The notes under the pieces: model-generated
The model's database searches: none
The model's input: only the letters and a program-made list of their open reading frames with translations
Told to the model about the DNA's origin: nothing
Shown here: one piece after another, positions 1-64,000 of the stretch
Layout of the letters: each line of letters starts with the position of its first letter
Numbering within the stretch: the stretch's first letter is position 1
Origin: an uncultured Clostridia bacterium
Lineage (GTDB): Bacteria; Bacillota; Clostridia; Christensenellales; Borkfalkiaceae
Assembly (NCBI GenBank): GCA_947624965.1
Contig: CANQMN010000001.1
Span: 62,001-126,000 of the forward strand
Reading direction: 5' to 3'
Length of the DNA: 64,000 bases
Translations under genes and position numbers: made by a program

Positions 1-510
1 GCGCACGCCCCGCTCGGTAACGAGCGCGTCGAGGGGAACGTCGTGCGCTTCCCGCGGGAGCGCTTCTACGGCTTGTCCCGCATAGGCGAGCCCCACCCGC
101 ACCGTCGCGGGATTGCGCGCGAGATATCTGTCGTAATATCCCCCGCCGTAGCCGAGCCGATACCCCTCCCCGTCGAAGGCGAGAAGCGGCACGAGCGCGA
201 CCTCGCAGAAGCCGTCCTCCCCCGCGACCGGTTCCCGGACGCCGAGCGGGCTCACCTCCGTCTCGCCGAAGGGGAGCGCGAGCAGCTTGTCCCCGCATAC
301 GCGCGGAAGGCGCACTTCCTTCCCCGCCGCAAGGAGCGCGGAGACGATCCGCGCCGTCGCGACCTCGCTGCGGAACGCGTTGTAGACGAGAAAACTCCCC
401 CGCTGTGCGAAGGGCGACGCCAAAAAGACGCGTGCGACCGCCTCGTCCCGTTCCTCCGTTTTCAGTTCCGCGCGCCGCGCGGCGCACGCGCTCCGAAGAG
501 CGGACTTCTC
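1..510 (-). CDS. 5-formyltetrahydrofolate cyclo-ligase (MTHFS), 3' end cut by window edge, start unclear
   Basis: Converts 5-formyl-THF to 5,10-methenyl-THF with ATP in cytosolic folate metabolism. One open frame runs from 510 to the window edge (170 codons). The family's substrate/ATP loop is visible as LGYGGGYYDRYLA near residue 120, and the C-terminal HDVPLDALVTERG is close to the usual end, so only a few residues should be missing. The N-terminus reads EKSALRSACAARRAEL, where family members have M-K-x-x-LR, but no ATG, GTG or TTG lies in this frame upstream of a TTG at 423. A stop lies in frame at 523-525. The only nearby candidate, the GTG at 510-512 overlapping the alr stop, is out of frame by 2 nt. 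Either a 2-nt frameshift or assembly error, or a non-canonical start. It is the last visible gene of the dgt-to-alr run. Confidence 0.8.
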
Positions 511-1501
511 ACTCGTAGATCTTCACCGCCTTTGCCGCAAGACGGACGAGCGCTTCGTATTCCGTCGTCCCGTGCGCGCGCGCATAGGCGGACACGTCGG
601 CGACGATGCGCCTCCTCCTGCCGAATTTATCGTCCCCCTCTCCCACGCAGGCGTCCATGCACAGCGCGCCGAGCGCGCCCTCCATGCCCGCGCGGAAGAG
701 ACCGTCTCCGTAGCCGACGCGCAGGGTATGAAGCGCCCCGCGCGCGGGAAATTCCCCGTACCCCGCGCCGCGCCCCACCTGTTTGGTGCGGTGGGACACC
801 GCCGCGTAAAATTTCATCGCGGGGCGGACGGGCAGCGCGCCCGCAAACCCCTGCGGAAGATACCCGTAGAGGGCGATCCCCGCGCGCACGGCGTCGAAGC
901 CGTCCCCCGCGAGCAGACCGCCCGTCGCCGAAAGATGGCGCACGCACTGCGGAAACACCTCCCGCACCCGCGCCGCGGCGCGGACGAACCGCGCGCGCTG
1001 TTCGCAAGACGCCGCGCCGTCCTCGGGCGCATAGAGATGGGAATAGACCCCCGTGATCGCGATCCCCGCGCGCTTCGCTTCCCGCGCCAGCGCGCCCGCC
1101 TGCTCCTCCCGCACGCCGTAACGGTTCATGCCCGTGTTGACGGCAAGGTGCGCTTCGACGGGCTCCCCCGCCCGTTCGAGAACGTGGAGCGCGGCGCGCG
1201 AGGAGACGGTCACCGTGAGGGAATACCCCGCCGCCCGCGCGGCTTCCTCCCCGCAGAGACAGGGCGTGAGCACGAGAACGGGCTTGGAGACGCCCGCCGT
1301 GCGGAGCGCCGCCCCCTCCGTAACGGAAGCGACGGCAAACGCCGCCGCCATATCTTCGAGTTCGAGCGCGACCCGCTCCCCGCCGTGCCCGTACGCGTCG
1401 TCCTTGACGACGGCGATGAGCGGCTTTTTCGCCGCGGCGCACACCGCCGCGGCGTTCGCGCGGATATTTTTCAATGAAACGACCGCCACCGTCTCCTGCA
1501 T
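509..1501 (-). CDS. alr: Alanine racemase
   Basis: PLP-dependent enzyme interconverting L- and D-alanine for peptidoglycan. The PLP lysine motif is VVKDDAYGHG (Lys33; most family members have KANAYGHG). The second catalytic Tyr sits in GAGYGEF, the GYGDGLFR segment follows, and the CMDxC segment is present (GALCMDACVG). At 330 residues it is shorter than the usual 360-390; the shortening lies in the C-terminal beta domain after CMD. No convincing Shine-Dalgarno precedes the ATG at 1501, so the exact start is less certain. The gene lies 32 nt downstream of the zinc-ribbon gene and abuts the MTHFS gene, so it is probably part of the dgt-dnaG-sigA transcript. Confidence 0.9.
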   Translation of the reverse strand: MQETVAVVSLKNIRANAAAVCAAAKKPLIAVVKDDAYGHGGERVALELEDMAAAFAVASVTEGAALRTAGVSKPVLVLTPCLCGEEAARAAGYSLTVTVSSRAALHVLERAGEPVEAHLAVNTGMNRYGVREEQAGALAREAKRAGIAITGVYSHLYAPEDGAASCEQRARFVRAAARVREVFPQCVRHLSATGGLLAGDGFDAVRAGIALYGYLPQGFAGALPVRPAMKFYAAVSHRTKQVGRGAGYGEFPARGALHTLRVGYGDGLFRAGMEGALGALCMDACVGEGDDKFGRRRRIVADVSAYARAHGTTEYEALVRLAAKAVKIYE

Positions 1502-1533
1502 GCCATCATGCTATGCGGCGGGCGGCGGAAAGG

Positions 1534-2235
1534 TTACGCCTTGTACAGCATGCGGCGGCAGTGCTCGCATTCGACGAGCTCCCCGCTCGCGAGCCGTCCG
1601 CGCTGGGCGAGCGAAAATTCCATGCCGCAGATGCACATGTCTCCCCCGACGGGCACCACGATGGGGAAGATGCGCTCCCGCCGCTTGGTCTTATACTTTT
1701 CGAGGATCTCGGGGGGGATGCTCTTCCCGATCTCCGCCAGCCGCGCGTTGACGGCGTCCGTCTCCGCGGCGCGCGCGTTCCTCACTTGTTTGAATTTCTC
1801 CGTGTATTCCGCGCCCTGCTTTTGCATGGCGATGGTCTGTTCGCGCAGTTTTTTATATTCGCCGATCGCCCCTTCGACGTCGGAGACGAGGCGGTTGAGC
1901 TCCGCCTTCAACCCGCGAAGCCGCTCGGAGAGCTCCTGCGCCTTTTTCTTGTAGAAAGAGACGTCGCCGCCGCTCTCTTCCAGCATGGCGTCGAGCTCGC
2001 CGTATTCGGAGATGGCTTTCGCCATGTCCTCGCACCGCGCGGCGAGCGTTTCCTTCGCCTTGCGGAGCTCGGCGGCGCGCGCCTCCTGCGCGTCCAGCTT
2101 TTCTCGCGCGCTCTCGATGAACTTCTTCGCCTGCATGTACTTCTTGCGTTCCTCGCTCGAAGCGAGCTCCTGCTCTATCTTGCGGAGCTCCTTGTCCACT
2201 TCCTGATACTGCAAAAGTTCCTTTAATCCCGTCAT
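1534..2235 (-). CDS. Coiled-coil protein with C-terminal zinc ribbon (DUF164/C4-type family)
   Basis: A 233-residue protein. Residues about 1-170 are a long charged coiled coil (Lys/Glu/Arg-rich heptads beginning LQYQEVDKELRKIEQEL). The C-terminus carries a four-cysteine zinc ribbon, CICG then CEHC. This is the architecture of the widespread bacterial zinc-ribbon coiled-coil family, often found next to nif3-family genes as it is here; related proteins in other bacteria have been linked to RNA or translation, but the role here is not established. The start at 2235 is chosen over longer readings because GGAGT lies at the proper distance upstream and the family begins with this Leu/Gln-rich helix. 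The gene follows the Nif3 gene by 11 nt, so the two are probably co-transcribed. Confidence 0.85.
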   Translation of the reverse strand: MTGLKELLQYQEVDKELRKIEQELASSEERKKYMQAKKFIESAREKLDAQEARAAELRKAKETLAARCEDMAKAISEYGELDAMLEESGGDVSFYKKKAQELSERLRGLKAELNRLVSDVEGAIGEYKKLREQTIAMQKQGAEYTEKFKQVRNARAAETDAVNARLAEIGKSIPPEILEKYKTKRRERIFPIVVPVGGDMCICGMEFSLAQRGRLASGELVECEHCRRMLYKA

Positions 2236-2246
2236 AAATATACTCC

Positions 2247-3023
2247 TTACAGAAAGCGGGCGTCTTCGCGAAGATAGCACGCTTTCCCGATAGATTTCTT
2301 CATTCTTTCCGCGAACAGGCGGAAGCCGTACTGTTCCGACGCATAGTGGGTGAGGAGCACGAGGTTGAGCCCGCACTCCGTCGCGCCGAGGATGCGGTGA
2401 TGCGCCGCGTCCGAGGAGACGAGCGTATCCGCGCCGCAAGCGAGCGCGAAGCCGAGCGCCTCGTCGTCAAAGCCTGCGCCGCAGAAGCTCGCCACGCGGC
2501 GGACCTTCCCGCCGCCGTAGGAGAGGACGCGCTCCGTTTTGAACGTCTTTTTCGCCCGCGCGACAAACGTTTCGAGCGGGGACTCCTTCACGTCGTACAC
2601 CCTGCCGTATCCGCCGCCCTCCACTTCCGTCATCACGGCGAGCGGCTTTTCCCCGCCCAGCCCGCGCATGAGGCTCTCGTCGATGCCGCGGGGCGCGGCG
2701 TCGAGGTTGAGGTGCGCCGAGATCACGGAGATGCCCGCCCGCGCGCACGCGAGCACGTGCTTGCCGCACGTCTCGTCGAGCCGCCGCAACCCGTCCGTCC
2801 AGATGGCGGGATGATGGGTGAAGATGACGTTCGCCCCCCGCTCTTTCGCCTCCTCCACCGCCCCTTCGGACAGATCGAGGGAGAAGAGCACGCCCGTAAC
2901 TTCCCCGCCGCAGTCGACGAGCAGTCCGCTGTTGTCGTGAAATCCGCATTCGGACACCAGCCGCGCCGAAACGGAGAAAGGCGCGAGGGCGTCGGCAAGT
3001 TCATAGATATCTCTCGGTCTCAT
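2247..3023 (-). CDS. Nif3-like dinuclear metal centre protein (YqfO/DUF34 family)
   Basis: A 258-residue member of the Nif3/DUF34 family, once called GTP cyclohydrolase I type 2; the true biochemical role is unresolved. Metal-ligand motifs visible are FTHHPAIW (His-His near residue 70), SAHLNLD, and near the C-terminus [10 protein letters not shown]. The start at 3023 is inside the 3' end of trmK and has GAGGAG spaced correctly upstream; readings that start further upstream lose family similarity. The family's optional inserted PII-like domain appears absent or reduced, as the length is at the short end (250-370). The trmK-nif3-zinc ribbon order is common in Firmicutes after sigA. Confidence 0.88.
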
Positions 3024-3675
3024 GGATGGTCTCCTCGATGTCTTTGAGCCGTGCCGCCAGCGCGGCGCGGTCCCGTTCGTTGATCGCCGCGCAGCAAAGG
3101 CGCGCGGCAAGTTTTGCCGCCTCCTCCCGCAACATGGGGAGAAACGCGGGCGAAGCGCCTCTCAAATTGTCCCGTCCGTAGCGAAATTCCCGTTCGGAAT
3201 AGACGTCTCCGCCCGTGCCGTCGCCCGCGATGAGTTCGTAGTACTTGGGGCGCGCCGTCCCCTCCGAAAAGGTCTCGTCCCGCTCGATGCGCGCCCCGCG
3301 CGCGAGAAGGTGCCGCCGCACTTTTTCGCAGTTGCGCATGGGTTGCAGAACGAAGCGCGCGGGGAGCGGAAATTTGGAGAGGATGGAGACGATCTCCTCC
3401 CCGCCCATCCCCGCGATGAGCACGAGGTCGCACGGCTCGGGGAGCCCTTCCAGCCCGTCCGCGACGACGGGGATACAGCTACCCGCGCGGATATAGCGTT
3501 CGAGCAGGCGTTCCGCCTTGCGCAGGCTCCCCGCGCTGACGTCCGAAAGATACGCCCGCTCGCACAGCCCGTTGTCCAGCATGTAGCGGGTCATATAGCC
3601 GTGGTCGCAGCCGATATCCGCAAAGACGCGGGCGGCGGTGAGCGCGGCGCAAATGTGCGCGATGCGCTCTTTCAT
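3001..3675 (-). CDS. trmK: tRNA (adenine(22)-N1)-methyltransferase
   Basis: SAM-dependent methyltransferase that makes m1A22 in bacterial tRNA. The Rossmann SAM motif is [16 protein letters not shown] (residues about 18-33), the next motif is [15 protein letters not shown], and the catalytic-side [13 protein letters not shown] is typical of TrmK. Length (224) matches the family. The ATG at 3675 shares one base with the sigA stop (TGATG), implying translational coupling. sigA-trmK-nif3 is a conserved Firmicutes arrangement, which supports the assignment. Confidence 0.92.
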
Positions 3676-4730
3676 CAATCGAGGAAGTCTTTGAGCTTCT
3701 TGGAGCGCGAGGGGTGGCGGAGCTTGCGGAGCGCCTTCGCCTCGATCTGGCGGATGCGCTCGCGGGTAACGTTAAATTCCTTGCCCACCTCTTCGAGGGT
3801 GCGCGGCTTTCCGTCGTCGATGCCGTAGCGCAGGCGCAACACCTTCTCCTCGCGGGGGGTGAGCGTGTCCAACACGCTCACGAGCTGTTCTTTGAGCATG
3901 ATGAAGGCGACGGAATCGCCCGGCGTCTGCGTCTTGTCGTCCTCGATGAAATCGCCGAGATGGGAATCCTCCTCCTCGCCGATGGGCGTCTCCAACGAGA
4001 CGGGGTCCTGCGCGATCTTCTGGATCTCCCGCACGCGCGCCACGTCTACGCCCATCGCCTCCGCGATCTCCTCGGGCGTGGGCTCCCTGCCGTTTTCCTG
4101 CAAGAGCATGCGGGAAACGCGGGTGAGCTTGTTGATGGTCTCCACCATGTGGACGGGAATGCGGATGGTGCGCGCCTGATCTGCGATGGCGCGCGTGATG
4201 GACTGCCTGATCCACCACGTCGCGTACGTGGAAAACTTGAACCCCTTCTGGTAGTCGAACTTCTCCACCGCCTTCATGAGCCCCAAATTTCCCTCTTGGA
4301 TGAGGTCTAAAAAGAGCATGCCGCGCCCGACGTACCGCTTCGCGATGGAGACGACGAGACGGAGGTTCGCCTCCGAGAGCCGCTTTTTCGCCGCCTCGTC
4401 CCCCTCCTGCATGAGGCGGGCGAGCTCGATCTCCTCGTCGCCCGAGAGGAGGGGCACCCTGCCGATGTCCTTCAAGTACATCTTCACGGGGTCGTCCAGC
4501 CCGATGTCCGAGAGCGCCTGTTCAAAGAGCTCCTTGTCGCGCTCGTCCTCGTTAAAGACGACGATGCCCTTTTCGGGAAGCGCCTTGTAGACGTCCTCGA
4601 TCTGCGCGGGGCTCAGGTCGTACCGTTCGAGCACGTCGCACAGCGCGTTGGAAGAGATGCTTCCCTTCATCTTGTATCCCGCGACGAGATCGTCGATCAG
4701 TTCTTCGAGTTTTTGTTCACTGACGTTCAT
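3675..4730 (-). CDS. sigA: Primary sigma factor RpoD/SigA
   Basis: Housekeeping sigma-70, 351 residues. A short region 1.1 (about 1-70) is followed by region 1.2 ([11 protein letters not shown]), region 2 with the -10-recognition helix ([20 protein letters not shown], about 163-182), region 3 (200-270) and region 4 with the -35 helix-turn-helix ([18 protein letters not shown]). All core motifs look intact, consistent with the near-consensus TTGACA/TATAAT promoters found across the window. Start at 4730 is supported by GGAGGAAGA upstream and by the ATGA overlap with the dnaG stop. It is encoded in the classical macromolecular-synthesis operon after dnaG, here without rpsU. Confidence 0.97.
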
Positions 4731-6511
4731 ATTCTTCCTCCGATCGATATGCTTTTGAGTTTCTTGGTATAATCGTCGATGCGGGAAAGAAGTTCCCGCT
4801 TCGCTTCCGCCGAATCCGCCGCCGCGAGCTGCTGCCGCGCGCGTTCGATCTTTTCGGTATAGGACTTCCGTTCGAGGGTCGCGACGCAGTCGCGGAAATA
4901 CCGCTCCGCTTGCTCGCCGTCGAGATTTTCGCCGAAATCGAGATTGAGCACCGCGGAGAGTTCCGCGGAGTCCGCGGGCATCTCGTCGAAGATCGCGCTC
5001 GGGCGGACGCGCCCCGCGCGCCTCCCCCGCACGATGAACCCCGCGATCGTGGCGAGCTCGGGATCCGCACAGTCGAGCGAGCCGACGTCGAAGTCCGCCG
5101 CATACGGCTTGGAAAAGAGACATGCCGCGAGCACGAAGCGGAGCGCCTTGCGGTCCCTGTCCGCGTTCTCCTCCCGCACGGTCGGGGGCGGGGCGGGCTC
5201 CTTCTCCCGCGGGAGCGCCTCCATATCGCGGGAGAGCGCCGTATAGCTCACGTTCGCCATGGCGGCGATGCGCTTCAACAGTTCCTCCCGCTCCGTCGCG
5301 CTCTCCGCTTCCCGCACGACGGAAAGCGCCTCCTTCACGAAGTCCCGCCTGTCCTCTGTCTTGGAGAGGTCGTATTTCTGCCGCGCGGCGTGGATGCGGA
5401 AATCGATGAGCGGCATCGCCGCGTCGAGACAGGCGCGATAGCCCTCCGCGCCCCGCTGTTTTATCACGTCGTCGGGGTCCAATCCCTCCGGCATGGGCAC
5501 GACGCGCACCTTCACGCCCTCCTGCTTCAAAATGTCCAGCCCGCGCAGATTCGCCTTCTGTCCCGCGAAATCGCCGTCGTAGCTGATGAACACGTTCTCC
5601 GAATAGCGGCGGCAGAGGCGCGCCTGCTCCTTGGTGAGCGAAGTCCCCATGCTCGCGACGACGTTGTGAAACCCCGCTTCGTACAGCGAAATGGCGTCCA
5701 TATACCCCTCCACCATGATGAGGTTGGGGATCCCGCCCGCCCGCTTTTCCTTCTTAACGAGGTTGACGTTGTAGAGATTTTTGCTCTTGTTGAAGATCGA
5801 AGTCTCGCGCGTGTTCTTATACTTGGCGCGGTCGGTCGGTTTCAACACCCGCCCGCCGAACGCGACGACCTCGTCCATGTGGTTGATGATGGGAATGATG
5901 AGCCGCTCGCCCTCCGCGTCGATGAGCCGCCCCTCCTCCGTGAGGTTACACGCGCCGCTGTCCGCGCACTCCTCCTTGGTGTAGCCCTGCGCGAGAAGAT
6001 AGGCGGGAAGCCCGCTGTAATCGAGCGACGCGCCCAGCCCGAACCGCCTCGCCGTGGAGGGAGAAATGCCGCGCTTTGCGAGATAGGCAAGGTGCGCCTC
6101 CGCCCGCCCCCCATAGAGATTGTTGAGGTAAAAGCGCGCCGCGTCCTTCATCAGGGAGAGCAGCCTGTCCTTCTTTTTTTTCTTTTGGGCGGTCTCCTCG
6201 GCGAGGCGGTTGTCGAAGGCGGGAACATCCAGCTTCGCGCGCGCCGCGAGGATCTGCACCGCCTGCGTGAAGTCCACGTTCTCGTACTCCTTCACGAACC
6301 CGATGACGTCGCCCGAGACGCCGCACCCGAAGCAGTGATAGTACTTGTCCGCCGCGTTCACCGAGAACGAGGGCGTCTTTTCATGGTGAAAGGGACAGCA
6401 CGCCCAGTAGTTGTATCCCCTTCTCTCCAACTTGATATACGAACCGATGACCTCGACGATATCGTTCTTCTCTTTGAGGACGCGCAAAAACTCGGCGAAA
6501 TTTTCCATCAT
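4727..6511 (-). CDS. dnaG: DNA primase
   Basis: Synthesises RNA primers at the replication fork. The N-terminal CHC2 zinc finger uses Cys40, His43, Cys60 and Cys63 ([11 protein letters not shown] ... HCFGC). The RNA polymerase core and TOPRIM domain follow, with [11 protein letters not shown] carrying the catalytic Glu and ISYDGDFAG the Asp pair. The C-terminal third should bind the DnaB helicase. Length 594 is typical. The start at 6511 has GGAGG seven bases upstream and overlaps the dgt stop by ATGA; an immediately adjacent second ATG at 6508 is possible. Co-transcribed with dgt and sigA. Confidence 0.96.
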
Positions 6512-7497
6512 ACGCCGCCCTCCCGCGGCACGAACAGCCGCTTGAACACGCCGATCGCATACTTGTCCGTCATGGAAGAGAGATAGTCGCACACGGCGCG
6601 GGGAACGTCCGTCTGCGCCGTGCCGAGATAGACGGCGGGGAGCTCCTCGGGGCGCTCCGCAAAGTAGGAATACAGGGCGCGGAGCATGCGCTCCGCGCTC
6701 TCCTGTATGAGCTTGTTCGCGCGCTCGTAGACGCGCTCGAACATGAACGCGCGCAGAAGTTCGAGCGCCTCGCTCTTCTCCTCGGACATGCGCACGTACG
6801 GCTTGCCCTCCGAGGTCTCAAAAATATCCGTGATGGCGGCGTTGATGCGCGCGGAAGTATCCGTGCCGAACGCTTTCACCGCCCGCGCGGGGAGCTCGTC
6901 CGCGCGCAAAAATCCCGCGCGGACGGCGTCGTCGATGTCATGATTGATGTAGGCGATGCGGTCGGCGAGGGAGACCGCCTCCCCCTCCAACGTCGCGGGT
7001 TTTCCGCTCTTGGTGTGGTTGCGGATGCCGTCCCGCACCTCGTATGTAAGGTTGAGCCCCTTGCCGTCCTTTTCGAGGATATCGACGACGCGCAGGGACT
7101 GTTCGCTGTGGCGGAACCCCGTGGGACAGAGCGCGTTCAACACCCGTTCGCCCACGTGCCCGAAGGGCGTATGCCCGAGGTCGTGCCCCAGCGCGATCGC
7201 CTCCGCCAGATCCTCGTTGAGGGAGAGACACCGCGCGAGCGAACGCGCGATCTGGCTCACGTCCAGCGTGTGGGTGAGGCGGGACATATAGTGGTCTCCG
7301 TCGGGCGCGAAAAAGACCTGCGTTTTGTTTTTGAGACGCAGAAACGCCTTGGAATAGATGATCCTGTCCCTGTCCCGCTGGAAGTCCGTCCGCATCGCGC
7401 AGGGCGGCTCCTCCCGCAACCTGCCGAGGCTCTCGCACGACTTCTTCGCGTACGGGGAGAGGAACGCCCGCTCTTTTTCGTAAGTCTTTTCCTTCAT
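6508..7497 (-). CDS. dgt: dGTPase-like HD-domain triphosphohydrolase
   Basis: Member of the deoxyguanosinetriphosphate triphosphohydrolase-like family that cleaves dNTPs to nucleosides and triphosphate. HD-domain metal ligands are seen in LTHTLDVSQIAR (His76) and ALGHDLGHTPFGH (His105-Asp106, His109, His114), with a later Asp in SLADRIAYINHDIDD. 329 residues, like the short Firmicutes dgt that precedes dnaG. ATG at 7497 is used although its ribosome binding site is weak; an in-frame TTG at 7557 would add 20 basic residues without family similarity. First gene after the promoter at 7565-7593. Confidence 0.9.
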   Translation of the reverse strand: MKEKTYEKERAFLSPYAKKSCESLGRLREEPPCAMRTDFQRDRDRIIYSKAFLRLKNKTQVFFAPDGDHYMSRLTHTLDVSQIARSLARCLSLNEDLAEAIALGHDLGHTPFGHVGERVLNALCPTGFRHSEQSLRVVDILEKDGKGLNLTYEVRDGIRNHTKSGKPATLEGEAVSLADRIAYINHDIDDAVRAGFLRADELPARAVKAFGTDTSARINAAITDIFETSEGKPYVRMSEEKSEALELLRAFMFERVYERANKLIQESAERMLRALYSYFAERPEELPAVYLGTAQTDVPRAVCDYLSSMTDKYAIGVFKRLFVPREGGV

Positions 7498-7564
7498 TTG
7501 CCCGTTATTTCGCCAAAAGAGAAAAAATCTCCTCTTTTTCGGAGAAAATTTTTCCAAATTTCAT

Positions 7565-7593
7565 ATATTATGCCACGCATAGTACTTTGTAAA
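7565..7593 (-). promoter_or_regulatory. Sigma-A promoter for dgt-dnaG-sigA
   Basis: On the minus strand TTTACA (7588-7593) is followed after 17 nt by TAATAT (7565-7570); a better -10 match, CATAAT (7567-7572), would leave a 15-nt spacer. It sits between the SDR stop and the dgt start in a short AT-rich gap. The leader also holds an imperfect GGAGA/TCTCC inverted repeat at about 7522-7554. Confidence 0.55.
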
Positions 7594-7601
7594 TTGCCAA
7601 A

Positions 7602-8300
7602 TTAAACGCTGAATCCGCCGTTTACGCCCAACACCTGCCCCGTAATATAGGGATTTTCGACAAAGAACAGCACGGCGCGGGCGACCTCTTCGGGCGAGGC
7701 GAACCGCCCGACGGGGATCTCTTCGCACAGCGCGCGCACGTCCTCGGGCGATAAATTCGCGCACATGCGGGTGTCCACGACGCCCGGCGAGACGCAGTTC
7801 ACCGTGATATGGGAGGGCGCGAGCTCCTTTGCGAGCGCCTTGGTGAAGGCGATGACCGCGCCCTTGGAGGCGGAATAGACGCTCTCGCAACTGCCGCCGA
7901 CTTCCCCCCAGACGGACGCGACGTTCACGATCGCGCCCCCCCTTTCCAACATGCGCTTCACGGCGTATTTACAGCCTAAAAAAACGCCCTCCGCGTTGAC
8001 GCGCATCACGCGCGCCCAATCCTCCGCCGTCGTGTCCTGCACCTGTTTGCAGAGCGCGACACCCGCGTTGTTCACGAGGACGTCGAGGGAGGAATACCCC
8101 GCAAAGAGCGCGGCGACGTCCTCCTCCCGCCCCGCGTCCGAACGGACAAAGCGCGCCTGCGGACAGAGCGCGCGCGCCTCGGCGGCGCTCGCCTCGTCCG
8201 CGGAATAGGTCGCCGTCGTCTCGTACCCGCGCTCCGCCAAAAGTTTGACGGCGGCGAGCCCGATGCCGCGCGTGCCGCCCGTAACGAGCGCGCGCTTCAC
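7602..8300 (-). CDS. Short-chain dehydrogenase/reductase (FabG-like)
   Basis: Classical NAD(P)-dependent SDR of 232 residues. The cofactor motif is TGGTRGIGLA at the N-terminus, then NNAG at about 77-80, and the catalytic Ser129, Tyr142 and Lys146 (VYSASKGAV). The PG motif after the active site is SPGVVDT. It resembles 3-oxoacyl-ACP reductases, but no fab genes are nearby and its position is the last gene of the aro operon, so a substrate cannot be assigned. It starts with GTG overlapping the aroK stop (GTGA), implying translational coupling. Confidence 0.85.
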   Translation of the reverse strand: MKRALVTGGTRGIGLAAVKLLAERGYETTATYSADEASAAEARALCPQARFVRSDAGREEDVAALFAGYSSLDVLVNNAGVALCKQVQDTTAEDWARVMRVNAEGVFLGCKYAVKRMLERGGAIVNVASVWGEVGGSCESVYSASKGAVIAFTKALAKELAPSHITVNCVSPGVVDTRMCANLSPEDVRALCEEIPVGRFASPEEVARAVLFFVENPYITGQVLGVNGGFSV

Positions 8301-8803
8301 TGCGCTTCGGCGAGAGAGACGATCTCCCGCGCGACCTCGTCCACCGTCTTTCCGTCCGTGTCCACGATATAGTCCGCGACGCTTTCGTAGACGGGCATGC
8401 GCTCTTCGAGGAGCTGACCGAGTTTTTCGGCGGTCTTGCCCGTGTCTTTGAGGAGCGGCCGCGTCTCGTCCGCGCGCACGCGGGAGAGAAGCGTCTCGAA
8501 AGAGGCGCGCATGAAAAAGATCTTGCCGCCCCGCTTCAACAGCTCGCTGTTCTCGTATTTGAGCACGAGCCCGCCGCCCGTCGAGATGACGAGCCCGTCC
8601 TGCCCCGCGAGTTCGCGCACGACGTCCGTTTCGAGGGCGCGGAAATGCGCCTCGCCGTAAAATTCAAAGATATCCGAGATCCGCCCGTGGCGGTCGCTTA
8701 TCACGACGTCGGTGTCGAACCACCTTCTCCCCGTGAGCTCCGCGATGCGGATCCCGACGCTGGACTTGCCGACCCCCATCATGCCGCAAAGAACGATGTT
8801 CAT
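8297..8803 (-). CDS. aroK: Shikimate kinase
   Basis: Phosphorylates shikimate at the 3-hydroxyl with ATP, fifth step of the chorismate pathway. The P-loop is GMMGVGKSS at the N-terminus, the shikimate-binding Asp lies in DTDVVI, GEAHFRALE provides the substrate Arg, and STGGGLVL is the Walker B-like segment; RADETRPLL is the lid. Length 168 is typical. Start at 8803 chosen for the MNIVLCG N-terminus and GGAGAG upstream; it overlaps the aroQ stop by ATGA. Confidence 0.94.
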   Translation of the reverse strand: MNIVLCGMMGVGKSSVGIRIAELTGRRWFDTDVVISDRHGRISDIFEFYGEAHFRALETDVVRELAGQDGLVISTGGGLVLKYENSELLKRGGKIFFMRASFETLLSRVRADETRPLLKDTGKTAEKLGQLLEERMPVYESVADYIVDTDGKTVDEVAREIVSLAEAQ

Positions 8804-9222
8804 AACCAAAAACTCTCCAATGCGAGATAGTAGCTCGCCTTTCCGAACCCGAGCACTTCGCCGCGGCAGACCTCGGTGAGGACGGACTTCTTCCGGAACT
8901 CCTCGCGCGCCTGCACGTTGGACATATGCGTCTCGACGACGGGAACGGTGATGGCGGCGATCGCGTCGCGCAGGGCGATGGAGTAGTGCGTGAACGCGCC
9001 CGCGTTGAGCACGATGCCGTCGTATTTTCCCTCCGCCGCATGCAGCCGCGAGCACAGTTCCCCTTCTACGTTGCTCTGGTAGAATTCGACCTCGTGCCCG
9101 TGCGCCTTACAAAATGCCGCGAGCCCCGCGTTGATCTCTTCGAGCGTCTCCGTTCCGTAAACGCCTTTTTCCCTTTTCCCCGTGAGGTTGAGATTGACCC
9201 CGTTGATGACGAGAAATTTCAT
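8800..9222 (-). CDS. aroQ: Type II 3-dehydroquinate dehydratase
   Basis: Dehydrates 3-dehydroquinate to 3-dehydroshikimate; forms dodecamers in this family. The N-terminal active-site loop reads INGVNLNLTGKREKGVYG with the catalytic Arg and Tyr, followed by NAGAFTHYSIALRDA and the His-containing ETHMSNVQAREEFR. The 140-residue length is right for type II. The start has GGAGG 7 nt upstream. The ATGA overlap with aroE upstream and with aroK downstream supports a single translationally coupled unit. Confidence 0.95.
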   Translation of the reverse strand: MKFLVINGVNLNLTGKREKGVYGTETLEEINAGLAAFCKAHGHEVEFYQSNVEGELCSRLHAAEGKYDGIVLNAGAFTHYSIALRDAIAAITVPVVETHMSNVQAREEFRKKSVLTEVCRGEVLGFGKASYYLALESFWL

Positions 9223-10052
9223 TTGTTTTCCTCCGAAAATTGCTTCCAAAACGCGTTGGCTTCCTCCGCCTCCGCCTCTCTTCCGAGAAAGATGCAGTCC
9301 GCCAGATACGCCTGGTAGAAGAGCATCGCCGCGCCGTTGACGGTGCGCTTGCCCTCCGCGGCAGCGATGCGCAGAAATTCGGACTGCGCGGGCACATAGA
9401 TGAGATCCGCCGCGACGGCGCACCGGGAGAGAAGTTCCCGCCCGACGGGGGCGATCCCGCCCCCCTCCGCCGCGACGGCGGGCGTGCGCCCGACCGTATC
9501 GTGCATGCCTATCCCCGTGCAATTGACGATGAGGTCGAAGGGCATGCGCGGCACTTCCGTGAGCGGAGTGAACCCGCCGAATTCGCCGTATACCGTCCGC
9601 AAACGCTCCTCGTCCCGTTCGTAGGCGTACACGGAGGCGCCCGCTTCGGAGAGCTTGCGGATACAGCATCTTCCCGCGCCGCCCGCGCCGAGCACGAGCG
9701 CGCGCGCTCCCTCCGCGCGGACCCCCGCGCCCTGCAACATCATCATAAAACCGTATCCGTCCGTGTTGTACCCCAGCCGCTCGCGGCACAGGACGGTGTT
9801 CACTGCGCCGAAATCGCGCGCGTCCCCTTTCAGCGCTTTGAGATAGGGAATGATCTGTCCCTTGAACGGAATGGTAACGTTGAACGCGTCGTACCGCCCG
9901 AACAGCGCGGGCGCGTGCGCGGAAAACTCCGCAGGCGGAACGGAGACGGCGTCGTAACTGCACTTCTTCCCGAACTTGCCGAGAATAAAACGGTGGATGC
10001 GGGGGCTGTCGCTCTGCGACACGTCCTTGCCCACAACGGCGAGTTTCAGCAT
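9219..10052 (-). CDS. aroE: Shikimate dehydrogenase
   Basis: NADPH-dependent reduction of 3-dehydroshikimate. The substrate domain has SDSPRIHRF and NVTIPFKGQII with the catalytic Lys, plus NTDGYGF with the catalytic Asp. The Rossmann domain begins VLGAGGAGRCC, and the C-terminal NGAAMLFYQA is also characteristic. 277 residues from ATG 10052, preceded by GGGAGGAG. The gene start lies 7 nt inside the aroB 3' end. Confidence 0.95.
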   Translation of the reverse strand: MLKLAVVGKDVSQSDSPRIHRFILGKFGKKCSYDAVSVPPAEFSAHAPALFGRYDAFNVTIPFKGQIIPYLKALKGDARDFGAVNTVLCRERLGYNTDGYGFMMMLQGAGVRAEGARALVLGAGGAGRCCIRKLSEAGASVYAYERDEERLRTVYGEFGGFTPLTEVPRMPFDLIVNCTGIGMHDTVGRTPAVAAEGGGIAPVGRELLSRCAVAADLIYVPAQSEFLRIAAAEGKRTVNGAAMLFYQAYLADCIFLGREAEAEEANAFWKQFSEENK

Positions 10053-11104
10053 AGCTCCTCCCAAATTTCCTTAAATTCCCGAACGTATTCCTCAAACGGC
10101 AGGGAAAGCATGCGGTACTCCCCCGCCGCGACGGGCACGGTGCAGACGATCTCCCCCTCCCGCGCGTTCTTCTTGTCGAGAAGGGCGAGCCGCGCCGCCT
10201 TTGCCGCGTCGAGCGCGGGCTTTTCCGCGCCCGCGAGTGCGCGGCGGCAGAGCGCTTTCAGCGCCCCGAGATATTCCCCGTCGCACGGAAGGCGGCGGCG
10301 GGCGAGTTCGGCCTCCGCGAGGATCCCGTAGAGGACGCACTCGCCGTGCGAGAGCGTCTCTGCCGAAAGTTCCACGGCATGCCCCGTCGTGTGCCCGAGG
10401 TTGAGGCACTTGCGAAGCCCCCGCTCGTGCGGGTCCTTCCGCACGACTTCCGCCTTGAACGCGATGTTGCGCGGCACGATGTCCGCGAGAAACGTAAGGT
10501 CGGTAAGACGGTCCCCGTTCTCCGAGAGAAGGGAGAACAGCGACGCGTCGAGCGCGCCGTGCTTGACGATCTCCCCCAGCCCGCAACGGATCTCCCGCGC
10601 GGGGAGCGTCGCGAAAAACGAGGGGTCCGCATAGACGTCGGTCGGCTGTTTGAACGCCCCGACGAGATTTTTCACGCCGCAGAAATCGACGGCGGTCTTG
10701 CCGCCCACCGAAGAATCCACCTGCGCGAGGAGCGTCGTGGGGATCTGGACGCAGGCGATCCCGCGCATATACAGGCTCGCGGCGAGCCCGCCGACGTCCC
10801 CCACCACGCCGCCGCCGAGCGCGACGAGCGTATCGTTCCGCCGCAAGCCCGCCTCCGCGACTTCCCGCAGAAGGGCGAACAGCGTCGTCTCGTTTTTATG
10901 CGCTTCCCCCGCGGGCATCGCCCAGACGGGGACGCCGGGCGCGGCGGCGCGCAGACGGTCTCCGTACAGGCGGAGCACGTTCTCATCGGTAAACACAAAG
11001 CCGCGCCGCGTGCGGAACAGGCGGGAAAGTTCCTCCCAAGCGTCCGCGCCGCAATGGACGACGCTCTCCTCGGCGCGCTCCGTGTGCAAAACGACCGTCG
11101 TCAT
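10046..11104 (-). CDS. aroB: 3-dehydroquinate synthase
   Basis: NAD- and metal-dependent cyclisation of DAHP, second step of the shikimate pathway. NAD site GGGVVGDVGGLAA; substrate and metal segments PTTLLAQVDSSVGGK, GLGEIVKHG and NLGHTTGHAVE (zinc His). 352 residues, as expected. The ATG at 11104 overlaps the aroC stop by ATGA. The C-terminal KKNAREGEIVCTVP is the usual KKxxxGxIxxVLP segment. Confidence 0.96.
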   Translation of the reverse strand: MTTVVLHTERAEESVVHCGADAWEELSRLFRTRRGFVFTDENVLRLYGDRLRAAAPGVPVWAMPAGEAHKNETTLFALLREVAEAGLRRNDTLVALGGGVVGDVGGLAASLYMRGIACVQIPTTLLAQVDSSVGGKTAVDFCGVKNLVGAFKQPTDVYADPSFFATLPAREIRCGLGEIVKHGALDASLFSLLSENGDRLTDLTFLADIVPRNIAFKAEVVRKDPHERGLRKCLNLGHTTGHAVELSAETLSHGECVLYGILAEAELARRRLPCDGEYLGALKALCRRALAGAEKPALDAAKAARLALLDKKNAREGEIVCTVPVAAGEYRMLSLPFEEYVREFKEIWEELC

Positions 11105-12228
11105 TGCGGAAGCTCCCGATAGCGTTTTTTGACGGCTTCGAGGGTGTCGCCGCCCAGCCGCTCCAATACGGCGGCGCAGAGTTCGGCGGCGAGCGCGCTC
11201 TCCAATACGACTTCGCATGCCGCGACGGCGCACACGTCGCTCCGCTCCGCCGCCGCGACGGCGGGACGCATGCTATCGGTATCCAGCGTATCGAGCCCCT
11301 TGCGGAGCGTGGGGATGGGCTTCATCGCGGCGCGGAGCACGATCTCCTCGCCGTTGGACATGCCGCCCTCGATGCCGCCCGCGCGGTTGCTCTTGCGGAA
11401 CGCCCCGCCCGCGCCGTCCGGATAGATGGCGTCGTGCGCTTCGCTCCCGCGGAGACGGGAAGCGGCGAATCCGAGCCCCACTTCCACGCCCTTGATCGCC
11501 TGCACGCTCATCAACGCGCAGGCGAGCCGCGCGTCGAGCTTTTCCGCGTACGTCATACAGCTCCCGAAGCCGCTTTTCAGCCCCGCGACGCGGAGCTCTA
11601 TCACGCCGCCGCAGGTGTCGCCCGCGGAAGCGCATTCGTCGATGTAAGCCTTCGCCTCATCCTCCCCCGCCATCATGAAGAGATCCTCCCCGCGCAGGGC
11701 GGCGATCTCTGCGAAGGAATGCTCCCCCTCGTCGCAGACGGGTCCCACCGATCTCACGAACCCCGCAATCTCCACGCCGAGGGCGCGCAGGAGCTGGCGG
11801 CACACCGTCCCCGCCGCCACGCGCGCCGCGGTCTCCCGCGCGGAAGCGCGTTCGAGCACGTTGCGGGCGTCGCTCTGCCCGTATTTTTTCATGCCCGCGT
11901 AATCGGCGTGCCCCGGGCGGACCCGCGTGAGGCGGCGCGCCGTCTCGTCGCACCCCTCGGGCGCGGTATAGGGCTCCCAATTCGCATAGTCGCGGTTGGC
12001 GATGAACAGCGCGACGGGGCTCCCCAACGTCTTTTTGTTGCGCACGCCCGAGAGGATCTCGGCGCAGTCCCGCTCGATCTTCTGCCGCGCGCCCCTGCCG
12101 TATCCGCTCTGCCGCAGCGCAAGGAAGCGGTCTATCTCCGCGGGATCGATCTCCAACCCCGCGGGAAGCCCTTCGATGACGGCGACAAGCCCCTTGCCGT
12201 GCGATTCGCCCGATGTGGTTATCTTCAT
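11101..12228 (-). CDS. aroC: Chorismate synthase
   Basis: FMN-dependent final step giving chorismate. N-terminal TSGESHGKGLVAVIEGLP, RQSGYGRG, RVRPGHADYAGMKKYG and SARETAARVAAG are signature segments; GGIEGGMSNGEEI and the C-terminal SDVCAVAACEVV are also conserved. 375 residues from the ATG at 12228, which has GGAGA upstream and overlaps the preceding MBL gene's stop by ATGA. Confidence 0.96.
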   Translation of the reverse strand: MKITTSGESHGKGLVAVIEGLPAGLEIDPAEIDRFLALRQSGYGRGARQKIERDCAEILSGVRNKKTLGSPVALFIANRDYANWEPYTAPEGCDETARRLTRVRPGHADYAGMKKYGQSDARNVLERASARETAARVAAGTVCRQLLRALGVEIAGFVRSVGPVCDEGEHSFAEIAALRGEDLFMMAGEDEAKAYIDECASAGDTCGGVIELRVAGLKSGFGSCMTYAEKLDARLACALMSVQAIKGVEVGLGFAASRLRGSEAHDAIYPDGAGGAFRKSNRAGGIEGGMSNGEEIVLRAAMKPIPTLRKGLDTLDTDSMRPAVAAAERSDVCAVAACEVVLESALAAELCAAVLERLGGDTLEAVKKRYRELPQ

Positions 12229-13181
12229 ATGTTGTTCTCCGTACGGACGGTAAACGCCCCGTCCGAAATGGTTATCATGATGTCGCCGCACTCGTCCGTG
12301 CGGTACAGCGCGCTCCCTTCGCGGGCGAACCGCTCCACCGTCTCCTGTGCGGGATGTCCGTACCTGTTGCCCTTCCCGCAGGAGACGATCGCCGCCGCGG
12401 GACGGGCGAGCGCGAGAAATTCCGCGCACGAGGCGTCCGACGCGCCGTGGTGCGAGACCTTCAAGATCTCGACGTCCGCAAGCGTTACGGCGTATTCCCC
12501 GCCGCCCAAGACGTTCCCGCCCAGCGCGTATTCAGAGAGGAGCAGCCGCTCCCGCGCCGCGGAGATATCCGCGCAGAGGAGTGCGTCCACCCCCAGATAG
12601 GAGAGATAGAGCACGGCGGAGCCGTCGTTGTCGTCCGTCTCCTCTTCGGAGCGGGGCGAAACGCAGGCGAGATAGGCGCCCGATCCGTCTGCGAACGCGT
12701 CGTAGCGGCGCACGCTCTCCACGGGCACGCCCGCTTCTTCCGCCGCTTCGAGGACCTTTTCGTAGCCGCCGTCCCCGCCCGCGCGGGAGAGAAGCATGCG
12801 CTCCGCGCCGAACGTCTTCAAAAGTTTGGGAAAACCGCCCGTATGGTCGCCGTCCCCGTGCGTCGCAACGAACGTGAGGCGAGAAAAATCGAGCCCTTTG
12901 AGATAGCGGACGAGCTTTTGTTCCGTCTTGCGGGAACCGTCCCCCGCGTCCACGACGAAAACGTCGCCCCCGGGAAACTCTATGACGGCGCAATCCGCTT
13001 CCCCGACGTCGAGAAAGTGCAACCGCAGTTCTCCCTCCCCGCGCGCGGGGAGCGCATAAGCGGGCAGAAGCGTTTCAAAGGGCAGAAAATGCGCAAAGAC
13101 CCCGATGGCGAGAAACGCCGCCGCGGAGACCGCGATCAGCACGAGCCGCACGATCCTCCGCTTGGCGCGCTTAAAGCGCAT
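12225..13181 (-). CDS. Membrane-anchored metallo-beta-lactamase-fold hydrolase, ComEC-C-terminus-like
   Basis: 318 residues. A basic N-terminus and one transmembrane helix (about 11-31) anchor an extracytoplasmic MBL domain. Family motifs: HFLDVGEADCAVIEFPGG, THGDGDHTGGF (the metal HxxxDH site), LCADIS and VSHHGASDA. This is the stand-alone form of the hydrolase domain found at the end of the DNA-uptake protein ComEC, proposed to act on DNA or phosphodiesters; no ComEC channel domain is present. Why it sits between patatin and aroC is unclear. Overlaps the patatin 3' end by 11 nt. Confidence 0.82.
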   Translation of the reverse strand: MRFKRAKRRIVRLVLIAVSAAAFLAIGVFAHFLPFETLLPAYALPARGEGELRLHFLDVGEADCAVIEFPGGDVFVVDAGDGSRKTEQKLVRYLKGLDFSRLTFVATHGDGDHTGGFPKLLKTFGAERMLLSRAGGDGGYEKVLEAAEEAGVPVESVRRYDAFADGSGAYLACVSPRSEEETDDNDGSAVLYLSYLGVDALLCADISAARERLLLSEYALGGNVLGGGEYAVTLADVEILKVSHHGASDASCAEFLALARPAAAIVSCGKGNRYGHPAQETVERFAREGSALYRTDECGDIMITISDGAFTVRTENNI

Positions 13182-14007
13182 AGCCCGCTTTGCGCAACCG
13201 CTTTTTGAGTTCGGGCATCTGCGCCTTCGCTTCGGCGTAGCCCGCCTCGAACATCGCGTCCATGCTCACGCGCGAGACGTCCGTCGCCTTGAAGCCTCCG
13301 AGGCGGGGACGCAGCATCATGTCCGCCGCTTCGTAGCCGCGCGTCTTGCAGTCTTCGAGATAGCGCACGGGCGTGAAACGGTTGAGCGTGGAGCCCACGA
13401 ACCGCGCGAACGCCCCCTTTTCCTCCTCGGGCGGGGCGTAGGCGGAGAGATCCACCGCGACGACGAACTTCGCGCCGAGCTGTTTGCACACGTCCGCGGG
13501 AACGGCGTTCGTGAACGCGCCGTCGTACAGCTTTCTCCCCCCTATCTCCACGCTCTTGAAGAAGGGAGGAATGGCGGAGGAAGCGCAGAGTGCGCGCGCA
13601 ACGTTCCCCTCCGTGAGGACGGCGCCCTCGTTGGTCTCCGCGTCGGTAACGCAACAGGCGAAGGGAACGGGCAAGTCCTCGATGTTTCCCTCCAAGAACC
13701 GCCCGAGCAGTTCCTCCGCGAACTGCATGTCCGCAAAGGGATGCAGATTGCGGGAAAATTCCTTTCGGTTGAGATTTTCCACAATGCCCGTCATGTCGTC
13801 GGCGGAATACCCCTTCCCGTAGAGCGCGCCCACGATGGAGCCGATCGACGTCCCCGCGATGACGGTGAAACGGATCCCCTCCTCCTCGAACGCTTTGAGC
13901 ACGCCGATGTGCGCCATGCCCTTCGCGCCGCCGCTGCCGAGCGCAAGCCCGAGCGGGAACGCCCGCTTGCGGGTAAATATTCGTTTGAGCCGCCCGAAAA
14001 ATCCCAT
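13171..14007 (-). CDS. Patatin-like phospholipase
   Basis: Lipid acyl hydrolase with a Ser-Asp dyad. Oxyanion motif GSGGAKGMAHIG (about 24-35), nucleophile in AGTSIGS (Ser54), catalytic Asp162 in YDGAFTN. A short basic N-terminus precedes; there is no signal peptide, so it is probably cytosolic or membrane-peripheral, like RssA/YlbK-type proteins. Length 278 fits. Start at 14007 has GGAGGAG upstream; this is the first gene after a strong promoter and leads into the aro genes. Confidence 0.88.
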   Translation of the reverse strand: MGFFGRLKRIFTRKRAFPLGLALGSGGAKGMAHIGVLKAFEEEGIRFTVIAGTSIGSIVGALYGKGYSADDMTGIVENLNRKEFSRNLHPFADMQFAEELLGRFLEGNIEDLPVPFACCVTDAETNEGAVLTEGNVARALCASSAIPPFFKSVEIGGRKLYDGAFTNAVPADVCKQLGAKFVVAVDLSAYAPPEEEKGAFARFVGSTLNRFTPVRYLEDCKTRGYEAADMMLRPRLGGFKATDVSRVSMDAMFEAGYAEAKAQMPELKKRLRKAGYAL

Positions 14008-14026
14008 TGCTCCTCCGTATGCGCTT

Positions 14027-14055
14027 ATTTTACACTTTTTTTTGCAAAATGTAAA
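14027..14055 (-). promoter_or_regulatory. Sigma-A promoter for patatin-MBL-aroCBEQK-SDR
   Basis: Minus-strand TTTACA (14050-14055), 17-nt spacer, TAAAAT (14027-14032), about 20 nt before the patatin start. All eight downstream genes overlap or nearly touch, so this promoter probably serves the whole chorismate block down to 7602. Confidence 0.75.
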
Positions 14056-14095
14056 CAAGTTTGCGCAACTTTACGCATAATTGCCCGTACGGCGA

Positions 14096-14131
14096 AATAA
14101 AAAAACCCGCCCGAACGCAGGGACGGGCGGG
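14096..14131 (-). terminator. Rho-independent terminator after the acyltransferase gene
   Basis: Minus-strand stem CCCGCCCG/CGGGCGGG (14124-14131 with 14106-14113) followed by a run of seven T. Eight nucleotides past the stop at 14140, so it ends the dtd-to-acyltransferase unit just before the patatin promoter. Confidence 0.85.
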
Positions 14132-14139
14132 AAGGCGCG

Positions 14140-15264
14140 TCAATCCGCTTCGGGACGCTCCCGCTTGGGGCGGCGTCTCCATGCGGCGACGATCTGCTCC
14201 TTCGCCCATTCGATCCCCGTCGCCACGGCAAACGACGCCGCCGCGACGATCAGGAAGATGACGAGATAGGAGGCGACGCCGATGTGCGGGAAAAGGACGG
14301 CGTTCAGCCCCGCCCGCTGGTGGATGGCGTGGAAGGGAGACTGCAATAAATAGACGTAGAACGTCGCGCGGCTCACGAGGAAGAGCGCGCCGTTTCCGCG
14401 GACGGGCAGGCGGTAAAACGCGATAAAGAGCCCCGCCGCCGAGAGGATCGCGGGCACGTTTTCGAGATGATACCAATACCACGAAAATTCCCCGTATCCG
14501 TAGGTATCCACCGAGGAGAACGCCATGCCGAGCGCGACGCCCGCCAAATAGAGCGCAAGCCCTGTACCCCCCCCCGCTGCGCCGCGCAGTTTCCCGCGGG
14601 CGAGCAGAAGTTTGAGTTCGTAGCCGAGGAGGACGAACAGCACGCACGAATTGATGAGCGAAAAGATGTGCAAATTGAACGAAGCGCGCGCGATGTGGAG
14701 CACGTTGTCCGCAAAAATGCCCGCAAAGCAGAGCGACATGCACAGCCGCCGCGCGACGACGGAGACGCGCTCCTCCTTGCAGAGCAAATACCAAACGGGG
14801 TAAAAGACAACGATCTCCGTATACGAGAGCACGAACCACAGATACCCGTAATTGCCCGAATACCCCCATGCGAGCGTCTCCCGCCCCACAGAGACGAGCC
14901 CGCTCAACAGTCGTTCGCCGAAGGGCGCGCCCTCCGCCGCGTCCCAAATGCTTCCCATAAGCACGAGGAACAGAAGCACGAAAACCGTGGGAAGCAGGAC
15001 CTGCACAAGCAGTTTCTTCAACTTTTTGCCATAGGCGAATTCGCCGTCGCAGAGGAAAAATCCCGTGATGATGAAGAACGTTCCCACGGCGCAGATGTTG
15101 AAAAAGTTGAGATAGCGCGCGAACAGCGCGCCCGCGCCGTCGTTGTAAAACGCGTTGAGCGTATGGTTGAACGTTACCATCGCGATGCAGACGATGCGCA
15201 AAAGCTCGATGGAGGCGTTCCTCTGCCGTCCCGCGCCCTGCGGGAATTTCATCACTTCACCCAT
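14140..15264 (-). CDS. Acyltransferase 3 family integral membrane protein
   Basis: 374 residues with about ten predicted transmembrane helices. The N-terminal segment RNASIELLRIVCIAMVTFNH carries the family Arg and His of Acyl_transf_3 (OafA/WecH-type) enzymes, which O-acetylate cell-surface polysaccharides or lipids. The C-terminus is basic and cytoplasmic. Start at 15264 has GGAGGAGA upstream at good spacing; a second ATG at 15252 is less well placed. Substrate unknown; neighbours (HAD phosphatase, MBL, Dtd) give no clear pathway. Confidence 0.85.
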   Translation of the reverse strand: MGEVMKFPQGAGRQRNASIELLRIVCIAMVTFNHTLNAFYNDGAGALFARYLNFFNICAVGTFFIITGFFLCDGEFAYGKKLKKLLVQVLLPTVFVLLFLVLMGSIWDAAEGAPFGERLLSGLVSVGRETLAWGYSGNYGYLWFVLSYTEIVVFYPVWYLLCKEERVSVVARRLCMSLCFAGIFADNVLHIARASFNLHIFSLINSCVLFVLLGYELKLLLARGKLRGAAGGGTGLALYLAGVALGMAFSSVDTYGYGEFSWYWYHLENVPAILSAAGLFIAFYRLPVRGNGALFLVSRATFYVYLLQSPFHAIHQRAGLNAVLFPHIGVASYLVIFLIVAAASFAVATGIEWAKEQIVAAWRRRPKRERPEAD

Positions 15265-15314
15265 TCTATCTCCTCCTTCCGCAAAAAAATCGCCCCCATT
15301 CCCCCGTTTTTCGG

Positions 15315-16133
15315 TCACGGACAGAAATGTTCGGCGAGCCAGCGGGCGACGCCGTCCTCGTCGTTGCCGCCGACGATCCCCGCCGCGCGGCGTTTGAGTT
15401 CGGGGGCGGCGTTCTTCACGGCGTACCCCTCGTCCGCGACCTCGAACAGCGGGATATCGTTCGCCTCGTCGCCGAAGCAGACGATCCGCTCCGCGCCGAG
15501 CAGTTTTTTCAGTTTGAGCGCGGCGGACGCCTTGTCCGCGCGGGCGGGCAAAATTTCCAGCCATTGCTCGCCGCTGTAAATATCCTTCGCGTAAAAACAG
15601 CGGAACTTTTTGCGAAGCTCTTCAAACGCGGGAAAAAGTTTCGCCGCGTCGTCGATGCACGAAAAATAAAAGACTTCGCCGTCGAGGAGCGCCCGCGGAT
15701 CCTCCGCCGCGCGCGCCCGCTCGTCCCCGAGGCGGGTGCGCAAGAACGCCGTCTGCGCCCTTCCGCACAGCCGCGCGCAGTAGGAAAAGCGGTTCTTCCC
15801 GCCGATGACCGCGTACACGAGCGGGTACAGCCCCCGCCGCGCGAACGCGGAAAAGATCTCCTCCGCCTCCGCCGCGGAAAACCGCTCCGCCGCGATGCGC
15901 GCGTGCGTCTTTGCGTCCGCGATGACCGCGCCGTTGTGCACGATGACGGGCGCGGAGACCTCCAACCCCGCGGCGGCGACGCTCGCTGTCTCCACGGATC
16001 GCGCCGTCGCATACGAGAAGAGCATCCCCGCGCGGACGAGCCGCGCGACCGTCTCGTTCGTAAACGCGCTCGTCCGCTGTGCGGAGGTGAGCAGTGTGCC
16101 GTCCAGATCGCTCAAATACAGCGTCTTTGCCAT
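15315..16133 (-). CDS. HAD-superfamily Cof-type phosphatase
   Basis: 272-residue Cof/YidA-like HAD hydrolase. Motif I YLSDLDGTLL supplies the nucleophile Asp and the acid/base Asp; motif II lies in the segment with SYATARS; motif III Lys is in DKASAALKLKKLL; motif IV is GDEANDIPLFE. The C2B cap domain sits between them. Such enzymes dephosphorylate sugar phosphates or cofactors such as FMN or PLP; the substrate is unknown here. Starts 2 nt after the MBL stop, so co-translated. Confidence 0.87.
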   Translation of the reverse strand: MAKTLYLSDLDGTLLTSAQRTSAFTNETVARLVRAGMLFSYATARSVETASVAAAGLEVSAPVIVHNGAVIADAKTHARIAAERFSAAEAEEIFSAFARRGLYPLVYAVIGGKNRFSYCARLCGRAQTAFLRTRLGDERARAAEDPRALLDGEVFYFSCIDDAAKLFPAFEELRKKFRCFYAKDIYSGEQWLEILPARADKASAALKLKKLLGAERIVCFGDEANDIPLFEVADEGYAVKNAAPELKRRAAGIVGGNDEDGVARWLAEHFCP

Positions 16134-16134
16134 C

Positions 16135-16974
16135 TCAAAGTTCCAACTCCATGCCGTCGTAGGCGGCGATGAAACCGTATTCCCGCTCGGCGCGGCGGAT
16201 ACGCGCGGGCGAGGGCGAGGCGTTGTGGGAAAAATGCGTGATGATCTTCTTCGTCGCGCCGTCCGCAAGCCCCGCTCGTTCCAGCGTCTCCACGACCCTT
16301 CGGTCCGCGTCCAGCCCCATGTGCCGCGCGTCCGCCGCCGTCCTATCCCAGAGGAAGGTGCAATCCAGCGTGACCGCGTCGCACGGCTTCCCGCCGAGCG
16401 CAAGGAGACTGCGCTCGCTCTCGGGCGGAAGCCCGCCCGTATCGCACAGGTGCAACAGCCGCTTTCCGTCCTTTTCGATGAGGAAGAGCAGGGGCTCCCG
16501 CGAGGAGTGCTTCGCCGCGAAGGTATGCACGACGTACCCGCCGAACGAATAGGTGCAAAACGCCTCGATCTCGTGAAAGGAGAGATGTTCCATCACCTGC
16601 GGCTTCATCTCCCGCCGCGTGCTCTCCCGAAAAATTTCCCCCGTCTCGCGGTTGCCGTACACTTCCAGCGAGGGGGAACGCATGTCCCACGCGTATTTGT
16701 AGCCGCGCAGAACGAAATCGTGCGCGTAGAAATGGTCCATGTGCGCGTGCGTTACGAGGATGTATTTGAGCGCGGAAAAGTCCTCCCGGAAGCGCGCCGC
16801 ATGGTAAAAGGCGTCGGGCGGGAAATCCACGGAGAACTCCCCGTCGATGAGAAGCTGGGCGCGGGAACGGAGTTCCCTCCCGCCCCGCCGTTTGGCTGCC
16901 GCGCAGTAAGCGCAATTACAGAAGAGCGCGGGCACGCCTTCCGCCGCACCCGTTCCGAGATAGCGTAATTTCAT
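16135..16974 (-). CDS. Metallo-beta-lactamase-fold phosphodiesterase, PhnP/RNase Z-like
   Basis: 279 residues. The N-terminus has a GTGAAEGVPALFCNCAYC segment with Cys residues that resemble the structural zinc site of PhnP-type cyclic phosphodiesterases. The catalytic metal motif is THAHMDHFYAHD, with later AAKHSS, LCDTGG, LDCTF and ITHFSHN providing the remaining ligands. Substrate not deducible; no phn genes nearby. Twelve nucleotides separate it from dtd. Confidence 0.82.
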   Translation of the reverse strand: MKLRYLGTGAAEGVPALFCNCAYCAAAKRRGGRELRSRAQLLIDGEFSVDFPPDAFYHAARFREDFSALKYILVTHAHMDHFYAHDFVLRGYKYAWDMRSPSLEVYGNRETGEIFRESTRREMKPQVMEHLSFHEIEAFCTYSFGGYVVHTFAAKHSSREPLLFLIEKDGKRLLHLCDTGGLPPESERSLLALGGKPCDAVTLDCTFLWDRTAADARHMGLDADRRVVETLERAGLADGATKKIITHFSHNASPSPARIRRAEREYGFIAAYDGMELEL

Positions 16975-16986
16975 CGCGTTTTTCCG

Positions 16987-17424
16987 TCAAATTTCATAGA
17001 CGATCGTAACGGGACCGTCGTTCGTCTGCTCGATGCGCATGTCTGCGCCGAACACGCCGCGCTTTACGGGCACGCCTTCTGCCGCCAACGTCTCCGCGCA
17101 GAACGCGTAGAGCTCGTTCGCCCGCGCGGGACGCTCCGCCTCGGTGAACGAGGGGCGGTTCCCCTTATGGGCGTCCCCGTACAGCGTGAACTGCGAGACG
17201 AAGAGAACTTCGCCGCCGACGTCCCTTACGGAGAGGTTCATCTTCCCCGCGCCGTCCGCAAAGACGCGGAGCGCGGCGATCTTCTCCGCACACTTTTTCG
17301 CCTGTTCTTCCCCGTCTCCCGCGCGAACGCCGAAATAAACGACAAGCCCGCGTCCGATTTCGGAAACGAGCTGACCGTCTGCTGAAAGGCTTGCGCGAAG
17401 AACTCTCTGCGCAACAAATTTCAT
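16987..17424 (-). CDS. dtd: D-aminoacyl-tRNA deacylase
   Basis: Removes D-amino acids (and Gly from tRNA-Ala) from mischarged tRNA. Both family signatures are present: LFVSQFTLYGDAHKGNRP and the C-terminal TNDGPVTIVYE with the cross-subunit Gly-cisPro. 145 residues, standard. There is no Shine-Dalgarno; a TATAAT lies only 5 nt before the ATG on the minus strand, which may mean a leaderless message (see findings). Confidence 0.95.
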   Translation of the reverse strand: MKFVAQRVLRASLSADGQLVSEIGRGLVVYFGVRAGDGEEQAKKCAEKIAALRVFADGAGKMNLSVRDVGGEVLFVSQFTLYGDAHKGNRPSFTEAERPARANELYAFCAETLAAEGVPVKRGVFGADMRIEQTNDGPVTIVYEI

Positions 17425-17503
17425 AGCCGATTATACCTATACTTTCTTCCGCGCCGCCGAGCCCGCCGTAAACTTCGTGCCCTTGCGAAAAGAAATTTGC
17501 GGA

Positions 17504-18067
17504 CTATACGCGGGACATGTACTCGCCCGTTCTCGTATCGATGCGGATGGTATCGCCCTCGTTGACGAACATGGGCACCTGGAATACTGCCCCCGTCTCC
17601 ACCTTCGCCGCCTTGGTAACGTTGGTCGCCGTGTTGCCGCGCACGCCCGGCTCCGCCTCGATGACTTTGAGTTCGACGAAGTTCTCGGGCTCGACGGAGA
17701 ACGCGTTGCCGTAGAGGAAACGAACGGTAACGATGTCGTTCTCGCGGATGTAGCGGAGCGCATCCTCCACCTGCGAATGGTTGAGCGGCGTGAGATTGAA
17801 CTCGTCGTCCATGAAATAATAGAACTCGCCGTCGTTGTAGGAGTAGGTCATCTTCTTCGTCTCGACCTGCGCCGTTTCCAGTTTGGTCGTGGGGTTGAAG
17901 GTCTCGTCGGAAAGGACCTGTCCCGTTACGACGTTTTTGAGCGTCGTACGGACGAACGCCGCGCCCTTGCCGGGTTTGACGTGCTGAAATTCCGTAACGG
18001 TGTAAACGCCGCTCTTGTATTCAAACGTCGTGCCCTTTCTGATGTCCCCTGCCATGATCTGTGCCAT
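17504..18067 (-). CDS. efp: Elongation factor P
   Basis: Relieves ribosome stalling at polyproline. Three beta-barrel domains in 187 residues. The modification loop reads [11 protein letters not shown] with Lys34 at the tip; no modification enzyme is encoded in this window. The C-terminal signature [18 protein letters not shown] is intact. Start at 18067 has AAGGAGAG upstream; 22 nt after pepP, forming the pepP-efp pair common in Firmicutes. Several window proteins are proline-rich (IF-2 linker, EP-repeat lipoprotein), giving EF-P obvious clients. Confidence 0.96.
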
Positions 18068-18089
18068 ATGTTTATCTCTCCTTATGAAT

Positions 18090-19145
18090 TTACAAAATTA
18101 CGAGGTTTCGCTCCGTCTTTTTCATGAAGGAAACCGTCTTTCCGTCTTTGAGCGTTACGCTGTCCTCGATGCGGATGCCGAACTTCCCCGCAAGGTAGAC
18201 ACCCGGCTCGTCCGAGAACACCATGCCGTCCGTGAGCACGTCCTCCGAGCGCACCGAAAGGTAGGGCGCTTCGTGGACGAGCAGCCCGATCCCGTGCCCG
18301 AGCGAATGGGTGAACAGACCGTCCAGCCCGTGTTCGCGCAGAACGCCGCGGGCGAGTTCGTCCGCCTCCCGCCCCGTCATGCCCGAGACGAGCTCCTCCT
18401 TCACGCGCTCGTGCGCGGCGAGCACGCAGGCATAAGCCTCTTTGAACTCCCCGTGCTTGCCGTCGTCCCCGAAGAGAAACGTGCGCGTGCAATCCGAACA
18501 GTACCCCTCGAATTTACAGCCGAAATCGATAAGCACGGCGTCGCCGAATTTGAGTTTCCGTGCCCCCGTCTCGTGATGGGGCACGCTCCCGTTTTCCCCG
18601 AACGCGACGATGGTGTCGAAGGATACGCCGTCTGCGCCCCGCGCCCGCATCTCGTATTCGAGGAGCGCGGCGGCTTCGCGCTCCGCCATGCCCTCTTTGA
18701 GCGCGGGCATCAGCCGCAGGAGCGCCTCCTCCGCGATGTCGCATGCGCGGGCGATGCGGGCGATCTCCTCCGCGGATTTCACCGCCGCCGCGCGCGCCAA
18801 AACGGGCATGCAGTCCGTAAGTTCGTGCCCCGCCGCCTTCAAGGCGAGATAGCGTTCCGCCGAGACGTAGGGAAAGGGAACGGCGAGCTTGCGGTATTCC
18901 TTCGCGAGCGCGAGCGCGGTCTTTTCCCCGCCGAGCACGACCTCCGTGCCGCTGCCGCGGAGCGCGCGTTCCGCCGCCTCGTAGTAGCGCGCGTCGACGA
19001 CGAAGCGGCACCGCGCGCCGTCGAGCAGGACAAAGCCGTCCGTCGTATAAAAGCCCGTGAGATATCTGCGGAGAAAGTCGCTCTCGATCAGGAGCGCATC
19101 CGCCTCGGAGCCTGCATATATCTTGCGCAATTTCTCCGCGATCAT
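18090..19145 (-). CDS. Xaa-Pro aminopeptidase/dipeptidase (M24B)
   Basis: 351-residue metallopeptidase cleaving X-Pro bonds. An N-terminal creatinase-like domain (1-125) is followed by the pita-bread domain with the five metal ligands visible in [20 protein letters not shown] (two Asp), SLGHGIGL (His), FSDEPGVY (Glu) and IRIEDSV (Glu). Located directly upstream of efp, as in many Firmicutes. The ATG at 19145 has no ribosome binding site; instead a near-perfect promoter ends 6 nt before it, pointing to leaderless translation. Confidence 0.93.
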
Positions 19146-19151
19146 GGTTCC

Positions 19152-19180
19152 ATTATACCAAATAAGGCGCCGTTCGTCAA
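19152..19180 (-). promoter_or_regulatory. Promoter of pepP-efp giving a leaderless transcript
   Basis: Minus-strand TTGACG (19175-19180), 17-nt spacer, TATAAT (19152-19157) with an extended TGG before it. Six bases separate the -10 from the ATG, so the usual start point (seventh base) would be the A of the start codon. Confidence 0.8.
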
Positions 19181-19211
19181 CGGTTTTCCGAAAGAAAGCG
19201 GAGACGATCGT

Positions 19212-20066
19212 CTACGAGCCGCACGCCGCCTCGTACATCCGTTTCATCGCGAGCGCGTCGTCCGCCTGCGTGCCGTCCGATTCCGAGACGATATACGGCT
19301 CCAAGCGGAGCGCGCAGAGCGTCTCCGCGAGCGGCTCGAAGGAGGGTCCGAACACGTCGTCCGCAAACGTGAGGTGGCAGATCTCCCCCTTCGCGCCGTA
19401 GCGGATCTTGGAAAAGTGCACGTGGAAGTGCTTCATGCGCTCGTAGCCGAGCCGTTCGATCATATATTCCAGCCGCACGCGGTAGTCCTGCGCCGTCTTC
19501 AAGCTGCCCTGTTCCCGCGCGTTCACGTGCCCGAAGTCCACGCAGGGCGTATACACGGGGTCTATTTCGCAGAACGCCGTGACTTCCTCCACCGTCCCGA
19601 TCTGGGCGAGTTTGCCCATCGTCTCGGGACAGACGATCGCGTCCTCCATGCCGTTTTCGTACAGGAGATCGCGGAGCCGCTTCAAACGGTCGGCTGTGCG
19701 CGCCACGGCGGCTTCCCGCGTGTCCTTCCCCTGCGCCGCAGGATGAAAGACGCACCGCCGCCCGCCCATCGCCTTGACCATGCGGACGCTGTCCAGCACA
19801 TAGCCGTACGATTTTTCCGCCATCTCTTCGTCGGGATTGGCGAAATTGACGAAGTAGGGCGCGTGGACGGAGATCTCCACGCCCGCCCCGCCGAACGCGT
19901 CGCGCAGGGAGCGCGCCTTCGCCTCCGTCATGCGGACGCCCCGCCCGAAGGAATATTCAAAGCAGTCGAGCCCCATCTTTTTCACGAAGTCCGCCGCTTC
20001 CTCGGTGTGCTCGTGCCCCTCCGCATAAAAGCGTTCGCAGTTTCCGCTCGGTCCGAATTTTATCAT
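19212..20066 (-). CDS. TIM-barrel protein, AP endonuclease family 2 (endonuclease IV-like)
   Basis: 284 residues with the xylose-isomerase-like TIM barrel. Segments fitting the Nfo metal site are VSVHAPYFVNF-like (EISVHAPYFVNFAN), CVFHPAA, IVCPETMGK, CVDFGHVNA and HFHVHFSK. A trinuclear zinc site would make it an AP endonuclease, but the sequence is divergent and sugar isomerase/epimerase activity cannot be excluded. Start at 20066 follows GGGAGAA and overlaps the ribF stop (ATGA). Last gene of the rimP operon. Confidence 0.72.
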   Translation of the reverse strand: MIKFGPSGNCERFYAEGHEHTEEAADFVKKMGLDCFEYSFGRGVRMTEAKARSLRDAFGGAGVEISVHAPYFVNFANPDEEMAEKSYGYVLDSVRMVKAMGGRRCVFHPAAQGKDTREAAVARTADRLKRLRDLLYENGMEDAIVCPETMGKLAQIGTVEEVTAFCEIDPVYTPCVDFGHVNAREQGSLKTAQDYRVRLEYMIERLGYERMKHFHVHFSKIRYGAKGEICHLTFADDVFGPSFEPLAETLCALRLEPYIVSESDGTQADDALAMKRMYEAACGS

Positions 20067-20923
20067 CTTATGTTCTCCCTCAACCGTTCGATGTCGCGGC
20101 GGAGCTGTGCCGTCAGCGCCTCCGCGGAACCGAACTTTTGTATCCCGCGGAAAAATTCCTCGGGGTAAATGCGCACCGTTTCGCCGTACAGATCGCCCGA
20201 AAATCCGTCCAAATACGCCTCGACTTTCCGCTCCTCCACGCCGAACGTGGGGCGCGCGCCGACATTGACGATGCAGGGATAGTTCCCCCGCGGCGTCTCC
20301 GCATATCCGCCGTACACGCCGTCGGGCGGCAACAGCTTTTCGGGGGGCGCGGAGAGATTGAGCGTGGGGAAGCCGTACGAGCGTCCCACCGCGCGCCCGT
20401 GTTCCACGGCGCCCTGTATGAAATAGCCGTACGCAAGCGCGCGCGCCGCGCGCAAGTCCCCCCTCCCGAGCAGTTCCTTCATCATGGACGCGGAGATCTT
20501 TTCCCCGCCCGTCCGCACGACGGGAAGCGTAGAGACTTCGCACTTCGCATAGCGTCCGAGAAGTTCGGGCGTGCCCGCGGCGTCCCTGCCGAAGCGGAAA
20601 TCCTCCCCGCACAGCACCGCCCGCGCCGCGACGAGGGAGAACAGCTTCTCCGCGAACGCCGCGGCGGGCATCGCGCGCGTCTCCTCGCCGAAAGAAATTT
20701 CGCAGACGGCGGAGACGCCCGCCCGCGCAAACACGACGCGCCGCTCTTCGCGCGTGAAGAGTTGCCGCCCCTTGCCCCCGTAGATCGTCGTGAGCACGAC
20801 GGGCAGTCCCGTCTCCTTCGCCGCCGCGAGCAGTTTCATGTGCCCCGCGTGCAATCCGTCGAAGCCGCCTAAAACGAGCGCGCACGGCGTTTCGTACGCC
20901 GCGCCGAAAGGGAAGGTCAGCAC
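20063..20923 (-). CDS. ribF: Bifunctional riboflavin kinase / FAD synthetase
   Basis: Makes FMN and FAD from riboflavin. The N-terminal nucleotidyltransferase domain has LGGFDGLHAGHMKLL and later ISASMMKELL; the C-terminal kinase has SYGFPTLNL and YGGYAETP...CIVNVGARPTFG. 286 residues. It starts with GTG at 20923, 7 nt inside truB, with GGAG eight bases upstream. The truB-ribF order is standard for this operon. Confidence 0.94.
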   Translation of the reverse strand: MLTFPFGAAYETPCALVLGGFDGLHAGHMKLLAAAKETGLPVVLTTIYGGKGRQLFTREERRVVFARAGVSAVCEISFGEETRAMPAAAFAEKLFSLVAARAVLCGEDFRFGRDAAGTPELLGRYAKCEVSTLPVVRTGGEKISASMMKELLGRGDLRAARALAYGYFIQGAVEHGRAVGRSYGFPTLNLSAPPEKLLPPDGVYGGYAETPRGNYPCIVNVGARPTFGVEERKVEAYLDGFSGDLYGETVRIYPEEFFRGIQKFGSAEALTAQLRRDIERLRENIR

Positions 20924-21750
20924 AGCTTTTTCTCCGCCTTCGCGAAGCCCTCCGTCACGCGGACGAGCCCGTAAAACCCGCCCCCATAATAGAATTTATA
21001 CAGTCCGTCCTCCCTGTCGCAGGGGACGCTCTGCCCCTGCAAAAGGCGGGGATCGCCGCTCTCGAACACGGGGAAGGGAATGACCTCGTCCACGGGAATG
21101 AGATAGCGCTGTGCATTCTCGGGCGTGAACGCGCCGAGCCGCACCGCCGTCTCCTCCGTGAAAACGCCGCTCGCCGTCCGTTTGAGCGCGCTCATATACG
21201 CGCCCGTGCCGAGCGACGCCCCCAAATCGCGCGCGAGCGAACGGATATACGTTCCGCTCCCGCAGACGATCTCGAACGCGTATTCCCCCGGCGCGGTCTC
21301 GCCGAGGAGGCGGAAGGAGCCAACGCGCACCTTCTTCGCCGCAAGCTCGAACTCCGCGCCGCGCCGCGCGAGCCGATACCCTCGCAGCCCGTTCACGCTC
21401 ACCGCGCTGTATTTGGGCGGGACCTGCATGATCTCCCCCGTGAGCGCGGGAAGCGCCGCTTCGATCTCCGCGGCGGAAGGGACCCTGCCGCAGGGAACGG
21501 GCGTCCCCTCGCGGTCCAGCGTCTCCGTCGTATAGCCGAAGCGAAAGCGCGCGAGATAGCGCTTGTCTTTGCCGAGAAAATAGTTGAAGAGGCGGGTCGC
21601 ATTGCCCACCCCCACGGGAAGCACGCCCTCCGCGAGCGGATCCAACGTGCCCATGTGTCCGCAAGGTACGGAAAAGAGCCGCTTCAATCGGTTGACGCAA
21701 TAGGCGGAAGAGACGCCCTCTTCCTTGTAAACGTTCACGAATCCCGTCAT
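20917..21750 (-). CDS. truB: tRNA pseudouridine(55) synthase
   Basis: Catalyses pseudouridine formation at tRNA position 55. The catalytic Asp37 lies in HMGTLDPLAEGVLP; further family segments are KRYLARFRFGYTTETLD, QVPPKYSAVSVNG and CGSGTYIRSLARDLG. The C-terminal extension is short. 277 residues. Lies 1 nt after nrnA. Confidence 0.95.
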   Translation of the reverse strand: MTGFVNVYKEEGVSSAYCVNRLKRLFSVPCGHMGTLDPLAEGVLPVGVGNATRLFNYFLGKDKRYLARFRFGYTTETLDREGTPVPCGRVPSAAEIEAALPALTGEIMQVPPKYSAVSVNGLRGYRLARRGAEFELAAKKVRVGSFRLLGETAPGEYAFEIVCGSGTYIRSLARDLGASLGTGAYMSALKRTASGVFTEETAVRLGAFTPENAQRYLIPVDEVIPFPVFESGDPRLLQGQSVPCDREDGLYKFYYGGGFYGLVRVTEGFAKAEKKLC

Positions 21751-21751
21751 A

Positions 21752-22717
21752 TCATTCCAGATATTGCGAAACGGCGTAGCGAAGGCGGTCGATCGCCTCC
21801 TCCTGTTCGCCGAACACCATACAGCCGGAGGCGAGCACGTGCCCCCCGCCGCCGAACGTAGCCGCGATGCGGTTGACGTCCGCCTTTCCCTTGGAGCGGA
21901 AGGAGACCTTATATTGCCCCTCCTTCACTTCGAGCAGGCAAAGGCTCACTTCGACGGGCTCGACGGTGAGCGCAAAATCCACGATGCCCTCCGTATCGTG
22001 CTGTTTGAGACCGTATTGCCGCAACTGCGCGGCAGTTACGAGCGCGACGGCGAGACGGTCGTCCAGAAAATAGCGCAGGCGGGAGATGACTTCCGCATAC
22101 AGCGCGGAGCGCGCCTTGCTCTGTTTTTTGAACACCTCGTATGTGATCTTTTGCAGATCCGCGCCCGCGTCCACCGCGCGCGCCGCGGCGCGGAGGGTGT
22201 CGCCGTCCACGTCGCCGTGCGTAAATCCGCCCGAATCGGTCACCATGCCCATGAGGAGCGCGGTCGCGATCTCCCCGTCCTGCTCCACGCCCATTTCGGC
22301 GATGAGCTCCGCGATGTTCTCGCAGTTGCTCGCCTTTTCGCGGACGAAGTTATAGCCGCAATAGCGCGGATTGGAGACGTGATGATCGAGATTGAAGGTA
22401 AGTTTACCCTTCCGCGCGCCCTTTAAGAAGGTCTTTTTCAGTTCGCCCAGCCGCTCCTCGTCGCTCGCGTCCACGCAGATGTACGCCTCCGCGTCCAACG
22501 TGGGCGCGCGGAGGATCGCGCGGGCGGGGGGAAAGAAGAGGAACTTTTCGGGGATCTCCCCCTCGTTCACCACCTGGCTTTCGATCCCCGAAAGAGAAAG
22601 AGCGCGATGAAGCGCCAGCGCGCTCCCGATGGTGTCCCCGTCGGGGCGCATGTGCGTAAAGATCACCGCGCTCTTGATGCGCGCGAGCGCGCATGCGATT
22701 TCCCGAAGCGTATTCAT
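21752..22717 (-). CDS. nrnA: DHH-family nanoRNase / pAp phosphatase
   Basis: Degrades very short RNAs and pAp or cyclic-dinucleotide products. DHH domain: THMRPDGDTIGSALAL, CVDASDEER, NLDHHVSNPRYCG and VTDSGGFTHGDV give the Mn ligands. DHHA1 domain with GGGGHVLASG at the C-terminus. 321 residues from ATG 22717, overlapping the rbfA stop (ATGA). The rbfA-nrnA-truB order is conserved in Firmicutes. Confidence 0.93.
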   Translation of the reverse strand: MNTLREIACALARIKSAVIFTHMRPDGDTIGSALALHRALSLSGIESQVVNEGEIPEKFLFFPPARAILRAPTLDAEAYICVDASDEERLGELKKTFLKGARKGKLTFNLDHHVSNPRYCGYNFVREKASNCENIAELIAEMGVEQDGEIATALLMGMVTDSGGFTHGDVDGDTLRAAARAVDAGADLQKITYEVFKKQSKARSALYAEVISRLRYFLDDRLAVALVTAAQLRQYGLKQHDTEGIVDFALTVEPVEVSLCLLEVKEGQYKVSFRSKGKADVNRIAATFGGGGHVLASGCMVFGEQEEAIDRLRYAVSQYLE

Positions 22718-23073
22718 TGTTCTTCCCTGTGTAATTTCGCCAAAAGTCCGTCCATCTTCGAGCCGTATTCCATACTGCCGTCGCGGATGAAGGTGAGAAC
22801 GGGCACCGTGCGCTGGCGCATGACGCGCGCAAGTTCGCGGCGGATAAAGCCCGCGTTCTCCTGCAAAAGCGCGAACGTGCCGTCTGCCGCGGCGTCGTCC
22901 TGCGCGTAGACGCTGACGTAAATTTTCGCCGTTTTCAAGTCGGGCGCGACGTCCGCCTCCGTGATGCTCACGATCCCCGAGAGGCGGGGCTCCCGATCCT
23001 TCAACGCGCCCGCGACGATGGCGGAGATCTCGCGGCGATATTCGCTGTCCAGCCGTTCCGTCCGCTTCGTCAT
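22714..23073 (-). CDS. rbfA: Ribosome-binding factor A
   Basis: Small KH-type protein needed for late 30S maturation and cold growth. 119 residues; recognisable segments are RTERLDSEYRREISAIV at the start, VSITEADVAPDLKTAKIYVS in the middle and RTVPVLTFIRDGSMEYGSK near the end. The start at 23073 overlaps the infB stop (ATGA). Confidence 0.93.
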   Translation of the reverse strand: MTKRTERLDSEYRREISAIVAGALKDREPRLSGIVSITEADVAPDLKTAKIYVSVYAQDDAAADGTFALLQENAGFIRRELARVMRQRTVPVLTFIRDGSMEYGSKMDGLLAKLHREEQ

Positions 23074-25571
23074 GCCTCTTTGATCTCCTCGACGAGATAG
23101 CATTCGATGAAGTCTCCCACGTGGATCTCGTTGAATCCCTCGATGGCACAGCCGCATTCGAGCCCCGCGGCGACTTCCTTCACCTCGTCCTTATAATGTT
23201 TGAGCGTTTTGGCGTTGCCCTCGATAAAGAGCACGTTGTCGCGGTAAATGCGGAGTTTTCCGCCCCGCACGAGCCGCCCTTCGGTTACGAAGCAGCCCGC
23301 GACCGTCCCCACGCCCGTGATGTTGAACGTCTGCTTGACTTCCGCCTTGCCCATATAGACCTCGCGGAACTTGGGCGCGAGCATGCCTTTGAGCGCCGCC
23401 TCCATGTCGTCGATGAGTTCATAGATGATGCGGTACTGCCGCACGTCTACATGACTGCGCTCGGCGAGCTGTTTCGCCTTGGCGTCCGGACGCACGTTGA
23501 AGCCGATGATGACGGCGTTCGCGCTGTCCGCAAGGGAGACGTCGCTCTCCGTGACCGCGCCCGCCGCCGCGTGGATGACCTTGACCCGTACTTCTTCGTT
23601 GCCGAGCTTTTCGAGCGCGCCGCGCACCGCCTCCACGGAGCCCTGCACATCTGCCTTGACGATGATTTTGAGCTCCTTCATCTCCCCTTCCGCGACCTGT
23701 TTGAACACGTCGTCGAGGGTAACTTTCGCCGTCTCCTTGATCATGGACTCGCGCTCGCGGTTCTTGCGCTCCTCCAATACCTGCTTCATGAGGGACTGTT
23801 CCACGGCGAAAATGGAGTCTCCCGCGCCGGGGACGTCTTCCAGCCCGAGCACGGAGACCGCCATGGAGGGACCCGCCTCCTTCACCGTTCTGCCCTTGTC
23901 GTCGATCATGGCGCGCACGCGCCCCGCCGTCGTGCCCGAAATGAGGTTGTCGCCCGTGCGGAGCGTCCCGTTCTGCACGAGCACGCTCGCCATGGGACCC
24001 TTCCCCTTGTCCAGCTTCGCCTCGATGACGACGCCGCGGGCGGGCGCGGCGGGATCCGCTTTGAGCTCCTGCATCTCCGCCACGAGGTCGATGCTTTCGA
24101 GAAGTTTCTCCACGCCCTCCCCCGTCTTTGCCGAGACGGGCACGACGATGACGTCGCCGCCCCATTCCTCGGGGACGAGATCGTATTTCATGAGCCCCTG
24201 CTTTACCGCGTCGGGGTTGATGTGCGGCTTATCCATCTTGTTCATCGCAACGATGATGGGCACGTTCGCCGCCTTCGCGTGGTCGATGGCTTCCACCGTC
24301 TGCGGCATGATGCCGTCGTCCGCCGCGACGACGAGGACGACGATATCGGTAACTTTCGCGCCGCGCGCCCGCATCGCGGTGAACGCCGCATGTCCGGGCG
24401 TATCGATGAACGTGATGCGCTTGCCGCCGCCGAACGTAACGGTGTATGCGCCGATGCTCTGCGTGATGCCGCCCGCTTCCCCCGCCGTAACGTTGGACTT
24501 GCGGATATAGTCGAGGAGGGAGGTCTTGCCGTGGTCTACGTGCCCCATCACGGTAACGACGGGCGCGCGCGTTACGGCGTTCGCCTCGTCGACCGCGCCG
24601 TGCGTCTCGAAGAGCGCTTCCTCCGCCGTCTTTTCGGGTTTGTATTCGAGGTCGATGCCGAGTTCCAATGCGATGAACGCGGCGTTGTCGTAATCCACCG
24701 ATTCGTTCACCGTCTTGGTAACGCCCTCGCGGAACAGCCGCTTTACGATCTCCGTCGCGGAAATGCCGAGCTTTTCGGAGAGCGACTTGATGGGGATCTC
24801 CTTGCTCGTTACGACGGCGTGGTCGATCTTAACGATCTGCGTCTCTTTGCGCGCCCCCTTCTTCCCGAAGCGCGCCTTTCTGTATCCGCTCTCCTTGTCG
24901 AAGTCGCCGATATCCGCGCCCTGCTGGCGTTGGAGCGCCCGCTTGTTGACGGGGCGGCGTTCGGTGAACGTCTTGTTGTCGTATTTTTTCCCGCCCGCAA
25001 AGCTCTTTTTGGGAAGGGTGGGGGGAGGAGGCGGCGGCGCGACGGCGGGACGGACGGGACGCGGCGTCTGCGGACGCGCGCCCGTTCCCGTTGCGGGACG
25101 GGGCGTATAGCTCGGTCTCGCGCCGCCCTGCGGGGCGCGCGCGGCGGGATTGGTATAGGAACGGTTGGGCGCGGCGGGCTTGCGCTCCGCGGCGGGACGG
25201 AATACCGGTCTCTCCGCGGGACGGGGCGTCGCCGCAGGCGCCGCGGGCGCCGCGGCGGGAGCGCTCTCGCGCGGCGGTTCCTCGGGCACGGGCGCCGGTG
25301 CGGCAGCCTCCGCTTTCGCCGCCTCCGCCGCCAGCCGTTCCGCCTCGATGCGTTCCTGCTCCCTTCGCGCCTCTTCGTAGGCGCGCGCCTCCTCTTCGCG
25401 GCGGCGCGCTTCCTCCTCTTCGCGCTTGCGAAGCGCGACGGCTTCGAGCTCGTTCAACTTTTTGAGAAGTTCGCCCAGCTGCCGCTCGCTTGCCGCGACC
25501 GACTTTTGCAGCGCGCCGATCTCATCCGCTTTCAGAAGCCCGCTCAATTTTTCGATATTCTCGTATGCCAT
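23070..25571 (-). CDS. infB: Translation initiation factor IF-2
   Basis: GTPase that delivers initiator tRNA. 833 residues: an N-terminal charged coiled coil (20-90), a Pro/Ala/Arg-rich disordered linker (90-185), an IF2N domain (IPIKSLSEKLGISATEIVKR, about 259-278), then the G domain with GHVDHGKT (343-350), DTPGH and NKMD, followed by domains II-IV. The proline-rich linker includes a run of six Pro and is lineage-specific. Start at 25571 with GAGGAAGT upstream. Confidence 0.97.
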   Translation of the reverse strand: MAYENIEKLSGLLKADEIGALQKSVAASERQLGELLKKLNELEAVALRKREEEEARRREEEARAYEEARREQERIEAERLAAEAAKAEAAAPAPVPEEPPRESAPAAAPAAPAATPRPAERPVFRPAAERKPAAPNRSYTNPAARAPQGGARPSYTPRPATGTGARPQTPRPVRPAVAPPPPPPTLPKKSFAGGKKYDNKTFTERRPVNKRALQRQQGADIGDFDKESGYRKARFGKKGARKETQIVKIDHAVVTSKEIPIKSLSEKLGISATEIVKRLFREGVTKTVNESVDYDNAAFIALELGIDLEYKPEKTAEEALFETHGAVDEANAVTRAPVVTVMGHVDHGKTSLLDYIRKSNVTAGEAGGITQSIGAYTVTFGGGKRITFIDTPGHAAFTAMRARGAKVTDIVVLVVAADDGIMPQTVEAIDHAKAANVPIIVAMNKMDKPHINPDAVKQGLMKYDLVPEEWGGDVIVVPVSAKTGEGVEKLLESIDLVAEMQELKADPAAPARGVVIEAKLDKGKGPMASVLVQNGTLRTGDNLISGTTAGRVRAMIDDKGRTVKEAGPSMAVSVLGLEDVPGAGDSIFAVEQSLMKQVLEERKNRERESMIKETAKVTLDDVFKQVAEGEMKELKIIVKADVQGSVEAVRGALEKLGNEEVRVKVIHAAAGAVTESDVSLADSANAVIIGFNVRPDAKAKQLAERSHVDVRQYRIIYELIDDMEAALKGMLAPKFREVYMGKAEVKQTFNITGVGTVAGCFVTEGRLVRGGKLRIYRDNVLFIEGNAKTLKHYKDEVKEVAAGLECGCAIEGFNEIHVGDFIECYLVEEIKEA

Positions 25572-25587
25572 ACTTCCTCTTTCCTTG

Positions 25588-25890
25588 TCATTCTTTATTC
25601 CGAGCTTCCCCGCCGAGCAAGCCGAAAACGGCTTTCGCGAGGTTTTCCTCTCTCACGGCGGCGAGCACACAGCCCTGCCGCGCGACGAGTTCCCCCAAAT
25701 CTTCGCAAAATACGAGCGGACATGAGAGCCGCGCCGCGATCTTTTCGATCTCCTTGCGCGAATTTTTTCCCACGGCGGCGTCTGCGACGAGAAGGTCGCA
25801 CCGTTTGAGCGCCGCCGCCGCGTTCACCCCGAGCGTGAGTTTGCCCGCGCGCTTCGCGAACCCGAAATAGGCGGCGAGCTTATTTCTCAC
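25588..25890 (-). CDS. L7Ae/L30e-type ribosomal-like protein YlxQ
   Basis: 100-residue RNA-binding protein of the kink-turn family, standard neighbour between ylxR and infB. N-terminal YFGFAKRAGKLTLGVNAA is the family hallmark. Start is GTG at 25890 with GAGGAG seven bases upstream, inside the ylxR 3' end (11-nt overlap). Confidence 0.88.
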   Translation of the reverse strand: MRNKLAAYFGFAKRAGKLTLGVNAAAALKRCDLLVADAAVGKNSRKEIEKIAARLSCPLVFCEDLGELVARQGCVLAAVREENLAKAVFGLLGGEARNKE

Positions 25891-26152
25891 GGCAGAACTC
25901 CTCTTCCACCGCCGCGTACACCGCTTCGCTCACTTCCATCGAGAACGCGCGGTTGAGAAGGCGGTACTTCCGCAGTTTTTTCACGCACGCCTCGCTGTTG
26001 CACAGGTACGCGCCGCGCCCCGGGAGCTTCCCCGAAAAATCCAGACGGATCTCCCCTTCCGCGTTCTTGACGACGCGGAGCATCTCCCGCTTGGGTTTTT
26101 CCTCGCGGCAGGCGATGCAGGTGCGGAGCGGGATCTTCTTCGGCGCGGACAT
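25880..26152 (-). CDS. YlxR family RNA-binding protein
   Basis: 90-residue YlxR (DUF448). Family segments RTCIACREEKPKREMLRVV and GRGAYLCNSEACVKK are clear. In Clostridia the family has been tied to RNase P activity modulation and to transcription effects; the precise role is open. Start at 26152 follows GGAGG, two nt after the nusA stop. Confidence 0.9.
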   Translation of the reverse strand: MSAPKKIPLRTCIACREEKPKREMLRVVKNAEGEIRLDFSGKLPGRGAYLCNSEACVKKLRKYRLLNRAFSMEVSEAVYAAVEEEFCREK

Positions 26153-26154
26153 GG

Positions 26155-27246
26155 TTATTCCTCCGTCTGCCCCTCGGGCGCGGCGAGCTCGTCGAAGTTG
26201 AGCTTCTCCGCCGCCGATTCGCTCTTCACGTCGATCTTCCAGCCCGTAAGGCGGGCGGCAAGCCGCGCGTTCTGCCCGTCCCTTCCGATGGCGAGAGAGA
26301 GCTTTTCGTCCGGGACGACCGCGACCGCGGACTTCTCCGAGAGCTGCGTAACGGAGATGACCGTCGCGGGCGAGAGCGCCTTGGCGATAAATTCGAGCGG
26401 GTTCTCGCTCCACGGGATGATATCGATCTTCTCGCCGCCGAGCTCGGCGACGACGGCGTTCACGCGCGCGCCCTTGTTGCCCACGCACGCGCCGACGGCG
26501 TCCACGCGGGAATCCATGGAGGCGATCGCCATCTTGGTGCGGTGCCCCGCTTCGCGGGCGACCGCCTTCACGATGACGCTGCCCGCCTTGATCTCGGGGA
26601 CTTCCTCCTCGAAGAGGCGGGAGACGAGCCCCGAAGCGGCGCGGGAGACGAGCACCTGCGCGTTGCGGGTCCCGCTCTTCACGCGCTTGACGTATACCTT
26701 GATCCTGTCGCCCGCGATGTACTTTTCGCCGGGGACTTGGTCCTGCGGGAGCATGAGCCCCTCGATCTGCCCCTTTCCGAGCTCGATGTACACGTTTTTC
26801 ATGTCCACTTTGCGGATGAGCCCGCTCATGAGCTCGCCCTCTTTATCCGAGAACTCGGACAGCGTGTTGTCGCGCTCGGTCTCGTGGATCTTTTGCAGGA
26901 TCACTTGCTTTGCCGTCTGCGCGGCGATGCGCCCGAAGTCCTTGGGAACGAACTCCTCGGAGAGCACGTCGCCGGGCTTCGCGCTCTTTTTGATCTTCTG
27001 CGCGTCGGCAAGCGTAATTTCCCCCTCCGCGGCGACGTCCCCCTCCACGACGGTGTGCGTAAGGAAGAACTTCATCGTACTCTTTTCGGGATTGAGACGC
27101 ACTTCCACGTTGCCCGTCTCCCCCGCGAACTGCTTTTTGCAGGCGGAAGCGAGCGCGCCCGAAAGCGCTTCGAGGAACGCCTCCTCGCTGATGCCCTTTT
27201 CCCGTTCGAGATCGGCGAGCGCCGCAAAGAAATCCTTGTTTACCAT
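26155..27246 (-). CDS. nusA: Transcription termination/antitermination factor NusA
   Basis: 363 residues: an N-terminal RNAP-binding domain (1-125), an S1 domain (SGLIRKVDMKNVYIELG, about 135-200), then two KH domains (VGACVGNKGARVNAVV and SLAIGRDGQNARLAARL). No C-terminal acidic repeats, as usual in Firmicutes. It follows rimP by 31 nt. NusA stimulates hairpin-dependent termination and could therefore feed back on the hairpin ahead of rimP (inference). Confidence 0.96.
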   Translation of the reverse strand: MVNKDFFAALADLEREKGISEEAFLEALSGALASACKKQFAGETGNVEVRLNPEKSTMKFFLTHTVVEGDVAAEGEITLADAQKIKKSAKPGDVLSEEFVPKDFGRIAAQTAKQVILQKIHETERDNTLSEFSDKEGELMSGLIRKVDMKNVYIELGKGQIEGLMLPQDQVPGEKYIAGDRIKVYVKRVKSGTRNAQVLVSRAASGLVSRLFEEEVPEIKAGSVIVKAVAREAGHRTKMAIASMDSRVDAVGACVGNKGARVNAVVAELGGEKIDIIPWSENPLEFIAKALSPATVISVTQLSEKSAVAVVPDEKLSLAIGRDGQNARLAARLTGWKIDVKSESAAEKLNFDELAAPEGQTEE

Positions 27247-27277
27247 GATATTAACTCCCGTACAATTATTTTTTCTT

Positions 27278-27733
27278 TCAAACTTCGATGAAGAGACAGA
27301 CCTTGGACGTCTTGGAGACGGGGAATTCCAGCCGCGTCCCCGCCGCGTCGATCGCGACCGTCTCGCCGTCGTAAGAGAGGAGCGTCCCCTCGTGATACTT
27401 CGCCCCGTGCAGGGGCGCATAGAGATGGACTTCCACCTTCTCGCCGATGTGCCGCGCAAAGTCGCGCGCCGTCTTGAACGGGCGGTCCAGCCCGAGCGAG
27501 GAGCAGTTGAGCGTATAGCTCTCGCCGAACGTGGGGTCCAGCTCGTCGAGCGGGGCGTCCACGGCGCGGTGGAATTTTTCGCACAGGTTGAGGTCCACGC
27601 CCCCCGGCGCGTCGATGAAGAGCGTGAGCGCGCGCTTGCGCGCGTCCCACTGCGCCTCTACGAGTTCCACGCCGTTCTCCTCCGCATAGGGACGGAGAAA
27701 TTCCCGTATCTCTTCGAGCGGTTTTATTTTCAT
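27278..27733 (-). CDS. rimP: Ribosome maturation factor RimP
   Basis: 151-residue factor for 30S assembly. Segments NGVELVEAQWDARKRALTLF, GGVDLNLCEKFHRAVDAPLD and LNCSSLGLDRPFKTARDF match the family (the last is the SPGLDRPL motif with SSLG). The start at 27733 is preferred to an in-frame ATG at 27793 because that one lies within the leader hairpin region. First gene of the nusA-infB operon. Confidence 0.93.
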   Translation of the reverse strand: MKIKPLEEIREFLRPYAEENGVELVEAQWDARKRALTLFIDAPGGVDLNLCEKFHRAVDAPLDELDPTFGESYTLNCSSLGLDRPFKTARDFARHIGEKVEVHLYAPLHGAKYHEGTLLSYDGETVAIDAAGTRLEFPVSKTSKVCLFIEV

Positions 27734-27749
27734 CGCAAAGCCCCTTATT

Positions 27750-27781
27750 AAAGAAATTTGAGAGCGGAAACCCGCTCTCAA
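27750..27781 (-). terminator. Attenuator-like hairpin in the rimP leader
   Basis: Perfect 10-bp stem TTGAGAGCGG/CCGCTCTCAA (27758-27781, loop GTTT on the minus strand) followed by ATTTCTTT, lying between the promoter and the rimP start. A rimP leader with attenuator is known in Firmicutes; here only the terminator arm is obvious, no antiterminator was worked out. Confidence 0.65.
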
Positions 27782-27808
27782 TCTCTTCTTCATCGATCAA
27801 GCGTCCCC

Positions 27809-27837
27809 ATTATAGCACGCCTCGGCAGAGATTGCAA
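27809..27837 (-). promoter_or_regulatory. Sigma-A promoter for the rimP-nusA-infB operon
   Basis: Minus-strand TTGCAA (27832-27837), 17-nt spacer, TATAAT (27809-27814). Gives a leader of about 70 nt containing the hairpin at 27758-27781. Confidence 0.75.
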
Positions 27838-27870
27838 GCGTTTCCGCGGAGTTTTTCAAATTTTTCCGCG

Positions 27871-29382
27871 TCAGCGCGGCAGTCCCTTCCGCAGCTTAAC
27901 GAGTTCGAGAAAGATCTTCGCCGTAACGAACGCGTCGTCGTACGCGCGGTGATGATGAAAGACGAATCCGAAATGGTCCGCCACGGTGTTGAGCTTATAG
28001 TTGGAGAGCCGCAACATCTCCTGCGCCATCGAGACGGTATCGTACTGCTTTTGGTCGAACAGATATCCTTCCTTCTCGCCGTAATAGCGGATGAACTTGC
28101 TGTCGAACTGCACGTTGTGCCCCACGAGCTCGCACCCGTCGCAGAACTTGTAAAAATCGGCGATGACGTCTTGGATGGGCGGCGCGCCCGCGAGCATTTC
28201 GTCCGTGATGCCCGTAAGCGTTACGATCTCCGCGGAGAGGCGGACGGGACAGGCGACGAAGGTGGAAAACTTTTCCGCGATGCGCCCCTCCTCGATCTTC
28301 ACCGCCCCCACTTCGATGATGCGGTCCATGCCGCCGCCCGCGGGCGTGTTGTTGAGCCCCGTCGTCTCCAAATCGAACACGACGAACTTGCGCTTCAAGA
28401 AGGACGCGGGCAGCGCGAGCTCCCCGAACATCTTGCTCTGGACGAAATCGGAGACGGGCGAGGGCGCCGTGCAGACGTAGCGGGGCGGGACGGGGCGGGA
28501 CGGGCGCGCCTCCGGCACGAAATTTTCGGGCGCGGAGCCGAAGTCCACCGCCTTCGCGCGGAAGGAAAGCCCGCCGTTGAAGAGCTCGTTGTCGCCGGTG
28601 AGACAGACGTCCGTCCCCCGTTCGAGCGCGCGCACCTTCTCCACCGTCGCCTTCTTGGGGAAATAGGACGTGCGCAGGCTTCCCGTGCCGTCCGAGACGG
28701 TCATCGTAAAATAGGGGGTCCCCCGCTTGCTCTCCCGCTCTTCCAAATAGGTGAGCCTGCCGCACACGGAGATGCCGCGCATCTCCCGCGTGAGATCGGC
28801 GATATAGACGGCGTTTTCGGGATGCGCGCCGTCGATGGGCGCGTAGTTTTCTATCGGGAATATCCTCGGCGCATACACCGTCTCGGGGGGAGGGAGCTCC
28901 TCCCGCACAATGTCGCCGCGCGCCTTTTCCGTTCTGCAAAGTTCCCCCGTCCAAACGCCGCAAAACGTTTTGTTCAGTTCCGCGGAGAGCTCGTCGAGCA
29001 CCGCGTCCGTGAACTGCGCGCGCTCCTCGTCGCCGATCGCGATAAAAAACCCGCCGCCCCCCTCGTGGAGGGAGACGCGGATGTCCTCGGGGGAGACGAA
29101 CGCCGCCGCCGCGGGAAATCTCTTTTTCAGGGTCTCCGCGACCGCCCGTTTCACGCCCTCCTCGCCGGGCACGCTCTTCATCACGCGCACCCGCGCGGTA
29201 TAGCCCGCGGGGACGTACGCCTGCGAGACGCGTTCCGCCGCCGCGCAGTCCCCGTCCGTATAGTTCACGTCGGTGAGGAGATGGAACACGACGTCCCTCC
29301 CCTCCACGACGATCTTTTTGAGCACGGCGCGGCGGAGCCCCTCCGCTTTGCGGATCTCGTTGAGATAGTCGCTGCTTTTCAT
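27871..29382 (-). CDS. PolC-like N-terminal + OB + DEDDh exonuclease protein without polymerase
   Basis: 503 residues occupying the polC locus between ispG and rimP. Residues 1-170 resemble the PolC N-terminal region; 200-285 is an OB fold (SVCGRLTYLEERESKRGTPY...MTVSDGTGSLRTSYFPKK), as in PolC. A proline-rich join then leads straight to an epsilon-type exonuclease: VVFDLETTG (Asp337, Glu339), GHNVQFDSKF (Asp427) and HHRAYDDA (His478, Asp482), all DEDDh residues present. The PHP domain that surrounds the exonuclease in true PolC is missing, as are palm, fingers and tail; normal PolC is about 1400 residues. The stop is followed by the rimP promoter region, with no polymerase remnant. Start at 29382 overlaps the ispG stop (ATGA), GGAG upstream. 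Confidence 0.85.
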   Translation of the reverse strand: MKSSDYLNEIRKAEGLRRAVLKKIVVEGRDVVFHLLTDVNYTDGDCAAAERVSQAYVPAGYTARVRVMKSVPGEEGVKRAVAETLKKRFPAAAAFVSPEDIRVSLHEGGGGFFIAIGDEERAQFTDAVLDELSAELNKTFCGVWTGELCRTEKARGDIVREELPPPETVYAPRIFPIENYAPIDGAHPENAVYIADLTREMRGISVCGRLTYLEERESKRGTPYFTMTVSDGTGSLRTSYFPKKATVEKVRALERGTDVCLTGDNELFNGGLSFRAKAVDFGSAPENFVPEARPSRPVPPRYVCTAPSPVSDFVQSKMFGELALPASFLKRKFVVFDLETTGLNNTPAGGGMDRIIEVGAVKIEEGRIAEKFSTFVACPVRLSAEIVTLTGITDEMLAGAPPIQDVIADFYKFCDGCELVGHNVQFDSKFIRYYGEKEGYLFDQKQYDTVSMAQEMLRLSNYKLNTVADHFGFVFHHHRAYDDAFVTAKIFLELVKLRKGLPR

Positions 29383-30425
29383 CTGTTCTCCAAAAGGCGT
29401 TCGAGCCGCGCGAAGAACGCGGATTCCGCCTCCGCCGCGGGAACGCGCGTGCGGTTCCCCGCGCGGTCGAATATCACGCAAAATTCCCTGCCGCCCGCGA
29501 TGCCGAGATCGCTCTCCTTCGCCTCGCCGGGACCGTTCACAACGCACCCCATTACGGCGATTTTGAGCGGCTTTTTCACCGCGCGCACCCGCTCGCTCAC
29601 CTTCTGCGCGAGCGCCATGCAGTCGTATTCGCACCGCCCGCAGGTGGGGCATGCGACAACTTCGGCGAATGCCCGTTCGAGCCCGCAGGCGCGCAAGATC
29701 TCGTGCGCGGCGTACACTTCCTCCACGGGATCCGCCGAGAGCGAAACGCGGATGGTATCCCCGATGCCGCGGAGAAGGAGCGCGCCGATCCCGACGCTGC
29801 TCTTCACGAGCGCGGCGTCCCCCACGCCCGCCTCGGTAACGCCGATGTGGAGCGGAAGATCGCAGCGTTCGGCGAGCATTTCGTACGCGCGCACGGTGAG
29901 GGGCACGTCGCTCGCCTTGACGGAGACGACGATGTCCTCCACGCCCCGCCGGCGGAGGACGGCGACGTCGAAGAGCGCGCTCTCCACGAGCGCCTCCGCG
30001 CTCCTCCCGTATTTTTCAAGAAACTGCGGCTGGATGCTCCCCGTGTTCGCGCCCACCCGCACGGGGACGTTGTGCGCTTTGAGACAGTCGGCGACAAGCG
30101 CGATCTCCGCTTCCCCGCCGATGTTCCCGGGGTTGATGCGCAGTTTCGACGCGCCGCACTCCACCGCGAGCACGGCGAGCCGCGCGGAAAAGTGCACGTC
30201 CGCCACCACGGGCAGCGGCACGCGCGGAACGATCTGCGCGAGTGCGCGCGCATCCCCCTCGTCGGCGACGGCGACCCGCGCGATCTCGCACCCCGCCTCC
30301 GCCAACCGCATAATTTGAGCGACGCTTTTTTCCACGTCGCTCGTCTTTGTCGTCGTCATGCTCTGCACGGCGATATGTCCGCCGCCGAGAAGCACGTTCC
30401 CGACGGTCACGCAATGTTTCGTCAT
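29379..30425 (-). CDS. ispG: 4-hydroxy-3-methylbut-2-enyl diphosphate synthase (GcpE)
   Basis: Fe-S enzyme of the MEP isoprenoid pathway. TIM barrel with QSMTTTKTSDV and LRINPGNIG; the [4Fe-4S] ligands appear in CPTCGRCEYDC and MGCVVNGPGEAKE. 348 residues. It lies 16 nt after nrdR. Makes precursors for undecaprenyl phosphate, whose recycling protein PopT is also in the window. Confidence 0.95.
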   Translation of the reverse strand: MTKHCVTVGNVLLGGGHIAVQSMTTTKTSDVEKSVAQIMRLAEAGCEIARVAVADEGDARALAQIVPRVPLPVVADVHFSARLAVLAVECGASKLRINPGNIGGEAEIALVADCLKAHNVPVRVGANTGSIQPQFLEKYGRSAEALVESALFDVAVLRRRGVEDIVVSVKASDVPLTVRAYEMLAERCDLPLHIGVTEAGVGDAALVKSSVGIGALLLRGIGDTIRVSLSADPVEEVYAAHEILRACGLERAFAEVVACPTCGRCEYDCMALAQKVSERVRAVKKPLKIAVMGCVVNGPGEAKESDLGIAGGREFCVIFDRAGNRTRVPAAEAESAFFARLERLLENR

Positions 30426-30441
30426 CTCTGAACCGACGCGG

Positions 30442-30903
30442 TCAAACGTCCTTATTCTCCATCATTCTCTGCAATTCGGACATGAACGAATTGATGTCCT
30501 TGAAGGAACGGTAAACGGAGGCGTAGCGCACATAGGCAACTTCGTCCAGCGATTTCAGCCCGTCCATCACCATTTCGCCGATCTCCTTGGAGCTCACTTC
30601 CTGCTCCATGGAGTTATAGATCTTTTTGGCGATCTCCTCGGCGAGCGCGTCGATCTTTTCGATGGGCACGGGGCGTTTCTCACACGCCTTGATGATGCCG
30701 CGCTTGATTTTTCCCATATCGAACGCCTGTCGGTTGCCGTCCGACTTGACGACGAGAATGGGCGAAACCTCGATGGTCTCGTACGTTGTGAAGCGGCGTC
30801 CGCAATTCGTGCATTCGCGGCGGCGGCGGATGGTCCTGTCGTCGTCTGCCGAACGGGAATCGATGACCTTGCTCTCCGTGCAGTTACAGTATAAACAACG
30901 CAT
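30442..30903 (-). CDS. nrdR: Transcriptional repressor NrdR
   Basis: Zinc-ribbon/ATP-cone repressor of ribonucleotide reductase genes. Zinc ligands Cys3, Cys6, Cys31 and Cys34; linker arginines DDRTIRRRRECTNCGRRF; ATP cone from about residue 49 (PILVVKSDGNRQAFD). 153 residues. The ATG at 30903 has GAGGAGGAG upstream. No nrd genes nearby; the neighbourhood is ispG and the PolC-like exonuclease gene. Confidence 0.95.
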   Translation of the reverse strand: MRCLYCNCTESKVIDSRSADDDRTIRRRRECTNCGRRFTTYETIEVSPILVVKSDGNRQAFDMGKIKRGIIKACEKRPVPIEKIDALAEEIAKKIYNSMEQEVSSKEIGEMVMDGLKSLDEVAYVRYASVYRSFKDINSFMSELQRMMENKDV

Positions 30904-30930
30904 AGCGCTCCTCCTCTTCGGTTCTTCCTT

Positions 30931-30959
30931 ATTATAACACATTCCCGCCGATTTGTAAA
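30931..30959 (-). promoter_or_regulatory. Sigma-A promoter for nrdR-ispG-PolC-like gene
   Basis: Minus-strand TTTACA (30954-30959), 17-nt spacer, TATAAT (30931-30936), 28 nt before the nrdR start. Confidence 0.8.
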
Positions 30960-30984
30960 GGGAATTTCGGGAAATGTGCCGCGT

Positions 30985-33117
30985 TCACGCGCGATAGGCT
31001 TCGTAATCGCGTTTGAGCGAGACGGCCTGTTCCGCCGTGAGCGCGTCCGTGAGGAAAAAGTCGGTCGCCGAGACGCGCCCCGCGCTGTCCGCCGTCGTTG
31101 CGAACGTAAACCCGTTTTGCGAGATCTCCGCAAGGAGCGCGGCGAGAAAATCGCCCACCGTCACCGTGGCGGAATCCTCCGCGTTGTTGTACCGCATCGG
31201 GTCTGCCGCCTTGTAGGAGATGACGAGAACGCCGTCCTTGTAGTACCAAACGCCCTCCGAAGTAACCGTGATCGTAATAAAGCAACTCACGCCGCAAAAA
31301 ACGTAGGGGTTCGCGGGATTCGCTTCGGTGAAATTGCCGTGCTCTGCCGCGGGGTAGCGGTTCGTCGCGTTCAACTTGCCCCCCGCCGTCCACGAATCGA
31401 GGTTGGGAAGGTGCACGCCGAATGCGCCCGCCGTGATGACGGGGGAATGCCAATCGCTCGTGACATTGCTCCCCGTGAAGGAGACGGAGAAGCCCTGCGC
31501 GGCGTCGAACGCGGCGATCTTTTTATCGGCGATGCTGCCGAACGCCCCCGCGCGCACCGCGACGCTTGAAGTGAACTTTTGGGGCGCCGCCGCGCCGCCG
31601 TTCGCCCAGAGCGCGCTGCCCGCCGCGCTCGTCGCGGTAAACGCGAGCACGCCCCTATTCCGATAGAGACACCATGCGGGCGCGACAACGCCGCTGTACG
31701 CCACGCCGCCCAAGGTGAGCGTGATGAAATTTTCGCCCGAGAGCGACCACGTCCCCTCGTTTGCAAGCACGCCCGAGATCGTTCCGTCCGCTTCGAGCGT
31801 GTAGCGGGCGGACTCTGCGAACGTCTGCGTCGTGCCCGCCGTGTGGACGACGATATCATAGTTGCCCGCGACGAGCTCGGTGTTGAGCGCCTGCGCGTGT
31901 TCGCCTGCATAGCGGTCGGGCGAGAGCACGCACCAGCCCTCTTTGTTGAAATAGATTTGGTTGACCTGCACGTTGTGCCGGCCCGTAACGCCGCTCGTTC
32001 CCTCGCGGTAGCGGGTGTGGTAGACGCAGAAATATTCGCCGTCCCTTTCGATGACGGAGTTGTGCCCGAGCGCGGCAAAGCCCGTCGTATCCCCCTCGAA
32101 CTGATAGTTGCCCGCGAGTTTGTTGCCGCCGCCCGCGGACGAGACGTCGCGCCCCGCAATGTCGAGATAGGGTCCGTCGGGGGTCCTGCTGCGCGCGACG
32201 CGCATGTTGTAGTCGGTGGAGAGGCTCCCGTAGCTCACCATGAGATAGTAGTAGTCCGTCTCGGCGTTGTAGAACGCGAAGGGACCCTCGGGACCGTCGC
32301 CGCCGCCCTTCCATACGAGCTTGCCGATGCCGTCCTCCTTGGGGCGCCCCCAATCTTCCCCCGAGCTGTAAAGTTCTTTGATATAAATGCCCGCGAAGAA
32401 GGAGCCGTAGACCATCCACAGCCCGCCGTCCTTATCGTAGAAAAGTTCGGGGTCGATGGCGTTGGGACCCGTGCGGGAGCCGTCCGTTCGGATGAAAATT
32501 TCCTCGTTCGTATACGGCCCCATGACGCTTTCCGCGGAGACCCGCCCGATGACGGAGCGGTTGCCGCCGAACAGGGAGAGCGAATAATACATATAGTACT
32601 TTCCGTCGTAAAAGTTGACGTCGGGCGCCCATGTGGACTCTGCGCCCTCCCCCACGTAGGCGACGCTCTCGGAGAGGACGGTCTTCCACGACGCGGAGCC
32701 GTAGAGATTTTGGGGGGCATAGTCCCCCGATCTCTGCGTCCAGTGGATGAGATCGGGCGAGGAAGCGACGGCAAAGTGCGAGCCGAAGACATAATACAGC
32801 TGCGAAGCCTCGTCATAGAATACGGAGGGATCGTGCACGGAGACGCCCGCGCCGTAGTCGGGCGACGTGGGATAAGCGACCGTAAGTCCGGGTTCGGGCT
32901 CGGGTTCGGGTTCGGGTTCGGGCTCGGGTTCGGGTTCGGGCTCCGGTTCGGGCTCGGGTTCGGGTTCGGGCTCTTCGGGACCGAGCTCTTCCTCCGCGGG
33001 CGGAACGGGATCCTCTTCGCCCGACGGCTGTTCCCCCTCCTTCTTCGCGCATGCAAACAGCGAAAACGCCAACGCAAACGCGAGGAATAACGCGATGAAT
33101 TTTGTAAGCCTTTTCAT
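30985..33117 (-). CDS. Secreted GH43 lipoprotein (arabinanase-like)
   Basis: 710-residue extracellular lipoprotein. Signal peptide with lipobox LFAC (Cys23); an acidic segment, then about 13 Glu-Pro repeats (about 48-76) as a rigid linker through the wall; then a five-bladed GH43 propeller. Catalytic acids fit Asp96 (VHDPSVF), Asp222 (NAIDPELF) and Glu277 (GPEGPF). The pattern resembles endo-alpha-1,5-L-arabinanases. Residues about 425-500 resemble the GH43 C-terminal beta domain; 510-710 form a further beta-rich region (concanavalin/LamG-like by appearance) of unknown role. No transporter or other arabinan gene is adjacent, so it looks like a solitary enzyme. Confidence 0.85.
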   Translation of the reverse strand: MKRLTKFIALFLAFALAFSLFACAKKEGEQPSGEEDPVPPAEEELGPEEPEPEPEPEPEPEPEPEPEPEPEPEPEPGLTVAYPTSPDYGAGVSVHDPSVFYDEASQLYYVFGSHFAVASSPDLIHWTQRSGDYAPQNLYGSASWKTVLSESVAYVGEGAESTWAPDVNFYDGKYYMYYSLSLFGGNRSVIGRVSAESVMGPYTNEEIFIRTDGSRTGPNAIDPELFYDKDGGLWMVYGSFFAGIYIKELYSSGEDWGRPKEDGIGKLVWKGGGDGPEGPFAFYNAETDYYYLMVSYGSLSTDYNMRVARSRTPDGPYLDIAGRDVSSAGGGNKLAGNYQFEGDTTGFAALGHNSVIERDGEYFCVYHTRYREGTSGVTGRHNVQVNQIYFNKEGWCVLSPDRYAGEHAQALNTELVAGNYDIVVHTAGTTQTFAESARYTLEADGTISGVLANEGTWSLSGENFITLTLGGVAYSGVVAPAWCLYRNRGVLAFTATSAAGSALWANGGAAAPQKFTSSVAVRAGAFGSIADKKIAAFDAAQGFSVSFTGSNVTSDWHSPVITAGAFGVHLPNLDSWTAGGKLNATNRYPAAEHGNFTEANPANPYVFCGVSCFITITVTSEGVWYYKDGVLVISYKAADPMRYNNAEDSATVTVGDFLAALLAEISQNGFTFATTADSAGRVSATDFFLTDALTAEQAVSLKRDYEAYRA
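32888..32975 (-). repeat. Hexanucleotide repeat encoding (Glu-Pro)n linker
   Basis: Tandem GGTTCG/GGCTCG hexamers on the plus strand read as Glu-Pro pairs on the minus strand within the GH43 lipoprotein. Such tracts change length by slippage, which would alter how far the catalytic domain stands from the membrane. Confidence 0.85.
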
Positions 33118-33146
33118 TCTCTTTCCCCTGCTTTGTCTCCCTTTCT

Positions 33147-33174
33147 ATTATAGGCTGCGCGGAAAAAATGTCAA
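33147..33174 (-). promoter_or_regulatory. Consensus sigma-A promoter for the GH43 gene
   Basis: Minus-strand TTGACA (33169-33174), 16-nt spacer, TATAAT (33147-33152). Faces away from the promoter at 33183-33211; only 8 bp separate the two -35 boxes. Confidence 0.85.
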
Positions 33175-33182
33175 GCGCCGTC

Positions 33183-33211
33183 TTGACTTTTCCTCTTTTC
33201 GGGAATATAAT
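33183..33211 (+). promoter_or_regulatory. Sigma-A promoter for the flavin-reductase-like gene
   Basis: TTGACT (33183-33188), 17-nt spacer, TATAAT (33206-33211), then AAAGGAG before the ATG at 33229. Divergent with the GH43 promoter. Confidence 0.85.
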
Positions 33212-33228
33212 GGTGCAAAGGAGTTATG

Positions 33229-34140
33229 ATGAGCAGTTTCAAAGATCTTCGCATCGTCGATAATTTTTACCAGACCTCTTCCTTCTTCCCCATGCCCACG
33301 ATCCTCGTCGGCACGGTCTCGGAGAACGGACAGACCAACCTCGGCTCGTATTCGCTGTGTTTCCCCTACTACATCGCGGGGAAGGAGTACTATTCCATGC
33401 TCCTCGAATGCCGCAACAGCTCCAACACGGCGCAAAACATCCTGCGCGGGAGCAAAGTCTCCCTGAATTTTATTCCCGATCGGCGCAAATATTTTCGGGA
33501 AGCGGTGCGGCTGGGCTTCCCCGGCATGACGACCGAGGAAAAGATGAAAAACTGCCTCTTCACCCTCGAAAAGGGACAGGCGGAGGGCGCGCGTCCGCTC
33601 GTCGTCGCGGAGGCGTTTCAGGTGTTTGAATGCACGTGGGACAGCTCGCTCGAAGACGCCTACCTCGACAAGGCGGGCAACCTCGAAGGGTACGCGCCAC
33701 CCTACCGCAATTTCAACGGCATCACAAGCCAATTCGGCGCGCATTTCATCTTGAAGATCGATAAGATCCTCATGAAGGAAAAATATTGGAATACCGTCGT
33801 GAACGGCGTGAAGGCTTCGGGCTTCCCCGCCGTCCCCGTGGATTACGGCTATCGCGACAGCACGAATTTCTGGTGCTCCTCCTTCAAAAAGCCGTACGCC
33901 GAAAAAATTCAGGCGAAGGAGGGCGACGTGCAATCCGTCATCTACGCGGCGAAGCGCATCGACCCCGAAGTAACGTTCACCGACGAAGCGTGCGCGAAGC
34001 TCACGAAGATCCCCCGCGTATTCTTGAAGGCGGCGCTCACGCAGATGGTGAAGATCGCCAAGGAAGAGGGCATCTCCCGCATCGACGAGAAGGCGCTCGA
34101 CCTCATCAACGACAAGAGACGAAAGGAAAAGAAACAGTAA
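33229..34140 (+). CDS. Flavin reductase-like split-barrel protein with C-terminal PCP_red-like helical domain
   Basis: 303 residues. The first about 200 residues look like the FMN-binding split barrel of flavin reductases (PTILVGTVSENGQTNLGSYS, then LLECRNSSNTAQNIL and VSLNFIP near the FMN site), with an insertion in the middle. The last about 55 residues (VTFTDEACAKLTKIPRVF ... VKIAKEEGIS) resemble the three-helix PCP_red domain otherwise known from the C-terminus of the light-independent protochlorophyllide reductase B subunit. Start 33229 is preferred over the adjacent ATG at 33226 because AGGAG is 5 nt rather than 2 nt away. Monocistronic with its own promoter and terminator. Electron donor/acceptor unknown. 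Confidence 0.7.
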   Translation: MSSFKDLRIVDNFYQTSSFFPMPTILVGTVSENGQTNLGSYSLCFPYYIAGKEYYSMLLECRNSSNTAQNILRGSKVSLNFIPDRRKYFREAVRLGFPGMTTEEKMKNCLFTLEKGQAEGARPLVVAEAFQVFECTWDSSLEDAYLDKAGNLEGYAPPYRNFNGITSQFGAHFILKIDKILMKEKYWNTVVNGVKASGFPAVPVDYGYRDSTNFWCSSFKKPYAEKIQAKEGDVQSVIYAAKRIDPEVTFTDEACAKLTKIPRVFLKAALTQMVKIAKEEGISRIDEKALDLINDKRRKEKKQ

Positions 34141-34150
34141 CCGAATAAAA

Positions 34151-34182
34151 ATACCGCCCGCCGAACGGGCGGTATTTTTTTG
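34151..34182 (+). terminator. Rho-independent terminator
   Basis: Stem ATACCGCCCG/CGGGCGGTAT (34151-34160 with 34166-34175) followed by seven T, 10 nt after the flavin-reductase-like stop. The A-rich left side means it could also work in the opposite direction. Confidence 0.9.
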
Positions 34183-34299
34183 CATTGCTCCGATGCAAAC
34201 AGACATTTTGTTCTCTCCCGCCTTTGCCGTCTTTACCACCAGCCCCGCCTTTCGCCGCCGACGGCGAACTTGTTTTCCCTTCCAACCCCCACCCTACCC

Positions 34300-34740
34300 T
34301 CCCCCTTTGAAAGGGGGAGGTAACTGTTGTGTTTTCTCCCCCTTGTCAAGGGGGAGGTAACTATTATCGTACCCTTTTCCAAGGAGGAGGGAACTATAAT
34401 CCATACCCTTTTTCAAGGGGAGGTAACTGTGTTCCCCGCTTTTCCCAAGAGGAGGTAATTGCATTTTCCTACCTTTTTTTATGGAGAAGGTAACTGTGTT
34501 TTTTCTCCTTTCCGTTCCGCTTATCCTTATGTACCCTCCCCCTCGCGTGCGAGGGGGAGGGGTTGGGGAGGGGGAGTTGCCCCTTCGCCTTCCTCTCCAA
34601 CCCCCACCCTACCCTCCCCCTTGCCAAGGGGGAGGTAACCGGTGTGTTTTCTCCCCCTTGCCAAGGGGGAGGTAACTATAATTCGTACCCTTTGGCAAGG
34701 GGGAGGGAACTATAATTTCCACTCTTCCCCAAGGGGGAGA
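34300..34740. repeat. Array of GC-rich palindromic repeats, about 11 degenerate copies
   Basis: Inside a 670-bp gap without genes. The core is CTCCCCCTTGCCAAGGGGGAG followed by GTAACT; clear copies lie at about 34300-34320, 34336-34356, 34613-34634 and 34650-34671. Weaker copies lie between 34370 and 34495 and at 34690-34740, and a variant with CGCGTGCG at its centre at 34534-34562. Spacing is near 37 bp, so the array looks tandemly amplified and then decayed. No transposase is nearby. Confidence 0.85.
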
Positions 34741-34764
34741 CACACAACGCGCAGCTTCTCTCCG

Positions 34765-34798
34765 ACAAAAAACCGCCCCGTGCAAAGCGCGGGGCGGA
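34765..34798 (-). terminator. Rho-independent terminator of the large lipoprotein gene
   Basis: Minus-strand stem CCGCCCCG/CGGGGCGG (34790-34797 with 34773-34780) followed by six T, 15 nt past the stop codon at 34813. Confidence 0.85.
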
Positions 34799-34812
34799 CG
34801 TCGTTTTTTACC

Positions 34813-37800
34813 TTAATTTTCGGGAACGGGGTCCCCTTTTGCGCTTTGCAGGATGACCTGACACTCCATCGTAACAAAAGCGCGTACGCGGAAGTTATCG
34901 CCGACCTTCGCCCACTTCAAATTGGGGTCGGGCTTCGACGCATCCGTTTGGAAGGCGTCGCACTTTCCGCCCGCAAACGCCGCGATCTCCTCCCTTCTCC
35001 AATACCAATGGTCCTCGCAATAGGTGGCAAGTTCCAACAGCGTGGCGTTCGACTGCGCCCCGTGATCGTAGATATCTCCCGTCAGAACGATGTGCGTGCG
35101 GAAGTACTTCGCCTCGTACTTGTGCCCGTTCGGCGACGCGTTGGCGTTGACCGCGTACTCTCCGTCCGCCTTGAAATAATAATTGTCGTGGTTGGAATCC
35201 ACGCCGATGCAGGTAAGCGTGTTCTGCGCGGACGTACCGGTAAAGACGGGCGTCCCGCACAGGATGCGCTTTGTGCACTCCTTGCCGCCGACGCCCATCC
35301 CCGCGAAGTCGGAGAGGTATTCGGTAAAGCGTTCGTACGTCTTTTCGGTCTCGGAGGCAGCCATGCGGTTCGCGATCTCCCGCACCTTGTCGAGGCGGAT
35401 GCGGTTGTCCGTCATCTTTTGCGCATACACTCCCTGCCCGAGCGAATCGTCATTCGGGTCGTTCGTGCGCTTCACCAAATAGCCGTAGTCCTGTTTGGCG
35501 GTGTTCCCCTTCTCGTCCCAATCGGTGTAGATGACGACCTGCCGCTCCTCGGCATAGAGGAAGGACTGCGTAACAAAGCTGTAAATCTTCCCGTGGTGAA
35601 GCGCCGCCGACTGCTCCTTCGTTGCCGTGATGCTCTCCTGCGCCTTTGTTTCGTAGAGCGCCTTCTGGCGGTCCAACTCCTTGCTTACTTTTGCCGTCGC
35701 ATTGTCGAGCGTCTGCACGGTTACGCCCGAAGTGAGCCCCGACAACGTCTGCATGAAATACGCCAGCGTACTCGCCCGATTGGAAAGATCGAGCAGGTCG
35801 GCGTTGTAACACGCGATCTGGTCTTTCGCCTCGGGGAAGAAGTTATAGCAGGCGCCCATCATGGTCGTGAAATAGTCGAGCGGACTGTTCCCGCCGTTCC
35901 CCGCGACGGCGTCGCAGTATGCGAGATAGGTGCTCAAATAGCTCTGCGCGCCCGTGTAGTCCACCGCCTCTTTGATGAAGGTCAGCCGCAGTGTATCGTA
36001 ATAGTCGTAGAACGGAACGAGCGTACCGTTCACTTGCATCGCCCTGTCGAGATAGGGATATTGTTCCCTCTCCTTTTCGGTCGGCGAGACGTCCGTCCGC
36101 GTCACGGTAAAGTACTTGTCCGCGAGCTCCTGTTGCAGATCCTTTTCAAAGTCCGCGTACATGGCGCCCTCCATGGCGAGCCGCCCGATGGTTTCGGGAA
36201 GGCCGCCCGGAAGCTGTACCGCCACCGTCTTGCTCCCGTCGATCTCGCCGCCCATGAGCCCGCGGTTCGCGAGCACCCCGTCGAGCGTCGCGGAAAGGAC
36301 GTCGTTCCCCTCCTGATCCTTGATTTTTTCGTACTTGACGGTATGCACGTACGTATCCGCATGGTTGAGAAATCCTTGGATGAAACGGGTATTGTAGGCG
36401 CTCTGGAAGGCTTCGATCTTCGCCTTCATTTCCTTATAGATGCCGTCGCGGAAGGCGTTCCAGTTGGACTGCGCGCTGTTGAACACGATCCGATACTGCT
36501 GTTGTTCGACGTTGTCCAAACGCTCGTCCATGTGGTCGTACAGGGCTTGCATCTGGTTTCCGAGCTCCCGCACCATCGACTGGACCTGCATGACGGAATA
36601 GTAGACGTTTTCGAGCGAAACGCCGCGCGGGAACACGCCGCACATTTCGAGGGTGGTGAGGAGCGCGCTCGCGCCCGAAAAGACGCCTTGCACGGCGCCG
36701 ATGGGACCGCCGCCCTGCGAATCCAAGCTGTTCTTGATGGCGCCCGCGAAATTGTAGAACGACATGAGGAGGTCCTTCACCCTATCGACATAGTACTCGC
36801 CGTCCGGTTCCGTTTGCCATCCCGTAGGTCCGTTCGCGACGGCGCGCACCTCGGACATGTCCTCGTATGCGATCTCCGCGGCAACGGGCTCCCCGTTGAC
36901 CGCGCCGCAGGGGAGCGCGACCGTGCCCGCCGCAAGCGTCGCGGTCGCATGCAGGTTGCGGGAGACGCCCGCGCCTTCGTCCTTCTCCGTCTTCAAGAGG
37001 ACGAGATCGTAGCCGCCGTCCGTGCTCTCCCCGAACTCCTCGATGGTCAAAGCATCGTCCGAAAATGCGATCTTATCCCGCGTGAGACCGAGAAAATCGC
37101 CCTCCGCGGCGAGGTGCATGCGATAGCGGCATTCCCCGGAGACGTCGTCGAAGTTGACCGCCCGAACATAGAGGTCCACCATGGCGGGCGCGGGTGAGAC
37201 GAAGAGGATCTTCTCCTCCCCCGAGCCGAACGCCGCCCCGTCCACGAAGAGCGGCAAGCCGTTGAACCGTTCGATCTCCTCCGCCGTGCCCTCGGTGAGC
37301 GCGATGGCGACGGTCGCCTCGTCCTTCGCCTCGGAGACGGAATCGACGGCGACGGAAAAGTCCGAATCGACGACGGAGACTTCCCCGTCCGCCACTTGGA
37401 ATTTTTTCAACTTCCAATGGGTCGGGTCTGCCGCGCCCGCCGTGAAGGGATCGGCAGAGACAATTTGAAAGGTGAGCCGTTTCCTCGGACCGACTTCTTC
37501 GTAGCGATAGGAATCGGCGTCGATGTACGTAACGGTCATCGCAACGTCTGCCGAAGCGGTGCCCGAAGAGCCCGTTCCGAAGGCGTTTTCCAGCGTTACC
37601 ATGCCTTGGAGCGAGGCGTTTTCCACAATGGTCCCCTCGGTCTCGATCATGAGCACGTCCTCGATGGTCTCGACGGAGAGGACATTGAGTTTTTCAAAGG
37701 AGCCCGCAAGCGTGATGTCCTCCTTGACGATCCCCGCGCGGAAGTCTCCTTCCTGCATCACGACGGTGATCGTGGGGTCTTCGTCCCCCACCGAATACGC

Positions 37801-37944
37801 GCCGCCCACAACGAGCGAAGGCGCGGGCGTTTGGACCGCGTCGACCATGCCGCCGCCGTCGCCGCACCCGACGAATCCGCCAAGCGAGCAGGACGCCATG
37901 AGCGCCGAGAGCAAAAATGCGGCCGCGCGTTTTCCTCTCCGCAT
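34813..37944 (-). CDS. Large lipoprotein of unknown function
   Basis: 1043 residues; I do not recognise a family. The signal peptide carries two possible lipid-anchor cysteines, Cys19 (MASC) and Cys27 (FVGC). Residues 50-350 are beta-rich and contain related segments: EGDFRAGIVKEDI at about 65 and EGDFLGLTRDKI at about 281, suggesting duplicated Ig-like modules. Residues 385-440 are helical with a Gly/Ala-rich hydrophobic stretch (GPIGAVQGVFSGASALL). Residues 448-530 form a long amphipathic coiled coil (MQALYDHMDERLDNVEQQQY); a second helical region near 770-810 follows, then a globular C-terminus with several Cys. Helices around a hydrophobic stretch recall alpha-helical pore formers, but this is only an impression. 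Start has GGAGG 7 nt upstream; own promoter and terminator. Confidence 0.8.
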   Translation of the reverse strand: MRRGKRAAAFLLSALMASCSLGGFVGCGDGGGMVDAVQTPAPSLVVGGAYSVGDEDPTITVVMQEGDFRAGIVKEDITLAGSFEKLNVLSVETIEDVLMIETEGTIVENASLQGMVTLENAFGTGSSGTASADVAMTVTYIDADSYRYEEVGPRKRLTFQIVSADPFTAGAADPTHWKLKKFQVADGEVSVVDSDFSVAVDSVSEAKDEATVAIALTEGTAEEIERFNGLPLFVDGAAFGSGEEKILFVSPAPAMVDLYVRAVNFDDVSGECRYRMHLAAEGDFLGLTRDKIAFSDDALTIEEFGESTDGGYDLVLLKTEKDEGAGVSRNLHATATLAAGTVALPCGAVNGEPVAAEIAYEDMSEVRAVANGPTGWQTEPDGEYYVDRVKDLLMSFYNFAGAIKNSLDSQGGGPIGAVQGVFSGASALLTTLEMCGVFPRGVSLENVYYSVMQVQSMVRELGNQMQALYDHMDERLDNVEQQQYRIVFNSAQSNWNAFRDGIYKEMKAKIEAFQSAYNTRFIQGFLNHADTYVHTVKYEKIKDQEGNDVLSATLDGVLANRGLMGGEIDGSKTVAVQLPGGLPETIGRLAMEGAMYADFEKDLQQELADKYFTVTRTDVSPTEKEREQYPYLDRAMQVNGTLVPFYDYYDTLRLTFIKEAVDYTGAQSYLSTYLAYCDAVAGNGGNSPLDYFTTMMGACYNFFPEAKDQIACYNADLLDLSNRASTLAYFMQTLSGLTSGVTVQTLDNATAKVSKELDRQKALYETKAQESITATKEQSAALHHGKIYSFVTQSFLYAEERQVVIYTDWDEKGNTAKQDYGYLVKRTNDPNDDSLGQGVYAQKMTDNRIRLDKVREIANRMAASETEKTYERFTEYLSDFAGMGVGGKECTKRILCGTPVFTGTSAQNTLTCIGVDSNHDNYYFKADGEYAVNANASPNGHKYEAKYFRTHIVLTGDIYDHGAQSNATLLELATYCEDHWYWRREEIAAFAGGKCDAFQTDASKPDPNLKWAKVGDNFRVRAFVTMECQVILQSAKGDPVPEN

Positions 37945-37992
37945 AATGTTACCTCCGTTGTGCGGGCGGGCTTACGCCCGTCTCTCAACTGA

Positions 37993-38021
37993 ATTTTATC
38001 ATTTCCGACATTTTGTGTCAA
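37993..38021 (-). promoter_or_regulatory. Sigma-A promoter of the large lipoprotein gene
   Basis: Minus-strand TTGACA (38016-38021), 17-nt spacer, TAAAAT (37993-37998). The 49-nt leader has a small GGGCGTAAGCCC hairpin before the GGAGG. Confidence 0.85.
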
Positions 38022-38069
38022 TCGTTTGCCGAATTTTTTCACAAATGCGGACACTTCGGCGCGCGAGAA

Positions 38070-38099
38070 AGAAAAACCGCGCCGAAGTTTCGGCGCGGT
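38070..38099 (-). terminator. Rho-independent terminator of the YitT gene
   Basis: Minus-strand 11-bp stem ACCGCGCCGAA/TTCGGCGCGGT (38076-38099) followed by TTTTTC, 13 nt after the stop at 38113. Confidence 0.85.
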
Positions 38100-38112
38100 G
38101 CTGACCGTTCGT

Positions 38113-39186
38113 TTATTCGGATGCGGGCGGCAGAGGTTCCTCTGCTTCCTTCTGCGGCTTTTTCGGAGATTCCTCCGAGAAGTTCCCCACGTCGTCCTTT
38201 TCCTCGTCTTTGGGGAGCGCGACCCTATCCGAAGAGAACCCGTTCCCGCGGACCTCGGAAATTACGCTCACCATGAGGAACGCGGCGGGATCGATGAGCT
38301 GGATCTCGTTGCGGAGCTTCACGAGATCGCGGTTGGAGATCACGGTGAGGAGGACATAGCACTCCTCCGTGAGAAAGCCCGTCTTGCCGTAGAGCATGGT
38401 TACCCCGCGGTTGAGCTTGTTGAGGATCATGAGGCGGATCTCCTTGTACTTCTTGCTGATGATCTGCACCTGCGTCTTGCGGGAGCCGATCGGCGAGATC
38501 TTGTCGATCACGAGGGAGGAGATCAGGGTGATGAGCACGCCGTAGAGGACCGCGTCGATGGGCGCGGCGATGAGTTGCAGCGCGACGATGGAGAAATCGA
38601 GGATCCACATCGAAACGGAGATGGGCCAGTTGAAAAACTTCTTGAAGATGAGCGGCGGGATATCCGTTCCGCCCGTGGATGCGCCCACGCGCACGACGAT
38701 GGCGATGCCCAGCCCGAACAGGAGGGAGCCGAACAGCATGGCGAGGAGCGGACTGCCGAGCGTCATGTTCGTGCCCTCGATGGTCTGCGAACTCATGCCG
38801 ATGTAGTGTCCGTGCGCCTTGAAATACGCGTCGTTGATGAGGTTGAACACGCTCATGAACCCGGGGTACAGGAGCGTGCCCGCCCCCGTCGCAAAGGCGA
38901 ACTTTTTGCCGAGCAGGCACACGCCCAATATGAACAGCGCGATGTTCGCCGCATATACGGTGATATTCACGACCCATTCCGTCCAGTCCGCAACGATGCC
39001 GTTGTTTGCGAGGATGTTGCGGATGAGAATGCCGATACCCGTCGTGCCGCCCATCACGAATCCGTTCGGGACGATGAAAAAGGAAGCGCCCGCCGAGGCG
39101 ATCGCATTCCCAACGACGACGATGAGCGCATATTTCAGAAAGGAGAGGACCTGCTTTTTGGTAGGTTTTTTGATGCTGATCTTCAT
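38113..39186 (-). CDS. YitT/DUF161 family membrane protein with DUF2179 domain
   Basis: 357 residues. Five to six transmembrane helices (about 15-240) containing the family's glycine-rich ASAGASFFIVPNGFVMGG and GASTGGTDIP segments, then a cytosolic DUF2179 domain (about 255-335, ISKKYKEIRLMILNKLNRGV and TEECYVLLTVISNRDLVKL). An acidic, Pro-rich C-terminal tail is extra. Function of the family is unknown; a transporter role is often assumed. Start at 39186 with GGAG upstream. Confidence 0.9.
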   Translation of the reverse strand: MKISIKKPTKKQVLSFLKYALIVVVGNAIASAGASFFIVPNGFVMGGTTGIGILIRNILANNGIVADWTEWVVNITVYAANIALFILGVCLLGKKFAFATGAGTLLYPGFMSVFNLINDAYFKAHGHYIGMSSQTIEGTNMTLGSPLLAMLFGSLLFGLGIAIVVRVGASTGGTDIPPLIFKKFFNWPISVSMWILDFSIVALQLIAAPIDAVLYGVLITLISSLVIDKISPIGSRKTQVQIISKKYKEIRLMILNKLNRGVTMLYGKTGFLTEECYVLLTVISNRDLVKLRNEIQLIDPAAFLMVSVISEVRGNGFSSDRVALPKDEEKDDVGNFSEESPKKPQKEAEEPLPPASE

Positions 39187-39213
39187 AGAAAATTTCTCCG
39201 TCGGTACGCGGAT

Positions 39214-39242
39214 ATTATAACACCCCTTCCCTCGCTTGGCAA
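39214..39242 (-). promoter_or_regulatory. Sigma-A promoter of the YitT gene
   Basis: Minus-strand TTGCCA (39237-39242), 17-nt spacer, TATAAT (39214-39219), 27 nt before the start. Confidence 0.75.
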
Positions 39243-39320
39243 GCGGTTTCAAAAAAAATCGCCGCGATTTTTCGGGCAAAAAAATGCGCCGCCCGACGGG
39301 CGGCGCAAGGCGGAGATTGC

Positions 39321-39662
39321 TCAATAATAGTTGTAGCCGGTAAACCCCGAACCGTTGCCGCAGAGATCGCATCCGCAGCTCGGGTAGAGCGCGTACTGTT
39401 GCGCGTAATACGCGTCGTAACATTGGTTGCCGCATGCGGTATAGGCGGAAAGATCGGCGTTCGAGCCGCACCCGCAGCCGTTGTTCGAGCCGCGCCCCGC
39501 GGCGTTCGCCGCGTTCACGCCGCTGATAAAGCCGTTCGTGAAGTTGTTGTTGCAACCGCAGTGATTGTTGCAGCCGCAGTTACAGCCGTTGTTTCCCGTT
39601 CCGAACAGATTGTTGAGGATACTCGCGAGCCCACAGCCGCAAGAATTGCAAGATTGACACAT
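39321..39662 (-). CDS. Cys/Asn/Gly-rich small protein
   Basis: 113 residues with 16 cysteines, many as CxC or CxxC (MCQSCNSCGCG, CNCGC, CGCG, CGCDLC), and a Tyr/Asn-rich C-terminus ending GYNYY. No signal peptide. Composition recalls metal-binding or cross-linked coat-like proteins of Firmicutes but I recognise no family. The ATG at 39662 has GGAGG seven bases upstream. A perfect GCGGGAA/TTCCCGC palindrome lies in its leader (39688-39702). Divergent from the structured RNA and zinc-ribbon membrane gene. Confidence 0.75.
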   Translation of the reverse strand: MCQSCNSCGCGLASILNNLFGTGNNGCNCGCNNHCGCNNNFTNGFISGVNAANAAGRGSNNGCGCGSNADLSAYTACGNQCYDAYYAQQYALYPSCGCDLCGNGSGFTGYNYY

Positions 39663-39687
39663 AAAAAGACCTCCGTAGGTAGAAATC

Positions 39688-39702
39688 GCGGGAATTTCCC
39701 GC
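39688..39702. promoter_or_regulatory. 15-bp palindrome in the leader of the Cys-rich gene
   Basis: GCGGGAA-T-TTCCCGC, just downstream of a possible minus-strand -10 (TACAAT at 39710-39715) and upstream of the GGAGG. Could be an operator or a 5'-UTR hairpin. Confidence 0.45.
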
Positions 39703-39768
39703 TTACTCCATTGTATGCGCATAGGGCGGACTTCGGTTTTTCCTCCGCCGAAAAATTTCGCCCACGGC

Positions 39769-39797
39769 TTGCATTTTTCCCCTGCCTGTGGTAGAAT
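39769..39797 (+). promoter_or_regulatory. Promoter of the candidate structured RNA
   Basis: TTGCAT (39769-39774), 17-nt spacer, TAGAAT (39792-39797) with extended TGG. Predicted start at about 39804, inside the 5' strand of the closing stem. Confidence 0.7.
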
Positions 39798-39801
39798 GAA
39801 A

Positions 39802-39965
39802 TTGCCACACAACTTCATACTAACTACCGAACGAATATACCTGGCATAGGTGTATCCTTTTTTCCGTGCGGTTTAGTATGCTTTGCCGATAAATCGGGAG
39901 TTGTGTGGCAACAATCGAGGGATACGATATGCGGGCGTCCCTTGGTTGGACGCCCTTATTTTTTG
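39802..39965 (+). ncRNA. Candidate structured RNA (small RNA or riboswitch-like leader)
   Basis: A 13-bp perfect closing stem pairs TTGCCACACAACT (39802-39814) with AGTTGTGTGGCAA (39899-39911). Inside are a bulged stem CATACTAA-CT-ACCG (39816-39829) with CGGTTTAGTATG (39869-39880), an apical hairpin ATATACCT/AGGTGTAT (39835-39855), and a small hairpin CCGAT/ATCGG (39886-39897). A terminator GGGCGTCC/GGACGCCC (39933-39955) with a T-rich tail follows. Its own promoter starts transcription at the foot of the closing stem. I could not match it to a known riboswitch; 6S RNA is the family I would test first. If read-through occurs it is the leader of the zinc-ribbon membrane gene. Confidence 0.7.
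39933..39964 (+). terminator. Rho-independent terminator of the structured RNA
   Basis: 8-bp stem with a 7-nt loop and tail TTATTTTTT. It lies 27 nt before the start of the downstream gene, so it either ends a free small RNA or controls read-through. Confidence 0.85.
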
Positions 39966-39990
39966 CCCGCGATTTTTACGGAGGTCATCT

Positions 39991-42252
39991 ATGCACAAAT
40001 GTACAACCTGCGGAACGGAGTTCGAGGGGAAATTCTGCCCCGAGTGCGGCACGAAGTGGGAAGAAAAACGAATTTGCCCGCAGTGCGGCTCCGTCCTGCC
40101 CGCGAACGCGAAGTTCTGCTCCGAGTGCGGCGCCAAATGGGAGAGCGGAGAAGAAGCTCCCCCCACCCTACCCTCCCCCCTCGGAGAGGGTGGAGGTGAA
40201 GAACCCACCCCCCTTCCCCCCATTGCGGAGAAAGGCTCCGGAAATCATATGGTCGCCTTTCCCGAAAGCCCCAAGGAAGGCTCCTCAGAGGGGGCAATGG
40301 CAAAGCAAACGCGCAAACAGGCGGCGTTTTTCACCGAAAATCTGCTGAAACTTTTCTATCGGCTCTCGGCGATCGTTCCCATCGCCCTCTGCGGGCTGTT
40401 TTCCCTCCTCACGTTCCTGTTCTGTCTCGCGCCCGCCGCGAACATGAACGACGTCTTCTTCGGCACGGGGAGCGCCTCCATGGGGAGCGTTTACGACCTC
40501 GGAGACGCCTCTTCCTCTTCGGTGCTCGCCTTTGCCGCCATCGGGCTGGCGGTCTGTGCCGTCGGGTTTGTATTCCTCTTTGTGAAGCCGCTCGCGTGGC
40601 GGAACATTCCGCAGACAAAACTGCCCGTGTCCGACGCCGCGCCGTGGCTGTTCCAAGCCGTGTGGCTCGGCGCGTTCGCCTCGGCGTGTGCCATCTGCGC
40701 CGACGTCAACAAGACGGACGGCGGCATGGGCGTCTTTTCCGTGGGCGCGGGTCCCATCCTCATCATCGTGTTTGCCCTTCTGTTCGGGCTTCTTGCCGCG
40801 GGCATTCAAATTTTGCGCATTGTGCTTGCGAAAAAATTCCCCGCTCTTGCCGAGGAGGAGAACGAACGGCGGGAGGCGCTCAAAGCAAGATACGCAAAGC
40901 CCGCCTCTGAAACGCCTGCCTTCTCCGCGGAGCAGAGCGAGATGCTCGCCCGCGCGCGCATGGTCGTGCGGTTGCCCCTCATCCTCTATACTTTCTTCCC
41001 CGCGTTCATTACTCTCGGCACGGTGACGACCATCATCCTCATGGGGGGATTGGGGGCAAGCGGTATGACCTCGAACATAATGATGCTTGTGCTCGCCGTT
41101 ATGTGCCTTCCTCTTCTTGTGAGAACGCTTTGGGCTATTTTCTCCAAAAAAGCGCTGACGACAAAAGTTCTGTTCAAAAAGGACGAACTCCCTCCCGAAC
41201 AGTTCTTTGCGAAAAATCGCAAAAAGGCGATCGCCACCTTTATCGGTTCGATTATTTTTGCCTTGATCGGTCTCGTTCCCATGATCGTGCCCGCGGCAGT
41301 CCAACTTGCCCGCGACGGGGTCTCCTCCGTCAGTCACTCGGCATTGCAGATTTTCGGTACGGAAGCGTATCTCGGAATATGCGTTGCGGTCGTCGTTGGG
41401 TTGCTGATGTTCACGGGCTTTACCGTGCTCGCCGTGCTCGCCGCGAAAAATGCCATTTATTGCAAGAAATTTGCGGAGGGGACGGAACGCTACCCCGAAT
41501 ATACGGAAGCGCCCAAGCAGTTTCTCCGCGACCTTCCCTTCGCGCCCCTGCCCGTTCCCGTGCGCCATGCGCGGGGCGGTTGGCTGACGGGGGCTGTCGT
41601 TTGCGTCCTCGTCGCCGCGATCGCCATTGGCGCGATGGCGGGCACGAACATCTTCTCCGAGGGGAAACTCGACAAAATCGAGATGGGAGCCTCGCAATAC
41701 CGCGTGATGGATGTCCTCGGCAGTACGCGCTTTGAAGAGCCCGGGGAATGGGATTACATTTCGGACAATGCCGTCTCCCTCATCGAACGGCAACAGGAGT
41801 TGGAGACGGAACTTGTCGCCGCGCTTGCCGAGGGGGACACGGAGCGCATTGAGGCGCTGACCGCGGAGTCCGAAAAACTTGCGGAAGAGGCAAAGACCAT
41901 GAAGTACCGCACCATCCGCGTGGTGTTCGACGCCGATGAAAAGGTGTCGCGCATCGAAATGTTTAAGGGCGATCGGAGCAAGGTGCTCGAAGGAAGCAAA
42001 AGCCGCAGCGCCGCAAAGGCGGGGCTCTCCCCCGCGCGCGTTCCGCTTGCCGACCTTATGACGGGGACGGCGGAGATCACCTATTCGGTGAAATTCGACG
42101 GCGGAAGCTATGTACGGACGCGCCTCGGCGCCGCGGAGGTGTTTTCGGACGAATACCACAATGACCCTACGAGCATCGACAAGGCGGGAACATACTATTT
42201 GAAGTGGACGGATAGTTTCGGAGAATGCACCGCCGTTCTGCAAGTTACCTAA
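39991..42252 (+). CDS. Double zinc-ribbon multipass membrane protein
   Basis: 753 residues. Two N-terminal zinc ribbons: Cys4/Cys7/Cys16/Cys19 and Cys29/Cys32/Cys43/Cys46. Then a low-complexity Pro/Gly/Glu linker (about 56-103) that is a translated palindromic repeat (see repeat 40158-40300), about eight transmembrane helices in two or three groups up to residue about 550, and a C-terminal domain (about 560-753) beginning LDKIEMGASQYRVMDVLG, reminiscent of BamE/SmpA-type folds, with a charged helix. Start 39991 follows GGAGG. Function unknown; likely an envelope protein with a cytosolic metal-binding head. Confidence 0.75.
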   Translation: MHKCTTCGTEFEGKFCPECGTKWEEKRICPQCGSVLPANAKFCSECGAKWESGEEAPPTLPSPLGEGGGEEPTPLPPIAEKGSGNHMVAFPESPKEGSSEGAMAKQTRKQAAFFTENLLKLFYRLSAIVPIALCGLFSLLTFLFCLAPAANMNDVFFGTGSASMGSVYDLGDASSSSVLAFAAIGLAVCAVGFVFLFVKPLAWRNIPQTKLPVSDAAPWLFQAVWLGAFASACAICADVNKTDGGMGVFSVGAGPILIIVFALLFGLLAAGIQILRIVLAKKFPALAEEENERREALKARYAKPASETPAFSAEQSEMLARARMVVRLPLILYTFFPAFITLGTVTTIILMGGLGASGMTSNIMMLVLAVMCLPLLVRTLWAIFSKKALTTKVLFKKDELPPEQFFAKNRKKAIATFIGSIIFALIGLVPMIVPAAVQLARDGVSSVSHSALQIFGTEAYLGICVAVVVGLLMFTGFTVLAVLAAKNAIYCKKFAEGTERYPEYTEAPKQFLRDLPFAPLPVPVRHARGGWLTGAVVCVLVAAIAIGAMAGTNIFSEGKLDKIEMGASQYRVMDVLGSTRFEEPGEWDYISDNAVSLIERQQELETELVAALAEGDTERIEALTAESEKLAEEAKTMKYRTIRVVFDADEKVSRIEMFKGDRSKVLEGSKSRSAAKAGLSPARVPLADLMTGTAEITYSVKFDGGSYVRTRLGAAEVFSDEYHNDPTSIDKAGTYYLKWTDSFGECTAVLQVT
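40158..40300. repeat. Palindromic repeat inserted in frame in a coding sequence
   Basis: The same CCACCCTACCCTCCCCCCTC ... GAGGGTGGAGG arrangement seen in the intergenic arrays occurs here inside the zinc-ribbon membrane gene and is translated as PPTLPSPLGEGGGEEPTP and following residues. No frameshift or stop results, and it falls between the zinc ribbons and the first membrane helix. Confidence 0.7.
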
Positions 42253-42259
42253 CCGAGCA

Positions 42260-42296
42260 AAAAAATCCACCCGCTTCGGCGGGTGGATTTTTATTT
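42260..42296 (+). terminator. Rho-independent terminator of the zinc-ribbon membrane gene
   Basis: Stem TCCACCCGC/GCGGGTGGA (42266-42274 with 42279-42287) with a TTCG tetraloop, then TTTTTATTT. Confidence 0.92.
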
Positions 42297-42299
42297 CAC

Positions 42300-42800
42300 G
42301 GCGCCGCTCCCGATAAAAACAGGCGCCCCCCTTCCCAAAATGGAAAGTAAAATAAACACTTACCTTCCCTTCCCAAGCGGGAAAGCATAAAATACTACCT
42401 CTCCCTTGGGAAGAGAAAGAGCAAAAATATATACTACCTCCCCCTCCCCTACCCCTCCCCCTCGCGTTGCGAGGGGGAGGGTAACAAGAAGGACAAGGCG
42501 AAGAGGGGAAGACGAGCGGGAAAATCTCACTCCCCCCCTCTCTATCGCCCGCACGTATTATGCCGCCGAAGGGCGACACGAGGAGCGAAGCGACGAAGTA
42601 CCCTTCCCCACCTCCCCCACCCTACCCTCTCCCCCTCAATGAGGGGGGAGGTAAAAAAGACGGCGCGGGGGAGGTAAAATAAAAGTCTCCCTCGCGTTGC
42701 GAGGGAGAGGGTAAATAAAAAACAAGCGGAAGAAAACAAGTTAGCGCGAGGAAAAATAAAAGACAAGGCGGTGGGTAAAAGTTCCTCCCCTCGCGGCGCA
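42300..42800. repeat. Second cluster of GC-rich palindromic repeats
   Basis: This gap between the membrane gene and rny holds no convincing gene. Copies of the CTCCCCCTCGCG-type palindrome are best seen at 42450-42482, 42620-42655 and 42688-42711, with weaker CCCTTGGGAAG-type copies at 42330-42420. Between them are A/G-rich spacers. Same family as 34300-34740. Confidence 0.75.
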
Positions 42801-42815
42801 GGGGATAAAATAGGG

Positions 42816-42844
42816 AGCCGCCGCGAACGATGTTCGCGGCGGCT
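42816..42844 (-). terminator. Strong hairpin downstream of rny
   Basis: 13-bp perfect stem AGCCGCCGCGAAC/GTTCGCGGCGGCT with a 3-nt loop, 47 nt past the rny stop. On the minus strand it is followed by CCCTATTTT rather than a clean T run, so termination is likely but not certain. Confidence 0.6.
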
Positions 42845-42891
42845 GTACATTTTTGTTACACGCGGCTTTTGCTTTTCTTCGCGCTTTCGCG

Positions 42892-44511
42892 TTACTTCGC
42901 GTATTCCACGCTTCTGAATTCGCGGATGACGTTGACCTTGATCTGCCCGGGATATTCGAGCTCCGCCTCGATCTTCTTGGCGATATCCTTCGCGAGGAAG
43001 AGCGCCTTCGCGTCGTCAACCTGATCGGGCTTGACGATGACGCGCACCTCTCTGCCCGCCTGAATGGCGTAGCTCTTGTCCACGCCCGCAAAGCTCGATG
43101 CGATCTCTTCGAGTTTTTCGAGCCGCTTCACATAGCCCGCGCCCGTCTCCCTTCTCGCGCCGGGACGCGCGCCCGAGATGGCGTCCGCCGCCTGCACGAG
43201 CACGGCTTCCACGGTCTTGGGTTCCACGTCGCCGTGATGCGCCATGATGGCGTTGACGATCATCGCGTTTTCCTTATACTTCTTGGCGATGTCCGCGCCG
43301 AGCTGGATATGCGTGCCCTCCTGCTCGTGGTCCACGGCCTTGCCGATGTCGTGCAGAAGCCCCGCGCGCTTGGCGAAGTTGACGTCCAGCCCCAGCTCCT
43401 GCGCCATCAGCCCCGCGAGCTGGGCGACTTCGATGGAATGGCGATAGACGTTCTGCCCGTAGCTCGTGCGGAATTTGAGCCGTCCGAGGAGTTTGATGAT
43501 CTCGGGATGGAGCCCGAAGATGCCGACCTCGAACATCGCGTTCTCGCCCGCCGCCTTGATCTGCTGGTCGAGCTCCTTTTGCACCTTTTCCACCGTCTCC
43601 TCGATGCGGGCGGGGTGGATGCGACCGTCCGAAATGAGCTTTTCGAGCGTGAGACGGGCGACTTCCCGCCGCACGGGGTCGAAGCCCGAGAGAATGACGA
43701 CTTCGGGCGTATCGTCGATGACGAGCTCGATGCCCGTCGCGTTCTCGATGGCGCGGATGTTCCTGCCCTCGCGCCCGATGATACGTGCCTTCATGTCGTC
43801 GTTGGGAAGGGGCACGACGGAGACCGTCGTCTCCGAAGCGTGGTCGGCGGCACACCGCTGGATGGCGAGGGAGATGATGTTCTTGGCGTTGCTCTCCGCC
43901 TCGTCTTTCGCCTCCTGTTCGAGCGTGCGCACCTGCACCGCGAGATCGCGGCGCGTCTCGTCCAAGATCTCTTCCGTGAGCTGCTTTTTCGCCTCTTCCT
44001 TGGTGAGCTGGGCGATGCGCTCCAACTCCGCCGTCATGAGCTCCTGCTGATGGGAGAGCTGTTCCTGTACCTTCTGGACCTCTTCGTTCTTCTTCTGCCA
44101 GTTGTTTTTCTGCGCTTCGAGGGATTGCTCCTTGCGGGAAATTTCCGTTTCGCGTTTTTCCAGCAAGTCCTCCTGGCGACCCAAACGGGATTCGATGCGC
44201 TGCTGTTCGGCGCGCTTTTCCTTCATCTCCTGTTCAAATTCGCTTCTGCGCTTGAAATCCTGCTCCTTCGATTCTGCGATTGCTTCCCGTTTTAACTGTT
44301 TGCACTCCGTCTCCGCGTTTTTCAGCATCTCTTCGACGCGCTTGCTCGTCTCATCGAGCTTTTTCGCGGATCTTTTCTTGGAGACATTTTTGAGAACCAG
44401 CCACGTCGAGAGGACCGCTGCGGCGGCGCCGACGACGAGAGCAACGACGATGAGCCCGACTGCGAGACCGAGGCTCATATCCGAAAGGAGCAGGTTTGCC
44501 AAATTGTTCAT
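42892..44511 (-). CDS. rny: Ribonuclease Y
   Basis: Membrane-anchored endoribonuclease that starts mRNA decay. 539 residues: an N-terminal transmembrane helix (about 14-42), a long coiled coil (45-205), a KH domain ([20 protein letters not shown], about 239-258) and an HD domain with [11 protein letters not shown] and [13 protein letters not shown], later MAHHGDVEP. All parts are typical. GAGGAGG lies upstream of the ATG at 44511. Confidence 0.97.
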
Positions 44512-44589
44512 AACAAACCTCCTCTGAATTTATTTCGACTTGTATCCTGCGCTGCCCGTATGGGCAGAATTAGGCATTGTCGTATCTTA

Positions 44590-44618
44590 ATTATACAATA
44601 TTTCGTGGTCTATGTCAA
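44590..44618 (-). promoter_or_regulatory. Sigma-A promoter of rny
   Basis: Minus-strand TTGACA (44613-44618), 17-nt spacer, TATAAT (44590-44595). The leader of about 70 nt includes a CTGCCC/GGGCAG hairpin. Confidence 0.88.
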
Positions 44619-44662
44619 CCGCTTGACGGAATTTGCGGAAAATTCGCGCCAAGAATTTTCCA

Positions 44663-44685
44663 TAAAAAAACGGGGTCTCCCCCGT
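44663..44685 (-). terminator. Rho-independent terminator of the GH1 gene
   Basis: Minus-strand stem ACGGGG/CCCCGT (44670-44685) with a GAGA loop and seven T, starting 5 nt after the stop codon. Confidence 0.85.
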
Positions 44686-44689
44686 CTTT

Positions 44690-46033
44690 TTATCCGAATA
44701 TCTCCTCGCCGTTCGTCTCGATGACTTTTTTGTAGAAGTGCGCGCTCTTTTTGGGCGTACGCTCGCGCGTTTCGGGATCGAAGTGCACGATGCCGAACTT
44801 TTTGGAAAAGCCCTCCGCCCACTCGAAATTATCGTACAGCGTCCAGTAGAAATACCCCTCCACGGGCACCTCCTGCGCCGCCCTGTGGAGCTCGCGCAGA
44901 TAGCGCTTCAAAAAGTCGATGCGGCTGTCGTCGTTTATCTCGCCGTTCAAGTCCTTCCACTCCGAGAGCGCGACGCCGTTCTCCGTGTACACCACGGGGA
45001 GCCCGTACCGCTCGTAGATGAACTTCGGTCCGTAATACATCGCTTGGGGAAGGACGTTCCAGCGCATATCCGTCTTGGGCACGGAGGGCGGGGGAACGAC
45101 GGCGACCGCCTTTCCTCCCACCTCTTTCACGAGGTCGCCCGAATAGGTGTTGAGCCCGCAGAAATCGAGCCTGCTTTTTATGATCTCCATGTCCTCCGCG
45201 GGCGGAACGAAGCCGTTTTCCGCGAACCATGCGAGATAGTCTTGGGGGTATTTTCCTTTGAGGAGCGGATCCAGCCAGAGCGCGGGGCTCCCGAAATACG
45301 CGCGGCACGCGAAGGTGTGCGCGCGGGCGGCGCCGACGTCCCCTTCGGTGAGGGGAAGCGCAGGCCAGTACGCCTGCGCCGTACCGATCTTGACGGGACG
45401 CGCGCACGTCTTGCGGATGATCTTCTCCGCCTTGCCGCAGGCGAGGAGCACGTTGTGCGCGGCGCGCGCGACGTCGCCGACGGACAGCTTCAAAAAGGGC
45501 GCGTGCTCCCCCGAATAATGACCGAGCCCCACAAAGCACTCGGGTTCGTTGATGAGGATAAAGCGGGAGACGTATTCGCCGAAAAGTTCGGCGCAGACCT
45601 TGGCGTACTTTTCAAACCAATCCGAACTTTCGGGGTTGAGCCAGCCGCCCCTTTGGTAGAGCGCATAGGGATAGTCCCAGTGGAAGAGGGTCAGCCACGG
45701 CTCGATGCCCGCCGCCTTCAATTCCCGCAAGAGGTCGAGGTAGAACTTCTTTCCCGCCTCGCTCACCCTTCCCGTTCCCGCGGGAATGAGGCGCGCCCAG
45801 TTCACGGAGAAGCGGTACGCCTTGACGCCCAACGATCTCATCAGCGCGACGTCCTCCTTCCACTTGTGATAGTGGTCGCACCCGACGCGCCCCGAGTGCC
45901 CCTCGAAGATGCGCCCCTTCGTATCGGAAGCGACGTCCCAGACGTTCAATCCCTTGTCGTCCGCGTCCGCGCCCCCTTCGATCTGGTAGGACGCCGTCGC
46001 GACGCCCCATGTGAAATTTTCATTGAATGCCAT
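44690..46033 (-). CDS. GH1 beta-glucosidase
   Basis: 447 residues, the standard GH1 length. N-terminal FTWGVATASYQIEG; acid/base Glu163 in LINEPE (typical is TFNEP); nucleophile Glu351 in YTENGVAL; YFYWTLYDNFEWAEGFSKKFG is the aglycone/substrate region. No signal peptide, so intracellular. No PTS genes are nearby and the 6-phospho-specific residues are not obvious, so a plain beta-glucosidase or related glycosidase is more likely. Weak ribosome binding site; last gene of nadE-alkD-GH1. Confidence 0.93.
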   Translation of the reverse strand: MAFNENFTWGVATASYQIEGGADADDKGLNVWDVASDTKGRIFEGHSGRVGCDHYHKWKEDVALMRSLGVKAYRFSVNWARLIPAGTGRVSEAGKKFYLDLLRELKAAGIEPWLTLFHWDYPYALYQRGGWLNPESSDWFEKYAKVCAELFGEYVSRFILINEPECFVGLGHYSGEHAPFLKLSVGDVARAAHNVLLACGKAEKIIRKTCARPVKIGTAQAYWPALPLTEGDVGAARAHTFACRAYFGSPALWLDPLLKGKYPQDYLAWFAENGFVPPAEDMEIIKSRLDFCGLNTYSGDLVKEVGGKAVAVVPPPSVPKTDMRWNVLPQAMYYGPKFIYERYGLPVVYTENGVALSEWKDLNGEINDDSRIDFLKRYLRELHRAAQEVPVEGYFYWTLYDNFEWAEGFSKKFGIVHFDPETRERTPKKSAHFYKKVIETNGEEIFG

Positions 46034-46049
46034 ATTTTTGTACCCCGCT

Positions 46050-46718
46050 TTAATTTTTCAACGTCTTTAACTCTGTTTTGCGCTCCTCGGAAAGGCGGAA
46101 ACTCTCGCATGCCTTCCGAATGGCGCGCCTTTGCGTTTGCGCGGGCAATGCGCCCGTTCTCAGAAAGGCGACGCCCTTTTCATAGTGGCGGACGAGCACT
46201 TCCGCAAGGAGCCATGCCGCCGCCATAGAGACATAATACCGGCTGTGGTCGCACCCCGCGATGCTCTCGAAGAGGAAGGGAAGATACTCCTCTTCGCAGT
46301 AGTCGCGCAAGAGTTCGACGAGGCACCACCGTGAAGTGAACGCGTGCGGCGAAAAGCGGTAGCGTTCGAGGATGCGGATAAAATCGGCGCGGTTTTGCAC
46401 GATACAGGGAGCCGAAAAGCAGTCGCAAACCGCCCAATTATCGATATGGGGTAGGATTTTCGGCAAATATTCGCAAAAGACGGGATAGGGCTGCTGCCCG
46501 AGGACGAGACACTTCAAAAAGGTCGTCTCATAGTATTCGTCGGGAAAGGAAGCCAATGTCTCCCATTCGTCCCCGTACTTTTTGGCAAGGTTGCGAAGGT
46601 GCGGCACCCGCACGCCGAACAGCGCGATTTGCGGATCGGCAAGGATCTTTGCATGAAAGGCGCGATACTTTTCATCGGCGAGCGATGCGAATTCCGCGAG
46701 AAGCTCCGGATAGGTCAT
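46050..46718 (-). CDS. DNA alkylation repair protein, AlkD-like
   Basis: 222-residue HEAT-repeat DNA glycosylase family that removes bulky or positively charged alkylated bases without base flipping. DNWAVCDCF carries a Trp-x3-Asp pair matching AlkD Trp109 and Asp113. HEAT-like helices span the protein (FLKCLVLGQQPYPVFCEYL, VSMAAAWLLAEVLVRHY). Starts 1 nt before the nadE stop region, so co-transcribed with nadE. Confidence 0.88.
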   Translation of the reverse strand: MTYPELLAEFASLADEKYRAFHAKILADPQIALFGVRVPHLRNLAKKYGDEWETLASFPDEYYETTFLKCLVLGQQPYPVFCEYLPKILPHIDNWAVCDCFSAPCIVQNRADFIRILERYRFSPHAFTSRWCLVELLRDYCEEEYLPFLFESIAGCDHSRYYVSMAAAWLLAEVLVRHYEKGVAFLRTGALPAQTQRRAIRKACESFRLSEERKTELKTLKN

Positions 46719-46719
46719 G

Positions 46720-48624
46720 TTACAGTTTTTCCGCCTCTTCCAGCCAGAGCGCGGCGGAAGCGTCCGAGGGCATCCGCCAGTCGGCGCGGGGCGAGAGCGA
46801 GACGGAACCCACTTTCACGCCGTCGGGCACGCAGTTGCGCTTGAACTGCTGGGAGAAAAACCGTTTATAGAAGTTCACGAGCCACTTTTTGAGCGTCGCG
46901 CGGTCGTACTTTTCCGCGAAGGCGCGCTCCGCGAGATAAAGCGTCTTGGCGGGATCGTCCCCGCGGCGGATCGTATGGTACAGATAGAAATCGTTCAGCT
47001 CATAGGGACCGACGAGATCCTCCGTCTTTTGCGCGATGTTCCCCTCCGCGTCGGGCGGAAGGAGCTCGGGCGAGATCTCCGTTCCGAGCACGCTTTTCAG
47101 GACGATCTCCGCCCTGCCGCCCAGCCGTTCCGCTTCGGCGAGCACGAGATATTTCACGAGCGTCTTGGGAACGGAGCAGTTGACAGCGTACATGCTCATG
47201 TGATCGCCGTTGTAAGTGCACCAGCCGAGGGAGAGCTCCGAGAGGTCCCCCGTGCCGACGACGAGCCCGCCCGTCTCGTTCGCGAGGTCCATGAGCACCA
47301 TCGTGCGGTAGCGCGCCTGCGCGTTCTCGTACGTCGCATCGGCGTCCGCGGGGTCGTGCCCGATGTCCTTGAAGTGGCGGAGCACGGTCTGCGAGATGTT
47401 CACTTGCCGCGACGAGACGCCGAGCGCCTGCACGAGCGCCGTCGCGTTGTTCTTGGTCTTTAAGGTCGTGCCGAACCCGGGCATGGAGAGGGCGAGGATG
47501 TCCGCGCGGGGCTTTCCGAGAAGGTCGAACGCGCGGCACGCCGCGAGCAGTGCGAGCGTGGAATCCAGCCCGCCCGAGACGCCGATGACCGCCGTTTTCG
47601 CACCCGTGTGCGCGATCCTGCGCGCAAACGCATGCGCCTGTATATCGAGGATGCGCGCGGCGCGCTCCTTGCGCGCCCCCTCCTCCCGCGGGACGAAGGG
47701 CAGCGGATCGACGGCGCGGAGCGCAAGGTCGCCCTCCGTGCAAAAGTCCGCGTCCGCGCTCCAATTCTTCCCGTACGTCGGGACGAATACGTTCATTCTT
47801 CTCCGCTCGGCGAGGAGGAACCCGACGTCCGCTTCCGTCTCGCAGACGGCACCCGAGAAGGGCTCGCTCTCCGCGAGACAGACGCCGTTCTCATACACCA
47901 TGCTGTTGCCCGCAAAGACCATGTCCGAGGTCGATTCGCTCTCCCCCGCGTCGCAGTAGACGTAGGCGCAGACGTTCTTGCCAGACTGCGCGGCGAGGAG
48001 TTTGTGGCGGTATTCCCGCTTGCCCACCGTCTCGTCGGAGGCGGAGAGGTTAACGACGACCGTCGCCCCGTTCGCGCAGTGCCGCGCGGAGGGCGAGACG
48101 GGCGCCCAGAGGTCCTCGCAGATCTCGCAGGCGACGATCGCGCCCGTCCGCCTCTCGCGGACGGTGAAATCGCGGCTCACGACGCGCAGGTCGCCTCCCC
48201 ATTCGACGAAGAATTCCTCCTCGGGCGCGGGCGTAAAGTAGCGCGCCTCGTAGAACTCGCCGTAATTGGGGAGATAGGTCTTGGGAACGAACCCCTTGAC
48301 CTCCCCGTTCGCGACCGCCGCGGCGCAGTTGTAGAGCTTGCCGCGCACGGAGAGCGGCAAGCCCACAAAGACGAGGATCTTTTTCCCCTCCGTGCTCCGC
48401 GCGACCGTCTTCAACGCGGAGAGGCACCCGTCGAGGAGCGTCTTTTGGAAGAAGAGGTCCCCGCAGGTGTATCCCGAAAGGGAGAGTTCGGGGAAGACGA
48501 GCAGTTCCGTCCCCTTTGCGGCTTGCGCCAGAACGATCTCGGCGATCTTTTGAGCATTGTACGCGGGGTCTGCGACCCGCAACGCGGGACTGACCGCCGC
48601 AATTTTCATAAATTGATGTTTCAT
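46720..48624 (-). CDS. nadE: Glutamine-dependent NAD+ synthetase
   Basis: Last step of NAD biosynthesis. 634 residues. The N-terminal nitrilase-type glutaminase has Glu in VFPELSLSGY, Lys in VPKTYLPNYGEF and the nucleophile Cys in ACEICEDLW. The C-terminal synthetase has the PP-loop GVSGGLDSTLAL, GTGDLSELSLGWCTYNGDH and the YELNDFYLYH tail. The start at 48624 (MKHQFMKIAA) is chosen because family members begin with that spacing, although no ribosome binding site is visible; the second ATG at 48609 is the alternative. Confidence 0.94.
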   Translation of the reverse strand: MKHQFMKIAAVSPALRVADPAYNAQKIAEIVLAQAAKGTELLVFPELSLSGYTCGDLFFQKTLLDGCLSALKTVARSTEGKKILVFVGLPLSVRGKLYNCAAAVANGEVKGFVPKTYLPNYGEFYEARYFTPAPEEEFFVEWGGDLRVVSRDFTVRERRTGAIVACEICEDLWAPVSPSARHCANGATVVVNLSASDETVGKREYRHKLLAAQSGKNVCAYVYCDAGESESTSDMVFAGNSMVYENGVCLAESEPFSGAVCETEADVGFLLAERRRMNVFVPTYGKNWSADADFCTEGDLALRAVDPLPFVPREEGARKERAARILDIQAHAFARRIAHTGAKTAVIGVSGGLDSTLALLAACRAFDLLGKPRADILALSMPGFGTTLKTKNNATALVQALGVSSRQVNISQTVLRHFKDIGHDPADADATYENAQARYRTMVLMDLANETGGLVVGTGDLSELSLGWCTYNGDHMSMYAVNCSVPKTLVKYLVLAEAERLGGRAEIVLKSVLGTEISPELLPPDAEGNIAQKTEDLVGPYELNDFYLYHTIRRGDDPAKTLYLAERAFAEKYDRATLKKWLVNFYKRFFSQQFKRNCVPDGVKVGSVSLSPRADWRMPSDASAALWLEEAEKL

Positions 48625-48807
48625 GATTCGGAAATGCGGAACTTGAAAACAAATTCGGGGGCGCCGCAAACGCCCGTCTCTCGCGAAATTTCCCTTTCGC
48701 CCGCGCGGAAAAAGCCCGCGCACTGCCATCGGAGCGGGGACGGCGGTCCATACGCCGCCCCTCTCCCGCGCCCGCTCCGCCGCCCCGGCGGACGGACGCG
48801 CAACCGC
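48625..48807. other. GC-rich gap between recA and nadE
   Basis: 183 bp with several short GC-rich inverted repeats (for example CGCGCGG/CCGCGCG around 48700-48725). No clear sigma-A promoter for nadE and no hairpin followed by a T run for recA could be identified. Confidence 0.5.
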
Positions 48808-49830
48808 TTACTCTTCCCCGCCCGCGATGTCGGCGACGGATGCGCCCTTCGCCGCAAGGCGGATCTTCTGCTCGATCTCGGCGGAAAGTTCGGGGTTGTC
48901 CTTCAAGAACTGCCGCATGCGCTCCCTGCCGTTGGCGAGCTTGTTGTCGTTATAGCTGAACCACGCGCCGCTCTTTTTGATGATATCGTATTGGATGCCG
49001 AGGTCGATGATGCACCCTTCCTGCGAGACGCCCTCGCCGTACATGATATCGAACTCCGCCTGCCGGAAGGGCGGCGCGAGCTTGTTCTTCACCACTTTCG
49101 CCTTCGTACGGTTGCCCGCCGCGCCGTCCGAATCCTTCAAGATGTCCATCTTCCGCACGTCGATGCGGATGGAGGCGTAAAATTTGAGCGCCTTGCCGCC
49201 GGGGGTAACTTCGGGATTGCCGAACATGACGCCCACCTTCTCGCGGAGCTGGTTGATGAACACGACGCACGTCTTGGACTTGTTGACGATGGCGGTGAGC
49301 TTGCGGAGCGCCTGCGACATGAGCCGCGCTTGCAGACCCACGTGGGAATCCCCCATGTCCCCCTCGATCTCCGCCTTGGGCGTGAGCGCGGCGACGGAGT
49401 CCACCACGATGATATCCACCGCCGAGGACCGCACGAGCGCATCCACGATGTCGAGCGCCTGTTCGCCCGTGTCCGGCTGGGAGACATACAGTTCGTCGAG
49501 ATTGACGCCCAAATGCTTCGCATACACGGGGTCGAGCGCGTGCTCGGCGTCCACGAACGCGGCGATGCCGCCCGCCTTCTGCGCCTCGGCGACGGCATGG
49601 AGCGCGACCGTCGTCTTGCCCGAAGACTCGGGACCGTAGATCTCGATCATCCTGCCGCGGGGAAGCCCGCCGATCCCGAGCGCGAGGTCGAGTGCGAGGC
49701 ACCCCGTGGGGATCACCTCGATGTCCGTGTGCCCCGCGGTCTCGCCGAGCTTCATGATGGCGCCCTTGCCGTACGTCTTCTCGATCTGCGCGAGAACGGC
49801 GTCCAACGCCTTGATTTTTTCTTCGTTCAT
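48808..49830 (-). CDS. recA: Recombinase RecA
   Basis: Homologous recombination and SOS coprotease. 340 residues. Walker [10 protein letters not shown] (66-74), Walker [13 protein letters not shown], loop L1 [12 protein letters not shown], loop L2 [20 protein letters not shown]. The C-terminal acidic tail is short (IAGGEE). AAAGGAG upstream. Last gene of the ftsK-rimO-pgsA-cinA-recA run; no LexA-type operator was looked for successfully at an own promoter. Confidence 0.98.
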
Positions 49831-49851
49831 ATATCGATCTCCTTTGCGTTT

Positions 49852-50931
49852 TTACCTGATTTCTTTGAGCGCGTGGAAGAGCGCGAGATTGACGGCGGTC
49901 CTCGTCACCGTCTCCCTGTCTCCCCCGAGGCGGTAACGGAACACGCGCACGCGCTCCCGCGTGCCCACCGCAAGGAAGCACAGCCCCGCGGGCTTGTCCG
50001 TTCCGTCCGAATCGGGACCCGCGATCCCCGTCGTCGCGATCGCGATGTCGCAATTTCCCTCGCAGATGAGCCCCGCCGCCATTTCGTACGCCGTCTCGTC
50101 CGAGACCGCGCCGCGGGCTTTGAGCGTACTCTCCTTCACGCCGAGCCGCGCCGTCTTGGCACGGTTATCGTACGCGTTGATCCCCTCGTAAAACACCTCG
50201 CTCGCCCCGGGATTGGAGATGATGGCGCGCCCCACGGCGCCCGCGGTGAAACTCTCCGCCGTGGAAATTTTGAGGCGGTGCAGTTTCAACGCCTCGAAGA
50301 GACGCTGTTCCACGCTCACGTCGTCGACCGCGTAAACCCAGTCCGAGAGCTCGCGCGCGAGAAGCCCCACCGCTTCGTCCACCGCCATCTTGGGCGTCTC
50401 GGCGTCGTAAACGAGCTCGATCCTGCCGCAGCCGTACCGTTCGCCCGCGTGCAGGAAGAACTTGCCCTTGCCGCACGCTTCCGCCGCCTTCATCGCGGTG
50501 CGTATCTTGTCCGCAGGGGCGGAGACGGTGCGCAGAACGACGCGGCGGTAGCTCGTCCCCCTCCTTCTGTCCACGGCGGGGATGACCTTCTCGCGGACGA
50601 GCGCCGCGCCCTTCTCCCCCTCGGAGACGACGGCGAAGAGACACTTCTCCGTCTCGCAGAGGACGTCGTCCGAAAAAGGCTTGCCTGCCGCTTGGCTCGC
50701 CGCTTCGCGCGCCGCGGACACAAGCACGCGGTCGCACACGAGGAAGAGCCCGTCGCACGCGGCGGAAAGGCGGATGAGCGCGGCGGCGACGGCGGCGGGG
50801 TCGTCGTACGGAAGAAGGCACACTTCGTCCGCAAACACCCCGCCCGAGAGGAGCGCGTCCGTAACGGCGGGATAGTCCACCGAGGAGAGCGGATTGCGGT
50901 TGTTGTACAGGACGGCGACGGCGTATTTCAT
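49852..50931 (-). CDS. cinA: CinA-family protein with degenerate N-terminal domain
   Basis: 359 residues. The C-terminal half is a clear CinA/PncC NMN deamidase domain: ISTAESFTAGAVGRAIISNP (the usual ESCTGG has become ESFTAG) and GIAGPDSDGTDKPAGLCFLA. The N-terminal half (1-200) keeps the length of a COG1058/molybdopterin-binding-type domain, but its usual GDELLxG and DN substrate motifs are missing; it begins VAVLYNNRNPLSSVDYP. The pgsA-cinA-recA order is the standard Firmicutes context. Overlaps pgsA by ATGA; GGAGG upstream. Confidence 0.85.
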   Translation of the reverse strand: MKYAVAVLYNNRNPLSSVDYPAVTDALLSGGVFADEVCLLPYDDPAAVAAALIRLSAACDGLFLVCDRVLVSAAREAASQAAGKPFSDDVLCETEKCLFAVVSEGEKGAALVREKVIPAVDRRRGTSYRRVVLRTVSAPADKIRTAMKAAEACGKGKFFLHAGERYGCGRIELVYDAETPKMAVDEAVGLLARELSDWVYAVDDVSVEQRLFEALKLHRLKISTAESFTAGAVGRAIISNPGASEVFYEGINAYDNRAKTARLGVKESTLKARGAVSDETAYEMAAGLICEGNCDIAIATTGIAGPDSDGTDKPAGLCFLAVGTRERVRVFRYRLGGDRETVTRTAVNLALFHALKEIR

Positions 50932-51560
50932 TTTTCCGCCTCCTGCTCCGAAGCGGGCGAAGAGGGCTTCGGCTCCTCTTTGAGGACCTGCCTGTTTTTG
51001 AGGATGTAGTGCGCGCCCGAAAGGACGGTGAGCACGGTCGCGAGGAGCAAAAGCGCATACCCGACGGCACACCCCGCGATGCACCCTTCGCTTCCGAGGA
51101 AGGACATCGTAACAAGGAGCGTGGGAATGGCGATATCCTGCGTGAACGTTTTTACTTTGCCCATCTTATCGGCGGCGAGCACCAGCCCGCGCTCCACCGC
51201 GACGAGGCGGAAGCCGCTCACGATGAGCTCGCGCGCCATGATGAGCGCGATACAGACGCCCGCGACGACGATCCCCCAATCCGCAAAGCCGCCGTAGGAG
51301 AACACCGACGGACGGGTGAGCAGGAGGATAAACGCCGTTGAAACGAGCACTTTATCGGCAATGGGGTCCAAAAACTTCCCCATGTTGGTCACAAGATGAT
51401 ACTTTCTCGCAATGTATCCGTCGAGAAAATCGGTGAACGCCGCAAGGACGAACACGACGGCGGAGACGAGTTCGTGATAGGGAAACTCCACGTAGAAGAA
51501 TACGACGAACAGCGGGATCATGAAGATGCGCGCGAGCGTGATTTTGTTGGGAAGATTCAT
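50928..51560 (-). CDS. pgsA: CDP-diacylglycerol-glycerol-3-phosphate 3-phosphatidyltransferase
   Basis: Makes phosphatidylglycerolphosphate in the membrane. 210 residues, six or so helices; CDP-alcohol phosphotransferase motif D-G-x2-A-R-x8-G-x3-D-x3-D is seen as FLDGYIARKY...MGKFLDPIADK. N-terminus LPNKITLARIFMIPLF is typical. The polar C-terminal tail is slightly longer than usual. Three nt after rimO. Confidence 0.94.
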   Translation of the reverse strand: MNLPNKITLARIFMIPLFVVFFYVEFPYHELVSAVVFVLAAFTDFLDGYIARKYHLVTNMGKFLDPIADKVLVSTAFILLLTRPSVFSYGGFADWGIVVAGVCIALIMARELIVSGFRLVAVERGLVLAADKMGKVKTFTQDIAIPTLLVTMSFLGSEGCIAGCAVGYALLLLATVLTVLSGAHYILKNRQVLKEEPKPSSPASEQEAEK

Positions 51561-51563
51561 CGG

Positions 51564-52880
51564 TTACTCCTCGGTATGACCGTACAGGTCGTATGCGTCG
51601 GCGCGGTCCACCGCGATGCGGTAGCGCGCGCCCTGCGCCGCTTCGGGCGCGGTGAAATAGGTGACGCCGTCGATCTCGGGCGCCTGAAAATACGTTCTCC
51701 CCGCGAACAGCCCCTTTTCAAAGTCGAAGCCGTCGCAGATGACTTCCGCCGTCCGCCCGACGAAGCGGGCGAGCTTCTCCGCGGAAACGCGTTGCTGCAC
51801 CGCGTACAGCTCCTTCACCCGCCGCCGTTTCACCGCGGCGGGGATCTGTCCCTTCATGCGGTACGCGGGCGTGCCCTCCTCGCGGGAATAGGCGAAAACG
51901 CCGCAGTTTTCAAAGCGCGCCTCCTGCAAGAAGGCGCAGAGCGCGGCGTGCTCCTCCTCCGTCTCCGTGGGAAACCCGGAGATAAACGTCGTGCGGAGCG
52001 CAACGGACGGGATCTCCTCCCGAAGCCGCGCAATGAGTTCGAGATATTCCGCGCGGCTCCCCCGCCGCCCCATCGCCTTCAAGATCCTGTCCTCCGAATG
52101 TTGCAGAGGCAGATCGAGATATTTCACGAGCTTGGGATTTTCGCGCAGTTCCGCCGTCAGTTCCGCCGAGATCCTGTCCGGATAGCAGTACAGAAGACGG
52201 ATACTGCGGATGTTTTCGAGCGCGGATAATTTCCGAAGGAGCGGAACGAAGCGGTTTGTCCCCCCGTCCTCGCCGTAGCGCGTCGTGTCCTGCGCGACGA
52301 GCACGAGTTCCTCCGTCTCGCCGAGACGGCGCGCCTCCCGAAGAAGATCTTCCTCGGGATAGGAGCGGTACTTCCCGCGGATGGAGGGAATGAGGCAGTA
52401 TGTGCAATGGTTGGAACAGCCGTCCGCGATTTTGAGATATTTGAGGTGGGAGGGCGTCGTAACGACGCGCCCGCCCGTCTCGCCGCCCGACCCCGTGCCG
52501 ACGGCGTTCACGCGCTCCCCCGCGTACGCGCGCTCCAACGCGCCGAAGAGCGCGTCCGCGTCCTTCACGCCGAGAAAGACGTCCGCCTCCGTGAGCGCGG
52601 GAAAGAGTTCCGCGATATACTTTTGGGGGAGACAGCCCGAAAGGACGAGCTTTTCCAGTTTTCCCCTTTCGCGGTAGCCGTTGCATTCGAGCGCGGTCTC
52701 GATCGCCTCCTTGCGCGCGCTCGCGAGAAAGGCGCAGGTGTTCACGATGAGGATCTGCGCCTGCGAGATATCGTCCGTGACGGTATGCCCGCGGCGGACG
52801 ATCTCCCCGAGCAGACGTTCCCCGTCCACGCGGTTCTTGTCGCAGCCGAGAGAGATCATGCCGAACGTCTTTTTCTCCAT
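51564..52880 (-). CDS. rimO: Ribosomal protein S12 methylthiotransferase
   Basis: Radical SAM enzyme methylthiolating the S12 Asp. 438 residues. N-terminal cluster cysteines in SLGCDKNRVD, VNTCAF and SGCLPQKY; radical SAM cluster CSNHCTYC; C-terminal TRAM domain (about 372-438). The SLGCDKN signature distinguishes RimO from MiaB. The ATG shares one base with the ftsK stop (TGATG). Confidence 0.95.
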   Translation of the reverse strand: MEKKTFGMISLGCDKNRVDGERLLGEIVRRGHTVTDDISQAQILIVNTCAFLASARKEAIETALECNGYRERGKLEKLVLSGCLPQKYIAELFPALTEADVFLGVKDADALFGALERAYAGERVNAVGTGSGGETGGRVVTTPSHLKYLKIADGCSNHCTYCLIPSIRGKYRSYPEEDLLREARRLGETEELVLVAQDTTRYGEDGGTNRFVPLLRKLSALENIRSIRLLYCYPDRISAELTAELRENPKLVKYLDLPLQHSEDRILKAMGRRGSRAEYLELIARLREEIPSVALRTTFISGFPTETEEEHAALCAFLQEARFENCGVFAYSREEGTPAYRMKGQIPAAVKRRRVKELYAVQQRVSAEKLARFVGRTAEVICDGFDFEKGLFAGRTYFQAPEIDGVTYFTAPEAAQGARYRIAVDRADAYDLYGHTEE

Positions 52881-55800
52881 CAATCGAGGCTCCCGTACTT
52901 GCTTTCGTACTCTTCCTTGGTGAGCAAAACGGTGCGCGCCTTCGCTTTTCCGTCGAAGGGCGAGATGTAGCCCATCACTTCCATCCACTCCACGATCTTC
53001 CCCGCGTGGTTATAGCCGACGCCGCACTTGCGCTGGATGAGGGAGATGGACGCCTGTCCGAGTTTGACGACGATCGCGAGCGCGCGGAGATATTCCCCTT
53101 CGACGATCTCCCCGTCGCCGGGCGCATTCGCTTCGCCCCCTTCCGAACTGTTCTGGTTGTTGATGAAGTCGGCGACCGACTCGTCGAAGTACGCTTCGTT
53201 GTTCGTCTTGATCTCCTGCACGATCTTCTGGACCTCGCCCGAGCTCAAAAACGCGCCCTGCACGCGGCAATAGTTGGACATGCCCTCCGTCTTGTACAGC
53301 ATGTCGCCGTTGCCGAGCAGTTTTTCCGCGCCCGAGTAGCCGAGAATGGTGCGGGAATCCACCTCTTGGATCACGCGGAACGCCATACGGGTGGGAAGGT
53401 TTCCCTTGATGACGCCCGTGATGACGTCCACGGAGGGACGCTGGGTCGCGAGCACCAAATGGATGCCCGCGGCGCGCGCCTTCTGCGCGATTTTGAGGAT
53501 GCGGTCCTCGATGTCCTTTTTGGCGGCGAGCATGAGGTCGGCGAGCTCGTCCACCACGACGATGATGCGGGGAAGTTTTTCCTCGTCCTCCCCGAGATTT
53601 TTGTTGTATTCGTCGATCTTGCGGACGACGTAGCCGTTCTTCGCCATCTCCCCGAAGAGCTGGTATCTGCGCTCCATCTCCTTGATCACCCAGTTGAGCG
53701 CGGTCACCGCCTTCTGCGCGTCCGCGATGATCTCGTTGATCATGAGGTGCGGCAGTCCGTCGAAGATCGCAAACTCCACCTTCTTGGGGTCGATGAGGAT
53801 GAGCCGCAGTTCCTCGGGGGAATATTTGCAGATGAGCGAGATGAGCATCGCGTTGAGGCAGACCGATTTGCCCGAGCCCGTCGAACCCGCGACGAGCAAG
53901 TGCTTCATCTCCACGATGTCCCCGCAGACGTTCCGCCCGTCTACGTCCTTGCCGATGCCGAACATCAATGTATCCGGCTTGCTGTTCACGTATTCGTCCG
54001 CTTCGAGAACGGAGCGCAGACCGACCGTCGCGCGCACGGAGTTGGGAACTTCGATGGAGACCGCCCCCGCCTCCGAGTTGGAATAGACGTTCACGCCGTC
54101 CCGCGCGTGCAGGCGCATCGCGATCTCCGCGTCGTGCTTGATGACGGCGCGCACGGAGACGTTGCCGGGGATATCGATATCGTAGCGGGTGAACGCGGAC
54201 CCGATGGTAACTTTCACGACCTCCGCGATCACGTCGAAGCCGCGGAGCGTGTCCACGATGATGGAAGAATTGCGGTCTATCTCCTCCTGCGAGACGGACG
54301 GCGCGTCGTCATAACTGCGGAAGCATTCGGGCGAGGGGCGGCGATACGCCTTGTACACGTGCTTTTTGGGCGCGGGCGCGGGGGCGGGGGCGGGCTTTTC
54401 CTCGGGGACGGGCTCGGACGCGGCGCGGCTGCGGAACGTGCGTTCCCCGAGTTCGCGCGCCCGTTCGGGAACGGGCGGTTCGGGCTCCGCTTCGTCGTCG
54501 AAGAGATTTGCCGCCGAGTCGCGCATGCCCGCGTCGAACATGCGGTCCGCGCGTCTCCCCTCGTCCTCCCCGTCCGCCGCCTGCGGCTCCTCTCTGCGGA
54601 AGAGATCGGGCTCGGTGCGCGAGGGCTCCTCCCTGCGGAAGAGATCGGGTTCGGTGCGCGAAGGTTCCTCCCTGCGGAAGAGATCGGGTTCGGTGCGCGA
54701 GGGCTCCTCCCTGCGGAAGAGATCGGGCTCGGTGCGCGAGGGCTCCTCCGAGGTTCTTGCGAAGAGACTGCGGAAATCCGCTTCGCGGCGCGCGCTCTCC
54801 TCGCGGGATACGTTCGGCGTCGGCGCAGGCGCGGGCGCGGGCATAGGTTCCTGCCTCTGCGGCGCGCTCTCCTCCGCCTGACGGCGCACGGGAAGGTCGT
54901 TTTCATAGAAGTTGCGCGGCTGTTGCGCGGGTGCGGGTTCGGGCGCGCGATAGGAAGGCGTGCCGTCGTGCGGATCGCCGAGATCGTCCGCCGCGGGTGC
55001 GGGTTCGGGCGCGCGGTAGGAAGGCATGCCCGAGCGCGGGTAGTTGAGATCGTCCGCTTCGGGCGCGGAAAAGCTGTCCGCGGCGCGCTCGTCCGTGACC
55101 TTGCGCGGCATGGCGGGGCGGTCGCTCTCCGCCTCCCGCGCGTATTTTTCGGAATAATCGGGCTCGCGGGCGGGCGCGGGCGCATCGTAGGTGCGCTCCC
55201 CCTGTCCGCCGTACGCGGGCTTCGGCGGTTCGGAGACGCTGCTCTTGCGGCGGCGCGCATTGAAATAGCTGTCGCTGTCGTAGATGAGATTGTTCCGATA
55301 GCTCGCGGCGGGATCGTTATTGAACAGGATGGATCTGCTGTTCTCGTACTCCTCCTGTACGGAGGGCGAGGGTACGGGCGAGGGTACGGGCGCGGAGCGG
55401 GACGTCTCGGCGCGGGCGCGGGGCACGGATGCGCGCGCAGGCTCGCCCAAATCGTCGAACGCGACGGGGACGGGATAGGGACGCTTCTCGCGTGCGGGCG
55501 CTTCCTCCGCGGGCGCGGGCTTGTTCCCGCCGCGGCGGTACAGCGCGATGCGCTTTCCGAGCGGCGTCGCGAGCACGATGAAGAAGATCGAAAGAAGGAG
55601 CACGAGCGAGAAGAGAACATACGCGCCCGCCTCCGAGAGGAGCGCGCGGACGGGATAGACGACGAGCCCGAGAATGGCGCCGCCGCCCGTGCCGTATCTC
55701 ACGCCCTCGCTCGCGGCGTACCAACAGCCCGAGAGATACCCGCCGTACCCCTCGTATCCCTCCGTTTGGAAGAACTGCCCGCTCGTCGCCGTATGTACGA

Positions 55801-56110
55801 TGAGAAAGACGGCGAGCACGAGAAACCCGACGCGGAGCAACCACTTCGCGGGAACGAGCCGTTTCCCGAAGGTGAGCACAAACCCGCAATACACGACGAG
55901 GAGGAGCAGCGGATAGGCGAGAAAGCCCACGAGCCCCACAAAGAAGGAGGCGATCGCAAGCCCGATGTCCCGCAGGACGTATTGCTCCGTGACCGTGATG
56001 AAAAAGAGCACCGCGCCGAAGAGCAGGAGGGTCATGCCCACCGTCTCCTTCGTCATCACGGAAACAGAACTCTTTTTTTCTTTTTTCTCTCCGCGACCCA
56101 ATCCGTTCAA
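52880..56110 (-). CDS. ftsK: DNA translocase FtsK/SpoIIIE
   Basis: 1076 residues. Four to five N-terminal transmembrane helices (20-185); a very long disordered Glu/Pro/Ala/Arg-rich linker (about 190-600), including four tandem 13-residue repeats; then the alpha/beta motor with Walker A AGSTGSGKS (about 738-746) and Walker B IIVVVDELADLM, and a C-terminal gamma winged helix (about 1010-1076) that should read KOPS/SRS sequences. Typical FtsK/SpoIIIE proteins are 750-900, so the linker is expanded. The start is TTG at 56110 with GGAGG upstream; an internal ATG at 56056 is an alternative. Whether it acts in division, sporulation or both cannot be told. Confidence 0.94.
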   Translation of the reverse strand: MNGLGRGEKKEKKSSVSVMTKETVGMTLLLFGAVLFFITVTEQYVLRDIGLAIASFFVGLVGFLAYPLLLLVVYCGFVLTFGKRLVPAKWLLRVGFLVLAVFLIVHTATSGQFFQTEGYEGYGGYLSGCWYAASEGVRYGTGGGAILGLVVYPVRALLSEAGAYVLFSLVLLLSIFFIVLATPLGKRIALYRRGGNKPAPAEEAPAREKRPYPVPVAFDDLGEPARASVPRARAETSRSAPVPSPVPSPSVQEEYENSRSILFNNDPAASYRNNLIYDSDSYFNARRRKSSVSEPPKPAYGGQGERTYDAPAPAREPDYSEKYAREAESDRPAMPRKVTDERAADSFSAPEADDLNYPRSGMPSYRAPEPAPAADDLGDPHDGTPSYRAPEPAPAQQPRNFYENDLPVRRQAEESAPQRQEPMPAPAPAPTPNVSREESARREADFRSLFARTSEEPSRTEPDLFRREEPSRTEPDLFRREEPSRTEPDLFRREEPSRTEPDLFRREEPQAADGEDEGRRADRMFDAGMRDSAANLFDDEAEPEPPVPERARELGERTFRSRAASEPVPEEKPAPAPAPAPKKHVYKAYRRPSPECFRSYDDAPSVSQEEIDRNSSIIVDTLRGFDVIAEVVKVTIGSAFTRYDIDIPGNVSVRAVIKHDAEIAMRLHARDGVNVYSNSEAGAVSIEVPNSVRATVGLRSVLEADEYVNSKPDTLMFGIGKDVDGRNVCGDIVEMKHLLVAGSTGSGKSVCLNAMLISLICKYSPEELRLILIDPKKVEFAIFDGLPHLMINEIIADAQKAVTALNWVIKEMERRYQLFGEMAKNGYVVRKIDEYNKNLGEDEEKLPRIIVVVDELADLMLAAKKDIEDRILKIAQKARAAGIHLVLATQRPSVDVITGVIKGNLPTRMAFRVIQEVDSRTILGYSGAEKLLGNGDMLYKTEGMSNYCRVQGAFLSSGEVQKIVQEIKTNNEAYFDESVADFINNQNSSEGGEANAPGDGEIVEGEYLRALAIVVKLGQASISLIQRKCGVGYNHAGKIVEWMEVMGYISPFDGKAKARTVLLTKEEYESKYGSLD
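54587..54746 (-). repeat. Four 39-bp tandem repeats in ftsK
   Basis: Encodes EEPSRTEPDLFRR four times with only silent differences (for example gggctc versus ggttc spellings). Repeats lie within the disordered linker between membrane domain and motor. Confidence 0.95.
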
Positions 56111-56128
56111 AATATATTCCTCCGTAAC

Positions 56129-56147
56129 GCTTCCGCTTTGCGGAAGC
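56129..56147 (-). promoter_or_regulatory. Hairpin in the ftsK leader
   Basis: Perfect GCTTCCGC/GCGGAAGC stem with a 3-nt loop, 9 nt before GGAGG on the minus strand. No T run, so not a terminator; could affect ribosome access. Confidence 0.5.
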
Positions 56148-56167
56148 CCGATAATTTTTCACTTTAC

Positions 56168-56196
56168 AGTATAACATTTCCGAGCGGATTTTTCAA
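56168..56196 (-). promoter_or_regulatory. Sigma-A promoter of the ftsK-to-recA operon
   Basis: Minus-strand TTGAAA (56191-56196), 17-nt spacer, TATACT (56168-56173). Confidence 0.72.
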
Positions 56197-56261
56197 CGAA
56201 ATTCGAGAAGGTTTTGCGGAAATTTTTTGTATCTCCGCCCGATGGCGAAAAAAGCGCGGCA

Positions 56262-56296
56262 AAAGGAAAACCCCGACCCGTTTCCGAGCCGAGGTT
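56262..56296 (-). terminator. Rho-independent terminator of spo0A
   Basis: 12-bp stem (with G-T pairs) between 56285-56296 and 56269-56280, GAAA tetraloop on the minus strand, followed by TTCCTTTT; 25 nt past the spo0A stop. Confidence 0.8.
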
Positions 56297-56321
56297 CCCC
56301 TTTCTACGCTTACCCATCCGG

Positions 56322-57080
56322 TTAAACCATACTTTCCAAAATCAGCTTGTCGGCGACGAGCGCGATGAATTCGCTGTTCGTGGGCTTTTCCGTGCCGATA
56401 TAGACGCGCGCGCCGAAAATCGCGTTGACGGCGTCGATCCGTCCCCTGTTCCATGCGACCTCGATCGCATGGCGGATGGCGCGCTCCACCTTGCTGGCGG
56501 AGGTCTCGAACCGCTGTCCGATGATGGGATAGAGCCCCTTCGTTACGTTGTTGATGATATGCGGGTCCTCCACCGCCATCTTTATCCCCTCGCGCAGATA
56601 GCTGTACCCCTTGATGTGCGGCGGGATGCCGATGGAGATGAAGATATTGGAGATCCGCTCGTCCAGCGAACCCGCCCGCTTGCGCTCCACCGCTTCCCGC
56701 GCGGGGAGCGGGCTCTCCTCGCCCGCGATCTCGGCGACGCGGTCCGCGACGACCTCCGCCGCGACGGGCTTCATGAGATAATACTTCGCGCCGAGCGAAA
56801 TGGCGCGGTTGATGATCTTGTCGTCCGCAAAATTGCCCATCACGACGAAATCCGCCTTTCTTCCCTCGCGGCGCGCCGTCTCCATCACGGTAAACCCGTC
56901 CAAATTTTTCAAGAACAAACTCAATACAACGATGGCGGGGCTATGCTGTTCGATGAGTTTCACGCCCTCCGCGCCGTCGTCCGTAATGCCGCAGATCGTA
57001 TATCCTTCCTGTGTGGAAAAATGGGAGGCAAGTTCGCGCGCAAACGCTTCGTTGCTCTCCAAAATAATAACCTGCTTCAT
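56322..57080 (-). CDS. spo0A: Spo0A with a degenerate, probably non-phosphorylatable receiver domain
   Basis: 252-residue Spo0A. The C-terminal effector domain (about 135-252) is highly conserved: GIPPHIKGYSYLREGI, then SASKVERAIRHAIEVAWNRG (recognition helix) and KPTNSEFIALVADKL. The receiver keeps its fold but not its chemistry. The acidic pair is Glu8-Ser9 (ILESN instead of xADDN), the phosphoacceptor is Ser54 (VVLSLFLKNLDG, where B. subtilis has Asp56), and the switch Thr is Gly82 (VVMGNF). Only Lys104 (LMKP) remains. The ribosome binding site is weak. It has its own promoter and terminator, and a TGTCGAA 0A-box-like sequence upstream at 57202-57208. Identity is very secure; mode of activation is not. 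Confidence 0.95.
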   Translation of the reverse strand: MKQVIILESNEAFARELASHFSTQEGYTICGITDDGAEGVKLIEQHSPAIVVLSLFLKNLDGFTVMETARREGRKADFVVMGNFADDKIINRAISLGAKYYLMKPVAAEVVADRVAEIAGEESPLPAREAVERKRAGSLDERISNIFISIGIPPHIKGYSYLREGIKMAVEDPHIINNVTKGLYPIIGQRFETSASKVERAIRHAIEVAWNRGRIDAVNAIFGARVYIGTEKPTNSEFIALVADKLILESMV

Positions 57081-57112
57081 ACAAAATATCCCGTCCTTTT
57101 TGCTGTAATGTC

Positions 57113-57141
57113 ATTATAAAACATAAAATTGTAAATGTAAA
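57113..57141 (-). promoter_or_regulatory. Sigma-A promoter of spo0A
   Basis: Minus-strand TTTACA (57136-57141), 17-nt spacer, TATAAT (57113-57118). A second TTTACA overlaps just downstream (57130-57135). The region 57110-57200 is strikingly AT-rich, with several TTTTACAAA-like repeats. Confidence 0.8.
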
Positions 57142-57201
57142 GAGATTTTTGTAAAAAAATCATTGATTATTTTACAAATATAATTGAATTTTGTAAAAAA
57201 T

Positions 57202-57208
57202 TGTCGAA
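57202..57208 (+). promoter_or_regulatory. Putative 0A box upstream of spo0A
   Basis: TTGTCGAAT contains TGTCGAA, the classical Spo0A recognition core. It lies about 60 bp upstream of the spo0A -35 box. A 7-mer occurs by chance, and another copy lies inside a coding sequence at 57306, so this is suggestive only. Confidence 0.45.
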
Positions 57209-57261
57209 TGGATAGGATTCTCTCACATGGGGCGAAAACGCGTGAAAAACGCGCGCCGCCC

Positions 57262-58839
57262 CTATGCGTTTACGAGCTCTGCGTACTCGTCGAACGTAAC
57301 ATTTTTGTCGAACGTCTTGCCGCCGTCCAGCACGATGATGCGGTTGCAGACGGTATTCATCAGTTCTTGGTCGTGCGAGGTGAGGAGCATGCACCCCTTA
57401 AAGGAGGAGAGCCCGTTGTTGAGGGAAGTGATGCTCTCCAAATCGAGGTGGTTGGTGGGCTCGTCGAGGATGAGGAAGTTCCCCCCTTCGAGCATCATTT
57501 TCGCGAGCATGCAGCGCACCTTCTCGCCCCCCGAGAGGACCTTCGCCTCTTTGAGCGCCTCTTCCCCCGAAAAGAGCATGCGCCCCAGCCAGCCGCGGAG
57601 GTACTCCTCGTAATGGTCCTTGGAGAACTGCGACAGCCACTGCACGAGCGTGAGCGAACACCCGTCGAAAAATTCGCCGTTGTCCAGCGGAAAATAGGAC
57701 GCCTGAATGGTCTTGCCCCACTTGACGCTGCCCGCGTCGCACTGTTCTTTGCCCATGAGCACGTCGTACAGCATGGTAACGGACGTAGACTTGTCCGAGA
57801 GGATGCCGATCTTGTCCCCCTTCTGGACGGTGAAGGAGATGTTCTCGAAATACCCCTTTTTGGTGAGATTTTCCACGGAGAGGATGTCGTTTCCGATCTC
57901 CCGCTCGAATTTGAAATCGATGAAGGGATATTTGCGCAGGGAAGGCTTGAAGTCGGAGATGGTGAGTTTTTCGAGCTCCTTTTTGCGCGAGGTCGCCTGG
58001 CGGGACTTCGAGGCGTTCGCCGCGAAGCGCGCAATGAAGTCTTTAAGCTCGGCGGCGCGCTGTTCCGCCTTCTTGTTGGCGTCGCGCTGTTGGCGGGCGA
58101 GGAGCTGGGACGTCTGATACCAGAAGTCGTAGTTGCCGAGATAGAGATCGATCTTGCCGAAATCCACGTCGCAGATGTGCGTGCAGACCTTGTTGAGGAA
58201 GTGGCGGTTGTGCGAGACGATGATGATGGTGTTCTCGAAGTCCAAGAGATAGTTTTCGAGCCAGCGCGCCGTTTTGAGGTCGAGATTGTTGGTGGGCTCG
58301 TCGAGAAGAAGCACGTCGGGGTTGCCGAAGAGCGCCTGCGCGAGGAGCACCTTCACCTTCTTCTTCGCGTCGAGTTCGCCCATGCGCAAGGCGTGATACT
58401 CCTCGGGGATATCGAGCTCGTTCAGAAGGGTCTGCGCCTCGCTCTCCGCCTCCCAGCCGCCCAGCTCGGCGAACTCGCTTTCGAGCGCGGCGGCGCGCTC
58501 GCCGTCCTCCTCCGTGAAATCGGTGTGCGCGTAGAGGGCTTCCTTCTCGTCCATGATCTCCACGAGCCGCCTGTGCCCGAGCATGACCGTGCGCAGGACC
58601 GTCTCGAAGTCGTATTTATTTTGGTTCTGCGCCAAAACGGACATGCGCTCGTTCCTGTCGAGGATGACTTCCCCCTTGTTTGGCTCGATCTCCCCCGAAA
58701 GGACTTTGAGGAAGGTGGACTTCCCCGCGCCGTTCGCGCCGATGATGCCGTAGCAGTTCCCCTTGGTGAATTTTAAGTTGACGTTCTCGAAGAGCTTTTT
58801 GCTCCCGTATTGCAAACTGACTCCGTTGACCTGTAACAT
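57262..58839 (-). CDS. ABC-F family ATPase (YbiT-like) with one degenerate ATP site
   Basis: 525 residues, two ABC domains without membrane part; ribosome-associated translation factor or antibiotic-target protector family. NBD1: Walker A GANGAGKST (34-42), altered signature MGELDAKKKVK (about 153-163), Walker B VLLLDEPTNNLD. Interdomain linker about 235-305. NBD2: the Walker A position reads GILSDKSTS (345-353) without the GK[ST] motif, while signature LSGGEK (435-440) and LILDEPTNHLD are intact. So the NBD1 Walker A/NBD2 signature site is complete and the other is lost. GAGGACA upstream of the ATG. Confidence 0.92.
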   Translation of the reverse strand: MLQVNGVSLQYGSKKLFENVNLKFTKGNCYGIIGANGAGKSTFLKVLSGEIEPNKGEVILDRNERMSVLAQNQNKYDFETVLRTVMLGHRRLVEIMDEKEALYAHTDFTEEDGERAAALESEFAELGGWEAESEAQTLLNELDIPEEYHALRMGELDAKKKVKVLLAQALFGNPDVLLLDEPTNNLDLKTARWLENYLLDFENTIIIVSHNRHFLNKVCTHICDVDFGKIDLYLGNYDFWYQTSQLLARQQRDANKKAEQRAAELKDFIARFAANASKSRQATSRKKELEKLTISDFKPSLRKYPFIDFKFEREIGNDILSVENLTKKGYFENISFTVQKGDKIGILSDKSTSVTMLYDVLMGKEQCDAGSVKWGKTIQASYFPLDNGEFFDGCSLTLVQWLSQFSKDHYEEYLRGWLGRMLFSGEEALKEAKVLSGGEKVRCMLAKMMLEGGNFLILDEPTNHLDLESITSLNNGLSSFKGCMLLTSHDQELMNTVCNRIIVLDGGKTFDKNVTFDEYAELVNA

Positions 58840-58868
58840 AATGTCCTCGCTTTCTCTCTTTCACGGGG

Positions 58869-58898
58869 ATTATACCATATTACGGGGGCGTTGGGCAA
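58869..58898 (-). promoter_or_regulatory. Promoter of the ABC-F gene
   Basis: Minus-strand TTGCCC (58893-58898), 18-nt spacer, TATAAT (58869-58874) with extended TGG, 29 nt before the start. Confidence 0.72.
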
Positions 58899-58925
58899 GC
58901 GTTTTGGACAAAGTGCCGCGAAATC

Positions 58926-59657
58926 TCAATCGCCGTATTCTTCGCTCTTTCCGCCGAGGAGCGTTATGAGCTCCCCGAAGCCGAACGGATAGGCGTTGTC
59001 CCCCGCAAAGACGAGCGGCTTCCCCTCTGTAAATTCGAGACGAAGTTCCCACTGCTCCCCGTCGAGGACTTTCCTATACTCCACCCCGTCGAAGGCGAGA
59101 CGGTACGGGCGGTAATGCCTTTTCCATTCGCCGAGGAAGACTTTTTCCCGCAGAGCGTCGAGAAATTCTTCACGGGAAAGGACGGGATCTTCGCCGTACC
59201 GCTCTTCGCAACGCCGCCCGTACTCCTCTTCCGTGAGCTCCGTCTCGTCGCCGAAAGGATCGTACGGCTTTTCAAAGCGGTACACCCTTCCCTCATGAAA
59301 TTCGGCGCGCAGAACTTCCTTTCCCTTGAAAAAGGCGCTCCTTTCGAGCCCGATCTCCGTGAGTTCTTCGAGGCGGCGATAAATTTCCTCCGCGCGCTCC
59401 TCCGTCTTGGTCGCGGGGTACTTTCCCCCTCCCTCTTCGAGCGCACGGCGCGCCATGGCAAGATACTTGCGCGTACAGGCGAGTTGTACATCGGGCGAGG
59501 GCTTTATCATGAACTCGTCAAGTTCATCACGGTTGTCTGCTTCGAGAATGCGCTTCAAGTGCACGATCTCCCTGCGATAGGCGCGGATCTCCCGCAAAAT
59601 CTTCTCCGCAGGCTGCCCTTTGAGCTCTTCATAGACCCATTCGGGTGCGATCATCAT
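58926..59657 (-). CDS. Conserved-looking hypothetical protein
   Basis: 243 residues, no family recognised. An N-terminal helical region (AEKILREIRAYRREIVHLKR, about 17-36) is followed by more charged helices (60-100), then a beta-rich half from about 108 (FFKGKEVLRAEFHEG, GEWKRHYRPYRLAFDG, EQWELRLEFTEG) ending in GDNAYPFGFGELITLLG. No signal peptide or membrane segment. GGAG lies at good distance from the ATG at 59657. It has a TATAAT (59681-59686) but no -35; an ATGACA/TGTCAT palindrome covers that position, so a regulator may control it. Confidence 0.7.
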   Translation of the reverse strand: MMIAPEWVYEELKGQPAEKILREIRAYRREIVHLKRILEADNRDELDEFMIKPSPDVQLACTRKYLAMARRALEEGGGKYPATKTEERAEEIYRRLEELTEIGLERSAFFKGKEVLRAEFHEGRVYRFEKPYDPFGDETELTEEEYGRRCEERYGEDPVLSREEFLDALREKVFLGEWKRHYRPYRLAFDGVEYRKVLDGEQWELRLEFTEGKPLVFAGDNAYPFGFGELITLLGGKSEEYGD

Positions 59658-59697
59658 GGTCTTTTCTCCTTTTTCTTTTTATTATAACACAAAATAT

Positions 59698-59714
59698 ATG
59701 ACATATATTGTCAT
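59698..59714. promoter_or_regulatory. Operator-like palindrome between divergent genes
   Basis: ATGACA-TATAT-TGTCAT, perfect 6-bp arms with a 5-bp spacer. Occupies the place of the -35 box of the minus-strand gene and lies 15 bp upstream of the -35 of the Fe-ADH promoter. Confidence 0.55.
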
Positions 59715-59728
59715 GTAAAGAAAAAATC

Positions 59729-59756
59729 TTGACAAATATTTTCGGCGCGATATAAT
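59729..59756 (+). promoter_or_regulatory. Promoter of Fe-ADH giving a leaderless transcript
   Basis: TTGACA (59729-59734), 16-nt spacer, TATAAT (59751-59756). Only six bases, AGACGC, separate the -10 from the ATG at 59763, so transcription should start at the start codon. Confidence 0.85.
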
Positions 59757-59762
59757 AGACGC

Positions 59763-60956
59763 ATGAACGTTTTTTATAAAATTTTTTGCCGCGAGATCCA
59801 TCTCGGGCTCAAACTCGTCTCGCCCTTTCTCCCCTACCGCGCGCCGCGCCAAACATACTACGGAGAGCTTCCCGCCCTTCTTCAAAAGGCGGGGGCTTCG
59901 CGCGTGCTTCTCGTTACGGGGAAGAGCGTCCGCGCGCACGGACTGTGCGAACCCCTTCTTGCCGCGCTCGAAGCGGCGGGGATCTCTACGGAAATTTTCG
60001 ACGACGTGCCCGCCAATCCTACCCTCTCGTGCGTGGAGGCGGCTGTTTCCCTCTACCGCGAAAAGGGATGCGACTGCGTGGCGGCGGTGGGCGGCGGCTC
60101 CCCCATGGACTGCGCCAAGGGCGTCTGCGCGCGCGTCGCTTCCCCCAAAAAATCGCTCATTAAAATGAAAGGCGCGCTCAAAGTGAAGGGAAAAGTCCCC
60201 CTTCTTTTCGCCGTTCCCACGACGGCGGGCTCGGGAAGCGAAGCGACCGCCGCCGCCGTCTTTACCGACGAAAACAGGCACGAGAAATTCGCCGTGTTCT
60301 CCTTCAAGCTCGTGCCGAAATACATCGTTCTCGACCCCGCGCTCACCGTCTCCCTGCCCCCTGCGGCGACCGCCGATACGGGCATGGACGCCCTCACCCA
60401 CGCGGTGGAGGCATACATCGGCTTGTGCACGACGGCGGATTCGCGGGACTACGCGGAAACCGCGGCGTCTCGCGTGTTCGATCACCTTCCCGCGGCATAC
60501 GCAAACGGGCGCGACAGGGAAGCCCGCGCGCACATGCAATGCGCGGCGGAAGGCGCGGGCGAGGCGTTCACCATTTCCTATGTTGGGTACGTGCACGCGC
60601 TCGCGCATGCGCTCGGGGGCGCTTACGGGCTGCCCCACGGAAGGCTGTGCGCCGTATTGCTTGTGCCCGTCCTGCGCGCCTACGGGAAAAATGCGCAGAA
60701 AAAACTCGCGCGGCTCGCCAAGGAATGCGACTTCTGCGAAAAAGACACGCCCAAAAAGGAGGCGGCGGAGCTGTTCATCCAAAAGACGGAGGAACTCTGC
60801 CGCACGCTCGGCATTCCCGAGAAGATACAAATTGAGGAAAAGGATATCCCCGCGCTCGCACGGCGCGCCGCGAAGGAGGCGAACCCCCTCTATCCCGTGC
60901 CGAAGATCTTGGACGAAAAGGCGCTCGCACACATCCTGCGTGCAATAAAGCTGTAA
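59763..60956 (+). CDS. Iron-containing alcohol dehydrogenase family protein
   Basis: 397-residue group III dehydrogenase. NAD(P) site GGGSPMDCAKG; PTTAGSGSEATAAAVF; metal ligands Asp in TADTGMDALTHAVEAY with the His there, then HALAHALGGAYGLPHG (two His). Substrate may be butanol/1,3-propanediol-type aldehydes, but a basic, hydrophobic N-terminal extension (VFYKIFCREIHLGLKLVSPF) is unusual. No Shine-Dalgarno; probably leaderless. No other fermentation genes adjoin. Confidence 0.92.
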   Translation: MNVFYKIFCREIHLGLKLVSPFLPYRAPRQTYYGELPALLQKAGASRVLLVTGKSVRAHGLCEPLLAALEAAGISTEIFDDVPANPTLSCVEAAVSLYREKGCDCVAAVGGGSPMDCAKGVCARVASPKKSLIKMKGALKVKGKVPLLFAVPTTAGSGSEATAAAVFTDENRHEKFAVFSFKLVPKYIVLDPALTVSLPPAATADTGMDALTHAVEAYIGLCTTADSRDYAETAASRVFDHLPAAYANGRDREARAHMQCAAEGAGEAFTISYVGYVHALAHALGGAYGLPHGRLCAVLLVPVLRAYGKNAQKKLARLAKECDFCEKDTPKKEAAELFIQKTEELCRTLGIPEKIQIEEKDIPALARRAAKEANPLYPVPKILDEKALAHILRAIKL

Positions 60957-60981
60957 AAAAACCGCCGACCGAAGTCGGCGG
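60955..60981 (-). terminator. Rho-independent terminator of popT
   Basis: Minus-strand stem CCGCCGAC/GTCGGCGG (60962-60981) with a TTCG loop and a run of seven T. Shared 3' boundary with the convergent Fe-ADH gene. Confidence 0.88.
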
Positions 60982-60988
60982 GAGCCCG

Positions 60989-61939
60989 CTATTTGTTCTG
61001 TTTTTTGCGCGCGTACCGCACGAGCGCGTAGGAGAGCGCCGCCCCCGCAAGGAGCAGGACCGCCGCGACGATCCAGTACCACGGGCTCGAATAGAGGAAG
61101 CCGAGTTCCTGCGGCGTGTTTTTCACGGTGGTGTAATAGACCGCCGCGACGGAGCCCAAAATAAATCCCAAGATCGCGAAATAGGTGCCGCGCGGGAACT
61201 TTTTCAAGAGGAACTTCATGAGCGCCGAGATGGCGAAAAATCCGACGAGGACGCCCGCAAGCACGCACGCGAGCACGGCGAACGAGATCCCGACGTTCTG
61301 CCCCTTTAAGAGGTTTTTTGTAACGAGCTCCACGAGCGGCGTATAGTAGCCGAAGATGAGCAGGAGCATGGAGCCAGAGATCCCGGGCACGACCAAGGCG
61401 CACGCGCCCACCGCGCCGATGAGCACGAGGAGCACGTACCCGCCCGCGTCCAAGTTGAACAGGAAGCCCTGCGGTTGGGACGCCGTCGGCAAGAACATCA
61501 GGCATGCCGAGACGGCGCAGGGAAGAGCGAACGCCGCAAAGTTGTGCCACTTCGGCTTTCCCTTCACCTTGTCGGTGATGGAAGGGAGCCCGCCCATCGA
61601 GAGCCCCACAAAGAGGGACACCGTGGGGATGGGATAGTTCGCAAGCCCCCATTGAATGGGAAAGATGAGCGCCGCGATGCCCAAGATCATGCCGAGAAGG
61701 ATGGGCAGGAGAAAGAGTACGCTCTCCTTGAACTTTTTGAAGAGATCGGCGATACTGCCGACGAGTTTCTCGTAAATCCCGAGAATGGCGGCGACCGACC
61801 CGCCCGAAAATCCCGGGATGATGAAGGCGACGCCGATCGCGACGCCTCTCAAAACGTTGGCGAAAAACTCCGCCGCCGCGTTTCCGCGCTGCGGCGGGCG
61901 CGCCTCTTCGCCGTCCGTGCGTACGTCCTTTTCTTCCAT
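60989..61939 (-). CDS. DUF368 undecaprenyl phosphate translocase (PopT family)
   Basis: 316 residues, about eight to nine transmembrane helices. Two internal copies of the family motif, PGFSGGSVAAILGIYE (near 40) and PGISGSMLLLIFGYY (near 190), show the inverted-repeat architecture. DUF368 proteins have been shown to recycle undecaprenyl phosphate across the membrane. Start at 61939 has only a weak GGGA upstream. Own promoter at 61971-61999. Confidence 0.9.
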   Translation of the reverse strand: MEEKDVRTDGEEARPPQRGNAAAEFFANVLRGVAIGVAFIIPGFSGGSVAAILGIYEKLVGSIADLFKKFKESVLFLLPILLGMILGIAALIFPIQWGLANYPIPTVSLFVGLSMGGLPSITDKVKGKPKWHNFAAFALPCAVSACLMFLPTASQPQGFLFNLDAGGYVLLVLIGAVGACALVVPGISGSMLLLIFGYYTPLVELVTKNLLKGQNVGISFAVLACVLAGVLVGFFAISALMKFLLKKFPRGTYFAILGFILGSVAAVYYTTVKNTPQELGFLYSSPWYWIVAAVLLLAGAALSYALVRYARKKQNK

Positions 61940-61970
61940 ATCCCGCGCTCCCGCAAAATTCCGTCTTTCC

Positions 61971-61999
61971 AGTATATCATAGCGGAAGGAAAAATACAA
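61971..61999 (-). promoter_or_regulatory. Sigma-A promoter of popT
   Basis: Minus-strand TTGTAT (61994-61999), 17-nt spacer, TATACT (61971-61976). Confidence 0.6.
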
Positions 62000-62075
62000 C
62001 CGAATGCGCGAAAATTTCCCCGCGCGGCGCGCCCGCGGAAATTTTCTCCAATTTTCGCAAGACGGCGACAGAAAT

Positions 62076-62104
62076 TTGACAAAACGCGCAGAATCGTTTA
62101 CAAT
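62076..62104 (+). promoter_or_regulatory. Sigma-A promoter of the GNAT-like gene
   Basis: TTGACA (62076-62081), 17-nt spacer, TACAAT (62099-62104), then GAGGAAA before the ATG at 62128. Confidence 0.82.
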
Positions 62105-62127
62105 AAGAAAAAACATCCGAGGAAAGC

Positions 62128-63246
62128 ATGATCGAAATACAGGAAGTAAAGACCCGCGCCCAGCGCAAAAAGTTCGTACAGTTCCCCCTCAAACTCTACA
62201 AGGGAGACCCCTGCTTCGTCCCGCCGCTCTACGCAGACGAGATGAAGGTATTCAAAAAGAACTATTCGTACAACGACCAAGCCGAGGCGGTCTACTACCT
62301 CGCCTACCGCGATAAAAAAGTCGTGGGGAGAATTTCGGGCATCTTGCAGCGCGTCGCCAACGAAAAGTGGAACCAAAAGCGGGTGCGCTTCACGCGCTTC
62401 GACAGCATCGACGATCAAGAAGTCGCAAACGCCCTGTTTGCCGCCGTCGAACATTGGGCGAAGGACAAGGGCATGGAGGAGGTCGTCGGTCCGCTCGGAT
62501 TTTCCGACTTGGAGCGCGAGGGGCTTCTCATCGAGGGCTTCGGCGAGCTCGCCACCTTCGAGGAGCAGTACAACTTCCCCTACTATCAAAACCTCATCGA
62601 AAATTTGGGCTACCAAAAAGAGGTGGACTGGATCGAGCACAAACTGTCCCTTCCCAAGGAGCGGGACGAACGCCTTCCCCGCCTCTCCCAGAAGATCTTG
62701 GACCGCTACGGGCTCCATTTGAGCAAGGCGAAAAACACCCGCGACTTCCTGAAAAAATACGCCGATAAATTTTTCGAGGTGCTCGACGCTTCCTACGAGG
62801 AAATTTACGGCACGGTGCCCTTCACCGACCGCATGAAAAGGGAGCTCATCGCCAACTTCAAACTCGTCATCGACATGCGGTTTATCCGCGTCATTCTCGA
62901 TGAAAACGAACGCCCCGTCTGCTTCGGCATCTGCTTCGCCTCGCTCGCGAAGGCGCTGCAAAAATCGGGCGGAAGATTGACGCTCCCCGCCCTCTTCCGC
63001 GTGCTGAAAGCGATAAGACATCCCAAGATCATCGACCTCGCCCTCATCGGCGTCGTCGAGGAATACCGCTTGAAGGGCGTGAGTTCGGTGCTCATCAACG
63101 AGCTCATCAACATGCTCGACGAGAACGGCGTGGAGTACTGCGAGACCAACCTCAACTTGGAGGATAATTACAGCATCCACAACATGTGGAAGTCGTTCGA
63201 CAGCGTCCAGCACAAACGCCGCCGCTGCTACGTAAAAAAACTTTAA
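62128..63246 (+). CDS. GNAT-like acyltransferase fold protein
   Basis: 372 residues. The N-terminal region (KKFVQFPLKLYKGDPCFVPP) and a middle part with PLGFSDLEREGLLIEG are typical of a conserved bacterial family annotated as GNAT N-acetyltransferase or hypothetical. The C-terminal part has DLALIGVVEEYRLKGVSSVL, which fits the acetyl-CoA pyrophosphate loop of GNAT enzymes, and EYCETNLNLEDNYSIHNMW, the usual last strand-helix. Substrate unknown. Monocistronic with own promoter and terminator. Confidence 0.78.
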   Translation: MIEIQEVKTRAQRKKFVQFPLKLYKGDPCFVPPLYADEMKVFKKNYSYNDQAEAVYYLAYRDKKVVGRISGILQRVANEKWNQKRVRFTRFDSIDDQEVANALFAAVEHWAKDKGMEEVVGPLGFSDLEREGLLIEGFGELATFEEQYNFPYYQNLIENLGYQKEVDWIEHKLSLPKERDERLPRLSQKILDRYGLHLSKAKNTRDFLKKYADKFFEVLDASYEEIYGTVPFTDRMKRELIANFKLVIDMRFIRVILDENERPVCFGICFASLAKALQKSGGRLTLPALFRVLKAIRHPKIIDLALIGVVEEYRLKGVSSVLINELINMLDENGVEYCETNLNLEDNYSIHNMWKSFDSVQHKRRRCYVKKL

Positions 63247-63259
63247 GAGAAACAAAAAG

Positions 63260-63300
63260 ACCGCCGCCGAGCCAAAAGCCCGATCGGCGGTTTTTTATTT
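63260..63300 (+). terminator. Rho-independent terminator of the GNAT-like gene
   Basis: ACCGCCG (63260-63266) pairs with CGGCGGT (63285-63291) around an 18-nt interior, followed by TTTTTATTT. Confidence 0.8.
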
Positions 63301-63360
63301 CTCTATGCCAAAAGCCGCAACTCCCGCCCGCGTTGCGGGCGGTTCTTATTCTATTTCATT

Positions 63361-64000
63361 TCAGAGACAGCGGAAAAGATAGGAAGCGTGCGGCGCGAGC
63401 ACGAGCGCGCCGAGCGGCACATGTTCCCCCGTGAGAAGATCCTCCGCCGTCCCTTCGCCGAGCGAGAGTACGACTTCCCGCTCCCCGATATTCACCGCGG
63501 CAAGGATCTCCTCGCCTTCCCCCCGCCGCACGAAGGCGAGATGCTCGTTGGAGAGCGCAACTTTTTCATAGCCGCCGTAGGAGAGCGCGCGGCTCGCCTT
63601 TCTGATTGCGGCAAGTTTTCCGATGTGCGCGGAAAGTTCCGCGTGCGCGCCTTTATCTATCTCGTCGATACACGGGCGGAGCGCCTCGTCCCCGCCGCGC
63701 TTGTCCCCCTCCGCGCCGAACTCCGAGCCGTAGTAAACGCACGGCATGCCCGGCATCGTAAAGAGGAGCGTATACAGCGGGAGCAAGTTCCGCTTATCGG
63801 CAAGCGCGGTATATGCGCGGTCCACATCGTGGTTGTCCACGAAGTTCAGCATGCGCTTGCCGCGGTACAGCGACCAAGGAAAATCGCCGAACAGGCGGGT
63901 GAGCGAATATTCGATCTCGAAGAGGTTGCGGCTGTTGAACGCCGAGATCATGCCCTTGTAGCACTCGTAATCGGTGATGGAATCCAGCCGCGCGGGCGAG
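63361..64000 (-). CDS. GH13 alpha-amylase family glycosidase, C-terminal part (5' end outside window)
   Basis: 212 residues visible. The frame is open to the window edge (PARLDSITDYECYKGM before the first internal ATG at 63951). The catalytic region IV MLNFVDNHDVDRAYT gives the transition-state Asp, and MPGMPCVYYGSEFGAEG the next conserved strand. The last about 80 residues are the beta-sandwich domain C. The pattern resembles neopullulanase/cyclomaltodextrinase-type intracellular enzymes. Regions I-III lie upstream beyond 64000. Confidence 0.88.
   Translation of the reverse strand, partial: SPARLDSITDYECYKGMISAFNSRNLFEIEYSLTRLFGDFPWSLYRGKRMLNFVDNHDVDRAYTALADKRNLLPLYTLLFTMPGMPCVYYGSEFGAEGDKRGGDEALRPCIDEIDKGAHAELSAHIGKLAAIRKASRALSYGGYEKVALSNEHLAFVRRGEGEEILAAVNIGEREVVLSLGEGTAEDLLTGEHVPLGALVLAPHASYLFRCL

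Follow-up and report, generated by a model that had tools for sequence, protein, structure and literature searches.

A Spo0A ortholog with a putative pseudo-receiver domain, and absence of the acceptor aspartate from most Spo0A proteins of a family of gut Clostridia

According to two reviews, sporulation in endospore formers begins when Spo0A is phosphorylated (PMC11210211, PMC3533761). The locus described here, from an uncultured Clostridia bacterium, raises the question of how a Spo0A without the acceptor aspartate in its receiver domain can be controlled. Within the window (the whole stretch of 64,000 nucleotides that was analysed), the coding part of the locus comprises the following features:

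56322..57080, minus strand: spo0A, 252 aa plus stop (TIGR02875, 246.1 bits)
56727..57080, minus strand: putative pseudo-receiver domain, residues 1-118, with E8, S9, S54, G82 and K104 (Response_reg and alignment to 9phz)
56919..56921, minus strand: codon 54, AGT, Ser replacing the acceptor Asp (alignment, letters checked)
56325..56654, minus strand: Spo0A_C DNA-binding effector, about residues 143-252 (PF08769; 1lq1, E 9.2e-38; median dN/dS 0.091)

The protein matches the NCBIfam profile TIGR02875 over residues 3-250, above the curated cut-off of 200 bits, and the Spo0A_C model over residues 143-246 with 132.3 bits (cut-off 25); the Response_reg match on the receiver (52.5 bits) is weaker than the latter. 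The effector, which the preliminary description called intact and nearly canonical, shares 53-58% identity with solved Spo0A DNA-binding domains. An AlphaFold2 model calculated with 39 relatives (mean pLDDT 83.9, pTM 0.58) shows a receiver-like fold, whose five strands and five helices succeed one another as in other receivers, followed by a disordered linker and the effector, and its best matches in the PDB are the Spo0A effector structures 1fc3 and 1lq1 and then receivers, including those of Spo0A (1qmp, 5wq0). In the alignment to 9phz, the solved receiver of B. subtilis Spo0A, E8-S9 stand at the Asp-Asp pair, S54 at the acceptor Asp and G82 at the switch Thr, while K104 is kept, so that the five catalytic positions of a canonical response regulator read E, S, S, G, K. 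The substitutions at positions 54 and 82 and the retained Lys are thus as originally described, whereas the reported loss of the acidic pair holds for its second residue only: by alignment S9, S54 and G82 are real losses, and E8 is a conservative change that is still acidic. With Ser at the acceptor site and another two catalytic residues lost, ordinary Asp phosphorylation of this protein is ruled out on sequence grounds.

The preliminary description had named two findings that could undo this picture, a second canonical spo0A and an assembly error in codon 54. Spo0A_C matches only once in the source genome (1.79 Mb in 34 contigs, 98.7% complete), hence no second copy was found. Elsewhere in the genus, genomes G092 and G019 each encode an additional Spo0A_C response regulator (L184 and L185) that is divergent and whose receiver looks canonical; it was not found in the window's own genome; further extra Spo0A_C matches in the genus are duplicates or fragments, and G067 has a second strong match. 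As to an error in the assembly, Ser54 is present in all 30 readable loci of the genus and, within a set of 83 distinct relatives, in 79 (51 with the codon AGC and 28 with AGT), and therefore is not one; the 83 comprise genus loci and named loci at 59-82% identity, a few of which may fall outside the genus. The four remaining relatives have Asn (L190, L263, L264) or Asp (L248). The 80 named loci most similar to the window's Spo0A include four of Candidatus Gallimonas from chickens and otherwise mostly Clostridia MAGs.

Analysis of a wider sample reveals that loss of the aspartate extends across the family, which is Borkfalkiaceae in GTDB, and that Ser is one of several replacements, which was beyond the reach of the preliminary description. 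Spo0A_C matches are present in 87 of 101 genomes of the genus (53 of the 58 better ones) and in 181 of 201 genomes of the family (124 of the 131 better ones), representing 18 of 18 genera. From these we fetched 158 family loci, taking the best effector scores first, so that weak ones are under-sampled, and 152 were readable at the key sites; genera g4 and g15 are missing from the sample, genomes G144 and G156 contribute two loci each, and the excluded loci are truncated or have no readable receiver (L002, L148, L175, L178) or represent the divergent paralogue (L184, L185). The acceptor Asp is absent from 119 of the 152 proteins of this family of 18 genera. It is retained in g2 (10/10), g8 (18/25), g17 (3/3), g18 (1/1) and a single member of g3 (1/23). 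The replacing residue is Ser in the window's genus (g1), Gly, Ser or Asn in g3, Glu or Ser in g5, Glu in g6, Glu or Gly in g7, Asn in the other 7 of 25 proteins of g8, Gly or Ser in g9 and g10, Asn in g11 and g14, Gly in g12, Ser or Ala in g13, and Gly, Ser or Glu in g16. All five canonical residues occur together in just one of the 152 family proteins (from g17), compared to 47 of the 62 proteins counted from the order's other families. These 62 proteins come from 29 families and have Asp (56) or Glu (6) at the site; they remain from 70 loci after exclusion of the truncated L321 and all seven loci of family f24. In f24 itself Asp is found at the site in L311-L313 and no recognisable receiver in L314 and L316-L318, and two proteins of family f19 (L304, L305) combine Glu at the site with absence of the acidic pair. 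A quick Spo0A tree with the key columns masked (124 rows) requires at least seven changes between Asp and not-Asp, two of them concerning other families, although many of its branchings are weak and regain is permitted in the count.

This diversity bears on the idea that Ser54 has become the target of a Ser/Thr kinase, in place of the Asp. The near-uniform Ser54 of the 83 relatives, with both AGC and AGT codons, is what such a phosphosite would predict, but Gly, Asn or Glu takes this position in sister genera, and the codons would also fit a path of drift from Asp through Asn or Gly to Ser. Since Ser is only one of several replacements, a general new phosphosite is argued against, and we judge this explanation very unlikely.

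In order to characterise the constraint on each domain, we calculated dN/dS for genus-set pairs with overall dS up to 1.0. The median is lowest for the effector (0.091, 550 pairs), followed by the receiver (0.24, 551 pairs) and the linker (0.40, 478 pairs); all three values are rough, since synonymous change approaches saturation (mean pS 0.44-0.57). By these values the receiver is constrained, though less so than the effector. A pseudogene or an erroneous sequence might be suspected from the faster divergence of the receiver, but the frame is open, both domains show purifying selection, many separate genome assemblies share the trait and the box upstream of spo0A is kept; we regard this explanation as scarcely credible. 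The opinion expressed earlier, that simple decay is improbable, agrees with these values, and to the question raised there, whether Ser54 is shared and under purifying selection, the answer is yes. For seven genera without Asp (with one exception in g3) the ratio of receiver to effector divergence is 3.2-5.4; it is 3.6 in g8 and 6.5 in g2, where Asp is mostly or always kept, so that loss of Asp did not free the receiver from constraint.

Within the receiver, the best-kept part in the window's genus is the loop-alpha4-beta5-loop segment: mean entropy of the genus set is 0.74 for residues 83-118 versus 1.29 for residues 2-82, and the corresponding ratio of pairwise differences is 0.57 in the genus, compared to 0.88 in other families and 0.72-1.12 in five further genera of the comparison. 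These values are relevant to a second possibility, a Spo0A gated by a ligand or partner, in which the remodelled pocket or the alpha4-beta5 face would bind a metabolite or protein that switches DNA binding, by analogy with JadR1-type regulators. It is favoured by the better conservation of the C-terminal part of the receiver, by the retention of each of E8, S9, N10, G82, N83 and F84 in 77-81 of the 83 proteins, and by the ligand-bound pseudo-receivers mentioned in a review (PMC12632262). On the other hand, pocket residues vary from genus to genus, and no gene for a ligand or partner was found: the genes flanking spo0A, named by eye as ABC-F, FtsK, RimO, PgsA and CinA, look like housekeeping genes, in a neighbourhood that stays together in some 32 of the 46 long loci. 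As a specific explanation, ligand or partner gating thus appears possible, if rather doubtful. Another residue of potential significance is the one at position K+2, which is Val in the window's receiver. The same review states that Val here pushes the model receiver CheY toward the active form (PMC12632262). In the family it is found in 59 of 119 proteins without Asp and 19 of 33 with it, and since it is no commoner without Asp it is weak evidence for a receiver leaning toward activity.

We also surveyed the signalling proteins of the source genome, following the earlier suggestion to look for a phosphorelay. It encodes five receiver domains including that of Spo0A, and the other four response regulators have canonical residues; three of them adjoin a HATPase_c kinase, and the fourth, of the LytTR type, adjoins an ORF near a contig end. 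Conversely, each of the three HATPase_c sensor kinases lies beside its own response regulator, and the remaining HATPase_c matches are SpoIIAB and, by eye, GyrB/ParE, MutL and HtpG. No single-domain Spo0F-like receiver is present among the five, and no orphan kinase was found in a search made with the HATPase_c model. Phosphotransfer should therefore work elsewhere in the cell, while toward Spo0A there is neither an evident route nor an acceptor. The number of HATPase_c matches per genome, considered as a correlate and judged by eye, does not clearly separate genera that keep Asp from those that lack it. An in-frame stop noted in a kinase at C16 is the gene's own end.

Upstream of spo0A we identified three further features:

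57201..57208, plus strand: candidate Spo0A box TTGTCGAA (TTCGACAA in spo0A sense), about 120 bases upstream of the start codon (word match)
57142..57200, minus strand: TTTTACAAA / TTTGTAAA repeats between box and promoter (sequence reading)
57113..57141, minus strand: putative sigma-A-like promoter, TTTACA (57136-57141), 17 bases, TATAAT (57113-57118) (by eye, letters checked)

The word TTCGACA is the Spo0A box of B. subtilis. Within the window alone it is not rarer than chance allows (5 occurrences versus 2.98 expected), but of 81 distinct genus-set loci 41 have it on the sense strand ahead of spo0A, where first-order random sequences give 1.9 on average and never more than 6; for the family the count is 116 of 197 loci, where such sequences give 4.3 and never more than 12. 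The box-like words TTCGACA and TTGTACA upstream of spo0A are spaced mostly by 10, 21, 31-32, 42, 52-53 and 62 bases, which would place them on one face of the helix, and in the genus the repeats that separate box from promoter resemble degenerate Spo0A boxes recurring about every 10 bp. The succession of a box-word array and a TTTACA/TATAAT promoter is seen at window 57113-57208 and at the same place in relatives. In the genus, a box is also found upstream of spoIIE in 8 of 10 genomes (0.69 expected and at most 5) and a tandem box in 7 of 10 (0.04 expected and at most 2), in regions that were picked from the match listing and not at random; the source genome's copy reads TTCGACAAACAAAGACG ahead of TATAAT. 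Sense-strand TTCGACA is absent from 10 of 10 spoIIE regions in ten genomes of other genera, with and without Asp, so that the spoIIE box was rejected as a family trait, and no exact box was seen upstream of the source genome's own spoIIG and spoIIA. Taken together, the boxes at spo0A and, in the genus only, at spoIIE suggest that the regulator still has targets.

Several broader interpretations of these motifs were considered and abandoned. The spo0A promoter pattern is no novelty of the Asp-less genera, as TTCGACA is found in 10 of 10 loci of g2 and in 25 of 66 of other families; the box thus also precedes Asp-bearing spo0A and did not arise with the loss of Asp. The repeat GTACAAA is commoner in the family than outside it (g1 47/81, g8 11/23, g3 1/23, g2 0/10, other families 8/66) and is not tied to Asp loss. 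A genome-wide search for tandem boxes returned six sites (2 for the reversed pattern), one at spoIIE, four inside long ORFs and one of unclear status, so that we do not claim a regulon.

We consider that there is about an even chance that the protein is a Spo0A ortholog in which the receiver has turned into a pseudo-receiver and which works without Asp phosphorylation, its activity being set by amount, ligand or partner. In such a protein the receiver would be held in, or easily adopt, a conformation that permits the effector to bind to tandem Spo0A boxes without phosphorylation, and as binding would need no phosphate, activity would follow the amount of Spo0A. The control point might then be the autoregulated spo0A promoter, or a ligand or partner acting on the conserved alpha4-beta5 face, and the targets in the window's genus would still include spo0A itself and spoIIE, hence the start of the sporulation programme. 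The pseudo-receiver review gives both routes and terms the mechanisms a mystery (PMC12632262). For most members of the family, it can be said that Spo0A is probably controlled in some way other than phosphorylation of the Asp.

Whether this programme still leads to spores is a separate question, and the preliminary description had proposed both a search for its components and, as an alternative, roles for Spo0A outside sporulation. In the source genome we found matches to SigE (359 bits), SigG (369), SigF (279), SigK (287), a SigH-like factor (150), SpoIIAB (184) and, weakly, SpoIIGA (88), those to SigF, SigG, SigH-like, SpoIIGA and SpoIIE being below NCBIfam cut-offs. As SpoIIE and SpoIVA are present too, the genome combines the sigma cascade, SpoIIE and SpoIVA by which we recognise an endospore former. 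In the family, SpoIIE is found in 194 of 201 genomes, never over the NCBIfam cut-off, and SpoIVA in 180 of 201, with weak matches (E above 1e-20) in 14, of which 13 belong to g10, a genus that may have lost or replaced SpoIVA. In contrast, alpha/beta SASPs were detected at E 0.001 in none of the 201 family genomes, including the window's own (G000), in a search that covered these genomes and B. subtilis, which was positive; true spores are therefore unproven. One review states that SASP genes are easily lost and that several clostridia have only two (PMC3533761).

The proposal of other roles is thus favoured by the missing SASPs and opposed by the sigma cascade, SpoIIE and SpoIVA. In its full form it describes a developmental remnant: spores would no longer be made, and Spo0A and the cascade would be kept for stationary-phase or cell-division roles that no longer need phosphorylation. 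Besides the SASPs, the weak SpoIVA matches in 14 of 180 matching genomes speak for it; yet former spore-formers, according to another study, usually lack most stage II-IV genes (PMC8340488), and here SpoIVA and SpoIIE are widespread and the sporulation sigma factors are at hand in the source genome. We consider a remnant unlikely; the spores of these bacteria may be of an unusual kind, or the programme may stop after its early part. Returning to the pseudo-receiver reading and extending it to the whole group, we tentatively envisage a family of gut Clostridia with a spore-like programme that dispenses with alpha/beta SASPs, in which Spo0A would mostly never be phosphorylated on Asp and commitment would be set by dosage on a box array or through a ligand bound in the remodelled receiver; in this family, Asp would have been lost several times, with change to Glu or loss of the receiver occurring again in other families of the order.

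We compared the protein with three kinds of known system. It resembles canonical Spo0A (TIGR02875; 1qmp, 5wq0, 1fc3, 1lq1) in domain order, receiver fold, effector and, in the genus, the tandem spoIIE box, and differs from it in the replaced acceptor Asp, second acidic residue and switch Thr. As two articles describe them (PMC4395418, PMC12632262), aspartate-less receivers, pseudo-receivers and atypical response regulators likewise combine a receiver fold devoid of phosphorylation chemistry with DNA-binding regulation, and the window's spo0A shares with atypical response regulators the lack of a neighbouring kinase gene. Unlike the known pseudo-receivers, this one belongs to a sporulation master regulator, extends to most of a bacterial family and shows several residues at the acceptor site. 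With the clostridial Spo0A proteins that orphan kinases phosphorylate directly (PMC11210211, PMC3533761), it has in common that no phosphorelay gene is seen beside spo0A; it differs from them in that no HATPase_c kinase lacking an adjacent regulator was found in the window's genome and in that the acceptor is gone. Aspartate-less receivers are already known, and in Spo0A we found none reported: a literature search by title and abstract opening, which left subscription papers and preprints largely outside, and which also covered sporulation in this group, gave among the entries listed no report that we recognised as a natural Asp-less Spo0A, and in the passages of PMC4395418 the sole mention of Spo0A is a remark about mutants with Asp changed to Glu.

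Retention of the regulator and of most of the programme by a family that has given up the phosphorylation chemistry would show that the input is replaceable, and its receivers with Asp, Asn, Glu, Gly or Ser form a natural series for testing the change from receiver to pseudo-receiver. A study of sporulation potential that includes the window's family uses the presence of spo0A as the first criterion (PMC11536998). From the presence of spo0A alone one cannot conclude that these gut bacteria sporulate, nor by what control. Apart from the spo0A locus, the window encodes on the minus strand (34819-37944) a protein of 1042 aa, without NCBIfam match at E 1e-5, which has a lipoprotein-like start.
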